Assembly: GCF_019966495.1 (NCBI RefSeq)
Contig: NZ_JAIMIA010000001.1
Span: forward strand, 124,001 to 188,000
Source: Tateyamaria pelophila
GTDB lineage: Bacteria > Pseudomonadota > Alphaproteobacteria > Rhodobacterales > Rhodobacteraceae
Length of the DNA stretch: 64,000 nt
Direction: 5' to 3'
Shown here: one piece after another, positions 1 to 64,000 of the stretch
Position numbering within the stretch: the first letter of the stretch is position 1
Layout: every line of letters begins with the position of its first letter
The notes under the pieces: model-generated
Told to the model about the DNA's origin: nothing
The model's database searches: none
What the model saw: the letters and a program-made list of their open reading frames with translations, nothing else
Program-made: the position numbers and the translations under genes

Positions 1-1
1 G

Positions 2-568
2 GCCGTGGGTGTGCTCGGATCGCTGACCCTGGCGATGTTCCAACGATCTCTGACACCGCAGGCGTTCTTTGCCTCGCTGATGGGGGCCACGCGGACTTCG
101 GCCATGATTGCGCTGATCCTGATGGGGGCTGCGTTCTTGTCGCTGGCGATGGGCTTTACCGGCTTGCCGCGTGCGTTGGCGGCGGCCATTGATGAGATGA
201 ACCTGTCGCCGATCACATTGATCGCGGCGCTGACGGTGTTCTACATCATCCTCGGTATGTTCCTCGATGGGATTTCATCCGTGGTGCTGACCATGGCCAT
301 CGTCGAGCCGATGATCCGTCAGGCCGGTATCGACGTGATCTGGTTCGGCATCTTCATCGTTGTGGTGGTCGAGATGGCGCAGGTGACGCCGCCCATTGGC
401 TTCAACCTTTTTGTACTCCAAGGCATGACCAAGCACGAGATTTCCTATATCTCCAAGGTCGCGATCCCCATGGTTCTGCTCATGCTGCTGATGGTGATCA
501 TCCTCGTGATCTGGCCGGAGCTTGCAACATGGCTGCCGGACAACATCCGGGCGTCGGGCCCCGGATGA
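2..568 (+). CDS. TRAP transporter large permease, C-terminal part (DctM family)
   Basis: This is the C-terminal 188 residues or so of an inner-membrane TRAP permease, the large DctM-type subunit that moves organic acids or related anions using an ion gradient and a periplasmic binding protein. The segment is almost entirely hydrophobic, with about five membrane spans. Near its end it carries the PPIGFN stretch typical of the last DctM helices. Full family members are about 430 residues, so the start and the DctP and DctQ partners lie outside the window. The stop overlaps the start of the next gene (ATGA), so the two are translationally coupled. The substrate cannot be told from this part. Confidence 0.9.
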   Translation, partial: AVGVLGSLTLAMFQRSLTPQAFFASLMGATRTSAMIALILMGAAFLSLAMGFTGLPRALAAAIDEMNLSPITLIAALTVFYIILGMFLDGISSVVLTMAIVEPMIRQAGIDVIWFGIFIVVVVEMAQVTPPIGFNLFVLQGMTKHEISYISKVAIPMVLLMLLMVIILVIWPELATWLPDNIRASGPG

Positions 569-1227
569 GGCCCGCCCTGACGGTTCTGCAACTCGACACG
601 CATTTCCCACGTGTTCCGGGGGATGTGGCCAGCGCCGACACGTATTTGGCCGAGGTCGAGTTCATACGCATTCCTGCAGCCTCGGTTGGTCGTATCGTCA
701 CCGGGGATCCCGGATCGGTCAATATCACGCCCTTTGAGGAGGCCGTGCGCCGCGCACGGGGCGACGTTATCACCACCTCTTGCGGGTTTCTGGCGCACTG
801 GCAGACACAGCTTCAGGCGCAGACGACGCGCCCGGTTGTCGCCTCCGCCCTGATGGCCTTGCCGGGACTGGCCTGCCTGGGCGGCGCGATTGCGGTCCTA
901 ACCTTTGATGCGAACAAGCTGATTGCAGGGCACGGAGATATCCTCAGAGGACATGAAACACAGGTTTTTGGCTTGAACGCTGACATGCATTTAAAGCAGG
1001 TGATTGAGCTGGATGCTTGCGCATTGGATCAACGGCGGGCGGCAGAAGAGATCGCCGCTCTGGTTAAAGATCACGTCGCCGCGAAGTGCCAGACCTTACT
1101 GCTCGAATGTACCAATCTGCCGCCCTACAAGGCCGCCATCCGCGATATGTTCACAGGACAGATCGTGGATATCCTGACCGAGATCGAAGCACTGCGACCC
1201 GGCACGGTGCGCCCTGTGTTCCTGTGA
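565..1227 (+). CDS. Aspartate/glutamate racemase-family protein
   Basis: A 220-residue cytosolic enzyme of the Asp/Glu/hydantoin racemase superfamily. Cys73 (TTSCGF context) and Cys182 (LECTNLPP context) match the two facing catalytic cysteines of that fold, which racemise, isomerise or decarboxylate small acids. The ATG at 565 overlaps the TRAP permease stop by four bases, so I prefer it to the in-frame GTG/ATG codons further upstream. The coupling suggests it acts on whatever the TRAP system imports. The exact reaction (racemase, maleate isomerase or arylmalonate decarboxylase type) cannot be decided. It is convergent with the IclR gene, one base apart. Confidence 0.8.
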   Translation: MRPALTVLQLDTHFPRVPGDVASADTYLAEVEFIRIPAASVGRIVTGDPGSVNITPFEEAVRRARGDVITTSCGFLAHWQTQLQAQTTRPVVASALMALPGLACLGGAIAVLTFDANKLIAGHGDILRGHETQVFGLNADMHLKQVIELDACALDQRRAAEEIAALVKDHVAAKCQTLLLECTNLPPYKAAIRDMFTGQIVDILTEIEALRPGTVRPVFL

Positions 1228-1228
1228 T

Positions 1229-2008
1229 CTATTCCGAATGCAGTTGGGTCAATTCGGCAGAGCATTGGCGCAACGCCGGCAGCCAGTCCATCATATCAAG
1301 CAGGCTGCTGCGCTGAACGGGTGCGTGCACCGACAGGGTCGCCAACAGCTTGCCCTGTGCGTCCTTCACCGGCACGGCAAGCGCGGCCATACCGGTCATG
1401 AATTCTTCGTTATCCGTCGAGTAGCCGCGGGTGCGGGTCATTTCCAACTCAGCCTGAAGCGCGTCGATATCGGTCAGCGTCCGCTCCGTCTTTTTGTCCA
1501 GCGGCCGCCCGGTCAAGACCGAGCGCAAGATATGCGGACGCAATGTCGACAGGTACATCTTGCCACTTGCGGTGCAGTGGAACGGCACCTGAGTGCCGAT
1601 GGGCAGTTGAATCTGCAGCGGCCATTCGGTTTCGACCCGGTCCAGATAGGTCATCCCCTCGCGGTCCGGCGTCGCAAGATTGCAGGTTTCGCCGATCTGT
1701 TCGGCCAGGCCGCGCATGATCGTCAGCCGTGCCGTGCGCAGATGCTCGGACGAGACCGTGCTGACGGCCAGCGCCCGGAGCCGCGGACCTGGCCCAAAGG
1801 AGCGCCCGTCCAGGTCGCGTTGCAGGAACCCTTCTGTTTCGGCGGTCTGCAAAAGTCGATGCACCGTCGGCTTTGGCAGCCCCAGTGCGTCGATCAGATC
1901 CGTCGGCTTGACCGCCACCCCCCGCCTGGCCACTTCCTCCATCACCAACAGCAAACGCAGATTGGTGGGAATTTGGGGGGCTTTGCGGGAGAGATGATCG
2001 TCAGGCAT
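1229..2008 (-). CDS. IclR-family transcriptional regulator
   Basis: A 259-residue DNA-binding regulator. Residues 15-75 form the winged helix-turn-helix (recognition-helix region PKPTVHRLLQT), and residues 90-255 form the IclR effector-binding domain, with the usual GxxxPFHCTASGK-type segment. Family members bind small aromatic or aliphatic acids and often repress or activate an adjacent catabolic operon. It is convergent with the racemase gene and divergent from the GMC oxidoreductase gene 449 bp away, so either the TRAP locus or the oxidoreductase could be its target. A perfect palindrome lies 8 bp before its start codon and may be an autoregulatory operator. Confidence 0.92.
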   Translation of the reverse strand: MPDDHLSRKAPQIPTNLRLLLVMEEVARRGVAVKPTDLIDALGLPKPTVHRLLQTAETEGFLQRDLDGRSFGPGPRLRALAVSTVSSEHLRTARLTIMRGLAEQIGETCNLATPDREGMTYLDRVETEWPLQIQLPIGTQVPFHCTASGKMYLSTLRPHILRSVLTGRPLDKKTERTLTDIDALQAELEMTRTRGYSTDNEEFMTGMAALAVPVKDAQGKLLATLSVHAPVQRSSLLDMMDWLPALRQCSAELTQLHSE

Positions 2009-2015
2009 GGTGTTT

Positions 2016-2028
2016 TACCAACTTGGTA
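2016..2028. promoter_or_regulatory. Palindrome just upstream of iclR-type gene (candidate operator)
   Basis: TACCAA-C-TTGGTA is a perfect 6+1+6 palindrome centred about 14 bp upstream of the regulator start codon. IclR-family proteins often bind short palindromes of about 15 bp near their own promoter, so autoregulation is the natural reading. No second copy was seen in the window. Confidence 0.4.
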
Positions 2029-2457
2029 GGAGCGTCGGTCCCAATTGCGGCACGAACGCGACAAAGCGCAACACAGCAATCAACGCGCCCAGATAAATAG
2101 CGCAGCAGCCGCAAATATGGAACGCCCATGACAGCCGACGCCGCGTACAGGTTAAAGCCACAAAGCGGCAAAAGAAAACGGATAGACGCCGCCAAACGGA
2201 AAGTTACCGCCAAGCGGATGGGTTGCACGCCCATGGATGCTGCAATCGACGTCGAAACTGCATACCCCTCGAAGAGGCGTTACCGGCCCTTTCAATATAC
2301 CATCCCCGAGCGCAAAACTGGTTAACCCCACGCTTTTCCTCCCAGTCCCGTGCATTTTCCCACCTCACATTAACGAGACCATTTATCTCAATAAAAGCTG
2401 GCGCATAAAAAACAATCTGCATAGTCTTTGTGACGTAAAGTGCCTGGGAGGCGCGTT
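2029..2457. other. Intergenic region between IclR regulator and GMC oxidoreductase
   Basis: About 430 bp without a convincing gene. Short open frames exist on both strands, but none has a good ribosome site or family resemblance. The stretch near 2150-2230 is purine-rich and repetitive in feel (several AAGCGG/AAACGG words). The region must hold the divergent promoters of the two flanking genes, but I cannot place -35/-10 boxes with confidence. Confidence 0.5.
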
Positions 2458-4053
2458 TTGGAAGCCGATTACATTGTCGTAGGGGCCGGTTCGTCTGGCT
2501 GTGTCGTCGCGAACCGTCTGAGCGCTGACCCGACGAAACGAGTTGTTCTGCTTGAGGCCGGTGGCCGTGACCTGAACCCTTGGATCCATATTCCGGTCGG
2601 CTATTTCAAGACGATCCACAATCCCACCGTCGATTGGTGCTACAAGACGGAACCCGATCCGGGGTTGAATGGCCGTTCGATCGAATGGCCGCGCGGCAAG
2701 GTTTTGGGGGGCTCGTCTTCCTTGAACGGCTTGCTCTATGTGCGGGGGCAACCACAGGATTATGACCGATGGGCCCAGATGGGCAATCGTGGCTGGTCCT
2801 GGGACGATGTCTTGCCGCTGTTCAAACGCTCGGAGCGCAACGAGCGGGGCGCAGACGCGTTTCACGGCGATCAGGGCAATCTGTCGGTCTCGAACATGCG
2901 AGTCCAGCGCCCTATTACGGACGCCTGGGTCGCGGCTGCGCAAGCGGCAGGCTACAAGTTCAACCCGGACTACAATGGGGCCGAACAGGAAGGCGTTGGT
3001 TTCTTTCAGCTGACCGCCCGGAACGGACGCCGCTGCTCCGCCGCCGTTGCTTTCCTGAACCCCATTAAAGACCGCGAAAACCTCAAGATCATCACCCATG
3101 CTCAGGTGGAAAAGATCGAGATTTCGGACAAGCGCGCAACCGGCGTCAGCTACCGCGACAAGGGCGGCGCGCTGCGTTCCGTCACGGCGCGCAAAGAAAT
3201 CATTCTGTCCGGCGGCTCGATCAACTCGCCGCAATTGCTGATGCTGTCGGGTATCGGCGAAGCCGAGCAGTTGTCCGAGCATGGCATCGACGTGATCGCT
3301 GACCTGCCCGGCGTCGGCAAGAACATGCAGGATCACCTGCAAGCGCGCCTGGTCTACAAGTGCAACGAACCGACCCTGAATGACGAGGTGTCGAGCCTGT
3401 TTGGCCAAGCCAGGATCGGCCTGAAATACCTTATGTTCCGCACCGGCCCAATGACGATGGCCGCCAGTCTGGCCACCGGATTCATCAAGACCCGGCCGGA
3501 CATGGAAACGCCCGACATCCAATTTCATGTGCAACCCTTGTCTGCCGAAAACCCGGGCAAAGGCGCGGACAAGTTTTCCGCCTTTACCATGTCCGTCTGT
3601 CAATTGCGCCCCGAATCCAAGGGCGAGATCCGGCTGGCAAGTGCCGATGGCCGCACCTACCCCAAGATCATTCCCAACTACCTCAGCACCGACACCGACT
3701 GCCGCACGGTCGTCGAGGGGATCAAAATCGCCCGCAAGATTGCACGCCACGCGCCGCTGAAATCCAAGATATCACAAGAGTTCCGGCCGCACGCGGACCT
3801 TCCCATGGATGACTATGACGCCACGCTGGACTGGGCACGCAACAACACGGCGTCCATCTATCACCCGACAGGCACCTGCAAAATGGGGCGAGACAAGACA
3901 TCCGTGGTCGACGACAATCTGCGGGTTCATGGCATCCGGGGTCTGCGCGTGGCCGATTGTTCAATCATGCCAGAAATTGTGAGCGGCAATACCAATGCCC
4001 CGGCCATCATGATCGGAGAAAAGGCATCTGACCTGATCCTGAATGGGCGATAG
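2458..4053 (+). CDS. GMC-family FAD oxidoreductase (choline dehydrogenase-like)
   Basis: A 532-residue flavoprotein of the glucose-methanol-choline oxidoreductase family, oxidising an alcohol with FAD. The N-terminal FAD motif GAGSSG is at about residues 9-14. The GMC signatures GGSSSLNG (about residue 85) and GGSINSPQLLMLSGIG (about 255-270) are present, and the C-terminal catalytic region contains HPTGTCKMG. I choose the TTG at 2458 as start: GGGAGG at 2446-2451 sits six bases upstream, and the product then begins EADYIVVGAG as in relatives. The in-frame GTG at 2440 lies before that ribosome site. The substrate is unknown; the name choline dehydrogenase would be too precise. Confidence 0.9.
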   Translation: MEADYIVVGAGSSGCVVANRLSADPTKRVVLLEAGGRDLNPWIHIPVGYFKTIHNPTVDWCYKTEPDPGLNGRSIEWPRGKVLGGSSSLNGLLYVRGQPQDYDRWAQMGNRGWSWDDVLPLFKRSERNERGADAFHGDQGNLSVSNMRVQRPITDAWVAAAQAAGYKFNPDYNGAEQEGVGFFQLTARNGRRCSAAVAFLNPIKDRENLKIITHAQVEKIEISDKRATGVSYRDKGGALRSVTARKEIILSGGSINSPQLLMLSGIGEAEQLSEHGIDVIADLPGVGKNMQDHLQARLVYKCNEPTLNDEVSSLFGQARIGLKYLMFRTGPMTMAASLATGFIKTRPDMETPDIQFHVQPLSAENPGKGADKFSAFTMSVCQLRPESKGEIRLASADGRTYPKIIPNYLSTDTDCRTVVEGIKIARKIARHAPLKSKISQEFRPHADLPMDDYDATLDWARNNTASIYHPTGTCKMGRDKTSVVDDNLRVHGIRGLRVADCSIMPEIVSGNTNAPAIMIGEKASDLILNGR

Positions 4054-4137
4054 GATGATGCGTTCGCAAAGCATGTTCCGTTCAAACAGCTCCTGAATAC
4101 ACCGGCGTATGATCGTCAGCGGCGGCGCGAAACGCCG

Positions 4138-5154
4138 TCAGGTACTGCGCCAATGTGGCGTCGGCGGATGCAAGGTTTGCAGCGTTTCCGCCTGGGCGCC
4201 GTTGACCCGCGCGATCAACAATCGGGCCAGTTCGCGGCCCGTTTCCGACAGGTCCTCGCCAACCGTATCAATGCCCGGAAAGAGCGTGGGCAGAATATCC
4301 GTGGTCTGTCGACAAATCAGCGAATAATCCCGGCCCTCGACCAGGTTATGGTCGGCCAAGCCACCCATAAGCGCAATCGTCGTCAACTCATTATTGCTGA
4401 TGATGGCGTCATACGGTTCAGGGCGATCCGCAAGGGCACCGCCGAATGACCGCGCCGTTTCGGTGGACACAAGGATACCCGTTTCCGTCGCCACCTCGCC
4501 CGTCATGCCATTCTGCGCCAAACAGCGGTGAAAGCCACCGACGATCTTGGCAAAATTCGTCGTGCCGTCGTCTTCGGCCACGAGAAGGAACCGTTTGCGC
4601 CCACGCTCCAACAGACGCGAAACCGCCATCTGCACATAGCGCTCAACGTGGAAGTCGTGAAATGCATGCGCGCCGTAGAATTCGGTGCGCCCATGCGACA
4701 CGAAAGGGAAGCCACTGTCCAACAGCATTTGAACACGCGGATCACGCGCACTGGTATGGGTCAGGATAATTCCGTCCGCTGCCCTGCTTTGCAAGACATA
4801 TCGGACGGCGTCTTCGGGCTTGTCATGCTGGAAATCGGGGATGACGTTCAGGTGGTACTTCGTTCCCATCAAATGCGCCCCGATGCCTTCGATGATTTGC
4901 TGTGCATAGTTGATGGTGTTTCGGGCAGGGGACAGGATCAGGCTCAGCACATTTGTCTGCCCTGTGCGCAATCGAACGCCAGCCCGATTGGGAACATAGC
5001 CAACCTCGGCAGCGGCCTGTGCAATTTTCTCGCGCGTTTCCTTCTTGAGACGGCTGCCGTCGCGCAAAGAGAGCGACACAGTCGACAGGCTGAGGCCGGT
5101 CAGATCTGCGATCGTCTTGAGCGTCGGAGGCTTGGACCTGTTCTCAACCATCAT
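4138..5154 (-). CDS. LacI-family transcriptional regulator
   Basis: A 338-residue repressor. The start at 5154 gives an N-terminus in which the LacI helix-turn-helix (LKTIADLTGLSLSTVSLSL) begins within ten residues, as in the family. Upstream in-frame codons would add an unlikely 43-residue leader. Residues 70-330 form the periplasmic-binding-protein-like effector domain. It is divergent from the ABC importer operon starting at 5442. Two near-identical palindromes (5237-5250 and 5337-5350) lie between them, so it very probably represses that operon and itself until the imported sugar or its hydrolysis product is present. Confidence 0.92.
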   Translation of the reverse strand: MMVENRSKPPTLKTIADLTGLSLSTVSLSLRDGSRLKKETREKIAQAAAEVGYVPNRAGVRLRTGQTNVLSLILSPARNTINYAQQIIEGIGAHLMGTKYHLNVIPDFQHDKPEDAVRYVLQSRAADGIILTHTSARDPRVQMLLDSGFPFVSHGRTEFYGAHAFHDFHVERYVQMAVSRLLERGRKRFLLVAEDDGTTNFAKIVGGFHRCLAQNGMTGEVATETGILVSTETARSFGGALADRPEPYDAIISNNELTTIALMGGLADHNLVEGRDYSLICRQTTDILPTLFPGIDTVGEDLSETGRELARLLIARVNGAQAETLQTLHPPTPHWRST

Positions 5155-5236
5155 CAATGCAGCAACCCGCAAAGGGCGGATCTTTCTCCCTCGATATAGG
5201 TACAGGCTTTGATCTGTCACACAACTCCGAATCATG

Positions 5237-5250
5237 CTGCAACGTTGCAA
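5237..5250. promoter_or_regulatory. LacI-type operator, copy 1
   Basis: CTGCAACGTTGCAA differs at one base from the perfect palindrome TTGCAACGTTGCAA, a classic LacI-family operator shape with a central CG. It lies 83 bp upstream of the regulator start codon, on the regulator side of the divergent promoter region. Confidence 0.7.
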
Positions 5251-5336
5251 AACACTCGATCTTAACCTGCCGCAACGCAGCATTTTCTTTGAATAAACTG
5301 TAAATGACTGGGTAAATATCCGAATACCATTTTTTG

Positions 5337-5350
5337 TTGCATCGTTGCAA
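5337..5350. promoter_or_regulatory. LacI-type operator, copy 2
   Basis: TTGCATCGTTGCAA also differs at one base from TTGCAACGTTGCAA. It is exactly 100 bp from copy 1, on the transporter side, 91 bp before the binding-protein start codon. The pair brackets an AT-rich stretch suited to the divergent promoters and could support simultaneous or looping repression. Confidence 0.7.
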
Positions 5351-5441
5351 TTATCGACGCACCATAGCTATGTTTCCAATTCGGCATTGCACCTTTGTGA
5401 CCCCAAGCAATGACGCGAAAAACCACAGGGAGGACGCATTC

Positions 5442-6800
5442 ATGACATCGACCAAAGGCCTGACAGGCCGTTTGCTTTTGGGTTCCGCACTGGGACTGGT
5501 GCTGACAGCCAGCACAGCCATGGCGGATAATATCCGGTTCTGGACGACCGAAGAACAACCCGAGCGTCTGGCGAAGCAGCAAGAGATGGCGGCAGAATTT
5601 GCCAAGGCAACAGGCGACACGGTCGAAGTGATCCCTGTTTCGGAAAGCGAACTGGGCACGCGCGCTACGGCCGCTTTTGCGGCGGGTGACTTGCCGGATG
5701 TGATTTACCATCCGTTGCAATACGCATTGCCATGGGCTGAGGCCGGCATATTGGATACGGATGCTGCAACAGAAGTTGTTGATGCGCTGGGACGCGATAC
5801 GTTCGCGGCAGGCCCACTTTCCATGGCGGCCTATCAGGGCGATATCGCCTCTGTGCCCGTGGATGGCTGGACGCAGATGATCGTGTACCGCGCCGATTTG
5901 TTCGAAGAAAACGGCCTTGCGCCTCCGAACACTTACGCGAATGTGCTGGCGGCCATTGATGTGCTGCACAATCCGCCCGAAATGTACGGATTTGTCGCCG
6001 CGACCAAGGTGGACGAAAATTTCATGAGCCAGGTGCTCGAACACGTATTCCTGGCCAATGGCGTGTCGCCCGTGGGCGAAGGCGGCTTTCAGGAACTCGA
6101 CCTTGCGGCCACCACCGAAGTACTGGAATTTTACAAAGCCATTGCCAAGGCTTCCCCTCCGGGTGAACTCTTCTGGAAACAATCGCGCGAACTCTATTTT
6201 GCAGGGGATGCGGCGATGATCATCTGGTCTCCATTCATTCTCGATGAATTGGCAGGCCTGCGCGACAGCGCGGCGCCCACGATAAACGACGATCCGACGA
6301 CCACGGAGCTTGCAGCCAAGACCGGCATCGTGACGAATTTTGCCGGTCCCTCAAATCCGGACGGAGCCGCATGGGGCGATGTCCGCTATTTCGGGATCAC
6401 AACGGATGCAGACATCGATATCGCGCAAGCCTTCGTCGAATATTCGATGAACGACGGTTACATGCAGACCTTGTCCATCGCGGCCGAAGGCAAGTTCCCG
6501 GTGCGAACAGGCACCGCAGACGAGCCGGGAAAATTCAGTGCCGGTTGGTCCGAGATTCCAGTTGGCGTTGATCGCAAGGCCGCGTTGAAAGATCTCTATT
6601 CCGCGGAAATGCTGGACGAAATCGTGGGCGGCCTGAAGGTTGCGCAACGCTGGGGCGTTGAGGAAGGACAGTTGTCGCTGGCCTCCAAGATGATCAATGG
6701 ACAGGCGATAAACCGCATCGTCCGCCAGTATATCGACGACGAACTGGATGCTGCCGCGGCAGTTGCCGCTATGAATGAAGCGCTGGCTTCTGTGAACTAA
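5442..6800 (+). CDS. ABC importer extracellular sugar-binding protein (family 1)
   Basis: A 452-residue periplasmic solute-binding protein that delivers a sugar-like ligand to the following permeases. The first 25 residues are a signal peptide (charged start, hydrophobic GLVLTASTA core, AMA-D cleavage site). The mature part has the family-1 binding-protein pattern, beginning NIRFWTTEEQPERL. The start at 5442 is set by AGGGAGG about ten bases upstream. It is first in the operon and is followed by a strong hairpin, which often marks segmental mRNA stabilisation for an abundant binding protein. The ligand is inferred, not shown: the neighbouring GH63-like hydrolase points to a glycosylated solute. 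Confidence 0.9.
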   Translation: MTSTKGLTGRLLLGSALGLVLTASTAMADNIRFWTTEEQPERLAKQQEMAAEFAKATGDTVEVIPVSESELGTRATAAFAAGDLPDVIYHPLQYALPWAEAGILDTDAATEVVDALGRDTFAAGPLSMAAYQGDIASVPVDGWTQMIVYRADLFEENGLAPPNTYANVLAAIDVLHNPPEMYGFVAATKVDENFMSQVLEHVFLANGVSPVGEGGFQELDLAATTEVLEFYKAIAKASPPGELFWKQSRELYFAGDAAMIIWSPFILDELAGLRDSAAPTINDDPTTTELAAKTGIVTNFAGPSNPDGAAWGDVRYFGITTDADIDIAQAFVEYSMNDGYMQTLSIAAEGKFPVRTGTADEPGKFSAGWSEIPVGVDRKAALKDLYSAEMLDEIVGGLKVAQRWGVEEGQLSLASKMINGQAINRIVRQYIDDELDAAAAVAAMNEALASVN

Positions 6801-6810
6801 GTAACGTGCG

Positions 6811-6837
6811 CGAGAGGGCAGATCAGGCGCCCTCTCG
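6811..6837 (+). terminator. Intercistronic hairpin after binding-protein gene
   Basis: CGAGAGGGC pairs perfectly with GCCCTCTCG across a nine-base loop, followed by a pyrimidine-rich tail (ttcttctttt). It lies between the binding-protein stop and the first permease start. It could be a partial terminator or a 3-prime-end stabiliser that raises binding protein over permease. Confidence 0.75.
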
Positions 6838-6867
6838 TTCTTCTTTTGGACTCAGAAGACTGCATTC

Positions 6868-8100
6868 ATGACAACCCCTATGCCTCCGACGACAAAAGGT
6901 GCGCTTGAACAGCGCGAAGCCAGGCTGGCGTGGGGCTTGTTGCTGCCGACGATTGCCATTGTCAGTCTGGTGATCGTGTTGCCCTTGCTGGCGATTTTCT
7001 GGATCAGCTTCAAACCGGTAGGCCTTGCCGATTTGCGCCCCGTCGCCCCTGTGATCCGCGAAAGTCTGCGCGAACGGGACGGCGACTACCGACTTGAATA
7101 TCGGGTGCGCAATTCATCGCAGACCAAAACCGTTACCGGTATGGGATTTACCGACCAAATCCCAGACGGAGTGACCCTCCTTGATGTTCCACCAAATTGC
7201 GATCTGAACGGCGCCGCTCTTATCTGTGATTTCGGCGATGTGGAGGGCGGGTTCAACGAACGGCTCAGGATACCCGTGACGCTGGACGGTGATCCCGAGA
7301 TTCTCGAGGAGATCGTGGAAGGTTCGGAACCCACAAGTCGCGGACAAGGGGACAGCGTTCTGACGAATTCCGCATTCACGCTAGAAAATTTTGCCCGTAT
7401 TTTTGACGGAGACGAGTTCTGGGACGTGTTGTGGGCGACGCTTTTCTATACCGTTTTCGGCACCATCGGAGCGCTGGTGGTGGGCCTGTTTGCCGCCTTG
7501 CTTTTGAACAAGAGCTTTCGCGGCAAGGGGCTTTTGCGCGGTTTGTACCTTTTTCCTTACGTATCGCCCATTATCGCGGTGGCCTTCACCTGGGTCACCT
7601 TGCTGGATCCATTCTCCGGCTCGCTCAACGCCTTGTTGATCCAGATGGGTGTCACGTCCGGACCGATCAACTTTTTCGGGCAACGCCCACTGGCGTTGAT
7701 CATGGTCACCGTCTTCGAGATCTGGCGCTATTTTCCGCTCTCGTTCCTGTTCATTCTGGCCCGCATGCAGTCCATCGACACTGACATGTATGAAGCTGCC
7801 GATATGGATGGAGCGTCTCCGTTTCAGAAATTCTGGTATTTGAGCCTGCCCATGCTGCTGGGCATTCTGTCGGTCCTGTTCCTGTTGCGCTTTATCTGGA
7901 CCTTCAACAAGTTCGACGACATCTTTTTGCTGACCGGGGGCAATGCCGGGACGCGCACCTTGACCGTGAACGTCTATGAACAGGCCTTTGCGATCTCGAA
8001 TATCGGGGCCGGTGCCGCAGTGGCGGTGGTCATATTTGTGATGCTGCTCCTGTTCAGCGTCCTCTTCTTTCGCTTTATCAGTCAGGAGGAAGGGCTGTGA
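6868..8100 (+). CDS. ABC sugar permease with DUF11-like periplasmic insertion (MalF/UgpA type)
   Basis: A 410-residue inner-membrane permease. Span 1 is at about residues 22-46. A hydrophilic insertion follows at about 52-165, and then the usual MalF-type core begins (span 2 near 185) with the EAA loop EAADMDGASPFQKFWYLSLP near 310-330. The insertion holds an alternating beta-like pattern with TDQIPDGVTLLDV and two cysteines (PPNCDLNGA...CDFG), which resembles DUF11 repeat domains of surface proteins. Typical permeases of this class are about 290-310 residues, so the extra length is this loop. By analogy with the P2 loop of MalF it may contact the binding protein; that is inference. Confidence 0.88.
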   Translation: MTTPMPPTTKGALEQREARLAWGLLLPTIAIVSLVIVLPLLAIFWISFKPVGLADLRPVAPVIRESLRERDGDYRLEYRVRNSSQTKTVTGMGFTDQIPDGVTLLDVPPNCDLNGAALICDFGDVEGGFNERLRIPVTLDGDPEILEEIVEGSEPTSRGQGDSVLTNSAFTLENFARIFDGDEFWDVLWATLFYTVFGTIGALVVGLFAALLLNKSFRGKGLLRGLYLFPYVSPIIAVAFTWVTLLDPFSGSLNALLIQMGVTSGPINFFGQRPLALIMVTVFEIWRYFPLSFLFILARMQSIDTDMYEAADMDGASPFQKFWYLSLPMLLGILSVLFLLRFIWTFNKFDDIFLLTGGNAGTRTLTVNVYEQAFAISNIGAGAAVAVVIFVMLLLFSVLFFRFISQEEGL

Positions 8101-8145
8101 GCGGTGGAGCCACAAAGCAAGTTTGTGCCGCGCGTGCCGCGGGCG

Positions 8146-8222
8146 GGTTTGGGGGCGCTGCCCCCCTTGGCCTCGCGGCCAATTCCCCCAGGAGTTTACC
8201 CGGCAAGATGAAGAGGGATTTG
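8146..8222 (+). repeat. Dispersed GC-rich intergenic repeat, copy a
   Basis: GGGGGCGCTGCCCCC followed by a CCCCCAGGAG...GGCAAGATGAAGA tail resembles the element at 55206-55280 and, on the other strand, those near 37165 and 32194. It forms a short hairpin. Its tail merges with the ribosome site of the next permease (AGAGGGA before the GTG at 8225). Confidence 0.55.
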
Positions 8223-8224
8223 TC

Positions 8225-9439
8225 GTGAACCTGCTGCGTCAAGGGATCGTGACCGGGGGTGTGATCGGCCTTATGTGGGCCTTTGTCATCGCGGTGACAG
8301 TTTCCGTTGCCTTGTCTTTCGCCAGCGGCCTTGGGTTTAGGCCCGGCATCTGGGGATGTCTGCTTGTGGGCGCTGCGGGTGGGATGGCCCTCGTATATGT
8401 TCAGAACGCGCGGTGGGTGATTGTCGGCGGAATTCTGGTCGCGATGACACTGCTTTTGACCCCACTATCGCCCATGTTTTTCGGTGAAGGTGTCTCGATC
8501 ATGTGGAGGTTGTTGGCTGTCGGCCTCTTTGGTCTGTTTACCATCTGGCCGCTTGAGCGGATGCTGGTCGAGGCCCATGTCGGCGCACTGAACCGCCATG
8601 CGTTTGAGGATGCGGTAATTCGGTTTTTGACCGGTTTTGGCTATATCATTTTCACGGCCATTGTGTTGATCCCGTTTTACGTGATGGTGATGACGAGCCT
8701 GAAATCCCAACAGGCGTTGTTGAAGAACCCGCTCGATTTTTCGGTCGATCTGAGCCGGGGGTTGGATCTCTTTCGGAGTTATTTCGAGCTGTTCGGCCAG
8801 TTCAATTTTGGCAGCTACCTCTGGACAAGCTTTTATGTCTCCGTGCTGACGGTGTTCATAACCTTGCTGTTCAGTGTGCCCGGGGCCTATGCAGTGGCGC
8901 GCCTGCGCTTTCAGGGGCGGGCGGCGTTCTCGCGCTCGATCTTGCTGATTTACATGGTGCCGATGATCGTTTTGGCTCTGCCAATATACATCGCCTTTTC
9001 GATGACGGGGTTGCGCAATACCATTCCGGGGCTTTTGATGATCTATCCGGTCACGACCATTCCCGTCGCGCTCTATATGTTGCAGGGCTATTTCAGGGGT
9101 CTTCCGGGCGAGGTTGAAGAAGCGGGGCTCATGGATGGGCTGAACCGGATTCAAGTGATCATGAAGATCACCCTGCCCTTGTCCCTGCCCGCCATGGTCT
9201 CAGTTTCGCTTTACGTCTTCATGATCGCCTGGAACGAATTTCTGCTGGCCTTCATGCTGCTGGACGATCCATCGAAGTTCACGCTGACGCGCGGCGTCGC
9301 GATGCTGAACTCTTCCGAAATTCCGCGCCAGCATCTGATGGCAGGCGCCGTGATCGCAACATTGCCGATCATGGTTCTGTTCCTCGGGCTTGAGCGTTTC
9401 ATGACAAAGGGGCTGACCGCTGGGTCAGTGAAAGGATAA
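8225..9439 (+). CDS. ABC sugar permease with extra N-terminal membrane helices (MalG type)
   Basis: A 404-residue inner-membrane permease. From about residue 140 it is a normal MalG-type subunit (span, MTSLKSQQALL periplasmic segment, EAA loop EVEEAGLMDGLNRIQVIMK near 297-315). In front lie about 110 extra residues with three or four hydrophobic helices absent from ordinary members of about 280 residues. The GTG at 8225 is preferred because AGAGGGA lies just upstream; the longer in-frame extension would translate the GC-rich repeat. It sits between its partner permease and the hydrolase gene, with which its stop overlaps by one base (TAATG). Confidence 0.87.
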   Translation: MNLLRQGIVTGGVIGLMWAFVIAVTVSVALSFASGLGFRPGIWGCLLVGAAGGMALVYVQNARWVIVGGILVAMTLLLTPLSPMFFGEGVSIMWRLLAVGLFGLFTIWPLERMLVEAHVGALNRHAFEDAVIRFLTGFGYIIFTAIVLIPFYVMVMTSLKSQQALLKNPLDFSVDLSRGLDLFRSYFELFGQFNFGSYLWTSFYVSVLTVFITLLFSVPGAYAVARLRFQGRAAFSRSILLIYMVPMIVLALPIYIAFSMTGLRNTIPGLLMIYPVTTIPVALYMLQGYFRGLPGEVEEAGLMDGLNRIQVIMKITLPLSLPAMVSVSLYVFMIAWNEFLLAFMLLDDPSKFTLTRGVAMLNSSEIPRQHLMAGAVIATLPIMVLFLGLERFMTKGLTAGSVKG

Positions 9440-10704
9440 TGCGAGATTTGACCTGGGCTGATCCCTTCGACGAACAGGCGCGCGAGATTTTGCGCCGTAA
9501 TGACAAGGGGCGCTATACGATCCCGACGGCGGGCCTTTACCCGTATCAATGGAATTGGGACAGCGCCTTTGCCGCGATCGGATTTGCTGAATTTGATCTG
9601 GACCGGGCGTGGCGCGAGATCGAGACGCTGTTCGAGGGGCAATGGGACAATGGCATGGTGCCGCACATCCTGTTTCACGTCCCGGACGAAGGGTATTTTC
9701 CCAGCCATGACGTCTGGAAGGGGACTGGCCCGGTTGCGTCCTCGGGCATTTCGCAGCCGCCTGTGGCAGCGGCCATGGCGCGCCAGATTTTTGAACGCGA
9801 TCCGGAAGTTGGCGCGCAGCGGATGGCGGGTCTGTTTGACAAAATGGTGGCCTGGCACCGGTGGTTCATAAACTGGCGGCTGGATCGCGGGGCCGTTTGC
9901 ATCACCCATCCATGGGAAGCCGGCCGCGACAACGCCCCGGATTGGGACGTCGCCATGGCCGCCATCACGCCCGAAGGTGTTGGCGATTACAAGCGCCGCG
10001 ATACGTCCCATGTGGATAGCAGCATGCGCCCGACGAAATATGATTACGATCGCTATGTCTGGCTGGTGCAACGGGGGGCGCGCATGGGCTGGAACGAAGC
10101 GCTCATGCTGGAAGACACGCCGTTCCGCGTGGCCGATCCGACAATGACCTTCACGCTGTTGCGGTCAATGCGGGATCTGGCCGCGATAGGCCGGATTATG
10201 GGTCGGGACATCAATGATTTTACGGGCTGGATTGCGACACTGGAGGAGGGGGCGGCCACGCTTTGGAATGACGACTTGGGCTGTTACGACAGCCGCGATG
10301 TGCGCAGCGGAACCTGGGCCAATGCCATTTCGAACGCATCATTCCTGTGCTGGTATGCGGGGCTGGACACAGCCGGTATGCGCGACATTTATGCCAATGT
10401 GCAGGCCCAGGTGAAATACGGGGTGCCCTCGCTCAGCCCTCAGGACGACCGATTTGACAGCAAACGCTACTGGCGTGGGCCGGTCTGGGGCGTGATGAAC
10501 CTGATGATCGGGCTGGGGCTCACCGAGATGGGCCTCGAAGCCGAAGGCGAAGCCTTGCGCGCCTCCACCGCCGATCTGATAGCCGAGCACGGATTTGCTG
10601 AGTATTTCGATCCGATGGACGGATCTCCCGCGGGCGGTAGTTCCTTTACGTGGACGGCAGCGATCTGGCTTGGTTGGGCGTCCCCCAACGCACGGGGGAA
10701 ATGA
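9439..10704 (+). CDS. GH63-like glycoside hydrolase (glucosyl-/mannosylglycerate hydrolase type)
   Basis: A 421-residue cytosolic enzyme of the six-hairpin glycosidase superfamily, without a signal peptide. Motifs resemble bacterial GH63 enzymes that cleave mannosylglycerate or glucosylglycerate: QWNWDS (Asp41), [14 protein letters not shown] (157-170), [11 protein letters not shown] (344-354) and a C-terminal EYFDPMDG segment with Glu388. The acid and base residues are likely among Asp41, Asp164 and Glu388, but I cannot assign them firmly. It lies inside the ABC operon, overlapping the permease before it and the ATPase region after it, so it probably hydrolyses the imported substrate. Alternative: another alpha-glycosidase of the clan. 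Confidence 0.75.
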
Positions 10705-10705
10705 A

Positions 10706-11758
10706 ATGGGCGCGATTTCCCTCAATGCCGTCGAAAAGTGGTTTGGCGAGGTTCAGGTCATCAAGGGCATCGACCTTGAAATAAGGAACGGTGAGTTTGT
10801 CGTCTTTGTAGGTCCTTCGGGCTGTGGCAAGTCTACTTTGCTACGGATGATCGGCGGGCTTGAGGACATCAGTCGCGGCTCGATGGACATTGATGGACAA
10901 GATGTGACGGATCAGCCGCCCTCCAAACGCGGGCTGTCGATGGTCTTTCAATCCTATGCCCTTTATCCACATATGTCCGTGCGGGATAACATGGGCTTTT
11001 CGCTCAAGACGGCCGGTGCGCCCAAGGCCGAGATTGCGGCAAAGGTGGACGCGGCGGCGGCGACCCTGAAACTGGAAGACTATCTGGAACGGCGTCCCAA
11101 GGACCTCTCCGGCGGTCAGCGTCAACGAGTGGCCATTGGTCGGTCGATTGTGCGCGACCCGACCGCGTTTCTGTTCGATGAGCCGCTATCGAACCTCGAT
11201 GCCGCCCTGCGCGTCGAAATGCGCCACGAGATTTCCAAGCTGCATCAAACGCTTGATGCCACGATGATCTACGTCACCCATGATCAGGTCGAAGCGATGA
11301 CGCTCGCGGACCGGATCGTTGTGCTGGACGCAGGCCGTATCATTCAGGTCGGCACGCCACGCGAGCTGTATACCCGCCCGGCCAATACCTTTGTGGCCCA
11401 GTTCATCGGCAGCCCCAAGATGAATGTTGTCCCGTGTGAAACCAAGGGGGATGGCTACGTTGTGCCGGGCGGGCGCAGCGGGCCTTATACGGCGAGCGCG
11501 GCGGGCGCCACGCAGGTCGGTATCCGGCCAGAGCATATCGAAGTCGGCGCGGCGGGCACTGGGCAATGTGACGGTACGGTTGATGTCATCGAATATCTTG
11601 GGGCTGATACCTTTGTTCTTTTCGATTGTGGCGGCGCAGGCGCGATCAACGTGCGCATCTCTGGGGATGCGGATCTGAAAGTGGGCGATGTGCTTGGGTT
11701 GACCTTTGATCCCGAGCGCACCGTTTTTTTTGGCGCGGACGGGGATGCGATCCCTTAG
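10706..11758 (+). CDS. ABC sugar transporter ATP-binding protein (MalK/UgpC family)
   Basis: A 350-residue ATPase that powers the importer encoded upstream. It has Walker [10 protein letters not shown] at about 37-45, the Q-loop, the signature LSGGQRQR at about 134-141, Walker B with [12 protein letters not shown], and a switch histidine (VTHDQ). The last 110 residues form the TOBE/MOP-like regulatory domain of the CUT1 family. The ATG at 10706 follows GGGGGAA; another ATG at 10701 overlaps the previous stop but is out of frame. It is the last gene of the operon and converges on otnC 20 bp away. Confidence 0.93.
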
Positions 11759-11777
11759 AAAACCTGGTTGCGGTGGC

Positions 11778-12428
11778 TCAGTCGTCCCATTGCACGCCGA
11801 AGGTCGTGACCACGGCCTGCACTTGCGTATCCGTCAAAGCGCGCGGTGACATCCCGCGCGTCATCAATGCCAGTCGGGCAGTGTCTTCCAATTCTTCGAT
11901 GGCATTACAGGCCGCCTCAACATCTTTGCCTGCCACGACCGGGCCGTGGTTTGCCAGCATCACGGCACTGCGTTTTCCCGCCAATCCGCGGACAGCATCG
12001 CCCATCGCCGGATCGCCGGGCAAGAAAAACGGCAGCAAGGTCACCTTGCCCAGTTTCATGATTCCGTAAGGGGTCAGCGGGGGCAGGAAATTGTCGGTGT
12101 CAGCGCCCGGAAGCATCGACAGCGCGACCGAGTGGCAACTGTGCAGATGCACCACCGCGCCTGCCGCACTTCGTGTGTCATAAAAAGCCGTGTGAAGCGG
12201 CATTTCCTTGGTCGGTGGATCGCCATCGAGAAACTGACCATCCGCATCAAACCGGCTGAGCCGCGCCGGGTCCAGCCGCCCAAAGCTTGTTCCGGTCGGC
12301 GATACCAATAGCCCCCCGTCATCCGTCCGGGCAGAGATATTGCCCGTGCTCCCATGAGTCAGCCCCCGGTCAAACAACGACTTGGCCAGCAGGCAGATCT
12401 GTTCACGCAGCGCGCTTTCGGTACTCAT
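11778..12428 (-). CDS. otnC: 3-oxo-tetronate 4-phosphate decarboxylase (class II aldolase family)
   Basis: A 216-residue zinc enzyme of the class II aldolase/adducin fold. Visible ligands and active-site pieces are TGNISAR near 28-34, the metal histidines in VHLHSCHS near 93-100, and ANHGPVV near 158-164. OtnC family members convert 3-oxo-tetronate 4-phosphate to dihydroxyacetone phosphate and CO2. The assignment rests on the four-base overlap with a clear OtnK gene upstream: kinase plus decarboxylase is the known pair for four-carbon acid sugars. Ribulose-phosphate or fuculose-phosphate aldolase would be the alternative if taken alone. A dedicated dehydrogenase (OtnD) or isomerase is not in the window. 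Confidence 0.82.
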   Translation of the reverse strand: MSTESALREQICLLAKSLFDRGLTHGSTGNISARTDDGGLLVSPTGTSFGRLDPARLSRFDADGQFLDGDPPTKEMPLHTAFYDTRSAAGAVVHLHSCHSVALSMLPGADTDNFLPPLTPYGIMKLGKVTLLPFFLPGDPAMGDAVRGLAGKRSAVMLANHGPVVAGKDVEAACNAIEELEDTARLALMTRGMSPRALTDTQVQAVVTTFGVQWDD

Positions 12429-13660
12429 GCGCCTGCCAGGACCTTATTTGCCTTTTCAAAGAAATCCTCCGCCCCGAAGTTCCCGGATTTCAGGGCCACC
12501 ACCAAATCAGGCCCTGTGCGCAAGGCGGGCACGCCGGGGTCAATCTCCGGCCCGATCTCAAGCTGGTCCAGGCCCAACCCCTCGATCACAGCACCCGATG
12601 TTTCACCACCCGCCGTGATGATCCGGGTCGCCCCACCATCGCGGCACAGGCGTGCAACGTCTGAGAAGAACCCCTCAAGCGCACTGGCGGACTGTTCGCG
12701 TCCGTATGTTTTCTGCACAGCCCGCACCACATCCGGATCAGCCGAGCTGTAGGCCAATGGAACGCCCGATTGAGCCAGTAACCAGGCCGCCATATCTGCC
12801 GCAGTCAACCGCCCCTCGATCACGTCAGCAGCGATAATCTCCCGGGTCGGATGCGCTGCCGCATGATGCGCGACCTGCGCTCGCGTGGCCGTCGAACAGG
12901 ATCCTGACAAGGCAACCGCCCTGCCCGCCTGTCCGCGCCATGGCACAGTACCGGCGACACATCCGAAATTCGCAGGCAGGCCGAGCGCAACGCCGGAACC
13001 ACCCGTGATCAGTGGTAAATCGCGGGCCGCCGCGCCAATCTCGCGCAAATCCGCATCGCGGATCGCGTCCACGACGATATGCCGATGCCCGGCACCATGT
13101 TGGGCATCGAGCGCACCGGAAATAGCGTCTGCCCCCTCAAACACCGCCTTTGCCGCCACATGGCCAACAGAAAACCGCGACTGCGCCGCCATGCAGCGCC
13201 GCAAATCCGGGTCGGTCATCGGCGTCAAGGGATGGTTTTGCATGCCGCTTTCGTTCAACAGCGTATCATTCACAAACAGATGACCCTGATAGACAGACCG
13301 CCCGGTGCCCGGGAAAGCGGGGCAAACAATAACCTTGTGTGCGTCAAGGGCTTCGGCCAAGGCATCCGCAACCGGGCCGATATTCCCCCTGGCCGTGCTG
13401 TCGAACGTCGAACAATATTTGAAAAAGAACTGGGTGCAGCCCTGCGCTCGCAACCAAGCCAGAGCCTCAAGCGATTTGGCAACGGCGTCGCCCGGATCGA
13501 TCGAGCGGGATTTCAGTGCCACGACCCCCGCTTCGACCGATGGATCCGCCGACGCGTCCGGCACGCCGGTGTATTGGGTGACCCGCATCCCCCCCTTGGC
13601 AAGTGTGTTGGCCAGATCACTGGACCCCGTAAAGTCATCTCCGATACAGCCAAGTTTCAT
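12425..13660 (-). CDS. otnK: 3-oxo-tetronate kinase (four-carbon acid sugar kinase)
   Basis: A 411-residue kinase of the DUF1537 family, phosphorylating 3-oxo-tetronate at O4 for OtnC. The N-terminal sugar-binding domain begins with the family hallmark GCIGDDFTGSSDLA. The C-terminal nucleotide-binding part contains TAGGETSGAV near residue 350. The start at 13660 has AAGGA eight bases upstream; the ATG three codons earlier lies on top of that site. The gene overlaps otnC by four bases (ATGA). No cognate transporter is adjacent, so substrate could come from the TRAP or ABC systems nearby; that is a guess. Confidence 0.88.
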   Translation of the reverse strand: MKLGCIGDDFTGSSDLANTLAKGGMRVTQYTGVPDASADPSVEAGVVALKSRSIDPGDAVAKSLEALAWLRAQGCTQFFFKYCSTFDSTARGNIGPVADALAEALDAHKVIVCPAFPGTGRSVYQGHLFVNDTLLNESGMQNHPLTPMTDPDLRRCMAAQSRFSVGHVAAKAVFEGADAISGALDAQHGAGHRHIVVDAIRDADLREIGAAARDLPLITGGSGVALGLPANFGCVAGTVPWRGQAGRAVALSGSCSTATRAQVAHHAAAHPTREIIAADVIEGRLTAADMAAWLLAQSGVPLAYSSADPDVVRAVQKTYGREQSASALEGFFSDVARLCRDGGATRIITAGGETSGAVIEGLGLDQLEIGPEIDPGVPALRTGPDLVVALKSGNFGAEDFFEKANKVLAGA

Positions 13661-13771
13661 GTGATCCATCCTTGCTTCAAGCTTTGCACGCGCGCGCCTT
13701 TGTGCACAAACAAGCACCTTGCCCGTAGCCTGTGCAAGTGGCTTCGCCCAGTTGTCCGTAATTTCGAGATT

Positions 13772-14635
13772 TCAGCGCGCAACCCACGCGTTAAACCAAT
13801 CCACAAAGACCTGTTGCGACGTGGGTAGATCCGTTGCATTGCACGCAAGATAGTACCCTTCCACCGCGCGCGTGTCGGGCAGATCAAGATTGAGCAAGCG
13901 ACCGTCTGAGAGGGCGTGATGGGCAATCAGGCTGTGCGTCAACGCAACCCCTGCCCCCGCCACTGCCAGATCGACGGCCAACCCATGCGTGTCCACTTCG
14001 ATCATCGGCATCGGCCAATCCTTGTGCCCCATCGCCGCTCCGATGTCGCGCCACCCCGTCGACAGGCCGACGGGCTGGATCATCGGCAGCGACATCGCAG
14101 CCTCCCATGTCTGCGCCCGTTCCGGCGCCACAACCGCGCAGAGGTGCGAAGGTTCGATCAGGGTCGCGTTGCGCCCAACCACAGCCTGGGCTCCGAAGCG
14201 AATGTCGATGTCGGCGCGCGTTGCGCTGAAATCATCCGGCCAGATTGTTGACACAAGTTGAAGGGCGATGTCCGGATGGGCCGTGTGAAAATGGCGCAAG
14301 CCCGGCGCCAAGACCCACTGCGAGACGCTGGCGCTGGTGGCAATCGTCAGTTTCGGCACCCTTTGCGACGGCACGAACCGTTCAGTGGCCGCGGCCAGTT
14401 GCGCCATGGCGGCCGCCACGTCCGGCACCAGACCGCGCCCGGCTTCCGTCAGGATCAGCGCACGTTTGTCCCGGATGAACAATGGCGCACCAAGGCGCTC
14501 TTCCAACGCACGCACATGCTGGCTGATCGCGGATTGGGTAAACCCCAGCTCGTCCGCGGCTGCGGTAAAGCTGAGGTGTCGGGCCGCGGCATCAAAGGCG
14601 CGAAACCAGGTGAGTGGAGGCAGGCTTTTGGGCAT
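13772..14635 (-). CDS. LysR-family regulator (GcvA-like)
   Basis: A 287-residue regulator with an N-terminal winged helix-turn-helix (FTAAADELGFTQSAISQHVRALEE, about residues 22-45) and a LysR substrate-binding domain from about 90 on. The opening PPLTWFRAFDAAARHLSFT is typical of the GcvA/AmpR branch. The start is taken at the ATG 14635; a TTG two codons earlier is possible and no strong ribosome site distinguishes them. It is divergent from the monooxygenase operon beginning at 14737, separated by about 100 bp with several T-N11-A-like sequences, so it most likely activates that operon in response to its substrate. Confidence 0.9.
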   Translation of the reverse strand: MPKSLPPLTWFRAFDAAARHLSFTAAADELGFTQSAISQHVRALEERLGAPLFIRDKRALILTEAGRGLVPDVAAAMAQLAAATERFVPSQRVPKLTIATSASVSQWVLAPGLRHFHTAHPDIALQLVSTIWPDDFSATRADIDIRFGAQAVVGRNATLIEPSHLCAVVAPERAQTWEAAMSLPMIQPVGLSTGWRDIGAAMGHKDWPMPMIEVDTHGLAVDLAVAGAGVALTHSLIAHHALSDGRLLNLDLPDTRAVEGYYLACNATDLPTSQQVFVDWFNAWVAR

Positions 14636-14736
14636 GATCAACAGTTACCATAAGAGTATCTAATGCCTCCATAGTCTTTTCTTTCATTAGGTCGATATCC
14701 ACCCGGGCTGTATCCTTGGCCAATTCAGGAGGCCCA

Positions 14737-15336
14737 ATGACACCCGAAATTCGCAAAATCGTAACCTATCAGGAAGACATCCTGATCGAAGGGTTCAAAC
14801 CCGTCCAATCCCCTTGGCGTATGTGTGCGGCGGCAGCAGTCGTCAAGAATCCTTGGGCAGGTCGCTATGTCGAAGACCTCAGGCCAGAAATCATGGCCTA
14901 TGGGCCGGAACTGGGAGCGTTGCTCACAGATCGCATAACGGGCCTGTGTGGCGGTGGAGACAATATCGAGGCCTTTGGAAAAGCTGCCATCGTCGGTCTG
15001 GATGGAGAGATCGAACACGCCTCCGGCCTCATCCATACGCTTCGGTTTGGAAACCATTTTCGCGAGGCTGTCCAGGCCACGTCCTATCTGGCCTTCACCA
15101 ACACAAGGGGGCCGGCAAACGCCGCGATGCAGATCCCGCTGATGGATAAGCACGACGCGGGGCGGCGGTCACATTATCTGACGATACACTTCGCGATCCC
15201 CGATGCTCCCCGCGCCGATGAACTTGTGATTGCCCTCGGGGCCGCGACCTCGGGGCGCCCGCATCATCGCATTGGTGACCGCTATCAGGACCTCAAGGAT
15301 TTGGGCCATGACCTGGACAATCCGGCCGCGATCTGA
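14737..15336 (+). CDS. AA_synth (DUF1185) family protein
   Basis: A 199-residue protein of the family annotated as amino acid synthesis (PF06684), whose biochemical role is unproven. Recognisable pieces are the opening EIRKIVTYQEDILIEG, AAAAVVKNPWAGRY near 32-45, and GRPHHRIGDRYQD near the end. The start at 14737 has a perfect AGGAGG seven bases upstream. It is the first gene of an operon with a hydrolase, flavin reductase, flavin monooxygenase and aldehyde dehydrogenase, and its end overlaps the next gene. The context suggests a step in breaking down a nitrogen-containing or cyclic compound, not biosynthesis. Confidence 0.8.
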   Translation: MTPEIRKIVTYQEDILIEGFKPVQSPWRMCAAAAVVKNPWAGRYVEDLRPEIMAYGPELGALLTDRITGLCGGGDNIEAFGKAAIVGLDGEIEHASGLIHTLRFGNHFREAVQATSYLAFTNTRGPANAAMQIPLMDKHDAGRRSHYLTIHFAIPDAPRADELVIALGAATSGRPHHRIGDRYQDLKDLGHDLDNPAAI

Positions 15337-16107
15337 GGGCCCGGGAGGCCTGCACTACTGGTCCGAGGGCCAAGGACCCGCGCTGGTATTGATCCACGGT
15401 GTCGGCTTGCGCGCCGAAGCGTGGGGCGGAGTAATGCCCCTACTCGCTCCGCATTTCATGGTTTATGCCGTGGACATGCCCGGCCATGGCGCATCGCCCC
15501 TGAACAACACGACGACTTTGGTGGATTACACCGAACGGTTTGCCGCATTCATCGCAGCCCTGGACGCCCCGGTGGCGGTGGCAGGCCACTCCATGGGCGC
15601 GTTCATCGCGCTTGAAATCGCCTCCGCACATCCTGAAAGCCTGCATTCTGTCGCAGCCCTGAATGCCGTCTTTGAGCGAACAGAAGACGCCTCCCAAGCC
15701 GTGCAAGCACGGGCGACTTGCCTAAAGGACCACGGGCCATCAGATCCGACCCCGACCTTGCAGCGGTGGTTTGGCGCGGCCCCCTCAGGTGAGCACCTCG
15801 CCGCCGCGATTGCGTGCCGCACGTGGCTCACTGACGCCCATCATGATGGCTATGCGCGGGCCTATTGGTCTTTGCCCACCACGATGGGCCGTCCCGCGCG
15901 GCATTGACGCAGATGCAGACACCGGCCCTGTTCCTGACGGGGGCGGATGACCCCAACTCCACCCCTGCTATGGCCCGCACCATGGCCGAATTGGCCCCGA
16001 AAGGGCAGGCACACATCCTCGAAAACGCGGCGCACATGGCACCAATGACCCACCCGGGCGAGGTTGCAGAAACGCTGATCCAGCACATCCAAAGGGCCCG
16101 GCCATGA
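15308..16107 (+). pseudogene. Alpha/beta hydrolase, frameshifted
   Basis: An alpha/beta-hydrolase gene split between two frames. The first frame (15308-15907) encodes about 199 residues with the oxyanion region LIHGVG and the nucleophile elbow GHSMG (Ser95). The second, from about 15868 to 16107, continues naturally with VFAHHDG, the acid motif TGADDPN and the histidine region NAAHMAP. Adding one G in the GG run of tattggtcttt (about 15868-15870) restores one protein of about 266 residues. The 3-prime end is coupled by ATGA to the flavin reductase. It may be a real one-base deletion, a slippage site or a sequence error; without the shift the Asp and His of the triad are lost. Confidence 0.8.
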
Positions 16108-16997
16108 CCCCCGACGCCGCCAGATTGCGCGCCGCCTTTGGTCGCTTCATGACAGGGGTGACCGTGGTCACAAGCCGCTGCGCCGACGGCACGCCCATCG
16201 GGTTCACTGCCAACTCGTTCACATCAGTTTCGCTCGATCCGCCGTTGCTGTTGGTCTGTCCGGGGCAACATCTCTCCAGCTACGGCGACTTTCAGAAAAC
16301 CTCTCACTTTGCGGTCAGCATTCTGGCCGAAGGGCAAGAAGCCATCGCAAACCGTTTCGCCAGCAGCAAATCCGACAGGTTCGGACCAAAGGACTGGCGC
16401 GATGGGGCCGCTGACATGCCCTTGATCGACGGACGGGCCGCCGGATTTGTTTGCGATGTTTTCACCCGCGTGCCAGCGGGCGATCATACGGTCCTGATGG
16501 GACGGGTGATCGCATACGACATGTGTGACGCGCCCGGACTGGGATATGGCCCTGACGGGTATTTTGAATTGAGCCGGGAACGGCGGGCCGAGGCTCCTGC
16601 GCCCACCCACACCCGCGCCTGCGTTCTGCTGGACGATGGTGCGCGGGTCTATCTGACCCAAGCAAATGACTTGCCCATGATTCCTGTCGGAACCGATGCC
16701 AGCCCTTTACGGGCACTTGAGGACTATCTTGCGGGCCAAGGCATCGCTGCGGAACTGGGTGTCGTTTATGCGATTTATGACGGGGATCGAGGTGGGCGCC
16801 GGATCGTCTTTCGCGGCCATGTCAACGCAGCGCCCGAGGGGCTCGTCGCCATGCCTATCGACGCGGCGCATGCACCAGACCCGGCCTTGGATGCCTTGCT
16901 CAAACGCTTTGCCCAGGAACACAAAACGCAAGCCTTCGCCCTCTATGTCGGCTCGGATCAAACCGGTGACGTGCTGCGCACCAAAGACAGGGGATAG
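16104..16997 (+). CDS. Flavin reductase family protein with C-terminal extension
   Basis: A 297-residue protein. Residues 1-160 are a flavin reductase domain of the HpaC/RutF type, with GVTVVTSR and GFTANSFTSVSLDPPLLLVC-like motifs, supplying reduced FMN or FAD to a monooxygenase. Residues 165-297 are an extra domain opening HTRACVLLDDG that I do not recognise with certainty; common stand-alone reductases are only about 160-180 residues. It overlaps the hydrolase gene by four bases and is two bases from the luciferase-like monooxygenase, its obvious partner. Confidence 0.85.
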   Translation: MTPDAARLRAAFGRFMTGVTVVTSRCADGTPIGFTANSFTSVSLDPPLLLVCPGQHLSSYGDFQKTSHFAVSILAEGQEAIANRFASSKSDRFGPKDWRDGAADMPLIDGRAAGFVCDVFTRVPAGDHTVLMGRVIAYDMCDAPGLGYGPDGYFELSRERRAEAPAPTHTRACVLLDDGARVYLTQANDLPMIPVGTDASPLRALEDYLAGQGIAAELGVVYAIYDGDRGGRRIVFRGHVNAAPEGLVAMPIDAAHAPDPALDALLKRFAQEHKTQAFALYVGSDQTGDVLRTKDRG

Positions 16998-16999
16998 CC

Positions 17000-18034
17000 A
17001 TGGATTTCTCGCTTTTCGCTCATATGGAACGGCTCAGCCCGGATCAGTCCCACGCGGCGCTTTATGACGAATTCATCGGCCTGTGCAAAATGGCGGATGA
17101 GGGTGGGATGCGTGCGATCTGGACCGGCGAGCATCACGGGATGGAGTTCACCATCGCGCCAAATCCGTTCACCACCATCGCCGATCTCGCGCATCACACC
17201 AAGAACGTCCGCCTCGGAACAGGCACGGTCATCGTTCCCTTCTGGCATCCCATCAAACTGGCAGGTGAGGCTGCGATGACCGATCTGATGACAGGCGGAC
17301 GGCTGGAGATCGGGGCTGCGCGCGGGGCATACAGTTACGAATACGAACGGATGATGCCCGGATTGGACGCCTGGGAAGCCGGGCAACGGTTGCGCGAAAC
17401 GCTGCCTTTGTTGCGACTCTTATGGGCCGGAGATTGTGCGCATGCGGGTGAATTTTACACTTTCCCCGCCACCACCAGTGCGCCCGGCCCGACCCAGGCC
17501 GGTGGCCCGCCGATCTGGGTGGCCGCCCGCGATCCCAACAGCCATGCCTTTGCCGTGCAAAACGGTTTTAACGTGCAAGTCACCCCGCTGTGGCAGGGTG
17601 ATGCCGAAATTGACGACCTTATGGCCAAGTTCAACTCGGCTTGCGAAGACTTTGCGGGTCCGCGCCCCAAAATTATGCTGCTGCATCACACCTATGTGGC
17701 CTCCGACGCGGAAGACGCCGACCGGGGCGCACGGGAGCTCAGCCGGTTCTACAATTACTTCGGCGCATGGTTCCAAAACAAACGGCCCGTCAAACAGGGT
17801 CTGATGGAAGAGATCTGCGATGCCGATATCGCCGCCAACACAATGATGGCCGCTGAAACGCTCCGCCGCGATTTGACCATCGGAACGGCGCAGGACGTCA
17901 TAGATCGGCTCAAACGTTACGAAGATCTGGGTTATGATGAGTTTTCATTCTGGATCGACAGCGGCATGAGCACTGAACGCAAGCGCGCCTCTCTGGCGCG
18001 GTTCATCGACGATGTGATGCCGGCCTTTTGCTAA
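17000..18034 (+). CDS. LLM-class flavin-dependent monooxygenase (luciferase-like)
   Basis: A 344-residue TIM-barrel flavin monooxygenase of the bacterial luciferase family. Landmarks are WTGEHHGMEFTIAPNPF near 40-56, LGTGTVIVPFWHP near 70-82 and GGRLEIGAARGAY near 95-107. Relatives use reduced flavin to open rings or cleave C-N or C-S bonds (RutA, pyridine PyrA, alkanesulfonate SsuD). The adjacent flavin reductase is the likely electron donor, and the next gene makes an aldehyde dehydrogenase that could oxidise the product. The substrate is unknown. A purine-rich ribosome site (AAAGACAGGGG) precedes the ATG. Confidence 0.9.
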   Translation: MDFSLFAHMERLSPDQSHAALYDEFIGLCKMADEGGMRAIWTGEHHGMEFTIAPNPFTTIADLAHHTKNVRLGTGTVIVPFWHPIKLAGEAAMTDLMTGGRLEIGAARGAYSYEYERMMPGLDAWEAGQRLRETLPLLRLLWAGDCAHAGEFYTFPATTSAPGPTQAGGPPIWVAARDPNSHAFAVQNGFNVQVTPLWQGDAEIDDLMAKFNSACEDFAGPRPKIMLLHHTYVASDAEDADRGARELSRFYNYFGAWFQNKRPVKQGLMEEICDADIAANTMMAAETLRRDLTIGTAQDVIDRLKRYEDLGYDEFSFWIDSGMSTERKRASLARFIDDVMPAFC

Positions 18035-18051
18035 ACCAAGGACCCAAAGCC

Positions 18052-19530
18052 ATGAGCGATCTGCCCCACTATCCGCTATACATTGCAGGTGAATTCACCG
18101 CCGGGGCCGCAGGCCAGAAGATGGACAGCATCAACCCCGCAACAGGCGCGGTTTGGGCGACCTTCGATTGCGCCGCCCCTGCCGATATCGACCGCGCAGT
18201 GGCAGCAGCCCAAGCGGCGCTGGACAACCCGGACTGGCGCGACATGACGGCAACGGCACGGGGCAAATTGCTGTACCGCCTCGCAGACCTGATCGCTGAG
18301 AACGCGGGCGCGTTGGGCCGGATCGAGACAACCGACAGCGGGAAGCTGGCGGCAGAAACCACCGCCCAGACCGGCTATGTCGCGGACTATTATCGATACT
18401 ATGCGGGACTGGCGGACAAGGTCGAAGGGGCGGTCTTGCCCATCGACAAACCTGACATGCATGTGTTCACCCAACGTTTGCCCATTGGTGTCGTGGCCGC
18501 CGTGGTGCCATGGAACGCCCAGATGTTTCTGGCCGCGACCAAGCTGGCCCCGGCGCTGGCTGCGGGTTGCAGCGTGATCCTGAAAGCGTCCGAAGTGGCT
18601 CCTGCACCGATGATTGCATTCGCCCGGTTGATCGATCAGGTCGGCTTTCCCAAGGGCGTGGTTTCGGTGGTGACAGGCGACGCGGAGAACTGCGCCATTC
18701 CCCTGACCCGGCATCCCGGCATTGACCGGATCGCATTCACCGGCGGGCCGGAGACTGCGCGGCATGTGGTGCGCAATTCAGCCGAGAATTTTGCCGTCAC
18801 CACGCTGGAGCTGGGTGGCAAATCCCCCATTCTGGTGTTTGACGACGCTGATATCGATGCGGCTGCCAATGGCCTGATCGCTGGAAACTTCGGCGCTTCG
18901 GGCCAGTCCTGCGTCGCGGGCACGCGCGGCTTGGTGCATCGCCCGATCTACAACGCTCTGGTCGCGGCGATAACTGACAAGGCCAAGGGATTGCGCATTG
19001 GTGACCCTCACGATCCCGGCACGCATCTGGGGCCGCTTTGCACGATCGCGCAGGTCACCCGGATCGAAGAGACACTGGTGACGGCACGCGCGCAGGGAGC
19101 CAAGATTGCATTTGGCGGCATGCGTGCACCCGCCGGGGGTCACTATTTCAACCCCACACTGGTTCTGTGCGACAGTCCTGACGTGGAAACCCTCAAGGTC
19201 GAGATGTTTGGCCCCGTCATGTCGCTGTTGCCCTTCGACACCGAAGAAGAAGCGATTGCGCTGGCCAATGACAGTGATTTCGGGCTGGGTTCAGGCGTGT
19301 TCACCCAAAATGTCGCCCGCGCGCATCGGGTATCGCGGCGCATCCGGTCGGGGATCACTTGGGTGAACACCTACCGTGCGATATCTCCGATTGCGCCGTT
19401 TGGCGGGTTTAAACAGTCCGGCTATGGCCGCGAGGCGGGGGCCGAAGCAATCCTGGATTACACGCGCACCAAGACCACGTGGATCAACACCTCGGAAGAG
19501 CCGATGAGCAACCCGTTTGTGATGCGCTAA
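18052..19530 (+). CDS. Aldehyde dehydrogenase (NAD(P)-dependent)
   Basis: A 492-residue enzyme oxidising an aldehyde to the acid. The catalytic Cys287 sits in GQSCVAGTR and the general base Glu253 in LELGGKSP; the Rossmann motif FTGGPETARHV lies near 227-238. The start at 18052 has AAGGA upstream and gives the usual N-terminus. It is the last gene of the monooxygenase operon, so it probably consumes an aldehyde or semialdehyde released by the monooxygenase or hydrolase, as succinate-semialdehyde dehydrogenase does in pyridine degradation. Its stop codon overlaps the stop of the convergent EutA-like gene. Confidence 0.92.
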   Translation: MSDLPHYPLYIAGEFTAGAAGQKMDSINPATGAVWATFDCAAPADIDRAVAAAQAALDNPDWRDMTATARGKLLYRLADLIAENAGALGRIETTDSGKLAAETTAQTGYVADYYRYYAGLADKVEGAVLPIDKPDMHVFTQRLPIGVVAAVVPWNAQMFLAATKLAPALAAGCSVILKASEVAPAPMIAFARLIDQVGFPKGVVSVVTGDAENCAIPLTRHPGIDRIAFTGGPETARHVVRNSAENFAVTTLELGGKSPILVFDDADIDAAANGLIAGNFGASGQSCVAGTRGLVHRPIYNALVAAITDKAKGLRIGDPHDPGTHLGPLCTIAQVTRIEETLVTARAQGAKIAFGGMRAPAGGHYFNPTLVLCDSPDVETLKVEMFGPVMSLLPFDTEEEAIALANDSDFGLGSGVFTQNVARAHRVSRRIRSGITWVNTYRAISPIAPFGGFKQSGYGREAGAEAILDYTRTKTTWINTSEEPMSNPFVMR

Positions 19531-20240
19531 AGCAGATCGCGGGGCGCGCCATGCCCGCCCATCATGTGCCAAGCCAGCACAAGATTGCTGGACAGCACCG
19601 GCATGCCGAGGCTCTGCTCAAGCGGCGCGATCACATCGAGTGTACGTAAGTTCGTGCACGACAGGAACAGGGCGTCGACCGCAGTGTCTTGCACAAGGGT
19701 CGTGGCAGCCGCCATGATGGATGGCGCATCGATCGAGACCACCAAAGCCTCGTTCGGTTCCGCAAAACTGCCGAAGACGGGAGTTGTAATCCCTTCCGCA
19801 CCCAAAACCTCCCTGAGTCGTTCGGACACCGACGCGACATAGGGCGACAAAACCGCGAGTCGTTTGATATCAGCCGACCGACAGGCAGCGACCAGAGCCG
19901 AGACCGGCTCGGTGACAAGACGCGTTTCGGTGCCCTCACTGACCAGTTCCGCGATCCGCACGGCCCCGATCTGCGAGGTGCCCGAGGTACAGCCATATCC
20001 CACCGCATCAAAGCGCAAACCGCGCGGAAACAGCATCGCGGCGGCGGTCACGTGTCCGGCCATGGCGCACAGACTTTCGGGCGTCACGTCTTCTCCGGAC
20101 GGCACCCTTGAGACCAACAGGCTCACATCCCGCGGCAGCAAACGGCGCATGTCATCCTCGATGCTTTCGTCCGCTTGCAGAGCGATGAGCCCCAATTTGC
20201 GGCGGGTATCCGCAGCACGGGTATAGCGAAAGGCGTCCAT
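19527..20240 (-). CDS. EutA-like maleate isomerase/arylmalonate decarboxylase family protein
   Basis: A 237-residue member of the Asp/Glu racemase superfamily with two conserved cysteines, Cys84 (GYGCTSGTSQIG) and Cys195 (LSCTNLRT), placed as in maleate isomerase and arylmalonate decarboxylase. It is the last gene of a tight three-gene set after an M24 peptidase and a PLP lyase. The same three families occur together in ectoine utilisation (eutA, eutD, eutB), so EutA-like is the best short name; the reaction is not established. Only one base separates it from the preceding gene. Confidence 0.78.
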   Translation of the reverse strand: MDAFRYTRAADTRRKLGLIALQADESIEDDMRRLLPRDVSLLVSRVPSGEDVTPESLCAMAGHVTAAAMLFPRGLRFDAVGYGCTSGTSQIGAVRIAELVSEGTETRLVTEPVSALVAACRSADIKRLAVLSPYVASVSERLREVLGAEGITTPVFGSFAEPNEALVVSIDAPSIMAAATTLVQDTAVDALFLSCTNLRTLDVIAPLEQSLGMPVLSSNLVLAWHMMGGHGAPRDLL

Positions 20241-20241
20241 A

Positions 20242-21390
20242 CTAGAGCACAGGCAAACTGCGCGGGGCAGGTGTCGAAAGGTAGTCAGCGCCGGTTTGCG
20301 TCACGACGATGTTTTCTTCGTGCACCATCCCAAGCCCGTGTCCCACGTCTATGCCCGGCTCCAGCGTCAGCACCATGCCCGCCTCCAGAACCGTGTGATC
20401 ATCGGGGATCAACGACGGCCATTCCGTCAACTGCATCCCCAGCCCATGACCATAGCGGCCTGCATCCGACCCACCCGCACCGCCGGTCAATACCGCGTCC
20501 ATCGCGTGAAACAGGTCAGCGGCAGTCGCACCTGGTCTTGCAGCCTCGAATGCGGCATCACTGGCCTCGATCAGCCGCACATAGGCGCTTTGACTTTCGG
20601 GCGTGGCACGTTCAATGGCCCAATTGCGATCAAAATCGCAGAAGTAACCGTCGCGCACCGCCCCAGTGTCCAGCATCAGAACATCGCCCTTTACCAGCGC
20701 CTGAGCGGTCGCTGGCGCGATGATATCGCCATATCCTCCCTGCCCCGCCCCACCGGCAAGGTAGGACACCCAATCCGCGCCTTCCTCCAGACACAACATC
20801 TGAAATCTGCGAAATACATCGTCCAGTGCGGCGCCTTCCGCCGCAATCTCCGGCACACGGGCAAAGGCCCGGTCGGCAATGGCGCAGGTTGTTCGGATCT
20901 TGCCTATTTCGGCTTCGGACTTGACCATACGCAGCCGTTTCAGGATCAGTGCATCGCCAACGAGCCTGCGGCCTTCAACCGCTTGCCCAATCGCGTCCCA
21001 ACTGTCACGGGGCAGCCGCACATGTGTTTCCGGCCCGCTGGGGACGCCGATCCGCCCGCTGGTACTGACGCAGTCACGCAAAGCTTCGGCCACCAGTGAC
21101 ACGCCATCATCAAGATAATCGGGCGAGCGCCAGGTACGAATGTCGGTGATCCAGCTGGCCTGCATCAAAGGCGCCCCGATCGAAGGGATGACCGCAATCG
21201 GATCACCGGCAGCCGGGACAATCACAAACCAAGGCCGCGTCGGGCTTTCCCAGAACCGGGTCAGATATCCGGTGAAATAGCGCACGTCCGGTTCTGTTGT
21301 GAGCAACAGGGCCTCCAGCCCCGCCTCGGCCATCATGGTCTGAGCGCGCTCTGTCCGCACCCGGTATTCACTGGCCTCAAATCCGCTCAC
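20242..21390 (-). CDS. M24-family metallopeptidase (EutD/creatinase/Xaa-Pro type)
   Basis: A 382-residue pita-bread enzyme. The N-terminal creatinase-like domain (1-155) contains YFTGYLTRFWE. The catalytic domain carries all five metal-ligand positions: Asp in MLDTGAV and in FCDFDRNW, His in GHGLGMQ, and Glu in TLEPG and in HEENIVV. Relatives hydrolyse Xaa-Pro peptides, creatine or the ectoine ring. It starts at a GTG whose GTGA overlaps the preceding stop. The neighbours (EutB- and EutA-like) favour a small cyclic or amide substrate over a peptide, but the N-terminus does not look like a confirmed ectoine hydrolase. Confidence 0.82.
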   Translation of the reverse strand: MSGFEASEYRVRTERAQTMMAEAGLEALLLTTEPDVRYFTGYLTRFWESPTRPWFVIVPAAGDPIAVIPSIGAPLMQASWITDIRTWRSPDYLDDGVSLVAEALRDCVSTSGRIGVPSGPETHVRLPRDSWDAIGQAVEGRRLVGDALILKRLRMVKSEAEIGKIRTTCAIADRAFARVPEIAAEGAALDDVFRRFQMLCLEEGADWVSYLAGGAGQGGYGDIIAPATAQALVKGDVLMLDTGAVRDGYFCDFDRNWAIERATPESQSAYVRLIEASDAAFEAARPGATAADLFHAMDAVLTGGAGGSDAGRYGHGLGMQLTEWPSLIPDDHTVLEAGMVLTLEPGIDVGHGLGMVHEENIVVTQTGADYLSTPAPRSLPVL

Positions 21391-22433
21391 CCGTCAGGCC
21401 CTTCGGATAGGATTACCAGCACCCGGGCGCTTGCATCCAGGCCCAGCGTGGCGCGGTGCTCTGCGCAGGTCAGCAGCACGGACATTCCGGCACCGCCCGA
21501 AGGTGTTGTGGCAAAACCGAATGTGTCAGCCCGCGCAGCCCCGTCGGTGCCTTCGGCCTCGGTGATCGTGACAAAATCATCCGCATCCCGCGCCAATCCT
21601 TTCAGAGCAATCAGGGACGGCACTTTGCAATCCAGACGCCCCATGGCCGATACCGGACCCGTTGTCTCAACTGGCATGCCCGCTTCGATTGATGCGATCA
21701 GAGCGGGGGCGGCTTCCGGCTCGACCACCATGATCCGGGTTTGGTCGCCCCACTCCTGACGCGCTATGGCGGCCGCGGCGCCCGCCAATCCACCGACACC
21801 GGCCTGCAAGAAGAGATGTGTGGGAGGCACATCAATCTGGGCTAACACTTCGGCCATAAGGGCAAGATAGCCTTCCATGACGCGGTAAGGCCGATCCGTG
21901 TATCCGGCCCATGAACTGTCGGACAAAAGCACATGACCGCCCTGCCCGGCGGCTTGCATTGCGGCCTCCATGCTTGCCTCGTAAGTGGCCCCGCTTCGGA
22001 CCACCTCAGCCCCCATCCCGCGTAATCTGTCGGCAAAACTCTCCGGTACGGTTTCGGCAATATAGATTACGGCCTGAGCCCCAAAGGCCGCGGCACCCGC
22101 CGCGACAGACAGCCCATGATTGCCAGCACTGGCTGTGACATAGGTTTGACCCTGCGCGCGTCCTTCGGCCGCATCGCGGGCGATGACATAGGCGGCACCC
22201 AGGGCTTTGAAACTGCCCAGCCCCATGCGGCCGCGCTCATCCTTTATGCGGACCACTGCAACGCCGCTGGCAGCCGCCACTTCGGGTGCATCATGCAATG
22301 GGGTCTGTGCGGCGCGCGGACACCGCGCCAAAAGCGCCAGAGGCGCACTTGCGTCCGTGGATGGAAATGGAATATCGGCCAGCGCATCCCCGCCAAGGCC
22401 CATACCGCGAAAAGGGTTCTGCAATATTTTCAT
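21387..22433 (-). CDS. PLP-dependent ammonia-lyase (EutB/threonine dehydratase/DpaL-like)
   Basis: A 348-residue fold-type II PLP enzyme. Lys76 in GSFKALG is the Schiff-base lysine, SAGNHG near 108-113 binds the phosphate, and a glycine-rich GVGGLAGAA loop is near 220. The FKALG context and the opening NPFRGMGLGG resemble diaminopropionate ammonia-lyase, while the gene order resembles eutB. Either way it should remove ammonia from an amino acid. The start is uncertain: ATG 22433 gives a normal length, and in-frame starts up to 22538 exist without better ribosome sites. A 231-bp gap separates it from ugpC, but same-strand read-through from the ugp operon is possible. Confidence 0.8.
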   Translation of the reverse strand: MKILQNPFRGMGLGGDALADIPFPSTDASAPLALLARCPRAAQTPLHDAPEVAAASGVAVVRIKDERGRMGLGSFKALGAAYVIARDAAEGRAQGQTYVTASAGNHGLSVAAGAAAFGAQAVIYIAETVPESFADRLRGMGAEVVRSGATYEASMEAAMQAAGQGGHVLLSDSSWAGYTDRPYRVMEGYLALMAEVLAQIDVPPTHLFLQAGVGGLAGAAAAIARQEWGDQTRIMVVEPEAAPALIASIEAGMPVETTGPVSAMGRLDCKVPSLIALKGLARDADDFVTITEAEGTDGAARADTFGFATTPSGGAGMSVLLTCAEHRATLGLDASARVLVILSEGPDG

Positions 22434-22664
22434 GTCCACACCGTGCGTGAGCAGGGCCAACGGGGTCAATCCCCCGCTTGTGATCCGTTGGAAGGTAAAA
22501 TGCATCCGGATCGAGTGCGACCGATCCGACAGCACCAATGGTCAGTCTAGCAGCAGCGGCAGTGCGCCACATCGTTTTGAGAAGACCTTCGATGTATAGC
22601 GGGCGGCTTACCGCCAAGGTTCCAGGCTGACCGGAAAAGGGCATCCGAGTTTCTCGCGTTCACG

Positions 22665-23720
22665 TCAACCCGTGCGCCGCAGTCCGGTGTCCTGATCAAA
22701 CAAATGCCCCTTGCCGTCCTGCACCCGGAAACGGATCGTCTCGCTTTTGGCCCCTAGCAGATGCACCCCCGGAAGACTGACCGTAACAGCCTCGCCGGTT
22801 TCGGACATCTTTCCATGCAGGAGTGTATTGGCGCCCAGGGGTTCGGTCATGAGCACGTTGATTGCAATCGGACCGTTCTCGTCACGCTCCAGATGCTCGG
22901 GGCGGACTCCGAACTGGACCGGACCATCCGGCGTGTCTGCCTGCATCACCACCTGCCCACCGAGGGTCACATTCCCATCGTGAACAGCCGCCGCGCAGAC
23001 ATTCATCGCGGGGCTGCCGATGAATTGCGCAGCAAAAAGCGTGCGGGGCGTCTCGTACACTTCCAGTGGCGTGCCGATTTGTTCGGCAATGCCCCCATTC
23101 ATCACGATCATGCGGTCCGCCATTGTCATCGCTTCGACCTGATCATGGGTGACATAAAGCGACGTAATCCCCAGCTTTGATTGCAGCTCCTTGATTTCGA
23201 GCCGCATCTGCACGCGCAGCTTGGCATCGAGGTTCGACAACGGCTCATCAAACAGGAAAACCGCAGGTTCACGCACGATGGCGCGGCCCATGGCAACGCG
23301 TTGCCGCTGGCCTCCTGACAGCTGTTTGGGCTTGCGATCCAACAGTGGTTCCAACTGCAACAGCTTGGCTGCCTCAAGCACCTTGGCGTTGATCTGATCC
23401 TTGGGCAAGCCCGCGATTTTCAACCCATAGCCCATGTTCTGACGCACCGACATATGCGGATAAAGCGCGTAGTTCTGGAACACCATGGCGATGTCGCGGT
23501 CCATCGGTTCCTTGTCATTGGCGCGTGCGCCGCCGATCAGGACATCTCCGCCCGACACGGTTTCAAGGCCCGCGACCATCCGCAACAAGGTGGATTTGCC
23601 GCAACCGGACGGCCCGACGATCACGATGAACTCGCCATCCGCGATCTCGGCATCGATCCCGTGGATCACGTCCGTCGCGCCAAAGCTTTTCTTGATCCCC
23701 TTCAGGGTGACTGTCGCCAT
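22665..23720 (-). CDS. ugpC: Glycerol-3-phosphate ABC transporter ATP-binding protein
   Basis: A 351-residue CUT1 ATPase with Walker [10 protein letters not shown], signature LSGGQRQR, Walker [16 protein letters not shown] and switch His in [10 protein letters not shown]. The C-terminal TOBE domain spans about 240-351. It follows ugpE with one base between them and completes a ugpB-A-E-C operon, the standard order for sn-glycerol-3-phosphate uptake. The close match of UgpE and UgpB to their families supports UgpC over a general sugar ATPase. Confidence 0.92.
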
Positions 23721-23721
23721 A

Positions 23722-24579
23722 TTATTTCTCGCTATCCACAAGGCCGCGAATAAACAGCCGTTGCATGCTGACGACGACGATCACCGGGGGGATCATCGCA
23801 AGGATGGATGTGGCCATGATGACCGGCCAATCGGCCACATCGTCACCCGACGGGAACATCTGTTTGATGCCCATGACGATGGTATTCATCTCGGGATCGG
23901 TGGTGATCAGAAGAGGCCACAGATACTGGTTCCAGCCGTAGATAAACAGGATCACAAAGAGCGCCGCGACATTCGTGCGGCTCATCGGCACGACGATGTC
24001 CCAGAAAAACCGCATGGGCCGGGCGCCATCGACCCGGGCGGCTTCGGCCAGCTCATCCGGGATCGTCAGGAAAAACTGCCGAAACAGGAACGTGGCCGTG
24101 GCCGATGCAATCAACGGAAAGATCAGACCGCCGTAGCTATTGAGCATACCAAAGCCGGCGACGACTTCGAATGTGGGCACGATCCGCACCTCAACCGGCA
24201 GCATCAGGGTCAGAAAGATCATCCAAAAGAAGAAGTTACGCCCCGGAAACCGGAAATAAACGATGGCAAAGGCCGACAGCAACGAGATGATGATTTTGCC
24301 CACCGCGATACCGATGGCCATCACCAGACTGTTGAACAGCATGGTGCCGACGGGCACGTTGACGCCGGAAAACAGCGCTTTGGAGTAGTTTTCCCAAAGC
24401 TGGTCACCGGGCCAGAGCGGCATCGGGGGGCGCACGATTTCAGGCTGCGTGACCGAAGACGCGACAAAGGCAAGCCAGATCGGGAAAAAGATCACCATCA
24501 CGCCGAGGATCATAAACACATGGGTCAGCCACAGTCCCGAGCCGCGTTTTTCGACCATCCCATGCACTTCGCGGGCCAT
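23722..24579 (-). CDS. ugpE: Glycerol-3-phosphate ABC permease UgpE
   Basis: A 285-residue inner-membrane permease with six predicted spans. It matches the known UgpE sequence closely in memory: [36 protein letters not shown], the EAA loop [31 protein letters not shown] and the C-terminal RGLVDSEK. This makes it the strongest anchor for naming the operon. It overlaps ugpA by one base. Confidence 0.95.
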
Positions 24580-25460
24580 CAGTAGTGCACCCGTTTTTCG
24601 ATGAACTTGAACTGGATGATCGTCAGCAATCCAACCACCACCAGCAAGATCACAGATTGTGCAGAGGACGATCCCAGATCCTGCCCGACGAACCCGTCGG
24701 AAAAGACCTTGTAGACCAGAATCGTCGTCGATTGTTGCGGCCCGCCCCCGGTGATGGTGTGGATCACACCGAAGGTTTCAAAGAACGAATAAACCACGTT
24801 CACGACCAGCAAAAAGAATGTCGTGGGCGACAACAGCGGCAACACGATCGTCCAGAACCGGCGCCAGAAGCGGGCCCCGTCGATGGCTGCAGCTTCGATC
24901 ACCGAGCGCGGAACAGCCTGTAGGGCCGCAAAGAAGAACAGAAAGTTATAGCTGATCCGGCCCCAGGCAGAGGCGACCACGACAAGACCCATCGCTTCGC
25001 CGCCATTCAACACATGGTTCCAGTCATAGCCAAGTTGGCCCAGATACCAAGAAATGACGCCCACACGGGTGTTGAACATGAACAACCACAACACACCGGC
25101 GACGGCGGGGGCCACGGCATAGGGCCAGATCAGCATGGTGCGATACACACCCGATCCCTTGATCAGTCGATCGGCGATGACGGCCAGAAACAAGGCCGGA
25201 ATCATCGAGCACAGCGTCACGAGGATCGAAAAAATCGCCGTCGTGCCAAAGGCCGCGCGGTAGAATTTGTCATTCAGCAGGAATTCAAAGTTCCCCAGCC
25301 CGACATATTGAGAGGACAAGCCGAAAGGGTCAGGGATGAACAGCGATTGCCAGATCGCTTGCCCGGCAGGATAGAAAAAAAACACGAGGGAAATGACAAC
25401 CTGCGGCGCGATCAGTACCAAGGGCAGCAACCAGCCGCGAAACGTGACGCGTTTTTCCAT
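24579..25460 (-). CDS. ugpA: Glycerol-3-phosphate ABC permease UgpA
   Basis: A 293-residue inner-membrane permease and partner of UgpE. It opens [20 protein letters not shown], has six spans, and carries the EAA loop near [18 protein letters not shown]. The ATG at 25460 has GGAG eight bases upstream; a TTG one codon earlier is less likely. It lies 61 bp after ugpB with a strong hairpin between, the usual arrangement for keeping binding-protein mRNA high. Confidence 0.94.
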
Positions 25461-25481
25461 CAATTGCTCCTAGTCCTGTGT

Positions 25482-25509
25482 TTGGCGGGCCCATCGCAAG
25501 GCCCGCCAA
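25482..25509 (-). terminator. Intercistronic hairpin between ugpB and ugpA
   Basis: TTGGCGGGCC pairs perfectly with GGCCCGCCAA over an eight-base loop. It sits 12 bp after the ugpB stop and has no long U-tract, so it is more likely a stabiliser or partial terminator than a full stop. It parallels the hairpin after the other binding-protein gene at 6811-6837. Confidence 0.75.
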
Positions 25510-25521
25510 GAGCGTCTTGTC

Positions 25522-26832
25522 TTAGTTATTGGCGGTTTCGAAACGCCGCAACAATGCGTCGCCACGTTCCTTGGCGCTGTCCATCGCTTCCTGCGCAGTC
25601 TTATCACCCGACCAGATGCCCTCAAGCTCTTCGTCAATGATCCCGCGGATCTGATCGAACGAGCCGAGGCGCAAGCCTTTGGAATTGGCCGTTGGCTCTT
25701 TGGCGGTCATCTGGATGACAGCGATATCGGTACCGGGGTTTGCGTCATAAAAACCGGATGCGCGGGTGGCCTCTCCGGCCTCTGTCGTGATCGGCAGATA
25801 CCCGGTGTCCTGATGCCATTTCGCCTGCACGTCGGACGAAGACAGGTAGGAGAGGAATTCACCAGCGCCCTTGTACTCATCCGCCTCATGGCCCGACATC
25901 ACCCAAAGCGATGCACCACCGATGATGGTGTTCTGCGGGCTGTTGCCGACGCCTTCCCAATAGGGCAACGGACGCACGTCAAATTCGAATTCCGCTTCGG
26001 ACTTGATCCCGGCATACCCCGCCGAGCTTTCGGTAAAGAGTGCGCATTCGCCGGCACGGAAGTTCGCGCCACCTTCGTTGCGACGCCCCGTATAGATGAA
26101 TTTGCCATCGCGCGCCCACTCACCCATTGCCGTCAAGTGCGCAACCTGCGCTTCGCCGTTCAGCATCAACTCGGTGTCCAGACCGGCAAACCCGTTGTCC
26201 TGGCTGGCAAAGGGCACGTCATGATAGGCCGACAAGTTCTCAAGATGGATCCAGCTTTGCCATGCGGTCACAAGCGGGCAATCTTCACCACCAGCTTTGA
26301 GTTGATCCAGCACCGCGCCGACGTTTTGCCACGTGGACAAATCCGTATCGGGATCGACGCCAGCCGCCGCCATCGCGTCACGGTTCACCCACAAAACAGG
26401 AGTGGAAGAGTTGAACGGCAGTGACAGCATATCGCCATCCGTCGACGTATAGTACCCTTTGACAGCCCCGATATATGCATCGGGATCAAAGGTCGCGCCG
26501 CTTTCGCCCATCACTTCGTAGACCGGCCTGACAGCTCCTTCGGCGGCCATCATCGTGGCGGTGCCCACTTCGAACACCATCAGGATATGAGGCTGTTCAC
26601 CCGCCCGGAAGGCCGCAATGCCCGCGTTCAGCGTTTCCGAGTAGTTGCCCTTGTGGCTTTCGACAACGACATAGTCACTTTGACTTGCGTTGAAATCTGC
26701 GACTTGCGCTTTCACCAACTCACCCAGACGGCCCGTAAAGGCATGCCAGAACTGGACTTCAGTTTGCGCCGCCGCCGCGATTGGCGACAAGAATGTGGAT
26801 ACGGCGAGTGCGCCGAGCAAAGTTCTTTTCAT
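25522..26832 (-). CDS. ugpB: Glycerol-3-phosphate-binding protein UgpB
   Basis: A 436-residue periplasmic binding protein for sn-glycerol 3-phosphate and its diesters. A signal peptide covers residues 1-22 (MKRTLLGALAVSTFL, cleavage after AAA). The mature part has UgpB landmarks: VQFWHAFTGRLGELV, SHKGNYSETLNAGIAAFRAG, PFNSSTPVLWVNRD, and WQSWIHLENLSAYHD. The start at 26832 is fixed by GGAGG upstream. It is first in ugpBAEC, with a 15-bp palindrome just before its ribosome site and a possible Pho box about 190 bp upstream. Confidence 0.94.
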   Translation of the reverse strand: MKRTLLGALAVSTFLSPIAAAAQTEVQFWHAFTGRLGELVKAQVADFNASQSDYVVVESHKGNYSETLNAGIAAFRAGEQPHILMVFEVGTATMMAAEGAVRPVYEVMGESGATFDPDAYIGAVKGYYTSTDGDMLSLPFNSSTPVLWVNRDAMAAAGVDPDTDLSTWQNVGAVLDQLKAGGEDCPLVTAWQSWIHLENLSAYHDVPFASQDNGFAGLDTELMLNGEAQVAHLTAMGEWARDGKFIYTGRRNEGGANFRAGECALFTESSAGYAGIKSEAEFEFDVRPLPYWEGVGNSPQNTIIGGASLWVMSGHEADEYKGAGEFLSYLSSSDVQAKWHQDTGYLPITTEAGEATRASGFYDANPGTDIAVIQMTAKEPTANSKGLRLGSFDQIRGIIDEELEGIWSGDKTAQEAMDSAKERGDALLRRFETANN

Positions 26833-26844
26833 TGGTCCTCCCAT

Positions 26845-26859
26845 GCACCGTTACGGTGC
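26845..26859. promoter_or_regulatory. Perfect palindrome in the ugpB leader
   Basis: GCACCGT-T-ACGGTGC (7+1+7) lies immediately upstream of the ugpB ribosome-binding site. It is either a protein operator or, with too small a loop for a full hairpin, a weak mRNA structure near the start. Confidence 0.4.
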
Positions 26860-27305
26860 TATGTCCATGCGATGTCTTGGCATTTCGCCCGCATCAGTTA
26901 ATCGACTTCGAGACGATACACCTGCCGGAATTTTAATCAAGCCGCGCACATCGTTCAATTTGCTTTTGGTCATGCGTTTTTTGGTGGCGCATAACCTGCC
27001 TTGCACTTGGCAGTCGGGCGTAACAGCATGATGACAATAGGAAGATTGATGAAAACAAATTTGAAATCTTCCTTCGATCCACCTGTCCTTTGGGTTATGC
27101 CAGCAACGGCCCAAACGCCGCTTGCGGAACGGATATTGCGCCGGACGTCACGATGAAATCGCGCGCACGTCACACACCTGAAGGCGACAATTGTTCAGCG
27201 CCACTGGCGCAACCTTTCAGATGCACACCCCGCTATCGCTTGCGAGCCCTTCTACACATCTGTAGGTTCGCTTGAAATCCGACATCTTTGAAAGGGGCAC
27301 GTGCC
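26860..27305. other. Divergent intergenic region ugpB / KAS III-like gene
   Basis: About 445 bp with no convincing gene. It holds the palindrome and candidate Pho box listed separately, and the promoters of both flanking genes. Short open frames in it have no recognisable product. Confidence 0.5.
27020..27037 (-). promoter_or_regulatory. Candidate Pho box upstream of ugpBAEC
   Basis: On the minus strand the sequence reads TTGTCAT-N4-CTGTTAC, matching 11 of 14 positions of the PhoB consensus CTGTCAT-N4-CTGTCAT. It is about 190 bp before the ugpB start codon. Control of ugp by phosphate starvation is well established in other bacteria, so the site is plausible but imperfect. Confidence 0.4.
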
Positions 27306-28433
27306 TTGTCCTTCACGCCCGCCATTACCGGAACCGGAGTTTTCACACCGGAACACGTGATATCCAACGCTGAACTTGTTGTGGCCTTCAATGCCTATGC
27401 CGACAAATACAACGCCGAGAACGCCGACGAGATCGCCGCAGGAACGCGGTTGGCCAAAGCGCACTCCTCTGAAGAGTTCATCCTGAAGGCTTCGGGCATC
27501 GAACAGCGATATGTCATGGACAAATCCGGCATTCTGGATCCGGAGGTCATGCACCCGCTGCTGCGCCAACGCAGTGATGATGAACCGTCAATCATGGCAG
27601 AAATGGCGGTGGATGCCGCAAACAAGGCCCTCGTCGCCGCAGGCAAGACGGCTGCGGATGTTGACGCTGTGATCTGTGCGGCGTCAAACCTCGAACGCGC
27701 CTATCCGGCGGTCGCGATCGAAGTGCAGGACCTGCTCGGCATTCGGGGCTTTGCCTTTGACATTAATGTTGCCTGCTCGTCCGCGACATTCGGAATACAG
27801 GCGGCCGCTGACATGATCCGCTCCGGATCGATCCGCTCGGCTCTGGTCGTCAACCCCGAAATCTGCTCCGCCCATCTGGAATGGCGTGACCGCGATTGCC
27901 ACTTCATCTTTGGCGATGTGGCAACGGCGATACTGATCGAGCGGCAAGAGGCCGCGACCGGTCCTTATTTCAAAATCAGATCGACCCGCTGCGCCACCCG
28001 GTTCTCCAATAATATCCGCAACAACAATGGCTACCTGCGGCGGTCCCGGCCTGACGGTATGATTGACCGGCGAGACATGCAGTTCATGCAAAACGGACGC
28101 AAAGTGTTCAAGGAAGTGCTGCCCATGGTAAACCAGCACATCGCAAACCACATGTCCGACGAAGGTGTGACTGCGCCCAACCTCAAACGCGTCTGGCTGC
28201 ATCAGGCAAACAAATCGATGAACGACTATATCGGCGCACGTGTCCTCGACCGCGATCCGGCACCTGGCGAACAGCCCAATATCCTGCAGGATTACGCCAA
28301 CACGTCTTCCGCCGGATCGATTATCGCGTTCTCCAAATACTCCGAAGACATGGAAAACGGTGATATCGGCCTGATCTGCTCCTTTGGAGCGGGATATTCG
28401 GTTGGCTCCATCCTTGTTGAACGGCAAGACTGA
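27306..28433 (+). CDS. Beta-ketoacyl-ACP synthase III-like protein
   Basis: A 375-residue thiolase-fold condensing enzyme. The active-site cysteine is Cys157 in NVACSSATFG; the His and Asn positions are suggested by LHQANKSMN near 300 and NTSSAGSI near 335. It is longer than classical FabH (about 320) and resembles the FabH2/PA3286-like group that condenses medium-chain acyl-CoA with malonyl-ACP. I take the TTG at 27306 as start because AAAGGGG lies eight bases upstream and the product then begins SFTPAITGTGVFTP; an upstream TTG at 27288 would place that ribosome site inside the gene. It appears to be a single-gene unit. Confidence 0.82.
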   Translation: MSFTPAITGTGVFTPEHVISNAELVVAFNAYADKYNAENADEIAAGTRLAKAHSSEEFILKASGIEQRYVMDKSGILDPEVMHPLLRQRSDDEPSIMAEMAVDAANKALVAAGKTAADVDAVICAASNLERAYPAVAIEVQDLLGIRGFAFDINVACSSATFGIQAAADMIRSGSIRSALVVNPEICSAHLEWRDRDCHFIFGDVATAILIERQEAATGPYFKIRSTRCATRFSNNIRNNNGYLRRSRPDGMIDRRDMQFMQNGRKVFKEVLPMVNQHIANHMSDEGVTAPNLKRVWLHQANKSMNDYIGARVLDRDPAPGEQPNILQDYANTSSAGSIIAFSKYSEDMENGDIGLICSFGAGYSVGSILVERQD

Positions 28434-28594
28434 CCAAGGAGCAGGCGGGTGAGCGGCACGTTCGCAGGTCTCTTCAACGCCTTGAGTTCCTCAAAATACC
28501 AATGAAACAGGACCAATGCGCTCTGAACAGGCCAGCCTTTGCACTACCTTCGCTCCTCTTGCCCCCCAAGGGCCTCCGATTTAAGGAAGGCGCC

Positions 28595-29173
28595 ATGGCA
28601 AAGCTCTATTTTCACTACTCTACAATGAACGCAGGCAAATCGACCGTTCTGCTGCAAGCGGCGCACAACTACCGGGAACGGGGGATGGAGCCTTATCTTC
28701 TCACGGCGCAACTCGACAACCGCGCAGGCACCGGCCGCATCGCTTCGCGCATTGGAATAGACACACCAGCAGACACGTTTAATCCAAGCGAAGATCTGTT
28801 CGAAAAGCTCGAAAAACGGGCCGCCCGAGGGCCGGTTGCCTGTGTGTTTGTCGACGAAGCCCAGTTTCTCACCGAAGCACAGGTTTGGGACCTCGCCCGC
28901 GCCGTCGACGACCTGAATTTGCCGGTCATGTGTTACGGTTTGAGGGTGGATTTCCAGGGCAAGCTCTTTCCCGGTTCTTCAACGCTGCTCGCCCTAGCCG
29001 ATGAAATGCGCGAAGTTCGCACAATTTGTCATTGCGGGAAAAAGGCGACGATGGTGATCCGGCAAGGGGCCGATGGCAATGTTATCAAGGACGGTGCGCA
29101 GGTGCAGATTGGTGGCAACGAGACGTATGTGTCACTCTGCAGGCGGCACTGGCGCGAAGCGGTCGGTCGTTGA
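28595..29173 (+). CDS. tdk: Thymidine kinase
   Basis: A 192-residue type II thymidine kinase that salvages thymidine to dTMP with ATP. The P-loop MNAGKST is at 11-17, the Walker B/catalytic Glu in VDEAQFL near 85-91, and the structural zinc ligands are CHCG near 148-151 plus the C-terminal CRRH. The start at 28595 is set by AAGGAAGG upstream. It stands alone, and its stop is followed at once by an array of perfect hairpins before the convergent dehydrogenase gene. Confidence 0.95.
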   Translation: MAKLYFHYSTMNAGKSTVLLQAAHNYRERGMEPYLLTAQLDNRAGTGRIASRIGIDTPADTFNPSEDLFEKLEKRAARGPVACVFVDEAQFLTEAQVWDLARAVDDLNLPVMCYGLRVDFQGKLFPGSSTLLALADEMREVRTICHCGKKATMVIRQGADGNVIKDGAQVQIGGNETYVSLCRRHWREAVGR

Positions 29174-29179
29174 GACAAA

Positions 29180-29222
29180 CGCGATCCGACACGGATCGCG
29201 GCGGGACATCGACACGATGTCC
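29180..29222. repeat. Tandem perfect hairpin pair with three-base loops (pair 1)
   Basis: Two adjacent inverted repeats start six bases after the tdk stop: CGCGATCCG-ACA-CGGATCGCG (29180-29200) and GGACATCG-ACA-CGATGTCC (29204-29222), separated by three bases. Both loops are three bases and both are closed by YCG...CGR. There is no U-tract, so they are not ordinary terminators, though they would stop exonucleases. Confidence 0.85.
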
Positions 29223-29257
29223 TCACCGAGTAAGACCAACCTTTGCCGCATAGAGCG

Positions 29258-29301
29258 CAATCCGTACCGGATTGTAGCCGGAAACCGCGTCGGTTTCCGG
29301 C
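29258..29301. repeat. Tandem perfect hairpin pair with three-base loops (pair 2)
   Basis: CAATCCG-TAC-CGGATTG (29258-29274) and GCCGGAAACCG-CGT-CGGTTTCCGGC (29277-29301) are separated by two bases and end against the stop codon of the convergent dehydrogenase gene. The arms differ from pair 1, but the loop length and CG closing pairs are the same. The second hairpin shares its GGAAACCG arm with one at 50812-50830. Confidence 0.85.
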
Positions 29302-30258
29302 TTAAACGGGGTTCGGCAGCGCCTCGCCCAGTCGAAATGCCCTGAGGTTGTCGACGGCCAGAAGGCCCATTGCGGCGCGAACTTCCAAGGCCGCTGTTCC
29401 GAGATGTGGCAGTACGGTCACCCTATCCAAACCCATCAAAGTTTCTGGCACTTTGGGCTCAAATTCGTAGACATCCAACCCTGCTCCTCCAATCGTTCCA
29501 GCCTCGAGCGCTGCAACCAAGGCCGCTTCGTCGACGACATCCCCGCGCGAAATATTAATGAAATGCGCATGACACTGCATTGCACTCAGTACAGCGGCAT
29601 CAATCAAATGATGCGTCTCTGCTCCGCCGGGCACAGCCGCCACAAGAAAGTCGACCTGCCCTGCCAGATCGGTCAGCGTCGGATACCGTTGCGCAGGATA
29701 GGGCAGCGCCTTCTGAGAGCGGTTGAAATACGACACATCCATTCCAAATCCGAAATGGCACCGATGCGCGATCGCTTGACCGATCCGGCCCATACCGACA
29801 ATTCCCACACGTTTGCCGGACATGTGCAGTCCCAACATCTGCGTCGGATGCCATCCCGCCCACGTTCCGGACCGCACCAAGCGTTCCCCCTCTGCCGCCC
29901 GCCGCGCAGACATCAGCATCAGCATGACACCGATATCAGCCGTCGCATCGGTGACCGCCCCGGGCGTGTTCGTCACGGCGATACCTGCCGCGCGGGCCGC
30001 AGCCACATCAATATGATTGAAACCAACGCCAAAATTGGCGAGCAACCGACAGCGCGGGTCAGGCACATCCGCAAAAACTGCGGCAGAGAATTGATCCCCG
30101 AGGGTCGGCAGCACAGCATCATAGTCACGCAGGCTGGCACGCATCTCGTCTCCTGTCAGAGGCAGGGTTTCATTGCGCACATCCACGACATCGAAGAAAG
30201 GGCGCGCGGCGTCGACCACGACATCCGGCAGCGGGCGGGCAATCAGAACGCGGCTCAA
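29302..30258 (-). CDS. D-2-hydroxyacid dehydrogenase (glyoxylate/hydroxypyruvate reductase type)
   Basis: A 318-residue NAD(P)-dependent dehydrogenase of the D-isomer 2-hydroxyacid family. The Rossmann motif GMGRIGQAI is near 152-160. The catalytic Arg lies in INISRGDVVDE, the acid in YEFEPKVPE and the His in LPHLGTAALE. Glyoxylate or hydroxypyruvate reduction is the likely role by family. The start is a TTG at 30258 that overlaps the csaA stop by four bases (TTGA). It is the last gene of a ybjN-proC-csaA unit. Confidence 0.88.
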   Translation of the reverse strand: MSRVLIARPLPDVVVDAARPFFDVVDVRNETLPLTGDEMRASLRDYDAVLPTLGDQFSAAVFADVPDPRCRLLANFGVGFNHIDVAAARAAGIAVTNTPGAVTDATADIGVMLMLMSARRAAEGERLVRSGTWAGWHPTQMLGLHMSGKRVGIVGMGRIGQAIAHRCHFGFGMDVSYFNRSQKALPYPAQRYPTLTDLAGQVDFLVAAVPGGAETHHLIDAAVLSAMQCHAHFINISRGDVVDEAALVAALEAGTIGGAGLDVYEFEPKVPETLMGLDRVTVLPHLGTAALEVRAAMGLLAVDNLRAFRLGEALPNPV

Positions 30259-30593
30259 TGCAAACGGCCCCCGACCGGGACATCCCGCTCTGGCTGCGCC
30301 AACACGATGGCCCCATCCGCATCGGGAAAGCCAAGGACCAGAACCTCTGACATGAACCGCCCGATTTGACGGGCAGGAAAATTCACCACGGCCAACACTT
30401 GCCGACCCACCAGCTTTTCCGGTTCATAATGTACCGTGATCTGGGCCGAGGTCTTTTTCTCTCCCAATTCGGACCCAAAATCGATCCACATCTTGATCGC
30501 GGGCTTGCGCGCTTCGGGAAAGGGCTCGGCGCGCACCACGCGCCCGACACGCACATCAACCTTCATGCAGTCATCAAAACTGATCTCATCCAT
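30255..30593 (-). CDS. csaA: tRNA-binding protein CsaA
   Basis: A 112-residue OB-fold protein that binds tRNA and has been linked to chaperone and secretion functions. The sequence shows MKVDVRVGRVVRAEPFPEARKP near 10-31 and GRQVLAVVNFPARQIG near 70-85, both hallmarks of the family. The start at 30593 has AAGGAG upstream and overlaps the end of proC by eight bases. Confidence 0.9.
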   Translation of the reverse strand: MDEISFDDCMKVDVRVGRVVRAEPFPEARKPAIKMWIDFGSELGEKKTSAQITVHYEPEKLVGRQVLAVVNFPARQIGRFMSEVLVLGFPDADGAIVLAQPERDVPVGGRLH

Positions 30594-31398
30594 TGGCCAA
30601 CTCCTTGGATCGGTTCGCGGCGGCGGCAACCGCTTCGGGCAACAAGGTGGGAAACCCACGGTCGGGATCCATCAACACTTCCAAAGCCGCTTGCGTGGTC
30701 CCGTTGGGGCTGGTGACGTTCACGCGCAGTTGCCCCGGATCCTCGTCCGATTGCATGGCAAGCGCGCCCGCCCCCGCGACTGTGGCCTTGGCCAATTGCA
30801 GGGCCAGTTCTTCCGGTAACCCTTGCGCCACGCCGCCAGCGGCCAGGGTTTCGATCAGGTGAAAAACATAGGCGGGGCCCGATCCGCTGACACCGGTCAC
30901 GGCATCCATCTGCGCCTCACTTTCAAGGCACACAACCTCCCCCACAGCAGACATCAGCAACTCCGCCTCACCCAAGGCGCTCTGCCCCGCGACATTGGCA
31001 CAAAGCGCCGTGATACCGCGACCCACCGCTGACGGTGTGTTGGGCATGGCACGTATGATCGGGGTGTTGGCCCCGAATGCACGTTCAAAGGAGGAGATCG
31101 GGGTACCGGCAGCCACCGATATAAAAACCGTCTGCCCATTGGCCAGCGCCGTGATCGCAGGTAACGCATTGCCCATCATCTGGGGTTTGACGGCGATCAA
31201 AACGACAGCAGGAGCGTCAGGCAAAGGTGCATTCACGTGTACACCCGTGGACACCACCCAATCGGACGGTCCGGGATCCAGCACCCAAACCTTGTCAGCA
31301 GGCAACCCGCGTTCCAACCAACCGGCCAGCATGGCCGACCCCATCTTGCCGCAGCCCAAGAGCACAAGGCCATGTGCCGCAATCCGTTCGTCTTGCAT
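30586..31398 (-). CDS. proC: Pyrroline-5-carboxylate reductase
   Basis: A 270-residue NAD(P)H enzyme for the last step of proline synthesis. The N-terminal Rossmann motif GCGKMGSAML is at about 15-24. IRAMPNTPSAVG lies near 115, and the dimer region TGVSGSGPAYVF near 165 is diagnostic. GGGGGAA lies just before the ATG. It overlaps csaA and follows the ybjN-like gene by 31 bases, so the four genes likely form one transcript. Confidence 0.95.
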   Translation of the reverse strand: MQDERIAAHGLVLLGCGKMGSAMLAGWLERGLPADKVWVLDPGPSDWVVSTGVHVNAPLPDAPAVVLIAVKPQMMGNALPAITALANGQTVFISVAAGTPISSFERAFGANTPIIRAMPNTPSAVGRGITALCANVAGQSALGEAELLMSAVGEVVCLESEAQMDAVTGVSGSGPAYVFHLIETLAAGGVAQGLPEELALQLAKATVAGAGALAMQSDEDPGQLRVNVTSPNGTTQAALEVLMDPDRGFPTLLPEAVAAAANRSKELANG

Positions 31399-31429
31399 AA
31401 AATTTCCCCCGACGTATCAGGGGGACAGA

Positions 31430-31930
31430 TTAAGCGCGGCCATAGGCCTCTGCAATGGCGACTTGCAACGCGTCTTTCGGGCTCCGATCGCCCCAGACAA
31501 GCAATTGCAACGCGGGATAATACCGCTCGGCGCTCATGACAGCAGCGTTGATCATGGTGTCGATCTGCTCGGGGCCCGCAATCTGACCACCCGCCAGAAC
31601 CAGACCATAGCGATAGACCATCAGCTTTTGCTCTGCCCAATAGGTGAACGACCCGGCCCAGCACTGGTCATTGATCAGGTTCAGCAGTTCATAAAGCTCG
31701 GACAGCTTTTCCTCGGGCGGTTCCATCTCGAAGGTGCAAACCATGCGCAACGTCTCATCATAGCCCGACCAGGCCAAAGTGATGGAGTATGTGCGCCACT
31801 GACCTTCGACAGCCATTGCGATCTGATCATCGCCAATGCGGTCAAAATCCCACTCATGGTGTTCTGCTATGTGCTCGACGATATCAATGGGATGGATTTC
31901 GTCTTCCAGGTACTGCTCGGAAAGGGCCAT
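31430..31930 (-). CDS. YbjN domain-containing protein
   Basis: A 166-residue protein of the YbjN family (type III secretion chaperone-like fold), function unsettled. It shows the family pattern of an N-terminal acidic strand-helix (DIVEHIAEHHEWDFDR), a mid WAGSFTYWAEQKLMVYR, and a C-terminal amphipathic helix. The start at 31930 is preferred because GAGGTGG precedes it. The position directly upstream of proC is shared by many Rhodobacterales in my recollection, but gives no functional hint. Confidence 0.82.
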   Translation of the reverse strand: MALSEQYLEDEIHPIDIVEHIAEHHEWDFDRIGDDQIAMAVEGQWRTYSITLAWSGYDETLRMVCTFEMEPPEEKLSELYELLNLINDQCWAGSFTYWAEQKLMVYRYGLVLAGGQIAGPEQIDTMINAAVMSAERYYPALQLLVWGDRSPKDALQVAIAEAYGRA

Positions 31931-32193
31931 GTCGCCACCTCTTATTCGCTGTAGCGATGGGGGCTGGCAGCGCCCCAAGCGCTAGGTGCCTGCTCTAGAA
32001 ACCGGGGCGATCCCCCGTGCCTCTACCAGATATGGTGGCCGTGCTTGACGTCTGTGGCAACCCTTTATTTGGGGATAACCTCAATAAGTTGGGGACAAAG
32101 ACACTTTGATCGCAAAATAAGCACGCCCGATCTTGAAAACCCGGCCGCAGGGCGACTGACCGTGAAACGCGGGCACGCCTAGGCGCCTGCCCT

Positions 32194-32228
32194 ACTCTGT
32201 TCCAAGAAAATCCCCCGGAGGGCCCGCC
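32194..32228 (-). repeat. Dispersed GC-rich intergenic repeat, copy d
   Basis: On the minus strand it reads GGCGGGCCCTCCGGGGGATT followed by TTCTTGGAACAG, sharing the CCCCCGGGATnTT...TTGG core with copies b and c. It is a shortened copy. Confidence 0.45.
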
Positions 32229-32235
32229 TGAAACG

Positions 32236-32260
32236 CAAAACGCCCGGCAGATACCGGGCG
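32236..32260 (-). terminator. Rho-independent terminator after ubiK
   Basis: CGCCCGG-N6-CCGGGCG stem followed on the minus strand by TTTTGCGTTT. It lies about 53 bp beyond the ubiK stop and fits transcription from that gene. Confidence 0.75.
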
Positions 32261-32312
32261 ATCATTCTCAAGCTGGCAGAATATGGAATGGCGCGGCAGC
32301 GCCCCCGCCGGA

Positions 32313-32552
32313 TTACTTGGTTTCCAGCGCGTCCAGACGCGCCTTCAGCGCCTCGTTTTCTTCGCGGGCTTTTTGCGCCATGGCGCGCACGGCGTCAAAT
32401 TCTTCACGGGTGACAAAATCGCGATCCGCCAGCCAGCGGTCCATCATAGACTTCATCGCCGTTTCCGCTTCGTCCCGCGCGCCCTGAGCAACGCCCATCG
32501 CATTGGTCATCAACTGAGAAATATCGTCAAAAATCTTGCCGCGTGCTTGCAT
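32313..32552 (-). CDS. ubiK: Ubiquinone biosynthesis accessory factor (UbiK/BMFP family)
   Basis: A 79-residue all-helical protein of the brucella membrane fusogenic protein family. An amphipathic N-terminus ([14 protein letters not shown]) is followed by a coiled-coil C-terminus rich in E, K, A and R ([20 protein letters not shown]). In Enterobacteria UbiK helps aerobic ubiquinone biosynthesis by binding UbiJ and lipid. It is divergent from lgt, a common arrangement in Rhodobacterales. Confidence 0.85.
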
Positions 32553-32648
32553 GTTTTGGTTTCCCGTTTGTCGCTGTATCCTATATGGAGTGCCAAGGCA
32601 CCGCCCGCAAGGTTGACCTCACCCCGACACAGAGGCATTCAGACGCAG

Positions 32649-33545
32649 ATGCACGCCATGATCCCCTTCCCCGACATCTCGCCAGAGATTTTCTCCATCT
32701 CGCTTTTTGGGATGGAACTGGCGCTGCGCTGGTACGCGCTGGCCTATATCGTTGGGATCATCATCGGCTGGCGGCTCGTTGTGATGGCAGTGAAATCACC
32801 ACGACTGTGGCCCAACAGCACGCCCGTCATGACCCCCGCCCAAATCGAGGATATGCTCACATGGATCATCCTGGGTGTACTTCTGGGCGGGCGGTTTGGC
32901 TATGTCCTGTTCTATCAACCCGGTGTTTACCTTGAGAATCCCGCATCCATTCTGGCCATCTGGCAGGGTGGCATGGCATTTCACGGCGGTATGCTGGGGG
33001 TTGTCGTTGCCGCGTGGCTGTATACCGGACGGCACAAGATCGATCGGCTGAGTGCAGCGGACGCCATCGCCTTGGGCGTACCCCCTGGACTGCTTCTCGG
33101 TCGGCTTGCCAATTTCGTAAACGCCGAGCTTTGGGGGCGTCCGACGGATTTGCCCTGGGGCGTCGCTTTTCCCGGGTATACCGCGCAGTACTGCCCGGAC
33201 ATCACAGACATATGCGCCCGCCACCCGTCGCAACTCTACGAGGCCGCGCTGGAAGGATTGATTTTGCTCGCCCTGCTTTTGTGGTTGGCATGGCGCCGCG
33301 ACGCGTTCAAACGGCCCGGACTGATCTGCGGTACCTTCCTTGCAGGCTACGGACTCTCGCGTTTCATGGTCGAATTTGTACGCCAGCCTGACGCACAATT
33401 CATCTCGCAGGGCAATCCGCTGGGCCTCGCCTGGCATGTCGGCGGCTACGGGCTGACGATGGGTCAGATCCTGTCACTGCCCATGATTGCGCTTGGCGTC
33501 TGGTTGATTCTTAGGGCACGTAAGCGCGCCGCCATAGCCACATGA
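32649..33545 (+). CDS. lgt: Prolipoprotein diacylglyceryl transferase
   Basis: A 298-residue inner-membrane enzyme that transfers diacylglycerol from phosphatidylglycerol to the lipobox cysteine of prolipoproteins. Seven or so spans are visible. Signature pieces are [16 protein letters not shown] near 80-95, [11 protein letters not shown] near 108-118, [17 protein letters not shown] near 153-169 and the C-terminal region [13 protein letters not shown] 32649 or 32658 are both possible. It overlaps the methyltransferase gene by four bases, giving an lgt-methyltransferase-pgeF operon. Confidence 0.95.
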
Positions 33546-34603
33546 CCCTCAAGGACGACCTGATGGCACGCATTGCCGCGACCGGCCCGATTTCCGTCGC
33601 AGACTTTATGTCCGAGGCCCTGCTGCATCCCACCAAAGGCTACTACACCACCCGTGACCCCTTGGGCGCGCAGGGCGATTTCGTAACGGCGCCCGAAATC
33701 AGCCAGATGTTTGGCGAGTTGGTGGGCCTCAGCCTCGCGCAAAGCTGGCTCGATCAAGGGGCGCCGGAGCGTTTCACCTTGGCCGAACTCGGTCCGGGCC
33801 GCGGCACGTTGATGGCGGATATTCTGCGCGCCACCCGGAGCGTACCCGGCTTTCATGACGCGGCGAACATCCATCTCGTCGAGGCTTCCCCTGTCCTGCA
33901 AGACGCTCAGGCTGCAACGCTGGTCGGACACGCGCCGACATGGGTGTCCAGTGTCAATGATCTGCCAGCCGCGCCGCTCTGGCTGGTCGCCAACGAATTT
34001 TTCGACGCGCTTCCCATCCGCCAATTCGAGCGCGCAGGATCCGGTTGGCGGGAGCGTTGTGTCGGGTTGACGGGCGATGCGCTTGGCTTTGGACTTGCTG
34101 CGCCCGCGCCCCGTGCTGATCTGGAACACCGGTTGGAAGACACAGGCGATGGTGATGTCGTGGAAGTCTGTCCGACCGCCCGCACGATTCTGAACGTGAT
34201 CAGCAGCCACATCGCCGCACAGGGTGGCGCGGCCCTGATCATCGATTACGGCGATTGGCGCAGCCAGGGCGACACCCTTCAGGCTGTTCAAAACCACGCG
34301 GCGGTCGATCCGCTCGCGGACCCGGGGCGCGCGGATCTGACAGCTCATGTAGATTTCGAAGTGCTTGCCACCGCAACCGCACCCGCCTCGCATTCGCGGG
34401 TCACGCCACAGGGTGTCTTTCTCGAACGGCTCGGGATCACGGCACGGGCGCAACAGCTTGCCCAGAAGCTCACCGGTCGGGCGCGTGAGACCCATATCGC
34501 TGCACATCGACGGTTGACGCATCCGCAAGAAATGGGAAACCTGTTCAAAGTGCTGGGCGTATTCCCGGCGACTTCTGCGCCACCGCCGGGGCTGACGAAA
34601 TGA
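33542..34603 (+). CDS. NDUFAF7/MidA-family SAM-dependent methyltransferase
   Basis: A 353-residue protein of the COG1565 family, whose mitochondrial member NDUFAF7 dimethylates an arginine in a complex I subunit. Motifs include [19 protein letters not shown] near 29-47, the SAM-binding [14 protein letters not shown] near 82-95, and [14 protein letters not shown] near 153-166. It is linked by four-base overlaps to lgt before and pgeF after. A role in complex I assembly is inferred from the eukaryotic homologue. Confidence 0.88.
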
Positions 34604-35355
34604 CACTTGAGATCCTCACCGCCGATACACTTGCCCCGGTTCGCCATGGATTTTTCACCCGCGCCGGCGGCGCGTCTTCGGGTGTTTTTTCCGGCCTGAA
34701 CTGCGGCACGGGCAGTTCTGACCAGACCGAAATCGTCGAGATCAATCGCGCCCGTGTCGCAGACGCAATGGGCGTAGATGCAAGCCATTTGATCGGTGTC
34801 CACCAAATTCATTCTGCCGATGCCGTCCACGTCACCGGCCCCGTGACGACCAAACCCAAGGCCGATGGCCTTGTCACGCGCACACCGGGTCTGGCGCTGT
34901 CCGTACTGACCGCAGATTGCCAGCCGGTGCTTTTGGCAGACGCACAATCCGGGGTCATAGGTGCCGCTCATGCGGGATGGAAGGGTGCACAGGCGGGTAT
35001 TGTAGAGGCAACAGTCGACGCAATGGTGGCTCTCGGTGCCATCCGCAGCCAGATCCACGCGGTCATCGGGCCGACGATCAGCCAAAGGGCCTACGAAGTG
35101 GGCCCAGAGTTCTTTGAGGAATTTATGGACGAAGGCCCGGAGAACGCCCGCTTTTTTGCAGGGGGCGACGGCGACCGCATGCATTTCGATCTGCCCGGTT
35201 ACGGACTGTCGCGCCTGCGCGCCGCCGGAATTGCATCAGCGGAATGGACCCGCCACTGCACGTATTTCGATCCGCATCGGTTCTTTTCCTATCGCAGATC
35301 GGTCCACGAAAAAGCCCCCGACTATGGCCGATTGATCGCGACAATTGTACTCTGA
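34600..35355 (+). CDS. pgeF: Peptidoglycan editing factor PgeF (laccase-domain, YfiH family)
   Basis: A 251-residue copper/zinc-binding enzyme of the YfiH family, reported to remove misplaced L-serine from peptidoglycan precursors and also to act as a polyphenol oxidase or purine nucleosidase in some members. Metal-ligand motifs are present: GVHQIHSADAV near 66-76, TADCQPVLLAD near 104-114 with the ligand Cys, and AAHAGWKGAQAGIV near 124-137 with the ligand His. It is the last gene in the lgt operon. Confidence 0.9.
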   Translation: MTLEILTADTLAPVRHGFFTRAGGASSGVFSGLNCGTGSSDQTEIVEINRARVADAMGVDASHLIGVHQIHSADAVHVTGPVTTKPKADGLVTRTPGLALSVLTADCQPVLLADAQSGVIGAAHAGWKGAQAGIVEATVDAMVALGAIRSQIHAVIGPTISQRAYEVGPEFFEEFMDEGPENARFFAGGDGDRMHFDLPGYGLSRLRAAGIASAEWTRHCTYFDPHRFFSYRRSVHEKAPDYGRLIATIVL

Positions 35356-35439
35356 CCTTGGGAAAGAGGGGCGCGCGATCGGCAGGGGCGATTGAGCCAA
35401 AGTAATAAGCAGGTGACGGGTAGAGCCTGGCAAGTCCGC

Positions 35440-35940
35440 CTAGGCTTGCTTGCGCAAACGCTCTTCCAGAACCTCAAACGGCACGCCGGGTGCGTCCTTG
35501 GCTTGCCGGATCACCAGCGAAGTCTTGACCGACGCCACGTTTGCAGTGGTCAACAATTCGCCCGTCAGAAAACTTTGGAAACTGGACAGGTCGGGTGCCA
35601 CGCATTTGAGGATGAAATCCACCTCTCCATTGAGCATGTGGCACTCACGCACCAACGGCCAGGCACGACACAGATTTTCAAAGGCGCTCAGGTCAACTTC
35701 GGCCTGACTGGCCAGCCCGACATTGGCAAAAACCTGCACCTCAAAGCCCAGTTCGTGTGCGTCTACATCCGCATGGTAGCCCTTGATGTATCCGCTTTCC
35801 TCAAGCGTGCGCACGCGGCGCAAACAGGGTGGCGCAGAAATGCCGACCCGCTTGGCCAATTCGACATTGGTCATGCGCCCGTCTGACTGAAGTTCTGCGA
35901 GAATCTTGCGATCAATCGAATCGAGTCGCGTGCTTGCCAT
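35440..35940 (-). CDS. Lrp/AsnC-family transcriptional regulator
   Basis: A 166-residue feast/famine regulator. Residues 8-60 are the AsnC-type helix-turn-helix (IDRKILAELQSDGRMTNVELAKRVG-like pattern, PPCLRRVRTLE), and residues 75-155 are the RAM effector domain (GEVDFILKCVAPD). It stands divergent to trxB with 189 bp between, a pairing seen often in Rhodobacterales. The ligand is probably an amino acid. No operator could be placed. Confidence 0.92.
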   Translation of the reverse strand: MASTRLDSIDRKILAELQSDGRMTNVELAKRVGISAPPCLRRVRTLEESGYIKGYHADVDAHELGFEVQVFANVGLASQAEVDLSAFENLCRAWPLVRECHMLNGEVDFILKCVAPDLSSFQSFLTGELLTTANVASVKTSLVIRQAKDAPGVPFEVLEERLRKQA

Positions 35941-36129
35941 AAGCGCCCCCTGAATTTGCGGTTGTTATAGCACCCCGCGGAGTATGCGCAATAATCTTTC
36001 GCACCAGCGCAACATTTGGAAATCAAAGCGGTAAATCACGGGACGATCTTCCCTTCAATCGCGGGGTTCAAACCTTGCGATCCTGTGTCTATATCAGTCG
36101 GACTGAAATCTAATCGACCGGGGGTTATC

Positions 36130-37113
36130 ATGGCCGAGACAAAGCGCACGAAGGTTCTGATCATTGGCTCCGGCCCTGCCGGTTACACTGCGGGCGTTTA
36201 TGCCAGCCGTGCGATGCTGAATCCGATACTGGTGCAAGGGATTGAACCCGGCGGTCAGTTGACCACCACGACTGAGGTCGAAAACTGGCCAGGCGACACC
36301 GAGGTGCAAGGGCCCGATCTGATGATCCGCATGCAGGATCACGCCAAGGCGATGGGCTGCGACATCATCGGCGATATCATCACCTCCGTGGACTTCTCGA
36401 ACCGGCCCTTCGTCGCACAATCCGACAGCGGCACGGAATATGTTGCGGACGCCATCATTCTGGCAACCGGCGCGCGCGCCAAATGGCTGGGTCTGCCCTC
36501 GGAAGAGAAATTCAAAGGCTTCGGCGTGTCGGCTTGCGCCACATGCGACGGATTCTTTTACCGCGGACAGGAAATCGTTGTGATCGGCGGCGGCAACACG
36601 GCCGTCGAAGAGGCTTTGTTTTTGACCAACTTCGCGTCCAAAGTCACTCTTGTGCACCGCCGGGACGAATTGCGAGCCGAGAAAATCCTGATCGATCGTT
36701 TGATGAAAAATCCAAAGATCGAGCCGCTGTGGTTCCACGAACTGGTCGAAGTCTACGGCGGCGACAGCCCGCTGGGTGTCGAAGGGGTCAAGGTCAAACA
36801 TACCAAAACGGGCGAACTGACGGACATCCAGGCCAAGGGCGTTTTTGTTGCGATCGGCCATGCGCCGGCCAATGAGCTGGTCAGGGATGTTCTGGAGACG
36901 CATATGGGGGGTTATGTCGTGACAAAGCCCGACAGCACGGAAACATCGATCCCCGGCGTCTTTGCCGCGGGCGATCTGACGGATTACAAATACCGCCAGG
37001 CTGTTACATCTGCGGGCATGGGCTGCATGGCAGCGCTCGAGGCCGAACGTTTCATCGCGGAAACCGAAAGCGACACGACCGCCGAAACAATCATCAGCGC
37101 AGTCGCGGAATAG
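36130..37113 (+). CDS. trxB: Thioredoxin-disulfide reductase
   Basis: A 327-residue FAD/NADPH enzyme keeping thioredoxin reduced. FAD motif GSGPAGYTAG is near 14-23, the redox pair Cys136/Cys139 is in CATCDG, the NADPH motif GGGNTAVEEAL is near 154-164, and the C-terminal FAD motif GVFAAGDLTD is near 277-286. The start at 36130 is where homology begins; the open frame extends further upstream with no ribosome site. Confidence 0.96.
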   Translation: MAETKRTKVLIIGSGPAGYTAGVYASRAMLNPILVQGIEPGGQLTTTTEVENWPGDTEVQGPDLMIRMQDHAKAMGCDIIGDIITSVDFSNRPFVAQSDSGTEYVADAIILATGARAKWLGLPSEEKFKGFGVSACATCDGFFYRGQEIVVIGGGNTAVEEALFLTNFASKVTLVHRRDELRAEKILIDRLMKNPKIEPLWFHELVEVYGGDSPLGVEGVKVKHTKTGELTDIQAKGVFVAIGHAPANELVRDVLETHMGGYVVTKPDSTETSIPGVFAAGDLTDYKYRQAVTSAGMGCMAALEAERFIAETESDTTAETIISAVAE

Positions 37114-37164
37114 AGATCACTGCCATGCGTTCGCGCGCGCCCCCGTGTGTGCGCGAACCGGCGT

Positions 37165-37225
37165 CCCCTTCTCTGTTCCCGAAAATCCCGGGGGAGCCCG
37201 AAGGGCGGGGGCGGGGCCCCCTCTA
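37165..37225 (-). repeat. Dispersed GC-rich intergenic repeat, copy c
   Basis: On the minus strand: GGGGGCCCCGCCCCC, then GGGCTCCCCCGGGATTTTCG and a GAACAGAGAAG tail. This matches the layout of copy b (hairpin block, CTCCCCCGGGATnTTT core, GAAGAAG-like tail). It lies between trxB and the cyclase gene and may act as a bidirectional barrier to transcription. Confidence 0.55.
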
Positions 37226-37346
37226 CCACCATCAACACCGGGTGTGGTCCGCCAACACCAAAGGCGACCAGCGACCAATGACAGGTTGACCGACAGGTGT
37301 TCTGTCGCCACCCTTTCCTCTCGGAACTACGTGAATTGGGGACATC

Positions 37347-39026
37347 ATGGCGAGCGTGCTTTGGCGTGGCAACTGGGCAACGCGGGCGCGGATCGCGTCC
37401 GGCCTCGTGCTCATGCTCTACGTCACGCTCCACTTGCTCAACATTGCGGCCGTTCTGATCTCCCCCAGCGTTGCCAATGCGTTTCAGGACCTCCGGCTGG
37501 CCGTCACCCGGAGCGCCCCGGGCGAGGTCCTGTTGGGCACCGCGCTGATCACGCATCTTTTGCTCGCGCTTTATAAAATCGCCATGCGGCGCTCGCTTCG
37601 GATGTCGCTGGGCGAAGGCATCCAGATTGCCTTTGGCATCACGATCCCACTGATCCTGAGCAGCCACATCATCTACACCCATATCGCATTTCAAGCCATC
37701 GGCGTGGATACCCGGTTGGGCTATGTCACCGCGTTGATATGGGACACGACCGATGGGTGGCTGCAGGTGGTCTTGATGGCCGTCACCTGGGTGCACGCCG
37801 CGATCGGCATACATATGTGGCTCAGGATAACGTCGTGGTGGGGGCGTGCCATTCCATGGATGATCGGGATCGCCGTTCTGGTACCGACTTTGGCCTTGCT
37901 GGGATTCGTCACCTCTGGCCGCGCGGTGCGGGAGATCCTCCAGGACCCAGGGACACGGGCCATGGCCTTTGAAGCCTGGGGATTTCCAGACCAACAAGGC
38001 TTTGATTTTCTCCGCACAATCGACACACGTGTGGACGGCATCATGTGGACAATTCTGGGCGTTCTGATCATATTCATCCTGATACGCTGGACCGTGGCGA
38101 GCATCCGCAAACCGGTGCGGATCACCTATGTGAACGGCCCGACCGTCCGGGCCGCGCGGGGGCCGACGCTGTTGGAAACATCGCGGATGGCAGGGGTGGT
38201 TCATACCGCGCTGTGCGGTGGACGTGGGCGGTGTACCACCTGCCGGGTCATCGTCGAGGACGGGCTTGATGACTTGCCACCGCCCTCAGCCGCGGAAAGG
38301 CGCGCCTTGCACGCGGTTGGCGCACCGCCGAATGCGCGGCTTGCTTGTCAGGTTCGGCCACAAGGCCCGACAACAGTGTTTCGAGTCTTTGCAGAGGATG
38401 GCAAACGGGGGCGCGCCCATGCCAGTCAAGGCAAGGAAGCCCGGCTTGCTGTCCTTTTTCTGGACATGCGCGGCTTTACGGCCCGGACCGACGGGCAACT
38501 GCCCTATGATGTGGTCTTCCTGTTGAACCGGTTCTTCGATGAGATCGTCCCGCCCATTCTCGCGGCGGATGGCACGATCGACAAGTATATGGGCGACGGG
38601 CTGATGGCTGTTTTTGAAACAAGGGATGACACCAGTTCGGCCCGCGCTGCACTCAAGGCGCTTGAAGGGATTGGGGCAGCGCTCGAGAAATTCAATGCCA
38701 CCCTGACGCAAGAAGGCAGCACCCCAGTCTCGATCGGCATCGGCGTTCATCTGGGGACAGTCGTGCTGGGAGAGATCGGTGCGGCGGGTCGGGCGCCACG
38801 GACGCTGATCGGTGATACGGTCAACATCGCGTCGCGTCTGGAGAGTGAAACCAAGGCCCTTGGTGTGCAAGCGATTGTCTCCATTGATATTCTGATTGCC
38901 GCCGACATAAGTCCGCCCGATGACAGCCTCGTGTCGCTCACTTTGCGTGGCCGCGAAGCACCATTGCAAGCCTTGCCCCTGTCAGATGCGAGCGATGCAG
39001 GAGCACTTCAGACAGGCTCGTTCTGA
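37347..39026 (+). CDS. Membrane [2Fe-2S] ferredoxin-adenylate/guanylate cyclase fusion
   Basis: A 559-residue three-part protein. Residues 1-250 hold about five to six membrane spans rich in histidines (THLLLALYK, SSHIIYTH, WVHAAIGIHMW), a pattern that suggests a quinone- or heme-binding b-type unit. Residues 260-345 are a plant-type ferredoxin domain with Cys290, Cys296, Cys299 and Cys334 in CGGRGRCTTC...LACQ spacing. Residues 365-545 are a class III nucleotide cyclase with the metal-binding FLDMRGF and the loop DKYMGDGLMAVF. It would make cAMP (or cGMP) in the cytosol under control of membrane or cluster redox state; that sensing role is inference. Confidence 0.9.
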   Translation: MASVLWRGNWATRARIASGLVLMLYVTLHLLNIAAVLISPSVANAFQDLRLAVTRSAPGEVLLGTALITHLLLALYKIAMRRSLRMSLGEGIQIAFGITIPLILSSHIIYTHIAFQAIGVDTRLGYVTALIWDTTDGWLQVVLMAVTWVHAAIGIHMWLRITSWWGRAIPWMIGIAVLVPTLALLGFVTSGRAVREILQDPGTRAMAFEAWGFPDQQGFDFLRTIDTRVDGIMWTILGVLIIFILIRWTVASIRKPVRITYVNGPTVRAARGPTLLETSRMAGVVHTALCGGRGRCTTCRVIVEDGLDDLPPPSAAERRALHAVGAPPNARLACQVRPQGPTTVFRVFAEDGKRGRAHASQGKEARLAVLFLDMRGFTARTDGQLPYDVVFLLNRFFDEIVPPILAADGTIDKYMGDGLMAVFETRDDTSSARAALKALEGIGAALEKFNATLTQEGSTPVSIGIGVHLGTVVLGEIGAAGRAPRTLIGDTVNIASRLESETKALGVQAIVSIDILIAADISPPDDSLVSLTLRGREAPLQALPLSDASDAGALQTGSF

Positions 39027-39097
39027 TCAGACCTGCGCCGCAGCTTCCGTGTCGCCCATTAACCACAATGTACAAAAACGTCGCATATTGAAAGTTT

Positions 39098-39143
39098 GTT
39101 CTTTCATGAACACACTTCTTCTGACATGTGTTCACGCATGAAC
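39098..39143. promoter_or_regulatory. Two GTTC-N6-GAAC operators upstream of the HTH-sat-cysC gene
   Basis: GTTC-TTTCAT-GAAC at 39098-39111 and GTTC-ACGCAT-GAAC at 39130-39143 are 32 bp apart, about three helical turns, on the same DNA face. The facing halves also form a larger inverted repeat, TGAACACA-N12-TGTGTTCA (39107-39134). They end 17 bp before the start codon of a gene whose own N-terminus is a helix-turn-helix domain, so self-binding is plausible. Confidence 0.6.
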
Positions 39144-39160
39144 GTAACTGAGTCTGTGAC

Positions 39161-41230
39161 ATGACAAGCGCCGCGACGAAACCCAATCCGGAATACGAAG
39201 ATCAGCTCTTCCGTCTGTTGCGCCAGCTTGATCTGGCGCCGCAGGCGTCGCAACGGTCTACGGCCGAAGCGTTGGGCGTGTCTCTGGGTCGGCTCAACGC
39301 ATTGCTGCGTGGCGCAACGGCAGCCGGTTTCGTCTCCGTCAGCGGCCATGACGGTCCCGACAAACGCCAACGCTACTACTATGCACTGACGACACGCGGT
39401 GCCGCCGAAAAAATTCGGCTCACTGACCAATTCTTAACTCGAAAGTTTGCAGAATACGACGCGCTCTATTCCGAACTGACTGGCACAACCTCTGGATTCA
39501 ATCCCTTAAACTACAGGACAAAATTGATGGAAAATAATCTCGCCCCTATCCCGGAGCTATTCGTCTCCTATGACAGCGCGCAAAAGCTCAAAATGGAAGC
39601 TGCGAACCTTGTCAGCTGGGATCTGACACCACGTCAGATCTGTGACTTGGAGCTGTTGATGAACGGTGGGTTCAACCCGCTGAAGGGCTTTCTTTCCGAA
39701 GCGGATTACAACAGTGTCGTCAACGACATGCGCACCGTGGACGGTCATCTGTGGCCGATCCCGATCACGCTGGACGTCAACGAAAAATTCTCCGGCGATC
39801 TGGAGATCGGTCAGGACATCGCGCTGCGTGACCAGGAAGGCGTGATCCTCGCCACAATGACCGTCACCGACCGTTGGACACCCAACAAAGCGCTCGAAGC
39901 CGAAAAAGTGTTCGGAGCAGATGACAGCGCACACCCTGCCGTCAACTACCTGCATAACACGGCGGGCGACGTTTATCTGGGGGGACCGGTCACAGGCATC
40001 CAGCAACCTGTGCACTACGATTTCCGCGGCCGTCGCGATACGCCGAACGAATTGCGCGCGTTTTTCCGTAAAATGGGCTGGCGCAAGGTTGTGGCTTTCC
40101 AAACCCGGAACCCGCTGCACCGCGCGCACCAGGAACTGACCTTCCGCGCCGCACGTGAAGCACAGGCCAACCTGCTGATCCACCCGGTCGTGGGCCTGAC
40201 CAAACCGGGCGACGTCGATCACTTCACCCGCGTGCGCTGCTACGAAGCGGTCCTCGACCAGTACCCGCAAGCGACAACTTCGATGTCCCTTCTGAACCTC
40301 GCCATGCGCATGGCAGGCCCGCGTGAAGCGGTCTGGCACGGCCTGATCCGCAAGAACCACGGCTGCACCCACTTCATCGTCGGTCGCGACCACGCAGGCC
40401 CCGGCAGCAACTCCGCTGGCGAAGATTTCTATGGCCCCTATGACGCGCAGGACCTGTTCCGCGCGCATCAGGAAGAGATGGGCATTGAAATGGTCGATTT
40501 CAAACACATGGTCTGGGTGCAGGAACGCGCCCAATACGAAGCCATGGACGAAATCAAAGATAAGGATGACATTACCATCCTGAACATCTCGGGCACGGAA
40601 CTGCGCCGCCGCCTGGCCGAAGGTCTGGAAATCCCCGAATGGTTCTCGTTCCCCGAAGTGGTCAAGGAACTGCGTCGCACCAAGCCTCCACGCGACAAAC
40701 AAGGGTTTACCGTCTTCTTCACCGGGTTCTCCGGGTCGGGCAAATCCACCATCGCAAACGCCTTGATGGTCAAGCTGATGGAAATGGGCGGACGTCCGGT
40801 GACATTGCTCGATGGTGACATCGTGCGCAAGAACCTGTCCTCCGAGCTGGGCTTCTCCAAAGAGCACCGCGACCTGAACATCCGCCGCATCGGCTATGTC
40901 GCGTCCGAGATCACCAAGAACGGCGGGATCGCCATCTGTGCGCCCATCGCGCCCTATGCCACCACGCGCCGCGCCGTGCGCGAAGACATCGAAGCTTTCG
41001 GTGCCTTTGTCGAAGTGCACGTCGCCACCACGATCGAAGAGTGTGAACGCCGTGACCGCAAAGGCCTGTACAAGCTGGCGCGTGAAGGCAAGATCAAAGA
41101 GTTCACAGGTATTTCAGACCCTTACGATGTGCCTGCAAACCCTGAGTTGAGCGTCGAAACCGAGAATGTCGACGTCGATAACTGCGCGCACCAGGTTCTG
41201 CTGAAACTGGAGTCGATGGGCCTGATCTAG
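39161..41230 (+). CDS. MarR/EPS-type HTH domain fused to sulfate adenylyltransferase/APS kinase
   Basis: A 689-residue protein. Residues 10-110 form a winged helix-turn-helix resembling the EPS-associated MarR group (LFRLLRQLDLAPQASQRSTA, YYYALTTRGAAEKIRLTDQF, RKFAEYDALYSEL). Residues 123-510 are ATP sulfurylase with the catalytic QTRNPLHRAH at about 314-323 and GRDHAGPG; residues 515-689 are APS kinase with P-loop GFSGSGKST at about 523. The enzyme half activates sulfate to PAPS for sulfation or assimilation. An internal ATG at 39527 has AGGA eight bases upstream and would give the ordinary enzyme of about 567 residues, so two products are possible. Confidence 0.9.
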   Translation: MTSAATKPNPEYEDQLFRLLRQLDLAPQASQRSTAEALGVSLGRLNALLRGATAAGFVSVSGHDGPDKRQRYYYALTTRGAAEKIRLTDQFLTRKFAEYDALYSELTGTTSGFNPLNYRTKLMENNLAPIPELFVSYDSAQKLKMEAANLVSWDLTPRQICDLELLMNGGFNPLKGFLSEADYNSVVNDMRTVDGHLWPIPITLDVNEKFSGDLEIGQDIALRDQEGVILATMTVTDRWTPNKALEAEKVFGADDSAHPAVNYLHNTAGDVYLGGPVTGIQQPVHYDFRGRRDTPNELRAFFRKMGWRKVVAFQTRNPLHRAHQELTFRAAREAQANLLIHPVVGLTKPGDVDHFTRVRCYEAVLDQYPQATTSMSLLNLAMRMAGPREAVWHGLIRKNHGCTHFIVGRDHAGPGSNSAGEDFYGPYDAQDLFRAHQEEMGIEMVDFKHMVWVQERAQYEAMDEIKDKDDITILNISGTELRRRLAEGLEIPEWFSFPEVVKELRRTKPPRDKQGFTVFFTGFSGSGKSTIANALMVKLMEMGGRPVTLLDGDIVRKNLSSELGFSKEHRDLNIRRIGYVASEITKNGGIAICAPIAPYATTRRAVREDIEAFGAFVEVHVATTIEECERRDRKGLYKLAREGKIKEFTGISDPYDVPANPELSVETENVDVDNCAHQVLLKLESMGLI

Positions 41231-41250
41231 ACCATTCGAGCGATACCACC

Positions 41251-41269
41251 GGCGGAGGATGCCTCCGCC
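41251..41269 (+). terminator. Hairpin after sat-cysC
   Basis: GGCGGAGG-ATG-CCTCCGCC, an eight-base-pair stem 20 bp after the stop, followed by TTACGG and no U-tract. It probably helps stop transcription together with the next, stronger element. Confidence 0.6.
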
Positions 41270-41311
41270 TTACGGGCTCGATCAGAGAGTCCCGCGGAAG
41301 TCTCTTCCCGT

Positions 41312-41338
41312 AAGGCGCACCCTTTGGTGCGCCTTTTT
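41312..41338 (+). terminator. Rho-independent terminator after sat-cysC
   Basis: GGCGCACC-CTTT-GGTGCGCC stem followed by TTTTT, with AA before the stem. This is a textbook terminator for the plus-strand gene; the convergent phzF-like gene ends at its edge. Confidence 0.9.
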
Positions 41339-42206
41339 ACAAGTGTAAGGATCCGCTTATCAACACATGCGCCTGGCCCGACACAACCACCCCGGTGATC
41401 GCCCCCCGTGGACCCAAAACTTCGACATATGCCCTGCCCGGCCGTCCCATTCCATGCCCTTGTTCTGCAACAAGGCGGGGCGTTCCAATCAACCCTTCAG
41501 ACCACAGATAGGCGGCCATTGCCCCGGTCGCAGACCCGGTAAACGGATCCTCACCCGGACTTGGCGGCGCCAAAAGCAGCCGCGCATAGCTGTCACCCTC
41601 CTCAGTGGCACCCGCTTGCGTGACCCAGAATGGCTCCATCATGTCGGTCCCGTCGAGACCCAATTGGTCGAAGTAAGCCTGCAATCCGACACTGTTCAAA
41701 CGCACCGCATTCAAAGTGGTGCGATCTTTCAGAACCGTTATGCAAAACGGCAACCCCGTCGAGACGATTCGGGGTGGGTGCACGATGTCTTCCGGCGCGA
41801 TATCACCGACTGCGGCGACAAGCGCTTTGGGAACGTAAGGGCCGAAGTCCGGCGCGATCTGGGTCATCGTCACCTGACCATCGGCAATTGCAACCGACAC
41901 AAGGCCTGCCCCGGTTTCCAAAACCAGCGTGCCGTCGCCGATCAAATCACGGTGGCGCAAAGCGGCGACAGTGGCCACCGTCGGGTGCCCCGCAAACGGG
42001 ATTTCCCGACTGGCCAGAAAATAACGCACCCTAATATCTGCAACCGTCGAAGGGCCTGTAAACGTACACTCGACCAATGACGTTTCACGAACGAAAGCGA
42101 GACAGGTCTCTTCACCCAAACCTGCGCCATCGTGGACGACGGCGCATCCGTTTCCACCAAACGGGACATTGGTGAACGCGTCCACCCAGTCCACCTCAAA
42201 TTGCAT
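41337..42206 (-). CDS. PhzF-family epimerase/isomerase
   Basis: A 289-residue protein of the diaminopimelate-epimerase fold, PhzF branch. Landmarks are VDAFTNVPFGGNGCAVV at about 8-24, the catalytic Glu region ETSLVECTF near 42-50, EIPFAGHPTVATV near 68-80, and DPFTGSATGAMAAYL near 215-229. Most family members outside phenazine clusters have unknown substrates, and no phenazine genes are nearby. It stands alone, convergent with sat-cysC. Confidence 0.88.
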   Translation of the reverse strand: MQFEVDWVDAFTNVPFGGNGCAVVHDGAGLGEETCLAFVRETSLVECTFTGPSTVADIRVRYFLASREIPFAGHPTVATVAALRHRDLIGDGTLVLETGAGLVSVAIADGQVTMTQIAPDFGPYVPKALVAAVGDIAPEDIVHPPRIVSTGLPFCITVLKDRTTLNAVRLNSVGLQAYFDQLGLDGTDMMEPFWVTQAGATEEGDSYARLLLAPPSPGEDPFTGSATGAMAAYLWSEGLIGTPRLVAEQGHGMGRPGRAYVEVLGPRGAITGVVVSGQAHVLISGSLHL

Positions 42207-42380
42207 CGTGTTCCCCCTCAGACAATCTGGTTTGCAGAAACTTACGGGGGCTTCGTGGATAGATACAATCCGTCGGAGTAAATTTAGAGTGACGCGTCAA
42301 ACAGTGAGGAATGCGTGATCCGTCCGCTTGCATCCCCAAAAAGCGGGCCACGTGAATGTACGCAGCCCGTCAATAAACCA

Positions 42381-42605
42381 TCAGTGCAAAGGCTGCGGGG
42401 CGTAGTCGTTCTGAACCGCCAGTGCCAGCGCCAATTTGCGATTCGCCACCAAGGCCAATTGCTGACCTTCCGCATCATGTACAGCGAACAACTGCTTCAA
42501 GCCTTCGGCCTGATCCTGAACTTCCTTGGGCAACGCATCGACCGAGATCGGTTTGACATAGACCATGCGGCCCACATCAGCATTCAAATCATATGGCGTG
42601 TTCAT
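42381..42605 (-). CDS. DUF1150 family protein
   Basis: A 74-residue acidic small protein of the alphaproteobacterial DUF1150 family. The pattern MVYVKPISVDALPKEV followed by LFAVHDAEGQQLALV is typical. Function is unknown. Its start is four bases after the hsp20 stop, and the hsp20-DUF1150 pairing is common in this class, so it may serve the same heat-stress response. Confidence 0.85.
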   Translation of the reverse strand: MNTPYDLNADVGRMVYVKPISVDALPKEVQDQAEGLKQLFAVHDAEGQQLALVANRKLALALAVQNDYAPQPLH

Positions 42606-42608
42606 GAC

Positions 42609-43019
42609 TTATCCTTTCCGTATGTTGATCGTCTGCACGATCGTTTCGGGCTGGGCGCGGGTCAGATCCACATGCAGCAGACCATTCTCCATCACAGCTT
42701 CACCCACTTCGACACCATCGGCCAACACAAAACTGCGTTGGAACTGCCGTCCGGCAATGCCACGATGCAAAAATATGCGGCCCTCGGTCTCTTCTGCCTG
42801 TCGGCCGCGAATAACCAACTGCCGATCTTCAACGGTGATCGACAGGTCTTCTTCGGCGAAACCGGCCACGGCAAGCGTTATCCGGTACGAAAAGTCAGAT
42901 GTTTGTTCGATGTTGAACGGCGGATAGCCTTCACTGCCCTTGGCAGTCCGTTCCAGAAGCCGTTCAAGTTGCTCAAACCCAAGCATATGCGGGTAAGAGG
43001 CCAAAGTCATTTTCGTCAT
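42609..43019 (-). CDS. Small heat shock protein (Hsp20/IbpA family)
   Basis: A 136-residue alpha-crystallin chaperone that holds unfolding proteins. The N-terminal MLGFEQLERLLE with PPFNIE, the beta-sandwich core (YRITLAVAGFAEEDLSI, EDRQLVIRG, FLHRGIAGRQFQRSF) and the VENGLLHV-like strand match the class A IbpA group. The start at 43019 has AAGGACG upstream; the longer open frame before it is unlikely. A candidate heat-shock sigma promoter lies 66-96 bp upstream. Confidence 0.92.
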   Translation of the reverse strand: MTKMTLASYPHMLGFEQLERLLERTAKGSEGYPPFNIEQTSDFSYRITLAVAGFAEEDLSITVEDRQLVIRGRQAEETEGRIFLHRGIAGRQFQRSFVLADGVEVGEAVMENGLLHVDLTRAQPETIVQTINIRKG

Positions 43020-43082
43020 ACGACACGTCCTTTTAGGGCAAGCGACAGTCAGGTGTCCGTCCCGTATACGGCAACGAACACG

Positions 43083-43115
43083 CCTAATATGGGCAGAAAC
43101 CATGTGTGTAACAAG
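43083..43115 (-). promoter_or_regulatory. Candidate RpoH promoter of hsp20
   Basis: On the minus strand CTTG (43112-43115) is followed 18 bases later by CCCATATTAGG (43083-43093), resembling the heat-shock sigma factor pattern CTTG-N17/18-CCCATnT. The distance to the hsp20 start codon (about 65 bp) is reasonable. The -35 match is only CTTGtt. Confidence 0.4.
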
Positions 43116-43177
43116 GTCTAGGCGCATCGCGTTGTCGTGATTATATTAACGTTACACTAATTGTTTGGAATCATATC

Positions 43178-43402
43178 ATGAACGCCCCCACGGATCTTTC
43201 GATGAAGAACGACGAAGTGCTGCGCGTTGAACTTGAAGTGTTTCGTCGCGAGCACCGGGATCTGGACGACTCTATCCGCGCGCTGCAGGAGATGCCCACT
43301 GCCGACCAGTTGACGGTGCAACGCCTGAAAAAGAAAAAGCTGCGTCTCAAGGATATAATTGCCAATATCGAAGATCGTCTGACCCCTGATATCATTGCGT
43401 GA
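43178..43402 (+). CDS. YdcH/DUF465 family protein
   Basis: A 74-residue basic helical protein of the DUF465 (YdcH) family. A heptad-like helix LEVFRREHRDLDDSIRALQ is followed by the hallmark LTVQRLKKKKLRLKDII. Function is unknown; the fold is a helical hairpin. It is divergent from hsp20 and 122 bp before purE. Confidence 0.88.
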   Translation: MNAPTDLSMKNDEVLRVELEVFRREHRDLDDSIRALQEMPTADQLTVQRLKKKKLRLKDIIANIEDRLTPDIIA

Positions 43403-43524
43403 AGCCGCCATTCACCCGCATGGGCAGACTTGCGTCCAGATGACTGAAGCGGCGCTTTCGGAAACGATTGCGCTTGACCACGAAACACCTATATTCCGCG
43501 CTTCTTGATCGCAGGAGAAGCAGT

Positions 43525-44010
43525 ATGACCGTACAGGTTGGCATAATCATGGGCAGCCAATCCGACTGGCCGACGATGCGCGAGGCTGCGGATATGCTGG
43601 ACGCGCTGGGTGTGCCTTATGAAAAGCGGATCGTCTCGGCGCACCGCACGCCGGACCGACTGTGGGACTATGGCAAAACCGCTGCAGAACGCGGTCTTCA
43701 GGTCATAATCGCGGGCGCTGGCGGTGCCGCGCATTTGCCGGGCATGATGGCCTCCAAGACGCGCGTCCCTGTGATCGGCGTTCCGGTCCAGACCCGGGCA
43801 CTGTCCGGCGTGGACTCGCTCTATTCCATTGTGCAGATGCCGCGCGGTTTTCCGGTGGCGACCATGGCGATCGGTGCGGCCGGCGCAGCCAATGCGGGTC
43901 TGATGGCTGCGGGTATTCTTGCCTTGAACGATGCCAATCTGGCGGCACGTCTGGATCAATGGCGCGCAGACCTGTCGGCCTCCATCCCCGAGGTACCGAC
44001 CGATGACTAA
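43525..44010 (+). CDS. purE: N5-carboxyaminoimidazole ribonucleotide mutase
   Basis: A 161-residue class I PurE for purine synthesis, moving the carboxyl group of N5-CAIR to give CAIR. The active-site motifs GSQSDWPTM near 9-17, SAHRTPDR near 38-45, and [14 protein letters not shown] near 68-81 are all present. The start at 43525 follows GCAGGAGAAG. It overlaps purK by eight bases. Confidence 0.96.
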
Positions 44011-45070
44011 ACCTTTGGCCCAGGGTGCAACCATCGGCATTCTCGGCGGAGGCCAATTGGGACGTATGCTGTCGGTTGCGGCCGCGCGGCTTGGCTTCAA
44101 GACCCACATCTTTGAGCCAAGCGCCCTGCCCCCGGCCGGTGACGTCGCGCACATGTGCACCACCGCCCCTTACGAAGACAACGACGCGCTCTTCGCCTTT
44201 GCCACCACGGTCGATGTCATCACCTATGAGTTCGAAAATATCCCCACCTTGACTCTGGATGCGCTCGAAGACCATGCGCCGATCCGGCCGGGCCGCGAGG
44301 CGCTGCGCGTCAGCCAGGACCGGCTTGTGGAAAAAGACTTCCTTTCTGGCCTCGGCCTGAAAACTGCCGCCTATGCGGACGTACCGGACATGGCCGCCCT
44401 CGCGACCGCGCTGGCCGCGATCGGCACGCCCGCGATCCTCAAGACGCGGCGCTTTGGCTATGACGGCAAGGGGCAAGCCCGGATCATGGCGGCGGCGGAC
44501 GCGGCCACCGCCTTGACCGATATGAAGGGTGCGCCCGCAATCCTCGAAGGTTTCGTGGAGTTCAGCCACGAAGTCTCTGTCATCGCCGCGCGTGGTCTGG
44601 ATGGGTCCGTGGCCTGTTTCGATCCGGGCGAGAATGTGCACAAGGATGGTATCTTGCACAGCACCACAATCCCTGCCCGCCTGTCAGCCAGCCAGCGTAC
44701 GGATGCCATTCTGCTGGCCGCCAACATCCTGAACGCGCTCGATTATGTCGGGGTCATGGGAGTCGAGCTTTTTGTGACGCCGCAAGGATTGATCGTGAAC
44801 GAGATTGCCCCGCGCGTGCACAATTCCGGGCACTGGACGCAGAATGGCTGCGTCGTGGATCAATTCGAGCAGCACATCCGCGCAATCGCGGGGTGGCCGC
44901 TGGGCGACGGCAAGCGTTACGCCGACGTGGTGATGGAAAACCTGATCGGAGACGACATGGAGCGCGTTCCCCAGATAGCGCGCGAGGCAGGCAGCGCTCT
45001 GCATCTCTACGGCAAAGCCGAAGCGCGCGCAGGTCGCAAAATGGGCCATGTCAACCGGGTCGTTTCATAG
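44003..45070 (+). CDS. purK: N5-carboxyaminoimidazole ribonucleotide synthase
   Basis: A 355-residue ATP-grasp enzyme that carboxylates AIR with bicarbonate for PurE. The N-terminal [12 protein letters not shown] at about 11-22 is diagnostic. The ATP-grasp core has [13 protein letters not shown] near 146-158, the catalytic EISVI-like segment EVSVIAARG near 190-198, and [14 protein letters not shown] near 268-281. Translation is coupled to purE by overlap. Confidence 0.96.
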
Positions 45071-45128
45071 GCAGCAGCGCTATCTTGCAAGAATCCCGCA
45101 CGTTGCCATGGACCTCGTAAGGCGGTCT

Positions 45129-46271
45129 TCAGCCCGCCACGAACCGCTCTGCCACATCCCCGGACATGTAACTGACGCGCCCGCCCGACAGGGTAGCCGC
45201 CACGCGATCTTCTGCATCCAAAATCACGATATCGGCGCGCAGCCCCGGGACCAGCCTGCCGCGATCCGTCAACCCAAGAACGCGGGCAGGCCCTGACGAC
45301 ACCAAGGCCCACGCCGCCGCGAAATCCAGCACGCCACTGCGCGCCAACATCAATGCCGCACGACGCGGAGATGGGTAGTGATAGTCAGATGCCAGGGCGT
45401 CGCACTGTCCCATCGCGACAAGGTCGAGCGCCGACACGTTGCCTTTGTGAGAGCCGCCACGCACCAGATTGGGTGCGCCCAGAACAACAGCGTCGCCCGC
45501 GGAACGTGCAGCCTCTGCCGCGCCTTGCGTTTCGGGAAATTCAGCCACACGCGCGCCACGCGCACGCCACTGCGCGCGCGCTTCGGCTGTGTTGTCATCA
45601 TGACTTCCGATACGGACACCCGCAGCAAGCAACGCATCGCAGAGCGGGCCAAGGGCTGCGAACACCTCGCCGGAGCGCGCATGCAGATCCAGTAACATCT
45701 GGAAATGTACGTCCGGATTTCGCCCCGCTTTCAAGGCCTGCCCCGTGATCCGGGGCGGTTTACGCCCTTCGGCAAGGCGCTCATGTGGCAGGTGATCGTT
45801 GAACACGACATAGGCGACGCCCCACTTTGCCACCCGCTCCGGCAAGGTGGCATAAAGATCAATCAGATGCGTCTCGAACCGCAATTGCGGACGCAGATCC
45901 GTCACAAGATCCGGCCCGACCTCCGCGATCGCGGCAAAGACCTGATCGGCGAAGTCAAGGCCCCGCAACCCGCCTTCCCAACTGACGAATTGTGCCAGCA
46001 CGCCCGTGGTGATGCCATTGGCCGCCAGTTCGGCTTCGGCCGCGCGCAATCCCTCGCCCATCTGCTTCATAGCACCGCGTCGCGGTGCAAGATGGCGCTC
46101 GAATCCGTCCCCGTGCACATCCACAATCCCAGGCAACACGCGAAACCCCGAAAGGTCTACGGCGCGTCCGACAGGCGCATCGACAATCAGCCCATCCGCC
46201 AAAGACAAGGGTGGGCGTGACAAACCGTCCGGATACAGGACCTCAGCCCCGATAATATCAATCGCCAGCAC
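45129..46271 (-). CDS. PhnM-like amidohydrolase (phosphonate C-P lyase pathway family)
   Basis: A 380-residue metal-dependent amidohydrolase resembling PhnM, which hydrolyses ribose 1-methylphosphonate 5-triphosphate. Metal-site motifs are [13 protein letters not shown] near 53-65, ASDYHYPSP near 300 and IGSHDDNT near 228; the C-terminal [19 protein letters not shown] is typical. No other phn genes are in the window, so it is an orphan paralogue and its substrate is uncertain. I suggest the GTG at 46271, overlapping the lipase end by 14 bases; other starts are possible. Confidence 0.75.
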
Positions 46272-47034
46272 CGGAACGCCCCAAGATACACGCGCCCTCG
46301 GGACAACCCAGATGTTCCAGCACGGCATCCACCCAACGCAAATCGTGATTAAAGGCCCCGGTCTTCAAAAACGCCATGACCTGCGCAATCACATTGGGAT
46401 TGTTCATCATGAACGTATGCGTGACCGGCAGCACGATGTGATCTGTCATGCCTGTAACCTTGGTGGAGGCAACCGAAACCTTTCCGTCGTCCGGCCCCGG
46501 CAGCAAAGAGGAAAAGTAGGGATTCAGCGATTGATCTCCCGCAACAATCCCAACCTGATAGTCGACAGCGGGCAGTCGGCGCGGCAAGCTTTCCGACCCG
46601 GTTCCAAGCTGGCCACCGGCAGGGCCGTTGAGCCACCCGAACGCCTCGATATCTCCAAGCGCATCAACCACTTCGCTGCCATTGTTGGGCGGCGCCAACA
46701 TCACGACCCGCCCCAGCTTCTTCGGATGTGGATGGTTGGCCAACCAGTAACGCACCAGAATGCCGCCCATTGAGTGGGTGACGAAATGCACCGTATCGTC
46801 CCCGCAGGCGTTTATCGCGGCGGGAATGACTTCGGCGGCCAATTCCTGCACCGTTTCCGATGTGGAGGGATATCCGGGACGTACCACACGGTAATTTTCA
46901 GCCTTCAACGCTTGCTCCATCAGAACAAAGGACGTTTCTGTCCGCGCAAGCCCGTGCAACAACACCACGCAATCCGCACGGACGGCGCTCACACCGGCAA
47001 GCATCATAAGGCAAAAGGCGAAAAAGCGTTTCAT
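46258..47034 (-). CDS. Exported alpha/beta-hydrolase (lipase/esterase-like)
   Basis: A 258-residue secreted hydrolase. Residues 1-20 are a signal peptide ([20 protein letters not shown], cut before DC). The mature part begins directly with the oxyanion strand [10 protein letters not shown], and the nucleophile Ser lies in THSMGG near 86-91. The histidine is likely in LPVTHTFMM near 205, and Asp in DDGKVSV. This PGAP1/LipA-like set fits a periplasmic lipase or esterase. The natural lipid is unknown. Confidence 0.83.
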
Positions 47035-47105
47035 AGCGGTTGAGATACACTCAAACATCGGCCTATGGAATGGCAACGCTTCGTCAATTCCAACAAAGGT
47101 ACATC

Positions 47106-47558
47106 ATGCGTCCCAAGTCTCCGCGCGTGGCCGTGCGCGCCGTAATCGTCGAAGACGGACGCCTCCTGATGGTCAATGCGTGGCCTGACGGTCAAAGCCC
47201 ATTGATGTGTGCCCCCGGTGGCGGTGTCGAGGTCGGCAGCAGCCTGCCCGACAATCTGGCTCGCGAGGTCCAGGAAGAGACCGGCTTGCACGTATCCGTC
47301 GGCGCGCCGTGCCTGATAAACGAATTTCACGACCCGGCCAGCGGCTATCATCAGATCGATCTCTTCTTTCGCTGCACGATCCTGCCCGACAGCCCGCGAC
47401 CCACGGACTGGACAGATACGGAACATATCGTGACGGATCGCCGCTGGTTGACACTGGATGAACTGGAAGCGATCCCGCACAAGCCTGACAGCCTCGGCGC
47501 GGCGGCTTTCGGAACTGAAGGGGTCAGCTACGATCCCCTTGAAGTTTTGGTGAAATAA
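47106..47558 (+). CDS. NUDIX hydrolase
   Basis: A 150-residue pyrophosphohydrolase of the Nudix superfamily. The Nudix box reads GGGVEVGSSLPDNLAREVQEETGL from about 37-60, with the metal-binding REVQEE helix intact. The start at 47106 has AAAGG upstream. The nucleotide substrate cannot be predicted. The end overlaps the convergent EamA gene by 35 bases. Confidence 0.9.
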   Translation: MRPKSPRVAVRAVIVEDGRLLMVNAWPDGQSPLMCAPGGGVEVGSSLPDNLAREVQEETGLHVSVGAPCLINEFHDPASGYHQIDLFFRCTILPDSPRPTDWTDTEHIVTDRRWLTLDELEAIPHKPDSLGAAAFGTEGVSYDPLEVLVK

Positions 47559-48372
47559 CCGCAAGTGCAATGCCCCCGAGCACAAGGATGGCCGAAACGA
47601 CAATTGTAAGCGTGATCACCTCTCCCAATATCACCGCACCCGCAAGGATGGCGATGATCGGGACGCTCAGTTGAACCACCGCAGCCGTCTGGGCCTGCAT
47701 GTCTGGTAATACAGAATACCAAAGCGCGTAGCCCAAACCGGATGTGACCGCTCCAGACGCGATCGCCAGTGCAATGCCCGAAGGTGCGGCATGCAGTGCG
47801 CCACCCAGCAAAGCGATTGCCAAAAGCGGTGTGGCAACGACGAAATTTGCAGCGGTCGTCGCCAAAGGGTCCCGGGCTCCCTTGCCTGCCAGTGTATAGG
47901 CGGCCCACCCCAAACCCGCCAAGACCATGAGCAGGGTGCCCGAAACATCAGCGCTCGCACCGTCGCTGGGCCACAGCGCCAGAACCAGTCCGACAAAAGC
48001 GATAGCGGCCCCTGTGATCTGCCGCGCCGAAGGTCGCGCACCTTGCAGGGCGGACCAACCGAACATCGATACCTGAACTGTGCCAAAGAGAATCAAGGCG
48101 CCCAGCCCAGCATCAAGAGAAATGTAAGCCAGAGAAAAGCCGATCATATAGGCGGCCAAACTGACAGATCCGACCACTCTGGCCGGTTCGAATACCGGCA
48201 ACCGCCCCCCCCTGACCGCAAGGATCAGGCAGAGCGCCAAGGCACCGGACAGAACCCGGATCATGGCAAAGCTGGAGGGATCTATTGCACCATCGGCCAC
48301 CGCCACCCGATTCAAAACGGAATTGGCGGCAAAGGCAGCCATGGTCAGGCAGGTCAACAGGATCAGACGCAT
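47524..48372 (-). CDS. EamA/DMT-superfamily transporter
   Basis: A 282-residue inner-membrane protein with ten predicted helices in two EamA repeats (about 1-135 and 140-275). FAANSVLNRVAVADGAIDPS opens the first repeat, and LGYALWYSVLPDMQAQTAAVVQLSVP lies in the second. Family members export amino acids or other metabolites. The substrate is unknown. Confidence 0.88.
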   Translation of the reverse strand: MRLILLTCLTMAAFAANSVLNRVAVADGAIDPSSFAMIRVLSGALALCLILAVRGGRLPVFEPARVVGSVSLAAYMIGFSLAYISLDAGLGALILFGTVQVSMFGWSALQGARPSARQITGAAIAFVGLVLALWPSDGASADVSGTLLMVLAGLGWAAYTLAGKGARDPLATTAANFVVATPLLAIALLGGALHAAPSGIALAIASGAVTSGLGYALWYSVLPDMQAQTAAVVQLSVPIIAILAGAVILGEVITLTIVVSAILVLGGIALAVISPKLQGDRS

Positions 48373-48471
48373 CGCAGTGCACTAGCCCCGTTCTTCAACA
48401 GGGTCCAGCACCGGGTCGGTGGGTGGGCGCCTTTTGCCCGTCAGGGCAAAACAGAGCCACCCAACGACAAA

Positions 48472-48492
48472 GGGGCCGCATAACGCGGCCCC
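48472..48492 (-). terminator. Terminator after groEL
   Basis: GGGGCCGC-N5-GCGGCCCC stem flanked by AAA and TTT, 30 bp beyond the groEL stop on the minus strand. The U-tract is short, but the stem is strong and well placed. Confidence 0.75.
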
Positions 48493-48521
48493 TTTCCCAT
48501 ATCGTTCAGCGCAGGGCTGGT

Positions 48522-50165
<1,644 letters not shown>

Positions 50166-50214
50166 CTATCTCCTTTGAGAATTGATTGAGAGGAATCAGA
50201 GAAGCTGCGGGCGC

Positions 50215-50502
50215 TTACTCGATGATTCCCATGATGTCGCCCTCTTTCATCATCAGCAGCTCTTCGCCGTCGATGGTGACTTCGGTGCCGGACCATTTGC
50301 CGAACAGGATCTTATCCCCGGCTTTAACGCCCATCTCGATCAGCTCGCCGCTGTCTTTGCGGGCGCCGGGGCCTGCAGACACGATTTCACCTTCGCTCGG
50401 CTTTTCCTTTGCGCTTTCGGGGATGATCAACCCGCCAGCGGTTTTCTCTTCGCTTTCCGTGCGGCGTACCAACACGCGGTCATGAAGCGGTTTCAATGCC
50501 AT
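50215..50502 (-). CDS. groES: Co-chaperonin GroES (10 kDa)
   Basis: A 95-residue lid subunit for GroEL. It opens with [12 protein letters not shown]-type sequence and carries the mobile loop [19 protein letters not shown] and the roof [14 protein letters not shown] precedes the start. It is first in the groESL operon. Confidence 0.98.
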
Positions 50503-50558
50503 CTTTGCAGCTCCTTAAGGCTCAAAGTTTCTTCTCCCGGCCTCCGGATCGGAGACCA

Positions 50559-50585
50559 TTAGCACTCACACCAGGCAAGTGATAA
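50559..50585 (-). promoter_or_regulatory. CIRCE element of groESL
   Basis: TTAGCACTC-N9-AAGTGATAA matches the CIRCE consensus (TTAGCACTC-N9-GAGTGCTAA) in 9 of 9 and 7 of 9 positions. It lies 57 bp before the groES start codon and is the binding site for the repressor HrcA, whose gene is not in the window. Confidence 0.9.
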
Positions 50586-50894
50586 CGATGGCTAGGTAGT
50601 AAGGTCTGAAAGCTGTGTCAACGCCCTCGCCACGGGAAATCTACAAAAATGTCCCGCCAGCCTTTGCGCTGGTGGCATAAATATTTGGCGCGTACCTTCA
50701 CAATTCAACCCAACGTTTGAACCACAGATACCTGCGGAAACTTCGGATTGTCATAAGCTGAAGGACCCGCGCGTGGTATCAGGCGTCATTTTTCGACGCG
50801 AAAAATTGGCCGGAAACCGTGACGGTTTCCGTCTGCGTTTCAAATCCAGTCGCAGCACTTCTCGCTTTTATAAAATGGAATTCGGGTAAAATAA
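50586..50894. other. Intergenic region between groESL promoter and DUF2161 gene
   Basis: About 310 bp without a gene. It holds the groESL promoter end, a GC-poor middle and, at 50788-50830, a pair of perfect three-base-loop hairpins like those after tdk. A weaker CCAGC-N6-GCTGG hairpin is near 50660. Confidence 0.5.
50788..50830. repeat. Tandem perfect hairpin pair with three-base loops (pair 3)
   Basis: ATTTTTCG-ACG-CGAAAAAT (50788-50806) and GGAAACCG-TGA-CGGTTTCC (50812-50830), five bases apart. Both loops are three bases, with YCG...CGR closing pairs, exactly the design of the two pairs after tdk. The second shares its whole arm with the hairpin at 29277-29301. Confidence 0.85.
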
Positions 50895-51572
50895 CTACTT
50901 TCCGAGTGCATCGCTCGCACTGACAACGGCCTCCGCGCCGCTGGGAGACAGGCCATACACCCCTTTTTCCACCTTTTCGAACCAGCCGTAATGATCATCG
51001 CGCATCATCGTCGTGGCCCGGGGCACCCCCGTCTCCCGCGCCACGTCCGCACCTTTGCTGGCGCCGATTTCAAACAGGTACATCGCCAGCCTGAGCGCAT
51101 CCTGTCGATAGGCCGTGATCAGGCCCGCGCGGGTCTGTCCCCCATTATTCGGATCGCCCTGGCGCCGGGCAAATTCGCGCAGCAACTGACCCTGGCGTCT
51201 GGCATTCTTGCGGGGTGCATAGGCGCCGGGGTCGCAATGGACCTGGACCAGCCCGTCCTTCAGGCGGACCGTCATCAAGCCCATTCCAAGACGTCGGCAC
51301 AGGATCGTCATGTCCTTGGTCGCCTTCAAAAACCGTTTTCCCTTGCCGCGTGCCACGGCCATATAGACGTCATCGCTGACCTTCAGCCGCGCCACGCACT
51401 GGTGCACCAGCGCCAGCGAAAACCCCAGCTTCAGTTCGACAATGACGGGTGGTTCGCCGCCCCGTATAGCCACAACATCCGCCGCACCGACTTCGGACTT
51501 CACAACGTAGCCCTGGTCTTCCAGAAACGCTTTGACGGGCGGATAGAGATCAATTTCGCGGGTTTCTGCCAT
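50895..51572 (-). CDS. DUF2161 family PD-(D/E)XK nuclease-like protein
   Basis: A 225-residue protein. Residues 1-110 have a PD-(D/E)XK-like core: the Asp in GAADVVAIRG and the ELK of VIVELKLGFS near 45-54, as in restriction-type phosphodiesterases. The C-terminal half (150-225) looks like a winged-helix segment (ALRLAMYLFEIG, ETGVPRATTMMRDDHYGWF). Alphaproteobacteria often carry this gene; function is unknown. The start at 51572 is supported by AAAGGTGG. The open frame runs upstream into ppaC antisense and is not coding there. Confidence 0.82.
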   Translation of the reverse strand: MAETREIDLYPPVKAFLEDQGYVVKSEVGAADVVAIRGGEPPVIVELKLGFSLALVHQCVARLKVSDDVYMAVARGKGKRFLKATKDMTILCRRLGMGLMTVRLKDGLVQVHCDPGAYAPRKNARRQGQLLREFARRQGDPNNGGQTRAGLITAYRQDALRLAMYLFEIGASKGADVARETGVPRATTMMRDDHYGWFEKVEKGVYGLSPSGAEAVVSASDALGK

Positions 51573-51686
51573 GGCTGCCACCTTTCCCGCCCCTGCGGCG
51601 AAAAGCAACGCCCCTGCCCCCAGTGACAACACATGTTTCGCTGCTATAAGGGCGCCAAAACCACACATTTCAAGGACAGTACTTCC

Positions 51687-52607
51687 ATGACAACTCTTGT
51701 TTTCGGCCACAAATCCCCCGACACCGATTCGACCGGCTCGCCCATTATCTGGGCCTGGTACTTGAATGAAATCAAAGGCACTGAGGCAGAGGCCGTGCTC
51801 TTGGGTGAGCCCAACACCGAAGCCGCGTTCGTGCTGAAGAAATGGGACCTGCCCAAGCCACGCATCATCTCGACCGTAGACGCGGATCAGCCGGTCGTCA
51901 TCGTCGACACAAACAACCCGGCCGAATTGCCCGACGCGATCAACGCCGCCGACATCACGGCCATCATCGACCACCACAAGCTGGTGGGTGGCCTTGAAAC
52001 CAAAGGCCCCATCGACATTCGCATCGAGCCGTTGGCCTGCACCGCGACCATCATGTGGAAGATGATCGGCAAGGACATGGCGCAGGCGCCTACATCGGTC
52101 AAAGGGGCCATGCTGTCGTGCATCCTGTCGGACACGCTGGAATTCCGCTCCCCCACCACAACGCAGGAAGACAAGGCCATCGCCTTTGATCTGGCCCGCG
52201 ATCTGGGCATCGACATTCCAACCTATGCTTCTGAAATGTTTGAAGCAAAATCGGACGTCTCCGCGTTTTCCGATGCGGAACTGCTGCGCATGGACAGCAA
52301 GGAATACGAAGTGGACGGCACCCAGTTCCGCGTCTCCGTTCTGGAAACCACGTCGCCCAAGCTGGTGCTGGACCGCAAGGATAGCCTCATGGCATCGATG
52401 GTCGATGTGGCCAAGGAAGACGGCGCGGATCAGGTTCTGTTGTTCGTGGTCGACATCCTGAACGAAGAAGCGACGATGCTGATTCCAAATGACATGACCA
52501 AGACAGTCGCCGAGAAAAGCTTTGGCGCCACCGTGTCCGGCGACACCGTCGTGTTGCCCGGCGTGATGAGCCGCAAGAAGCAGATCATTCCGAATCTCAA
52601 GGTCTGA
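51687..52607 (+). CDS. ppaC: Manganese-dependent inorganic pyrophosphatase
   Basis: A 306-residue family II pyrophosphatase (DHH superfamily). Metal motifs are GHKSPDTDS at 7-15, VDTNNPAEL near 74, the DHH box IIDHHKL near 94-100 and SDTLEF near 147. The C-terminal substrate domain has the RKKQIIP signature. It hydrolyses pyrophosphate in the cytosol. Only one pyrophosphatase type is seen here. Confidence 0.96.
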   Translation: MTTLVFGHKSPDTDSTGSPIIWAWYLNEIKGTEAEAVLLGEPNTEAAFVLKKWDLPKPRIISTVDADQPVVIVDTNNPAELPDAINAADITAIIDHHKLVGGLETKGPIDIRIEPLACTATIMWKMIGKDMAQAPTSVKGAMLSCILSDTLEFRSPTTTQEDKAIAFDLARDLGIDIPTYASEMFEAKSDVSAFSDAELLRMDSKEYEVDGTQFRVSVLETTSPKLVLDRKDSLMASMVDVAKEDGADQVLLFVVDILNEEATMLIPNDMTKTVAEKSFGATVSGDTVVLPGVMSRKKQIIPNLKV

Positions 52608-52645
52608 GCAATCGACGCACTCAACCGAGTAGGTTTTCGAACGAG

Positions 52646-52672
52646 GGGCGGTCCGGAAGGGCCGCCCTTTTT
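52646..52672 (+). terminator. Rho-independent terminator after ppaC
   Basis: GGGCGGTCC-GGAA-GGGCCGCCC with one G-T pair, a stable GGAA tetraloop and TTTTT after the stem. Forty bases beyond the ppaC stop. Confidence 0.9.
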
Positions 52673-52875
52673 CGTGCCGGTTCATCCCGTGTTCAGAAGG
52701 ATTTACGGCCCACACCAGGGAGGCACAGGGCGTGCACAGCCCGTGCACCACCTGTGCACCGGCAGCGCACGCAGATGCCATGGTTAAGGCAACGCGCGCC
52801 CTGCGGGCAGAAAACGCACATCCCCTATCGTTGCCCATCGCAACGGGCTAGTATTTGCGGCAAGTGGGAGCATCC

Positions 52876-53727
52876 ATGTCTACAGTCACGCTGCACAAAG
52901 ATGGCCGCATCGGTCGCATCATCCTGAACCGACCCGAGGTGATGAACGCCATCGACGACGATCTGCCGCGCGATCTGGAACAGGCGGTCAAGACCCTCGA
53001 TGCCGATCCGGACATTCACGTCATGATCCTGTCCGGCGCGGGGGACGCGTTTTGTGCAGGCTACGATCTGGCGCATTATGCAGAGGATCCGGACAATCGC
53101 CTGACGCAGGGCATGCCCTGGGATCCGATGCAGGATTACGCGTTCATGTGGGCGAACACGCAGGCATTCATGTCCACGTTTCGGGCGATGCAGCCGGTGA
53201 TATGCAAGGTTCATGGCTATGCTGTCGCCGGCAGGTCCGATATTGCGCTGTGTTGTGATCTGGTTGTGATGGCCGATGACGCGCAAATCGGGTACATGCC
53301 CGCGCGTGTCTGGGGCTGCCCCACGACGGCGATGTGGGTGTACCGCCTTGGCCTTGAGAAGGCCAAACGCATGCTGCTGACCGGCGACAAGATCACTGGG
53401 CGCGAGGCAGCCGAGATGGGACTTGTACTCAAATCCGTGCCCGCGGACCAGTTGGACGCGGAGGTCGACGCGCTCGCCGCGCGCATGGCGACCGTGCCGA
53501 TCAACCAGTTGGCCATGAACAAGATGGTCATCAATCAGACCATCGAGGCGACGATCAACCAGACGCAACGACTGGCCACGGTCTTTGACGGGATCACGCG
53601 CCATTCGCCCGAGGGGCTGAATTTCAAGGCCCGGTCCGAGACCGTGGGCTGGAAGCAGGCGGTGCGCGAGCGCGACAGCGGGCTGTATGACTGGACAAAG
53701 GACCGCCCGCTGAACAGCACCGACTGA
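52876..53727 (+). CDS. Enoyl-CoA hydratase/isomerase family protein
   Basis: A 283-residue crotonase. The CoA-binding oxyanion segments are SGAGDAFCAGYDLAHY near 53-68 and HGYAVAGRSDIALCCDLVV near 113-131. The second catalytic Glu position of true hydratases is replaced in the region WGCPTTAMWVYRLG, so isomerase, hydrolase or other crotonase chemistry is possible. GTGGGAG precedes the start. It is followed by the HAD gene 62 bp later. Confidence 0.85.
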   Translation: MSTVTLHKDGRIGRIILNRPEVMNAIDDDLPRDLEQAVKTLDADPDIHVMILSGAGDAFCAGYDLAHYAEDPDNRLTQGMPWDPMQDYAFMWANTQAFMSTFRAMQPVICKVHGYAVAGRSDIALCCDLVVMADDAQIGYMPARVWGCPTTAMWVYRLGLEKAKRMLLTGDKITGREAAEMGLVLKSVPADQLDAEVDALAARMATVPINQLAMNKMVINQTIEATINQTQRLATVFDGITRHSPEGLNFKARSETVGWKQAVRERDSGLYDWTKDRPLNSTD

Positions 53728-53789
53728 ACCCTTTTCATACCGGCGGGGCTGTGGCAGACCGATGCCAGATCAACCCGAAAGGCGTACCC

Positions 53790-54662
53790 ATGGCCCAGAT
53801 CATTTCTGCTCTGTCCGAAATTTCCGACCGCTACGACGCGCTCTTTGTCGATCTGTGGGGATGCGTGCACAACGGCGTGCACGCCCTGCCCGAGGCGGTG
53901 GCGGCGTTGCAAGCCTACCGCGCCAAGGGGGGCAAGGTGGTGATGCTGACCAATTCTCCGCGCCCGCGTGCAGGCGTGCAGAAACAACTGACGCAGTTCG
54001 GCGTACCGGATGACGCCTGGGATACGATTGCGACGTCCGGCGACAGCGCCCGTGCCGCCATGTTTCGCGGTGCGGTCGGCGATAAGGTCTACTTTATTGG
54101 CCAGCCCGGCGAAGAGAAGTTTTTCGAACCCATCGGCGTGATCAAGGCGCCGATTGATCTGAAAATGGTGCCGTTGACCGAAGCCACCGGCATTGTGCTG
54201 ACCGGCCCGCGTGATCCAATGGCCGACCCCGATGTGATGCGCCCCGAGTTCTTGATGGCCAAGCAACTGGGACTCAAACTGCTCTGCGCCAACCCGGATA
54301 TCGTGGTGGATCGCGGCGATGTGCGCCAATGGTGCGCCGGGGCGCTCGCCAAGCTCTATACGGAGATGGGCGGCGAAAGCCTGTATTTCGGCAAGCCGCA
54401 TCCCCCGATCTATGATCTGGCGCGGCGGCGACTGGCCGAATTGGAGGTGGACGTGCCCGACAGCGCGATTCTCGCGATTGGCGACGGGGTGCTGACCGAT
54501 ATCGCAGGAGCGATGGGCGAAGATATTGATTCCCTGTTCATCTCCGGCGGGCTGGCGGCTTCCGAGACAAAAACGACGGATCAACCGGACCCCGACCTGC
54601 TAGAGCGCTATTTGGAAAAGGAAAAAAGCGCGCCGACCTTCGCGATAGGGCAACTCCGCTGA
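53790..54662 (+). CDS. TIGR01459-type HAD-superfamily hydrolase
   Basis: A 290-residue HAD phosphatase of the NagD-like class IIA. Motif I is LFVDLWGCVHNG near 17-28 with Trp-Gly in place of the usual DxDG, motif II is VMLTNSPRP near 52-60, and motif III/IV is GKPHPPIY and AIGDGVLTDIAGA near 235-247. This subfamily is common in alphaproteobacteria with unknown substrate. Start codon ATG 53790 matches the conserved beginning. Confidence 0.85.
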   Translation: MAQIISALSEISDRYDALFVDLWGCVHNGVHALPEAVAALQAYRAKGGKVVMLTNSPRPRAGVQKQLTQFGVPDDAWDTIATSGDSARAAMFRGAVGDKVYFIGQPGEEKFFEPIGVIKAPIDLKMVPLTEATGIVLTGPRDPMADPDVMRPEFLMAKQLGLKLLCANPDIVVDRGDVRQWCAGALAKLYTEMGGESLYFGKPHPPIYDLARRRLAELEVDVPDSAILAIGDGVLTDIAGAMGEDIDSLFISGGLAASETKTTDQPDPDLLERYLEKEKSAPTFAIGQLR

Positions 54663-54750
54663 CCCTCTTTTTGCTTGATTTTCTGCGCGTGCAAAGTAAT
54701 AACCTTGCGTAAGTGATAATATTTACGTCAGATAATTACCGGAGCGTCAC

Positions 54751-55194
54751 ATGTTGGACAATCTACCCCGCGGCACGATCTGTATCGAAGATATCGAAAT
54801 GGGCATGACCCGTCACCTGCGTAAGGTCGTGACGGATGAAGACATTGAGATGTTCGCGCAGGTGTCGACCGACCGGAACCCGGTGCATCTGGATGACGAC
54901 TATGCCCGCGACACGATTTTCGAGGGCCGCATTGCCCATGGCATGCTGACCGCCGGATTGATTTCGGCCGTGATCGGAGAGCAACTGCCCGGTCATGGCA
55001 CGGTTTACATGGGCCAGTCGCTGAAGTTTCTGGCCCCCGTGCGGCCCGGCGACATGGTCCATGCCGAGGTCAAGGTCAGTGACATCGATTTCAGCAAGCG
55101 GCGGGTCAAGCTGGAATGCCATTGCAGTGTCGATGGCAAGAAGGTCCTGATTGGGGAAGCGACGGTGCTGGCCCCTTCGCGTAAATTCGACTGA
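54751..55194 (+). CDS. MaoC-family (R)-hydratase
   Basis: A 147-residue hot-dog-fold protein. The hydratase motif with catalytic Asp and His is seen as DRNPVHLDDDYA near 42-53, and FEGRIAHGMLTAGLISAVIG near 57-76. Relatives include PhaJ, which feeds (R)-3-hydroxyacyl-CoA to polyester synthesis, but no pha genes are nearby. A GGAG site precedes the ATG, and an AT-rich stretch 20-70 bp upstream probably holds its promoter. Confidence 0.88.
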   Translation: MLDNLPRGTICIEDIEMGMTRHLRKVVTDEDIEMFAQVSTDRNPVHLDDDYARDTIFEGRIAHGMLTAGLISAVIGEQLPGHGTVYMGQSLKFLAPVRPGDMVHAEVKVSDIDFSKRRVKLECHCSVDGKKVLIGEATVLAPSRKFD

Positions 55195-55205
55195 GGTTTT
55201 GAACC

Positions 55206-55280
55206 GATCCGTAGCCGGGGCTCCGCCCCCGGCACTTGCGCGCCTCCCCCGGGATATTTTTGGCCGAAAGAAGAGATCGG
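55206..55280 (+). repeat. Dispersed GC-rich intergenic repeat, copy b
   Basis: GTAGCCGGGGCTCCGCCCCCGGC forms a hairpin and is followed by CCTCCCCCGGGATATTTTTG and GCCGAAAGAAGAG. It is the most complete copy in the window; copies a, c and d share the hairpin block, the CCCCCGGGAT core or the tail. Confidence 0.6.
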
Positions 55281-55321
55281 GTGTTCTTGCCCTCGGACCG
55301 GCACGCCGCTAGGCATGGCCC

Positions 55322-56254
55322 ATGAGGATCATTCGCGACTATCAGTTTGTTGAGCCGGCCGATCGTGGGGCCACCGCTGCCATCGGCAATTTCGATGGTG
55401 TCCATCTGGGCCATCGGTCCGTCATAGAACTGGCCCGAAAGGCGGTGCCGGATGCACCCTTGGGGATCTTGACCTTTGAGCCGCATCCGCGTGTCTATTT
55501 TGCGCCGGATGCCCCGCCGTTTCGGCTGATGAGCCAGGCTGCCCGCACCAGCCGGTTGGAAAAGCTCGGTGTGGAGCGGTTGTATGAGTTGCCCTTCAAT
55601 GCGGGCATGGCGGCGTTGAGCCCGCGTGCGTTTGCCGAGCGGGTGATATGCGAAGGCCTTGGCCTTGCCCATGTGGTGGTGGGGGCCGATTTCTGTTTTG
55701 GCAACAAGCGGGCCGGGACGGCGGAGGATCTGGTTCGATATGGCGCTGAGATGGGGTTTGGTGTGACGATTGCGCCCTTGCTGGCCCAGTCCGTCGCCAC
55801 GGTGTCGTCCACGGCGATCCGTCAGGCCCTGAGCGAGGGCCGGCCCCGCGATGCCGCGGCGATGCTGGGCCATTGGCACCGCATCGAGGCCCCGGTGATC
55901 GGCGGAGAACAGCGCGGCCGAACCCTGGGGTACCCTACCGCGAACATGTCGATTGACGGGCTGCATCCACCTGCCTTTGGCGTCTATGCCGTGTTGGTTG
56001 AGGTTCTGGAGGGGCCGCACCGCGGCCAGTATCACGGAGTGGCCTCGATGGGCGTGCGCCCGATGTTTGGCGAGAACAGGCCCAACCTTGAGACGTTCCT
56101 CTTTGATTTCTCGGGCGACCTTTATGGCACGCCCTTGTCCGTTGCCTTGGTCGAGTACTTGCGCGGGGAAGAGAAATTTGACGGGCTGGACGCGTTGATC
56201 ACGCAGATGGATGCCGATAGCGCCCGTGCACGTGCGATTTTGGCGGCCCTATGA
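55322..56254 (+). CDS. ribF: Bifunctional riboflavin kinase/FAD synthetase
   Basis: A 310-residue enzyme making FMN and then FAD. The N-terminal FAD-synthetase half has GNFDGVHLGHRSVI near 22-35 and the VVGADFCFGNKRAGT segment near 118-132. STAIRQAL near 161 ends the adenylyltransferase. The C-terminal riboflavin kinase half has GRTLGYPTANM near 199-209 and NLETFLFDFSGDLYG near 256-270. It overlaps the ycgN-like gene by four bases. Confidence 0.96.
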   Translation: MRIIRDYQFVEPADRGATAAIGNFDGVHLGHRSVIELARKAVPDAPLGILTFEPHPRVYFAPDAPPFRLMSQAARTSRLEKLGVERLYELPFNAGMAALSPRAFAERVICEGLGLAHVVVGADFCFGNKRAGTAEDLVRYGAEMGFGVTIAPLLAQSVATVSSTAIRQALSEGRPRDAAAMLGHWHRIEAPVIGGEQRGRTLGYPTANMSIDGLHPPAFGVYAVLVEVLEGPHRGQYHGVASMGVRPMFGENRPNLETFLFDFSGDLYGTPLSVALVEYLRGEEKFDGLDALITQMDADSARARAILAAL

Positions 56255-56721
56255 GCGATCCTATTCGGCGCGACGGATTGGCCCATCGGTTCTGGGAGAA
56301 AAAGCCGCTGAAGTCCCTGAACAAGGATGAATGGGAGGCCTTGTGCGATGGCTGTGGCAAATGCTGCCTCAACAAGCTGGAGGATGAGGACAGTGGCGAG
56401 GTGGCGTTGACCCGTGTCGCCTGCCGCTTGCTGGACGATGCCACCTGTCGCTGCGCCCATTACGAGACCCGCCACCAGTTCGTGCCCGAATGTATCGTGC
56501 TGAAGCCGTCGAACATCGACAGCCACGCCTATTGGATGCCGCAAACCTGCGCCTATCGGTTGTTGCATACCGGACAGCCCCTGCCCGACTGGCATCCGCT
56601 GATCACCGGCACGCCGGACAGTGTGCATGCGGCGGGCGTTTCGGTGCAGGGCAGAACCGTCAGCGAATTCGATATCGCGGACGAGGATTGGGAAGACTAT
56701 ATCATCGAGGAGCCGACCTGA
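56251..56721 (+). CDS. YcgN-family cysteine cluster protein (UPF0260)
   Basis: A 156-residue protein with a conserved set of cysteines: CDGCGKCC near 32-39, then further Cys at CRLLDDATCRC and a later CAYR. This arrangement suits an Fe-S or zinc site, and the family is often linked with CxxCxxCC proteins of unknown role. It is coupled to ribF by ATGA and to the threonine aldolase by one-base overlap. Confidence 0.88.
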   Translation: MSDPIRRDGLAHRFWEKKPLKSLNKDEWEALCDGCGKCCLNKLEDEDSGEVALTRVACRLLDDATCRCAHYETRHQFVPECIVLKPSNIDSHAYWMPQTCAYRLLHTGQPLPDWHPLITGTPDSVHAAGVSVQGRTVSEFDIADEDWEDYIIEEPT

Positions 56722-57758
56722 TGTTTTTCACCTCTGACAATGCGGGGCCAGTCCATCCAAAGATCATGGAGCGGGTGGTCGCGGCCAATGAGGGCCCGGC
56801 GATGCCTTATGGGGCAGATCCGATTATGGACGAGGTGCGTGACGCCATCCGCACGACCTTTGAAGCGCCGGAGGCCGTCGTCTATCTGGTCGCCACGGGA
56901 ACGGCGGCGAATGCGCTGGGGCTGGCCTGCTATACCCAGCCCTGGCAGACGGTATTTTGCACGCCCATGGCTCATATCAGTGAGGACGAGTGCAACGCGC
57001 CTGAGTTTTACAGTGGCGGGGCCAAGCTTACGCTGGTGCCGGGCAGCGATCTGATGTGCCCGGATGCCTTGCGCACTGCCATCGACGCGGAGGAGAGTCG
57101 CGGGGTGCACGGCGCGCAGCGCGGGCCGGTTTCGCTCACGCAAGTGACGGAGCATGGCGGCGTCTACAGCCTTGATGCCTTGCACGCATTGACGGGCGTG
57201 GCCAAGGACTATGGCCTGCCCGTGCACATGGATGGGGCCCGTTTTGCAAATGCTCTGGTCGCCTTGGGGTGTAGCCCGGCGGAAATGACCTGGAAAGCGG
57301 GCGTTGATGTTGTCAGCTTTGGTGGAACCAAGAACGGGTGCATGGGCGTTGAAGCGGTCATTTTCTTTGATCCTGCCAAGGCGTGGGAGTTTGAATTGCG
57401 GCGCAAACGCGCGGCACACCTGTTTTCCAAACACCGCTATCTGAGTGCGCAGATGGCGGGATATCTGGAGAATGGCTTGTGGCTTGAGCTTGCAGAGCGG
57501 GCCAATGGCACGGCCGCGCGGTTGGCAGACGGGCTGCGCGAGGCGGGTGCGGAACTGCTTTATGAACCCCGTGCCAACATGATCTTTGCCGCCTTCCCGC
57601 GCACCCTGCACAAGCGGCTGCATGAGGCGGGGGCGAAATACTATTTGTGGGGCAGCAAGTTGGAAGGGGATGACCCGGACGAACGTCTGGCCGCCCGGTT
57701 TGTCTGTGACTGGTCGCGCACGCATGACGAGGTCGATGCGTTTCTGGCGCTCCTCTAG
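56721..57758 (+). CDS. Threonine aldolase, low-specificity type
   Basis: A 345-residue fold-type I PLP enzyme of the beta-eliminating lyase/threonine aldolase family, splitting L-threonine or relatives to glycine and an aldehyde. PLP-site pieces are ATGTAANALG near 57-66, the Asp in HMDGARFANA near 171-180, and the Schiff-base lysine in FGGTKNGCMG near 197-206. FFTSDNAGPVHPKIM at the start is typical. Third gene of the ribF unit. Confidence 0.9.
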   Translation: MFFTSDNAGPVHPKIMERVVAANEGPAMPYGADPIMDEVRDAIRTTFEAPEAVVYLVATGTAANALGLACYTQPWQTVFCTPMAHISEDECNAPEFYSGGAKLTLVPGSDLMCPDALRTAIDAEESRGVHGAQRGPVSLTQVTEHGGVYSLDALHALTGVAKDYGLPVHMDGARFANALVALGCSPAEMTWKAGVDVVSFGGTKNGCMGVEAVIFFDPAKAWEFELRRKRAAHLFSKHRYLSAQMAGYLENGLWLELAERANGTAARLADGLREAGAELLYEPRANMIFAAFPRTLHKRLHEAGAKYYLWGSKLEGDDPDERLAARFVCDWSRTHDEVDAFLALL

Positions 57759-57813
57759 CGCCAGAGCGTCTGCGTCTTGAGCGCGGGCGACCCCGTGGGC
57801 CGCCCTTGATGTG

Positions 57814-58413
57814 TCAGAGTTTGCCGGACAGATGTGCGTCAAGATCCTCGATCTTGTCCTGCCCCCAAAAGCGTTGATCATTGTCGACAATATAGAACGG
57901 TGCGCCAAAGACGCCTTTGTCGATCGCCTCTTCGAGGTTGGCGGCATAGGTTTCGGCCCCTGTCAGCAATCCGCTGTCTGCAAGCGTCGGATCAAAACCA
58001 GCCTCCGACAGGCACGCCTTGATCACGTCGTCCTGCGCGATATCCTTCTCCTCGGCCCAGACGGCACGCAGGATCGTGTGCACGAGCTTGCCCATATCCC
58101 CTCCGCCGGCGTTTTGCGCGGCAATGATCGCATAGGAGGACGGGGCCGCATTGGTGGGCCAGTGGGCCGGTTTGAGGTTGAAGGGCATGTCGTATTTCTT
58201 GGCCTGCCGCACCAGTTCCTGCGCGCGGTATTCGATACGGTTGATGTGCCGGTCCTTGGGTGGCGTGCCGCCGGTTCGTCCAAACAGTGCAATGACGTCG
58301 AGCGGTTTGTAGGTCACCGTTGCCCCATGCTTGGCCGCGACATCTTCAAATCGGTGCCCCGCCAAATACGTATAGGGCGACAAAGTCGCGAAATAATAGT
58401 CAATATGGGGCAT
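57814..58413 (-). CDS. DsbA-family 2-hydroxychromene-2-carboxylate isomerase-like protein
   Basis: A 199-residue thioredoxin/GST-kappa-like protein. The opening HIDYYFATLSPYTYLAG, with Ser-Pro in place of the redox CxxC, the NRIEYRAQELVRQAKKY helix near 63, and the C-terminal GVFGAPFYIVDNDQRFWGQD (cis-Pro loop) match HCCA isomerases, which are glutathione-dependent. The start at 58413 has GGAG seven bases upstream. Aromatic degradation genes are absent nearby, so the true substrate is uncertain. Confidence 0.85.
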   Translation of the reverse strand: MPHIDYYFATLSPYTYLAGHRFEDVAAKHGATVTYKPLDVIALFGRTGGTPPKDRHINRIEYRAQELVRQAKKYDMPFNLKPAHWPTNAAPSSYAIIAAQNAGGGDMGKLVHTILRAVWAEEKDIAQDDVIKACLSEAGFDPTLADSGLLTGAETYAANLEEAIDKGVFGAPFYIVDNDQRFWGQDKIEDLDAHLSGKL

Positions 58414-58519
58414 TTCTATCTCCGGTTCGGGGGTCAACTGTTTCGCGAGACCGTACGCCCGTGCTATGCGGTGTCAACATCACGAATCTGTCACATATCG
58501 TGCTGCTTAGGGGAACGTC

Positions 58520-59539
58520 ATGCCGAATATCCAAGAGCCCAAGCTGATCTCGGGCAATGCCAACCTGCCGTTGGCAAAAGCGATTGCGCGTCGCATGACC
58601 ATGCATCGCGGTATCAACGTGGGGCTGGTTGATGCCCGGGTCGAGCGCTTCAATGACGGCGAGATATTCGTGGAAGTGTTCGAAAACGTGCGCGGCGAAG
58701 ACATGTTCATCATTCAGCCCACCTCGAACCCCGCGAACGACAACCTGATGGAATTGCTGATCATGTGCGATGCCTTGCGCCGCTCGTCCGCTGCGCGCAT
58801 CACCGCCGTGATCCCCTATTTCGGCTATGCGCGCCAAGACCGCCGGACCAAGGCCCGCACACCGATCTCCTCCAAGTTGGTGGCGAACATGCTGGTCGGC
58901 GCGGGCATCGAGCGGGTCCTGACGATGGACCTGCACGCGGCGCAGATACAGGGCTTTTTCGATATCCCCGTCGACAACCTCTATGCCTCGCCGATCTTTG
59001 CCCTTGATATCAAGACACAGTTCGCCGGGCGGATGGACGAATTGATGATCGTCTCGCCGGATGTGGGCGGTGTGGCCCGCGCCCGCGAACTTGCCAAACG
59101 CCTCGACGCCCCCCTGGCGATCGTGGACAAGCGCCGCGAAAAGGCGGGCGAGATCGCCGGAATGACCGTGATCGGCGATGTCAGCGACAAGACCTGCCTG
59201 ATTATCGACGATATGGTCGATACTGCGGGAACCTTGTGCAAGGCTGCCGAAATCCTGATGGAAAACGGCGCCAAGGAAGTCCATTCCTACATCTCGCACG
59301 GTGTCATGTCCGGCCCTGCTGTCGAACGGGTGACCAAATCGGTCATGAAATCGCTGGTCATCACGGACAGCATCCAGCCATCGGAATCGGTCAAGAGCGC
59401 ACCCAATATCCGGATCGTTCCGACGGCACCGATCTTTGCGCAGGCCATCCTGAACATCTGGCACGGCACATCGGTGTCATCCTTGTTCGAAGCAGATACG
59501 CTGAGCCCGATCTATGACGGGATGTACGCGGCGGAGTGA
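58520..59539 (+). CDS. prs: Ribose-phosphate pyrophosphokinase
   Basis: A 339-residue PRPP synthase. It shows the start [33 protein letters not shown] near 38-57, the ATP site [19 protein letters not shown] near 101-119, the metal motif [12 protein letters not shown] near 136-147, and the PRPP loop [14 protein letters not shown] near 232-245. The product feeds purine, pyrimidine, His and NAD synthesis. Confidence 0.97.
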
Positions 59540-59799
59540 GTGCACGGCGGGCTCGGACTTGTCGTTTTTTCTGTATCGCGATCAATAGAGGGGACGATCA
59601 CGAAAGTTTCGGATTGCTCGGATTTGATCCCGTCCTGTTTGACAAAAACAAGACCGGATGACAGCGTCACATCGTTGTCAAATGTGTAATCCAGGCCATC
59701 GGAACGATGTGATCCGCACCGCTGCCCTTGGTTTCCCTGTGCACATAAGCCCCTGAATTCAGGACGTTTCCAGTAGAAATTCTGCGCCAACAGTCGCAT
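59512..59799 (-). pseudogene. Possible truncated gene tail of unknown function
   Basis: A 95-residue minus-strand frame that ends 28 bases inside the prs 3-prime end. It reads YWKRPEFRGLCAQGNQGQRC, then DGLDYTFDNDVTLSSGLVFV and IVPSIDRDTEKTT, which looks protein-like but matches nothing I recognise. Its upstream boundary is the IS5 remnant, so it may be the surviving 3-prime part of an interrupted gene. It could also be chance. Confidence 0.25.
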
Positions 59800-60152
59800 A
59801 TCGTACGGTGTCAGAGGTGCCGACGGCTCTTTTGAAGGCCGCGATCTCCGTTGTGATGAAAAAGTCGTCTGTCAGTTGGTCGGAGACGGCAGAACCCATT
59901 CAGCGATGCCAGACTTGCCTGAGGTTGAAGATTTTGTTCGGTATGCCGCTCAGGCAACCACCCGGGGGCGTTGAAAGCCTGTTGCGGCTGGTCGGATTGG
60001 GCTGGGCTATGGCCGACGACAACACGCTTTGCCGACGCCAGAGAACGCTGACCCTGAGCCTCCCGGATCGCGGCAGAGCCGGCAGAGGGGTCACAGGCCG
60101 CTGTCAGGGACGGCTCAAAGGTGACATTCGACTGCCGATCTGGGCGCTGTAG
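59800..60152 (+). pseudogene. IS5-family transposase remnant
   Basis: The translation RLKILFGMPLRQPPGGVESL, then LLRLVGLGWAMADDNTLCRR and QRTLTLSLPDR, matches the N-terminal third of IS5-type transposases (usual form VLFGLPLRQTTGxVxSLL...DWPVPDYSTLCRRQKTL). Just before it, the usual FSDA and xIQTCL pieces occur in two different frames (FSDA in one, RCQTCL in the next), so at least one frameshift is present. The catalytic DDE part that should follow is missing. This is a scar of an old insertion, not an active element. Confidence 0.8.
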
Positions 60153-60315
60153 CGTTTGGGAGAAGCGGGTGGCCTCCTGACCAACAGCGATCGTTGGGAG
60201 GTCGCAAACATCATAGCCGCGCCTGATGTGCAGATCTGCCGCCGCATGATCCGCTTCCCAGGACTCAGCCATCATGCGAGAATTTCATCGGGTCGCCGGT
60301 CGAAATGGTGGATTT

Positions 60316-60341
60316 GGGCCGCGCCCCGATCGGCGCGGCCC
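60316..60341. terminator. Strong hairpin after arylsulfatase gene
   Basis: GGGCCGCGCC-N6-GGCGCGGCCC, a ten-base-pair GC stem seven bases beyond the sulfatase stop on the minus strand. No U-tract follows on that strand, so it may be a Rho-dependent or 3-prime-end-protecting structure. Confidence 0.55.
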
Positions 60342-60347
60342 CGTTTG

Positions 60348-62858
60348 TCAGTCGCTGGCCCTGTGCATTGCCGCTTCGAACTTTGCCTTGTCCGCGTCGG
60401 AGAGTTGCGGCCGGTCAATCTTGATGGTCAACTTGTCGAGCGCCGCTGTCAGGGCGAACGGCGGTTTGTAGTCGGCGTCGTTGACGCCGGTCAACGTGTC
60501 CGAGCCGATGTCGAAGCTTTCGTCCCATTGCAGGATGATCGGGATGGTCTTGTCCATCTTCTTGGTGTCGACCACCGTGCCATCGACCTTCAATGTGCCG
60601 GTGCCGCCCTTCCCGATGCCGCTCTGGTTGTTGTACGCCAGCGTGCCCATGCCCAGACCGTCATAGACAAAGTCGAACTCGACAGTGTGCTTGCCGGGGC
60701 TGAGGGCGTCCTTTCCCTCCCACTTGACCCGTTCCAGATCAAGCAGGTTCCACAGAAACACAGGCTTGCCATCGAGCAGATAGAACCCATACCCGGCGAA
60801 GCGCCCGCCTGAGGTCAGGATCATGCCTTCGGCACCGCTCTCAGGCACGTCGATTTCGGCGGTGATGGTGTAGGAGGCGTTCAGGATCGCAGGCGAGTCG
60901 CCCTGGGGCAGACCGGTCATCGCACGCGTGTAGACGAACTCGTCCCGTCCGGCGGTGATGTTTGGTCGCGGTGCGATCAGCCGTGTTGCCACCGACGCAT
61001 CGAGCGGGAAGACCTGATACTTCGTTGCCTCGCGGATGAACGTCTCTTTCAGCTTTTGAACCATGTCGGGATGCGCCGCTGCAACGTCGGTGCTCTGCGT
61101 CGGGTCGTCCTTGAGATTGTAGAGCTCCAACACCTGGTTGTTCAGCGGATCGAGGTTCGGCGTGGCGAAGGCATTCCAGGGCGCGCGGTTGACCTTGGTG
61201 GCCAGGAACCAGTCGTTCTGCCACAGCCCCCACTGCCCCATCATCTCGAAATACTGGGTGTCGCGCGGCGGGGCGGCATTGGCGTTGGCCGCGTCGAAGA
61301 GGTAGGCAAAGCTCTTGCCGTCCATCGGAACCTGGGTGATCCCGTCGACGCTCTGCGGCGAGGTGATACCGGCGACCTCAAGGATCGTCGGCACGACGTC
61401 AATCACGTGCAGGAACTGGTCGCGTTGACTGCCCTTGTCGGTAATCTTCGCGGGCCACGTGACCGTCATGTTCTGCCGAATCCCGCCAAGCTGCGAAGCC
61501 ACCTGTTTCATCCACGGGTAGGGCGTGTCGAAGGCCCAGGTCCAGCCTACGGCCATGTGGTTATAGGTCTCTTCGGTGCCCCAGACATCATACCACTTCA
61601 TCTGGGTCTCGATTGGCATTTCGCCCACGCCGTTGAACCACGCGACCTCGTTGGGAGTGCCGAGCAGACCACCCTCCGCGCTGTTACCGTTGTCACCGTT
61701 GATGTAGATGATCAGCGTATTGTCGTACTCGCCGATGTCCTTGAGAAACTGCACGATGCGCCCGATCTCGTGGTCGGAATAGGCCGAGTAGGCGGCGAAC
61801 ACATCGACCTGCCGAATAAACAGCTTCTTCTCGGCGTCGGTCAGTTTGTCCCATTCCTTGATGTAATCGGTGGGCCAGGGTGTGATCTTGGCGTCCTCAG
61901 GGAAGAGGCCCATTTCTTTCTGTTTTGCGAAGATGGTATTCTGAAGTTCGTTCCAGCCGTCTTCGAACAGGTTCATCGCCTCGATCTTCTCCACCCATTC
62001 TTTGGTCGGGTGGTGCGGCGCGTGGGTGGCACCGGGCGCATACTTGATCATGAACGGTTTTGACGGGTTGGTCTGGTGCATCCGGCTGATCCAGTCGATG
62101 GCGTCATCGGCCATCGCAGTGATCAGGTTCCACTCGCCCGCGGCCTCGTCGAACGGGTAGATCTGGCTGGTATTGCGGAACAGGTTCGGCTGCCATTGGT
62201 TCGCGTCACCGCCGACAAAGCCATAGAAGTATTCGAATCCCATGCCGGTCGGCCATTGGTCGAACGGGCCCGATTGGCTGGCCTGAAACGCCGGCGTGTT
62301 GTGGTTTTTGCCGAACCAAGAGGTGTTGTAGCCATTCTCGAGCAGGATCCGGCCAACCGTCGCCTTGTCCTCGCCGATAATGCTGTTGTAGCCGGGAAAG
62401 CCGGTTGACTGCTCAGAGATCACGCCGAAGCCCACGTTGTGGTGGTTGCGCCCGGTGATCAGCGCCGCCCGGGTCGGTGAGCAGAGCGAGGTCGAATGAA
62501 TGCTCGTGAACTTGATCCCATCTGCAGCCAGCGCATCCATAGTGTCATAGGGAATGACACCACCGAAAGTCGACGGTATGCCCCAGCCGGAATCGTCGGT
62601 GATGATCAGAAGAACATTCGGCGCTTCCTCGGGCGGGACGATCTGGGGCGCCCACCAAGGTGTCGATTCATCCACATCAGTCTGGATTTCTCCCCCGAAC
62701 TGTGGCGGTGGCGATGGCAATTGCAGGCCGTTCAGAGACGTCGTGGCGCTTGGCGATCCAAGCGTGCCTGTGACCTGCTGCGCATCAGCCGGCCCCACCA
62801 TTATGGTCAAGCAAGCAAGGCCTGCGACCAAGGACCGATCAAAGATTCTGAGTAACAT
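60348..62858 (-). CDS. Exported arylsulfatase (formylglycine-dependent, long form)
   Basis: An 836-residue sulfatase. Residues 1-27 are a signal peptide (VAGLACLTIMVGPADA, cut before QQV). The catalytic domain begins NVLLIITDDSGWG near 81-93 with metal Asp residues. The active-site Cys126 in CSPTRAALITGR is the site for conversion to formylglycine, and HHNVGFG, GKNHNTP and the later DNG region near 385-390 complete the site. Residues 660-825 form an extra C-terminal beta domain. It releases sulfate from periplasmic sulfate esters. The maturing enzyme (FGE or anSME) is not in the window. Confidence 0.92.
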   Translation of the reverse strand: MLLRIFDRSLVAGLACLTIMVGPADAQQVTGTLGSPSATTSLNGLQLPSPPPQFGGEIQTDVDESTPWWAPQIVPPEEAPNVLLIITDDSGWGIPSTFGGVIPYDTMDALAADGIKFTSIHSTSLCSPTRAALITGRNHHNVGFGVISEQSTGFPGYNSIIGEDKATVGRILLENGYNTSWFGKNHNTPAFQASQSGPFDQWPTGMGFEYFYGFVGGDANQWQPNLFRNTSQIYPFDEAAGEWNLITAMADDAIDWISRMHQTNPSKPFMIKYAPGATHAPHHPTKEWVEKIEAMNLFEDGWNELQNTIFAKQKEMGLFPEDAKITPWPTDYIKEWDKLTDAEKKLFIRQVDVFAAYSAYSDHEIGRIVQFLKDIGEYDNTLIIYINGDNGNSAEGGLLGTPNEVAWFNGVGEMPIETQMKWYDVWGTEETYNHMAVGWTWAFDTPYPWMKQVASQLGGIRQNMTVTWPAKITDKGSQRDQFLHVIDVVPTILEVAGITSPQSVDGITQVPMDGKSFAYLFDAANANAAPPRDTQYFEMMGQWGLWQNDWFLATKVNRAPWNAFATPNLDPLNNQVLELYNLKDDPTQSTDVAAAHPDMVQKLKETFIREATKYQVFPLDASVATRLIAPRPNITAGRDEFVYTRAMTGLPQGDSPAILNASYTITAEIDVPESGAEGMILTSGGRFAGYGFYLLDGKPVFLWNLLDLERVKWEGKDALSPGKHTVEFDFVYDGLGMGTLAYNNQSGIGKGGTGTLKVDGTVVDTKKMDKTIPIILQWDESFDIGSDTLTGVNDADYKPPFALTAALDKLTIKIDRPQLSDADKAKFEAAMHRASD

Positions 62859-63202
62859 TCATTTCTCCAATATTAGATTTGGCAGCACAGCCTCACGAAA
62901 ATCCTGCGAGTCGTGTCAATCTAAGCGAAATATGGCCCTCGGAGCATGCGCTGGGAATGACTTAAATCATTGCTCGCGCCTCCACTTAACAATGCGCGCC
63001 AAAATCTACATCGCGCCGGGATTGCCGCCCACTTCACCGGAGCACACCTGCACGTTCGTTCCAGAATGTCTTGCATGGGTGAGCCATACGGGGCCTTGCG
63101 ATCCGCTCACGACAAGACGCTTTATGATTGGCCTTTTCAGACGACCATGGAACGAATACCTTTGCATGGTAACCGCCCTGGAATGAGGGGGAAGCCCCTA
63201 CG
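62859..63202. other. Divergent intergenic region arylsulfatase / AraC-type regulator
   Basis: About 340 bp with no credible gene. It should hold the promoters of both genes. A GGGG-AAG-CCCC mini-hairpin sits 6-16 bp before the regulator start codon, around its ribosome site. No clear operator was seen. Confidence 0.45.
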
Positions 63203-64000
63203 ATGACGATCATCCCACTAATTCGCGCAGCCGTCCTGGTGCCTTGGGTCCAGTGGCTGGAAGCAAACGGAATTGCGCCCGGGCCACGGCTCGCCGAAGC
63301 GTGTATCGAATACCTTCCGGTGCATGACCCCGATTGCCCGGTGCCACTGGTCAACGCCTGCGAGTTCGTGCGGCAGATGTCCGTGGCCGAAGGTGCCGAT
63401 ATTGGCTGCCGTGTTTTCGAAGGCAGTGCCTTCTCGACGTCGACCATCGACGATCTCGCCAAGCTCGGCATCGTCATGAAGCACGGTGGCACGCCGCGCG
63501 GCGCCTTGAGGCGCACAGCGGCGGCGCTCCCGCGCCATTGTTCTCACGAGATTTTGGACGTCGAAGACACCGAGGGCAGCATCCTCTTGAGTGACGTCTG
63601 GCGATGGGATTTTGATGCAGAGACCCTCCATGTCGTGCAGCAATCCGTGGTTTCTATCGTCCAATGCGTTTGCAGGATGACGGGACGGGAGCCACCATAT
63701 TTCGACCATGTCAAATTGATGCCGCATCCGGAATTCGGCCTCGATCATCTGACGAAGCATTTCGACTGCCCGATCTTGCCCACAACGCAGCCGCGCCTTG
63801 AGATCAGGATCTCCAATGAAGTTGCGCATGCGCCTTTCCTTGGCACGATCATTGAAGAGCGTGACGTTCTGCCGGAGCCAGCGGAGTGGACACGTCTCCG
63901 CGAAGATGGAACGCTGACAGCCTCTGCTCGTGTCGCACTAGCCGTCATGATCCGAAGCGGCACGCCGACGGTCAGGCAACTGGCGTATTCTGCCGGCATG
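63203..64000 (+). CDS. AraC-family transcriptional regulator, N-terminal part
   Basis: The open frame from ATG 63203 runs without a stop through the window edge, giving 266 residues. It begins MTIIPLIRAAVLVPWVQWLE and has the arabinose-binding-like N-terminal domain of the OruR/ArgR type (LVNACEFVRQMSVAEGADIG, near 50-70). From about residue 240 it enters the first helix-turn-helix (ASARVALAVMIRSGTPTVRQ, LAYSAGM), where the window ends. Divergence from the arylsulfatase suggests it controls sulfate-ester use. The ribosome site is weak. Confidence 0.85.
   Translation, partial: MTIIPLIRAAVLVPWVQWLEANGIAPGPRLAEACIEYLPVHDPDCPVPLVNACEFVRQMSVAEGADIGCRVFEGSAFSTSTIDDLAKLGIVMKHGGTPRGALRRTAAALPRHCSHEILDVEDTEGSILLSDVWRWDFDAETLHVVQQSVVSIVQCVCRMTGREPPYFDHVKLMPHPEFGLDHLTKHFDCPILPTTQPRLEIRISNEVAHAPFLGTIIEERDVLPEPAEWTRLREDGTLTASARVALAVMIRSGTPTVRQLAYSAGM

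Follow-up and report, generated by a model that had tools for sequence, protein, structure and literature searches.

Short extragenic palindromes of the REP/BIME type, which are associated with RAYT transposases, often occur as inverted pairs at gene ends; REP copies keep the sequence of their arms and are expected to come with a Y1 transposase. In a related family, hairpins inside one operon are thought to shield the upstream mRNA segment.

The closest described systems, as given in the parts of the source papers considered here, are stem-loops at transcript ends. Gupta and Pal (2021; PMC8355165) described clusters of hairpins, mostly two, which lie less than 15 nt apart near a stop codon, and argued from RNA-seq that such clusters work without poly-U. 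In Streptomyces clavuligerus (PMC8269248), 3' stem-loops without a U-rich tract (HS-U-lack ends) were read as I-shaped terminators or Rho-dependent 3' termini, and bidirectional ends were described as well. The bidirectional intrinsic terminators of Bacillus cereus (PMC5381666) serve two convergent genes with one segment and show compensatory stem changes, and inverted repeats of E. coli (PMC6060812) are enriched directly past stop codons, at gene ends. Secondary structures at 3' ends have been treated as protective in R. sphaeroides (PMC7866481, PMC6238624).

The element reported here resembles the clusters of PMC8355165 in having grouped hairpins beside the stop codon with no need for poly-U: two or more hairpins stand less than 15 nt apart near a stop codon without a U-tract, as in a U-less clustered (I- or V-shaped) terminator. 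We file it as a lineage-restricted variant of the U-less clustered terminator or 3' stabiliser. However, the loops in that report have a minimum of 5 and a mode of 6, whereas the present element combines a fixed 3-nt loop with a fixed stem, spacing and polarity and with covarying stems. We recognised no alphaproteobacterium in its organism table, and the words convergent, bidirectional and triloop are absent from its main text. The ends of PMC8269248 differ in that no fixed tandem geometry, triloop or polarity appears in the parts of that paper examined. The B. cereus terminators are hairpins with U-tracts, whereas the present element has separate mirrored stems for each direction, and most of the E. 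coli repeats that are 8 bp or longer and have a short spacer belong, as far as the consulted part of PMC6060812 goes, to intrinsic terminators. The HRC-8-4 motif of Rhodobacterales (PMC8632094) is described with a U-run and at cco genes, and is hence distinct. Among the titles and beginnings of abstracts that were listed by searches of open-access papers, we found no earlier description of a triloop twin-hairpin element with polarity.

The array between tdk and a convergent dehydrogenase gene

Inspection of the window, i.e., the whole 64-kb stretch of DNA that was analysed, from a Tateyamaria genome (Rhodobacteraceae), revealed four perfect triloop hairpins at 29180-29302. They form two close pairs in the convergent gap between tdk and a dehydrogenase gene. 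The features, together with a second twin hairpin elsewhere in the window, are as follows.

28595..29173, + strand: tdk, thymidine kinase (NF003300, 300.1 bits, above the cut-off of 195)
29180..29200, + strand: hairpin 1, 9-bp arms, loop ACA (R-Y-R on the tdk strand)
29204..29222, + strand: hairpin 2, 8-bp arms, loop ACA; forms the tdk-sense pair together with hairpin 1
29223..29257, no strand: spacer of 35 nt between the two pairs
29258..29274, - strand: hairpin 3, 7-bp arms, loop TAC on the + strand and GTA on the dehydrogenase strand
29276..29302, - strand: hairpin 4, loop CGT on the + strand and ACG on the dehydrogenase strand; 12-bp arms that contain the common GGAAACCG core
29302..30258, - strand: D-2-hydroxyacid dehydrogenase gene, convergent with tdk
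50788..50831, no strand: second twin hairpin of the window, an 8-bp arm with loop ACG and a 9-bp arm with loop TGA

The tdk stop codon ends at 29173, 6 nt ahead of the array, and the outer base of hairpin 4 is also the last base of the dehydrogenase stop codon (29302-29304, - strand). The dehydrogenase is named with its best model, NF009714, scoring 250.7 bits, which is under the cut-off of 455. An earlier sequence-only reading of this site had described four hairpins in two pairs with arms of 9, 8, 7 and 11 bases, loops of exactly three bases, and stems that all end in YCG/CGR. The number, the pairing, the loops, the closing of all four stems and the first three arms agree with our inspection, but the fourth arm has 12 bases.

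The predicted RNA folding energy was -26.2 kcal/mol for the left pair (z -5.1) and -28.7 kcal/mol for the right pair read on the - strand (z -7.4); none of 200 shuffles was as good in either case. When the whole array was folded as one 129-nt RNA, the + strand formed all four hairpins. In the best fold of the - strand, hairpins 4 and 2 were kept, and hairpin 3 paired with hairpin 1 in a long-range stem. An Rfam scan of the 64-kb window gave no match at the gathering score.

The pair at 50788-50831 folds more weakly (z -2.2), with 9 of 200 shuffles as good. It lies in a divergent gap according to the simple gene caller and is the sole divergent case among the 37 pairs counted below. Its distances from the called genes are 285 and 159 nt, and a short missed gene is possible there.

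Recurrence, polarity and covariation of the hairpin pairs

A pair was defined as two triloop hairpins whose arms measure 7 bp or more and whose loop centres are separated by 20-27 nt. The sampled DNA comprised 2,443,194 bases, consisting of the window and stretches of four genomes: G000, to which the window belongs, G018, G167 and G153. We counted 37 pairs, compared with 0.5 in third-order Markov controls, and the frequency test that the sequence-only reading had proposed is thus passed. A typical pair has stems of approximately 9 bp and 3-nt loops, mostly 23-24 nt apart. Within G000, hairpins whose arms reach 8 bp or more were in greatest excess at a loop length of 3 (44 vs 10.5 expected); the counts for loops of 4, 5 and 6 were 18, 12 and 13, against 9.5, 4 and 5 expected. 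Of these 44 triloops, 18 end CG/CG. In the sampled stretches, 63 of 99 triloop hairpins closed by YG/CR have the loop ACA, ACG, GCA, GCG or a complement of these, and are thus RCR on one strand.

Alignment of 44 pairs in one orientation gave a common plan of stem 9, loop 3, stem 9, a linker of 2 or 3, stem 9, loop 3 and stem 9. The outer C-G and closing G-C pairs of the first hairpin, the closing pair of the second and parts of the loops were conserved at 90-100%, RYR loops having been a condition for choosing these pairs. The stems were otherwise variable, and the copies share geometry more than sequence.

The loops read on the strand of the adjoining gene tend to R-Y-R. Among 118 distinct pairs, 32 were RYR-RYR, 34 YRY-YRY, 14 RYR-YRY and none YRY-RYR, and 38 had at least one loop of another class. 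The order RYR then YRY was found for neighbouring oriented hairpins in 123 cases (17 adjacent and 106 within 90 nt, the latter including several combinations per array), and the order YRY then RYR in 0. This loop polarity along the gene gives rise to two forms that are common: an inverted pair standing alone (RYR, YRY; about 44 bp), and a four-hairpin array with RYR, RYR, a spacer of 12-59 nt, YRY and YRY. We found 17 arrays of the second form, to which the window array belongs.

Two groups of loci showed variants. At L305, L306, L316 and L317, which belong to matched family members, paired stems stand over a short self-complementary centre (for example gcgc or catatg) with no triloop; these are perhaps a sister form with another loop. 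At L309 and L320, both from G123, a longer hairpin sequence adjoins the pairs, and at L309 GGATGGGCA...TGCCCATCC lies between the two pairs, read on one strand or the other.

The positions of the pairs were compared with genes called by a simple codon-usage caller, to which short genes can be lost. Convergent gaps held 20 of the 37 pairs, and co-directional gaps held 11 (7 -- and 4 ++). One pair was in a divergent gap and one inside a gene, and the remaining 4 were at the edges of stretches. The sampled stretches hold 1326 gaps of at least 20 bp, of which 210 are convergent and 298 divergent. Among 65 oriented pairs, 46 had a stop triplet in any frame that ended 0-8 nt ahead of the first arm, compared with 17.5% of 20,000 random positions. 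In the sampled stretches, 17 pairs have both loops of the same polarity. Thirteen of them abut, at -1 to 11 nt, a called stop of the strand predicted by the loops, and none of the 17 abuts a called stop of the opposite strand. The other four lie 261 nt (L075:16079) and 332 nt (L216:5699) from a called gene, at a stretch edge (L075:19865), and beside a called minus gene (L290:14748). Close couples of matches to a covariance model (R1, below) in the whole genome were plus-minus in ten cases, plus-plus by best score in one (C218) and minus-plus in none. The loop thus tends to mark the transcribed strand and is mirrored where genes converge; an exception is the hbd orthologue in G018, with a TGT loop beside the stop.

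Orthologous stems, compared across as many as six genomes of the genus, show changes in both arms. The covarying sites are the ends of the tdk, fructose-bisphosphate aldolase and 3-hydroxyacyl-CoA dehydrogenase genes, the latter two identified by eye. Sixty loci were oriented by similarity to their own protein; the distant L342 had no words in common, which leaves its orientation doubtful. The alignment covered 10 hairpins in 41 copies; Watson-Crick pairs filled 346 of 369 stem cells, and none of 2000 re-deals of the right arms was as good (mean 318, maximum 335). At 14 of 90 stem positions, at least two types of Watson-Crick pair occurred. The sequence-only reading had suggested selection on structure and had looked to compensatory change for its support, and these values agree with both. 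Decayed copies (aldolase hairpins 2-4 in G002; hbd in G007, G011 and G017) and genomes lacking the element were left out of these figures, which include the partly decayed aldolase arrays of G003 and G004 and the hbd pair of G004. In G018, hairpin 1 of the tdk array has one C-T mismatch, hairpin 2 keeps its arms with a GCG loop, and hairpin 3 shows a double change from A-T to C-G. The 23 stem mismatches were 11 G-T, 7 A-C and 5 others, on strands that are not all sense.

Distribution across genomes

The covariance model R1 was built from 44 of 96 pairs, namely those with both loops of one polarity and a centre distance of 23 or 24. Many of the 96 source pairs stemmed from loci that had been chosen through the GGAAACCG pattern, and RYR loops were fixed by the selection of the 44. 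In the whole window genome, R1 gave 65 matches at 45 places (E <= 0.01). At E <= 1e-4, matches occurred in at least 10 of 20 genomes of the genus, with at least 59 in G000, 57 in G018 and 26 each in G004 and G006, and in at least 13 of 149 genomes of the family. In a class-wide sample of 190 genomes, few of them from the family, G000 was the only genome matched, again as a lower bound. All of these genome counts are lower bounds, with at most 150 candidates scored per genome in the genus, 42 in the family and 33 in the class. G123 contained at least 36 R1 matches and no copy of the GGAAACCG pattern or of GGAAACCGNNNCGGTTTCC, so the element is recognised by structure and not by arm sequence.

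The arm vocabulary varies from genome to genome. GAAACCGNNNCGGTTTC was found at 17 places in the window genome, and the pattern read backward at 0. GGAAACCGNNNCGGTTTCC was present 16 times in G000, 14 times in G167 and 11 times in G153; another 25 genomes had 1 to 3 copies each, and 366 of 394 had none. Its backward control matched once each in G007, G176, G211 and G312. Single GGAAACCGNNNCGGTTTCC matches from several genera (L041, L047, L054, L055 and L058) fall in one conserved stretch that is coding by eye, and the arm pattern alone therefore overstates the spread.

Counts jump within the genus, from no match in 10 of 20 genomes to at least 59 in G000 (E <= 1e-4), and the arrays at the aldolase gene ends of G003, G004 and G002 are in partial decay. 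Gain and loss of the element within the genus seem to be rapid. Since the tdk array is present in 2 of 20 genus genomes and 10 of 20 have no R1 match at E <= 1e-4, the element is dispensable.

Two further observations were made at individual loci. At L103, L120, L128 (Leisingera) and L133, GCCGGAAACCG...CGGTTTCCGGC hairpins adjoin a second palindrome, GAAAAATCGATTTTTC, which was not visible in the stretch of L120 examined; the combination is possibly a local version of the pair. Twin hairpins resembling those of Rhodobacteraceae also occur in CP059262.1 (L152, L160, L167 and L172), a record labelled Exiguobacterium profundum MAG SSD5, and this label may be wrong.

Transcript 3' ends and competing readings

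The post-stop position, the rarity in divergent gaps, the loops that follow the strand and the covarying stems are best fitted by an RNA 3'-end element. We consider it probable, at roughly 0.6, that the array consists of two back-to-back mRNA 3'-end elements, one per convergent gene, which act as an exonuclease barrier and/or in U-less termination. The same position, rarity in divergent gaps and gene-following polarity point away from the earlier proposal that the palindromes are hypermutable and maintained by a replication or repair enzyme, and toward a role at transcript 3' ends. Each element would comprise two tandem stems of approximately 9 bp with a triloop, mostly R-C-R, and closing pairs Y-R and G-C, and would begin a few bases past the stop codon with no U-tract. 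It would act as RNA, in one or both of two ways. It may block 3'-5' exonucleases after Rho-dependent or read-through 3' ends have been trimmed, so the nuclease barrier of the sequence-only reading stays as one of two leading candidate mechanisms, or RNA polymerase may be halted by a U-less clustered terminator.

Hairpin 1 would be in reach of the terminating ribosome, and hairpin 2, which starts approximately 23-32 nt past the stop (31 here), would fold first. Our guess at why there are two hairpins is that the ribosome would cover the first and the second would escape it. In E. coli, efficiency fell from approximately 90% to less than 10% when the stop codon was moved to 5 bp ahead of a terminator (PMC4824070, as far as considered), which argues against hairpin 1 as a terminator. 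Counting against the 3'-end reading, some co-directional gaps (L080, L269 and L077) hold a pair with one hairpin facing each way, and an opposite-facing hairpin is superfluous for the 3' end of one gene. The TGT loop of the hbd orthologue in G018, the dispensability of the element and the joining of hairpins 3 and 1 in the best - strand fold of the array count against it as well.

The element could instead act as DNA, an account to which we give a clearly smaller but appreciable chance. Cruciforms or single-stranded hairpins between convergent genes would be bound by a nucleoid protein or by a topoisomerase that absorbs positive supercoils; BIME repeats are said to bind gyrase. The protein-binding cruciforms of the sequence-only reading thus keep some probability. 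The convergent bias of the pairs (20 of 37) fits this account, and either strand of the array, taken as single-stranded DNA, also gives a good fold (z -7.7 and -6.9). Partner stems were imperfect in 36 of 140 cases, with no excess of G-U on the sense strand; the inner oriented mismatches, in small numbers, were 2 G-T, 7 A-C and 13 others. Selection on RNA only would predict G-U on the sense strand, so these counts may tell against an action solely as RNA. However, a supercoil sink needs neither loops that follow the gene nor starts just past the stop codon.

It is unlikely that the pairs are a family of palindromic repeats, mobile or copied and similar to REP/BIME or MITE, which insert at gene ends and have no 3'-end function for the host. 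Such repeats would account for the patchy spread over and within genera, the mirrored layout of pair, spacer and pair, the arm vocabulary that differs among genomes, and the occurrence of the tdk array in 2 of 20 genus genomes. However, the arms vary between copies and covary at orthologous sites, and the copies have geometry in common more than sequence. REP arms are conserved and come with an expected Y1 transposase, whereas the Y1 transposase family PF01797 was found in 1 of 8 pair-bearing genomes tested. On these two grounds we rejected REP/BIME with RAYT, in agreement with the earlier view that the hairpins are not classic REP elements. G000 has Y1 transposase genes (PF01797) at C153:1463-1810 and C155:58628-58927, on contigs with no R1 match.

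Ordinary Rho-independent terminators with an overlooked U-tract are a highly improbable explanation, which we take as refuted for the whole family and which may hold for single copies. As in a canonical intrinsic terminator, a stem-loop follows the gene's stop codon, but the U-tract directly 3' of the stem is generally lacking. Of 65 oriented pairs, 5 were followed by 4 or more T within 8 nt, leaving 60 with fewer, and the share of T was 8-23% at each of the 15 positions after the pairs. Of the outer ends, 5 of 34 in arrays and 1 of 28 in inverted pairs had at least 4 T in 8; at least 5 T occurred at 2 and 0, respectively, so 60 of 62 fell below that number. One of the two array ends with at least 5 T is in the window, where TTTGTCT follows hairpin 1 on the - strand and was flagged as terminator-like. 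The statement that these are not ordinary terminators therefore stands in general, but the accompanying claim of no U-tract fails for this end. G000 has 230 convergent gene ends. Under a strict rule, 9 of these carried hairpin-plus-U (against 1 in shuffled sequence), 13 a twin pair and 2 both, and the ends with hairpin-plus-U form a largely separate class.

Chance is taken as refuted. Short hairpins are common, and many single GGAAACCG-type matches in other taxa stand alone, but 37 pairs vs 0.5, the covarying stems and a polarity of 123 to 0 oppose it.

An extension of the 3'-end reading, which we put forward only tentatively, is a direction code. Paired R-C-R triloops would be read by a dedicated factor through the shape of the loop and not the sequence of the stem, and would set mRNA ends without a U-tract in some Rhodobacteraceae. 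The factor might be an RNA-binding protein, a nuclease or a polymerase factor, and could be likened to eukaryotic Roquin, which reads a Y-R-Y triloop. As a separate observation, a ProQ/FinO-domain protein was considered as a partner that would have the element as its target, and was rejected: 21 genomes, including 9 that have R1 matches, all lacked the ProQ domain (PF04352).

In the four sampled genomes, hairpin-plus-U terminators under the strict rule stand at few gene ends, so the ending of transcripts in these bacteria needs explaining. The element is compact and searchable, could help to annotate transcript ends from sequence, and allows U-less 3'-end formation to be tested directly. Should the loop be read by a factor, this would be a new kind of 3'-end recognition in bacteria.
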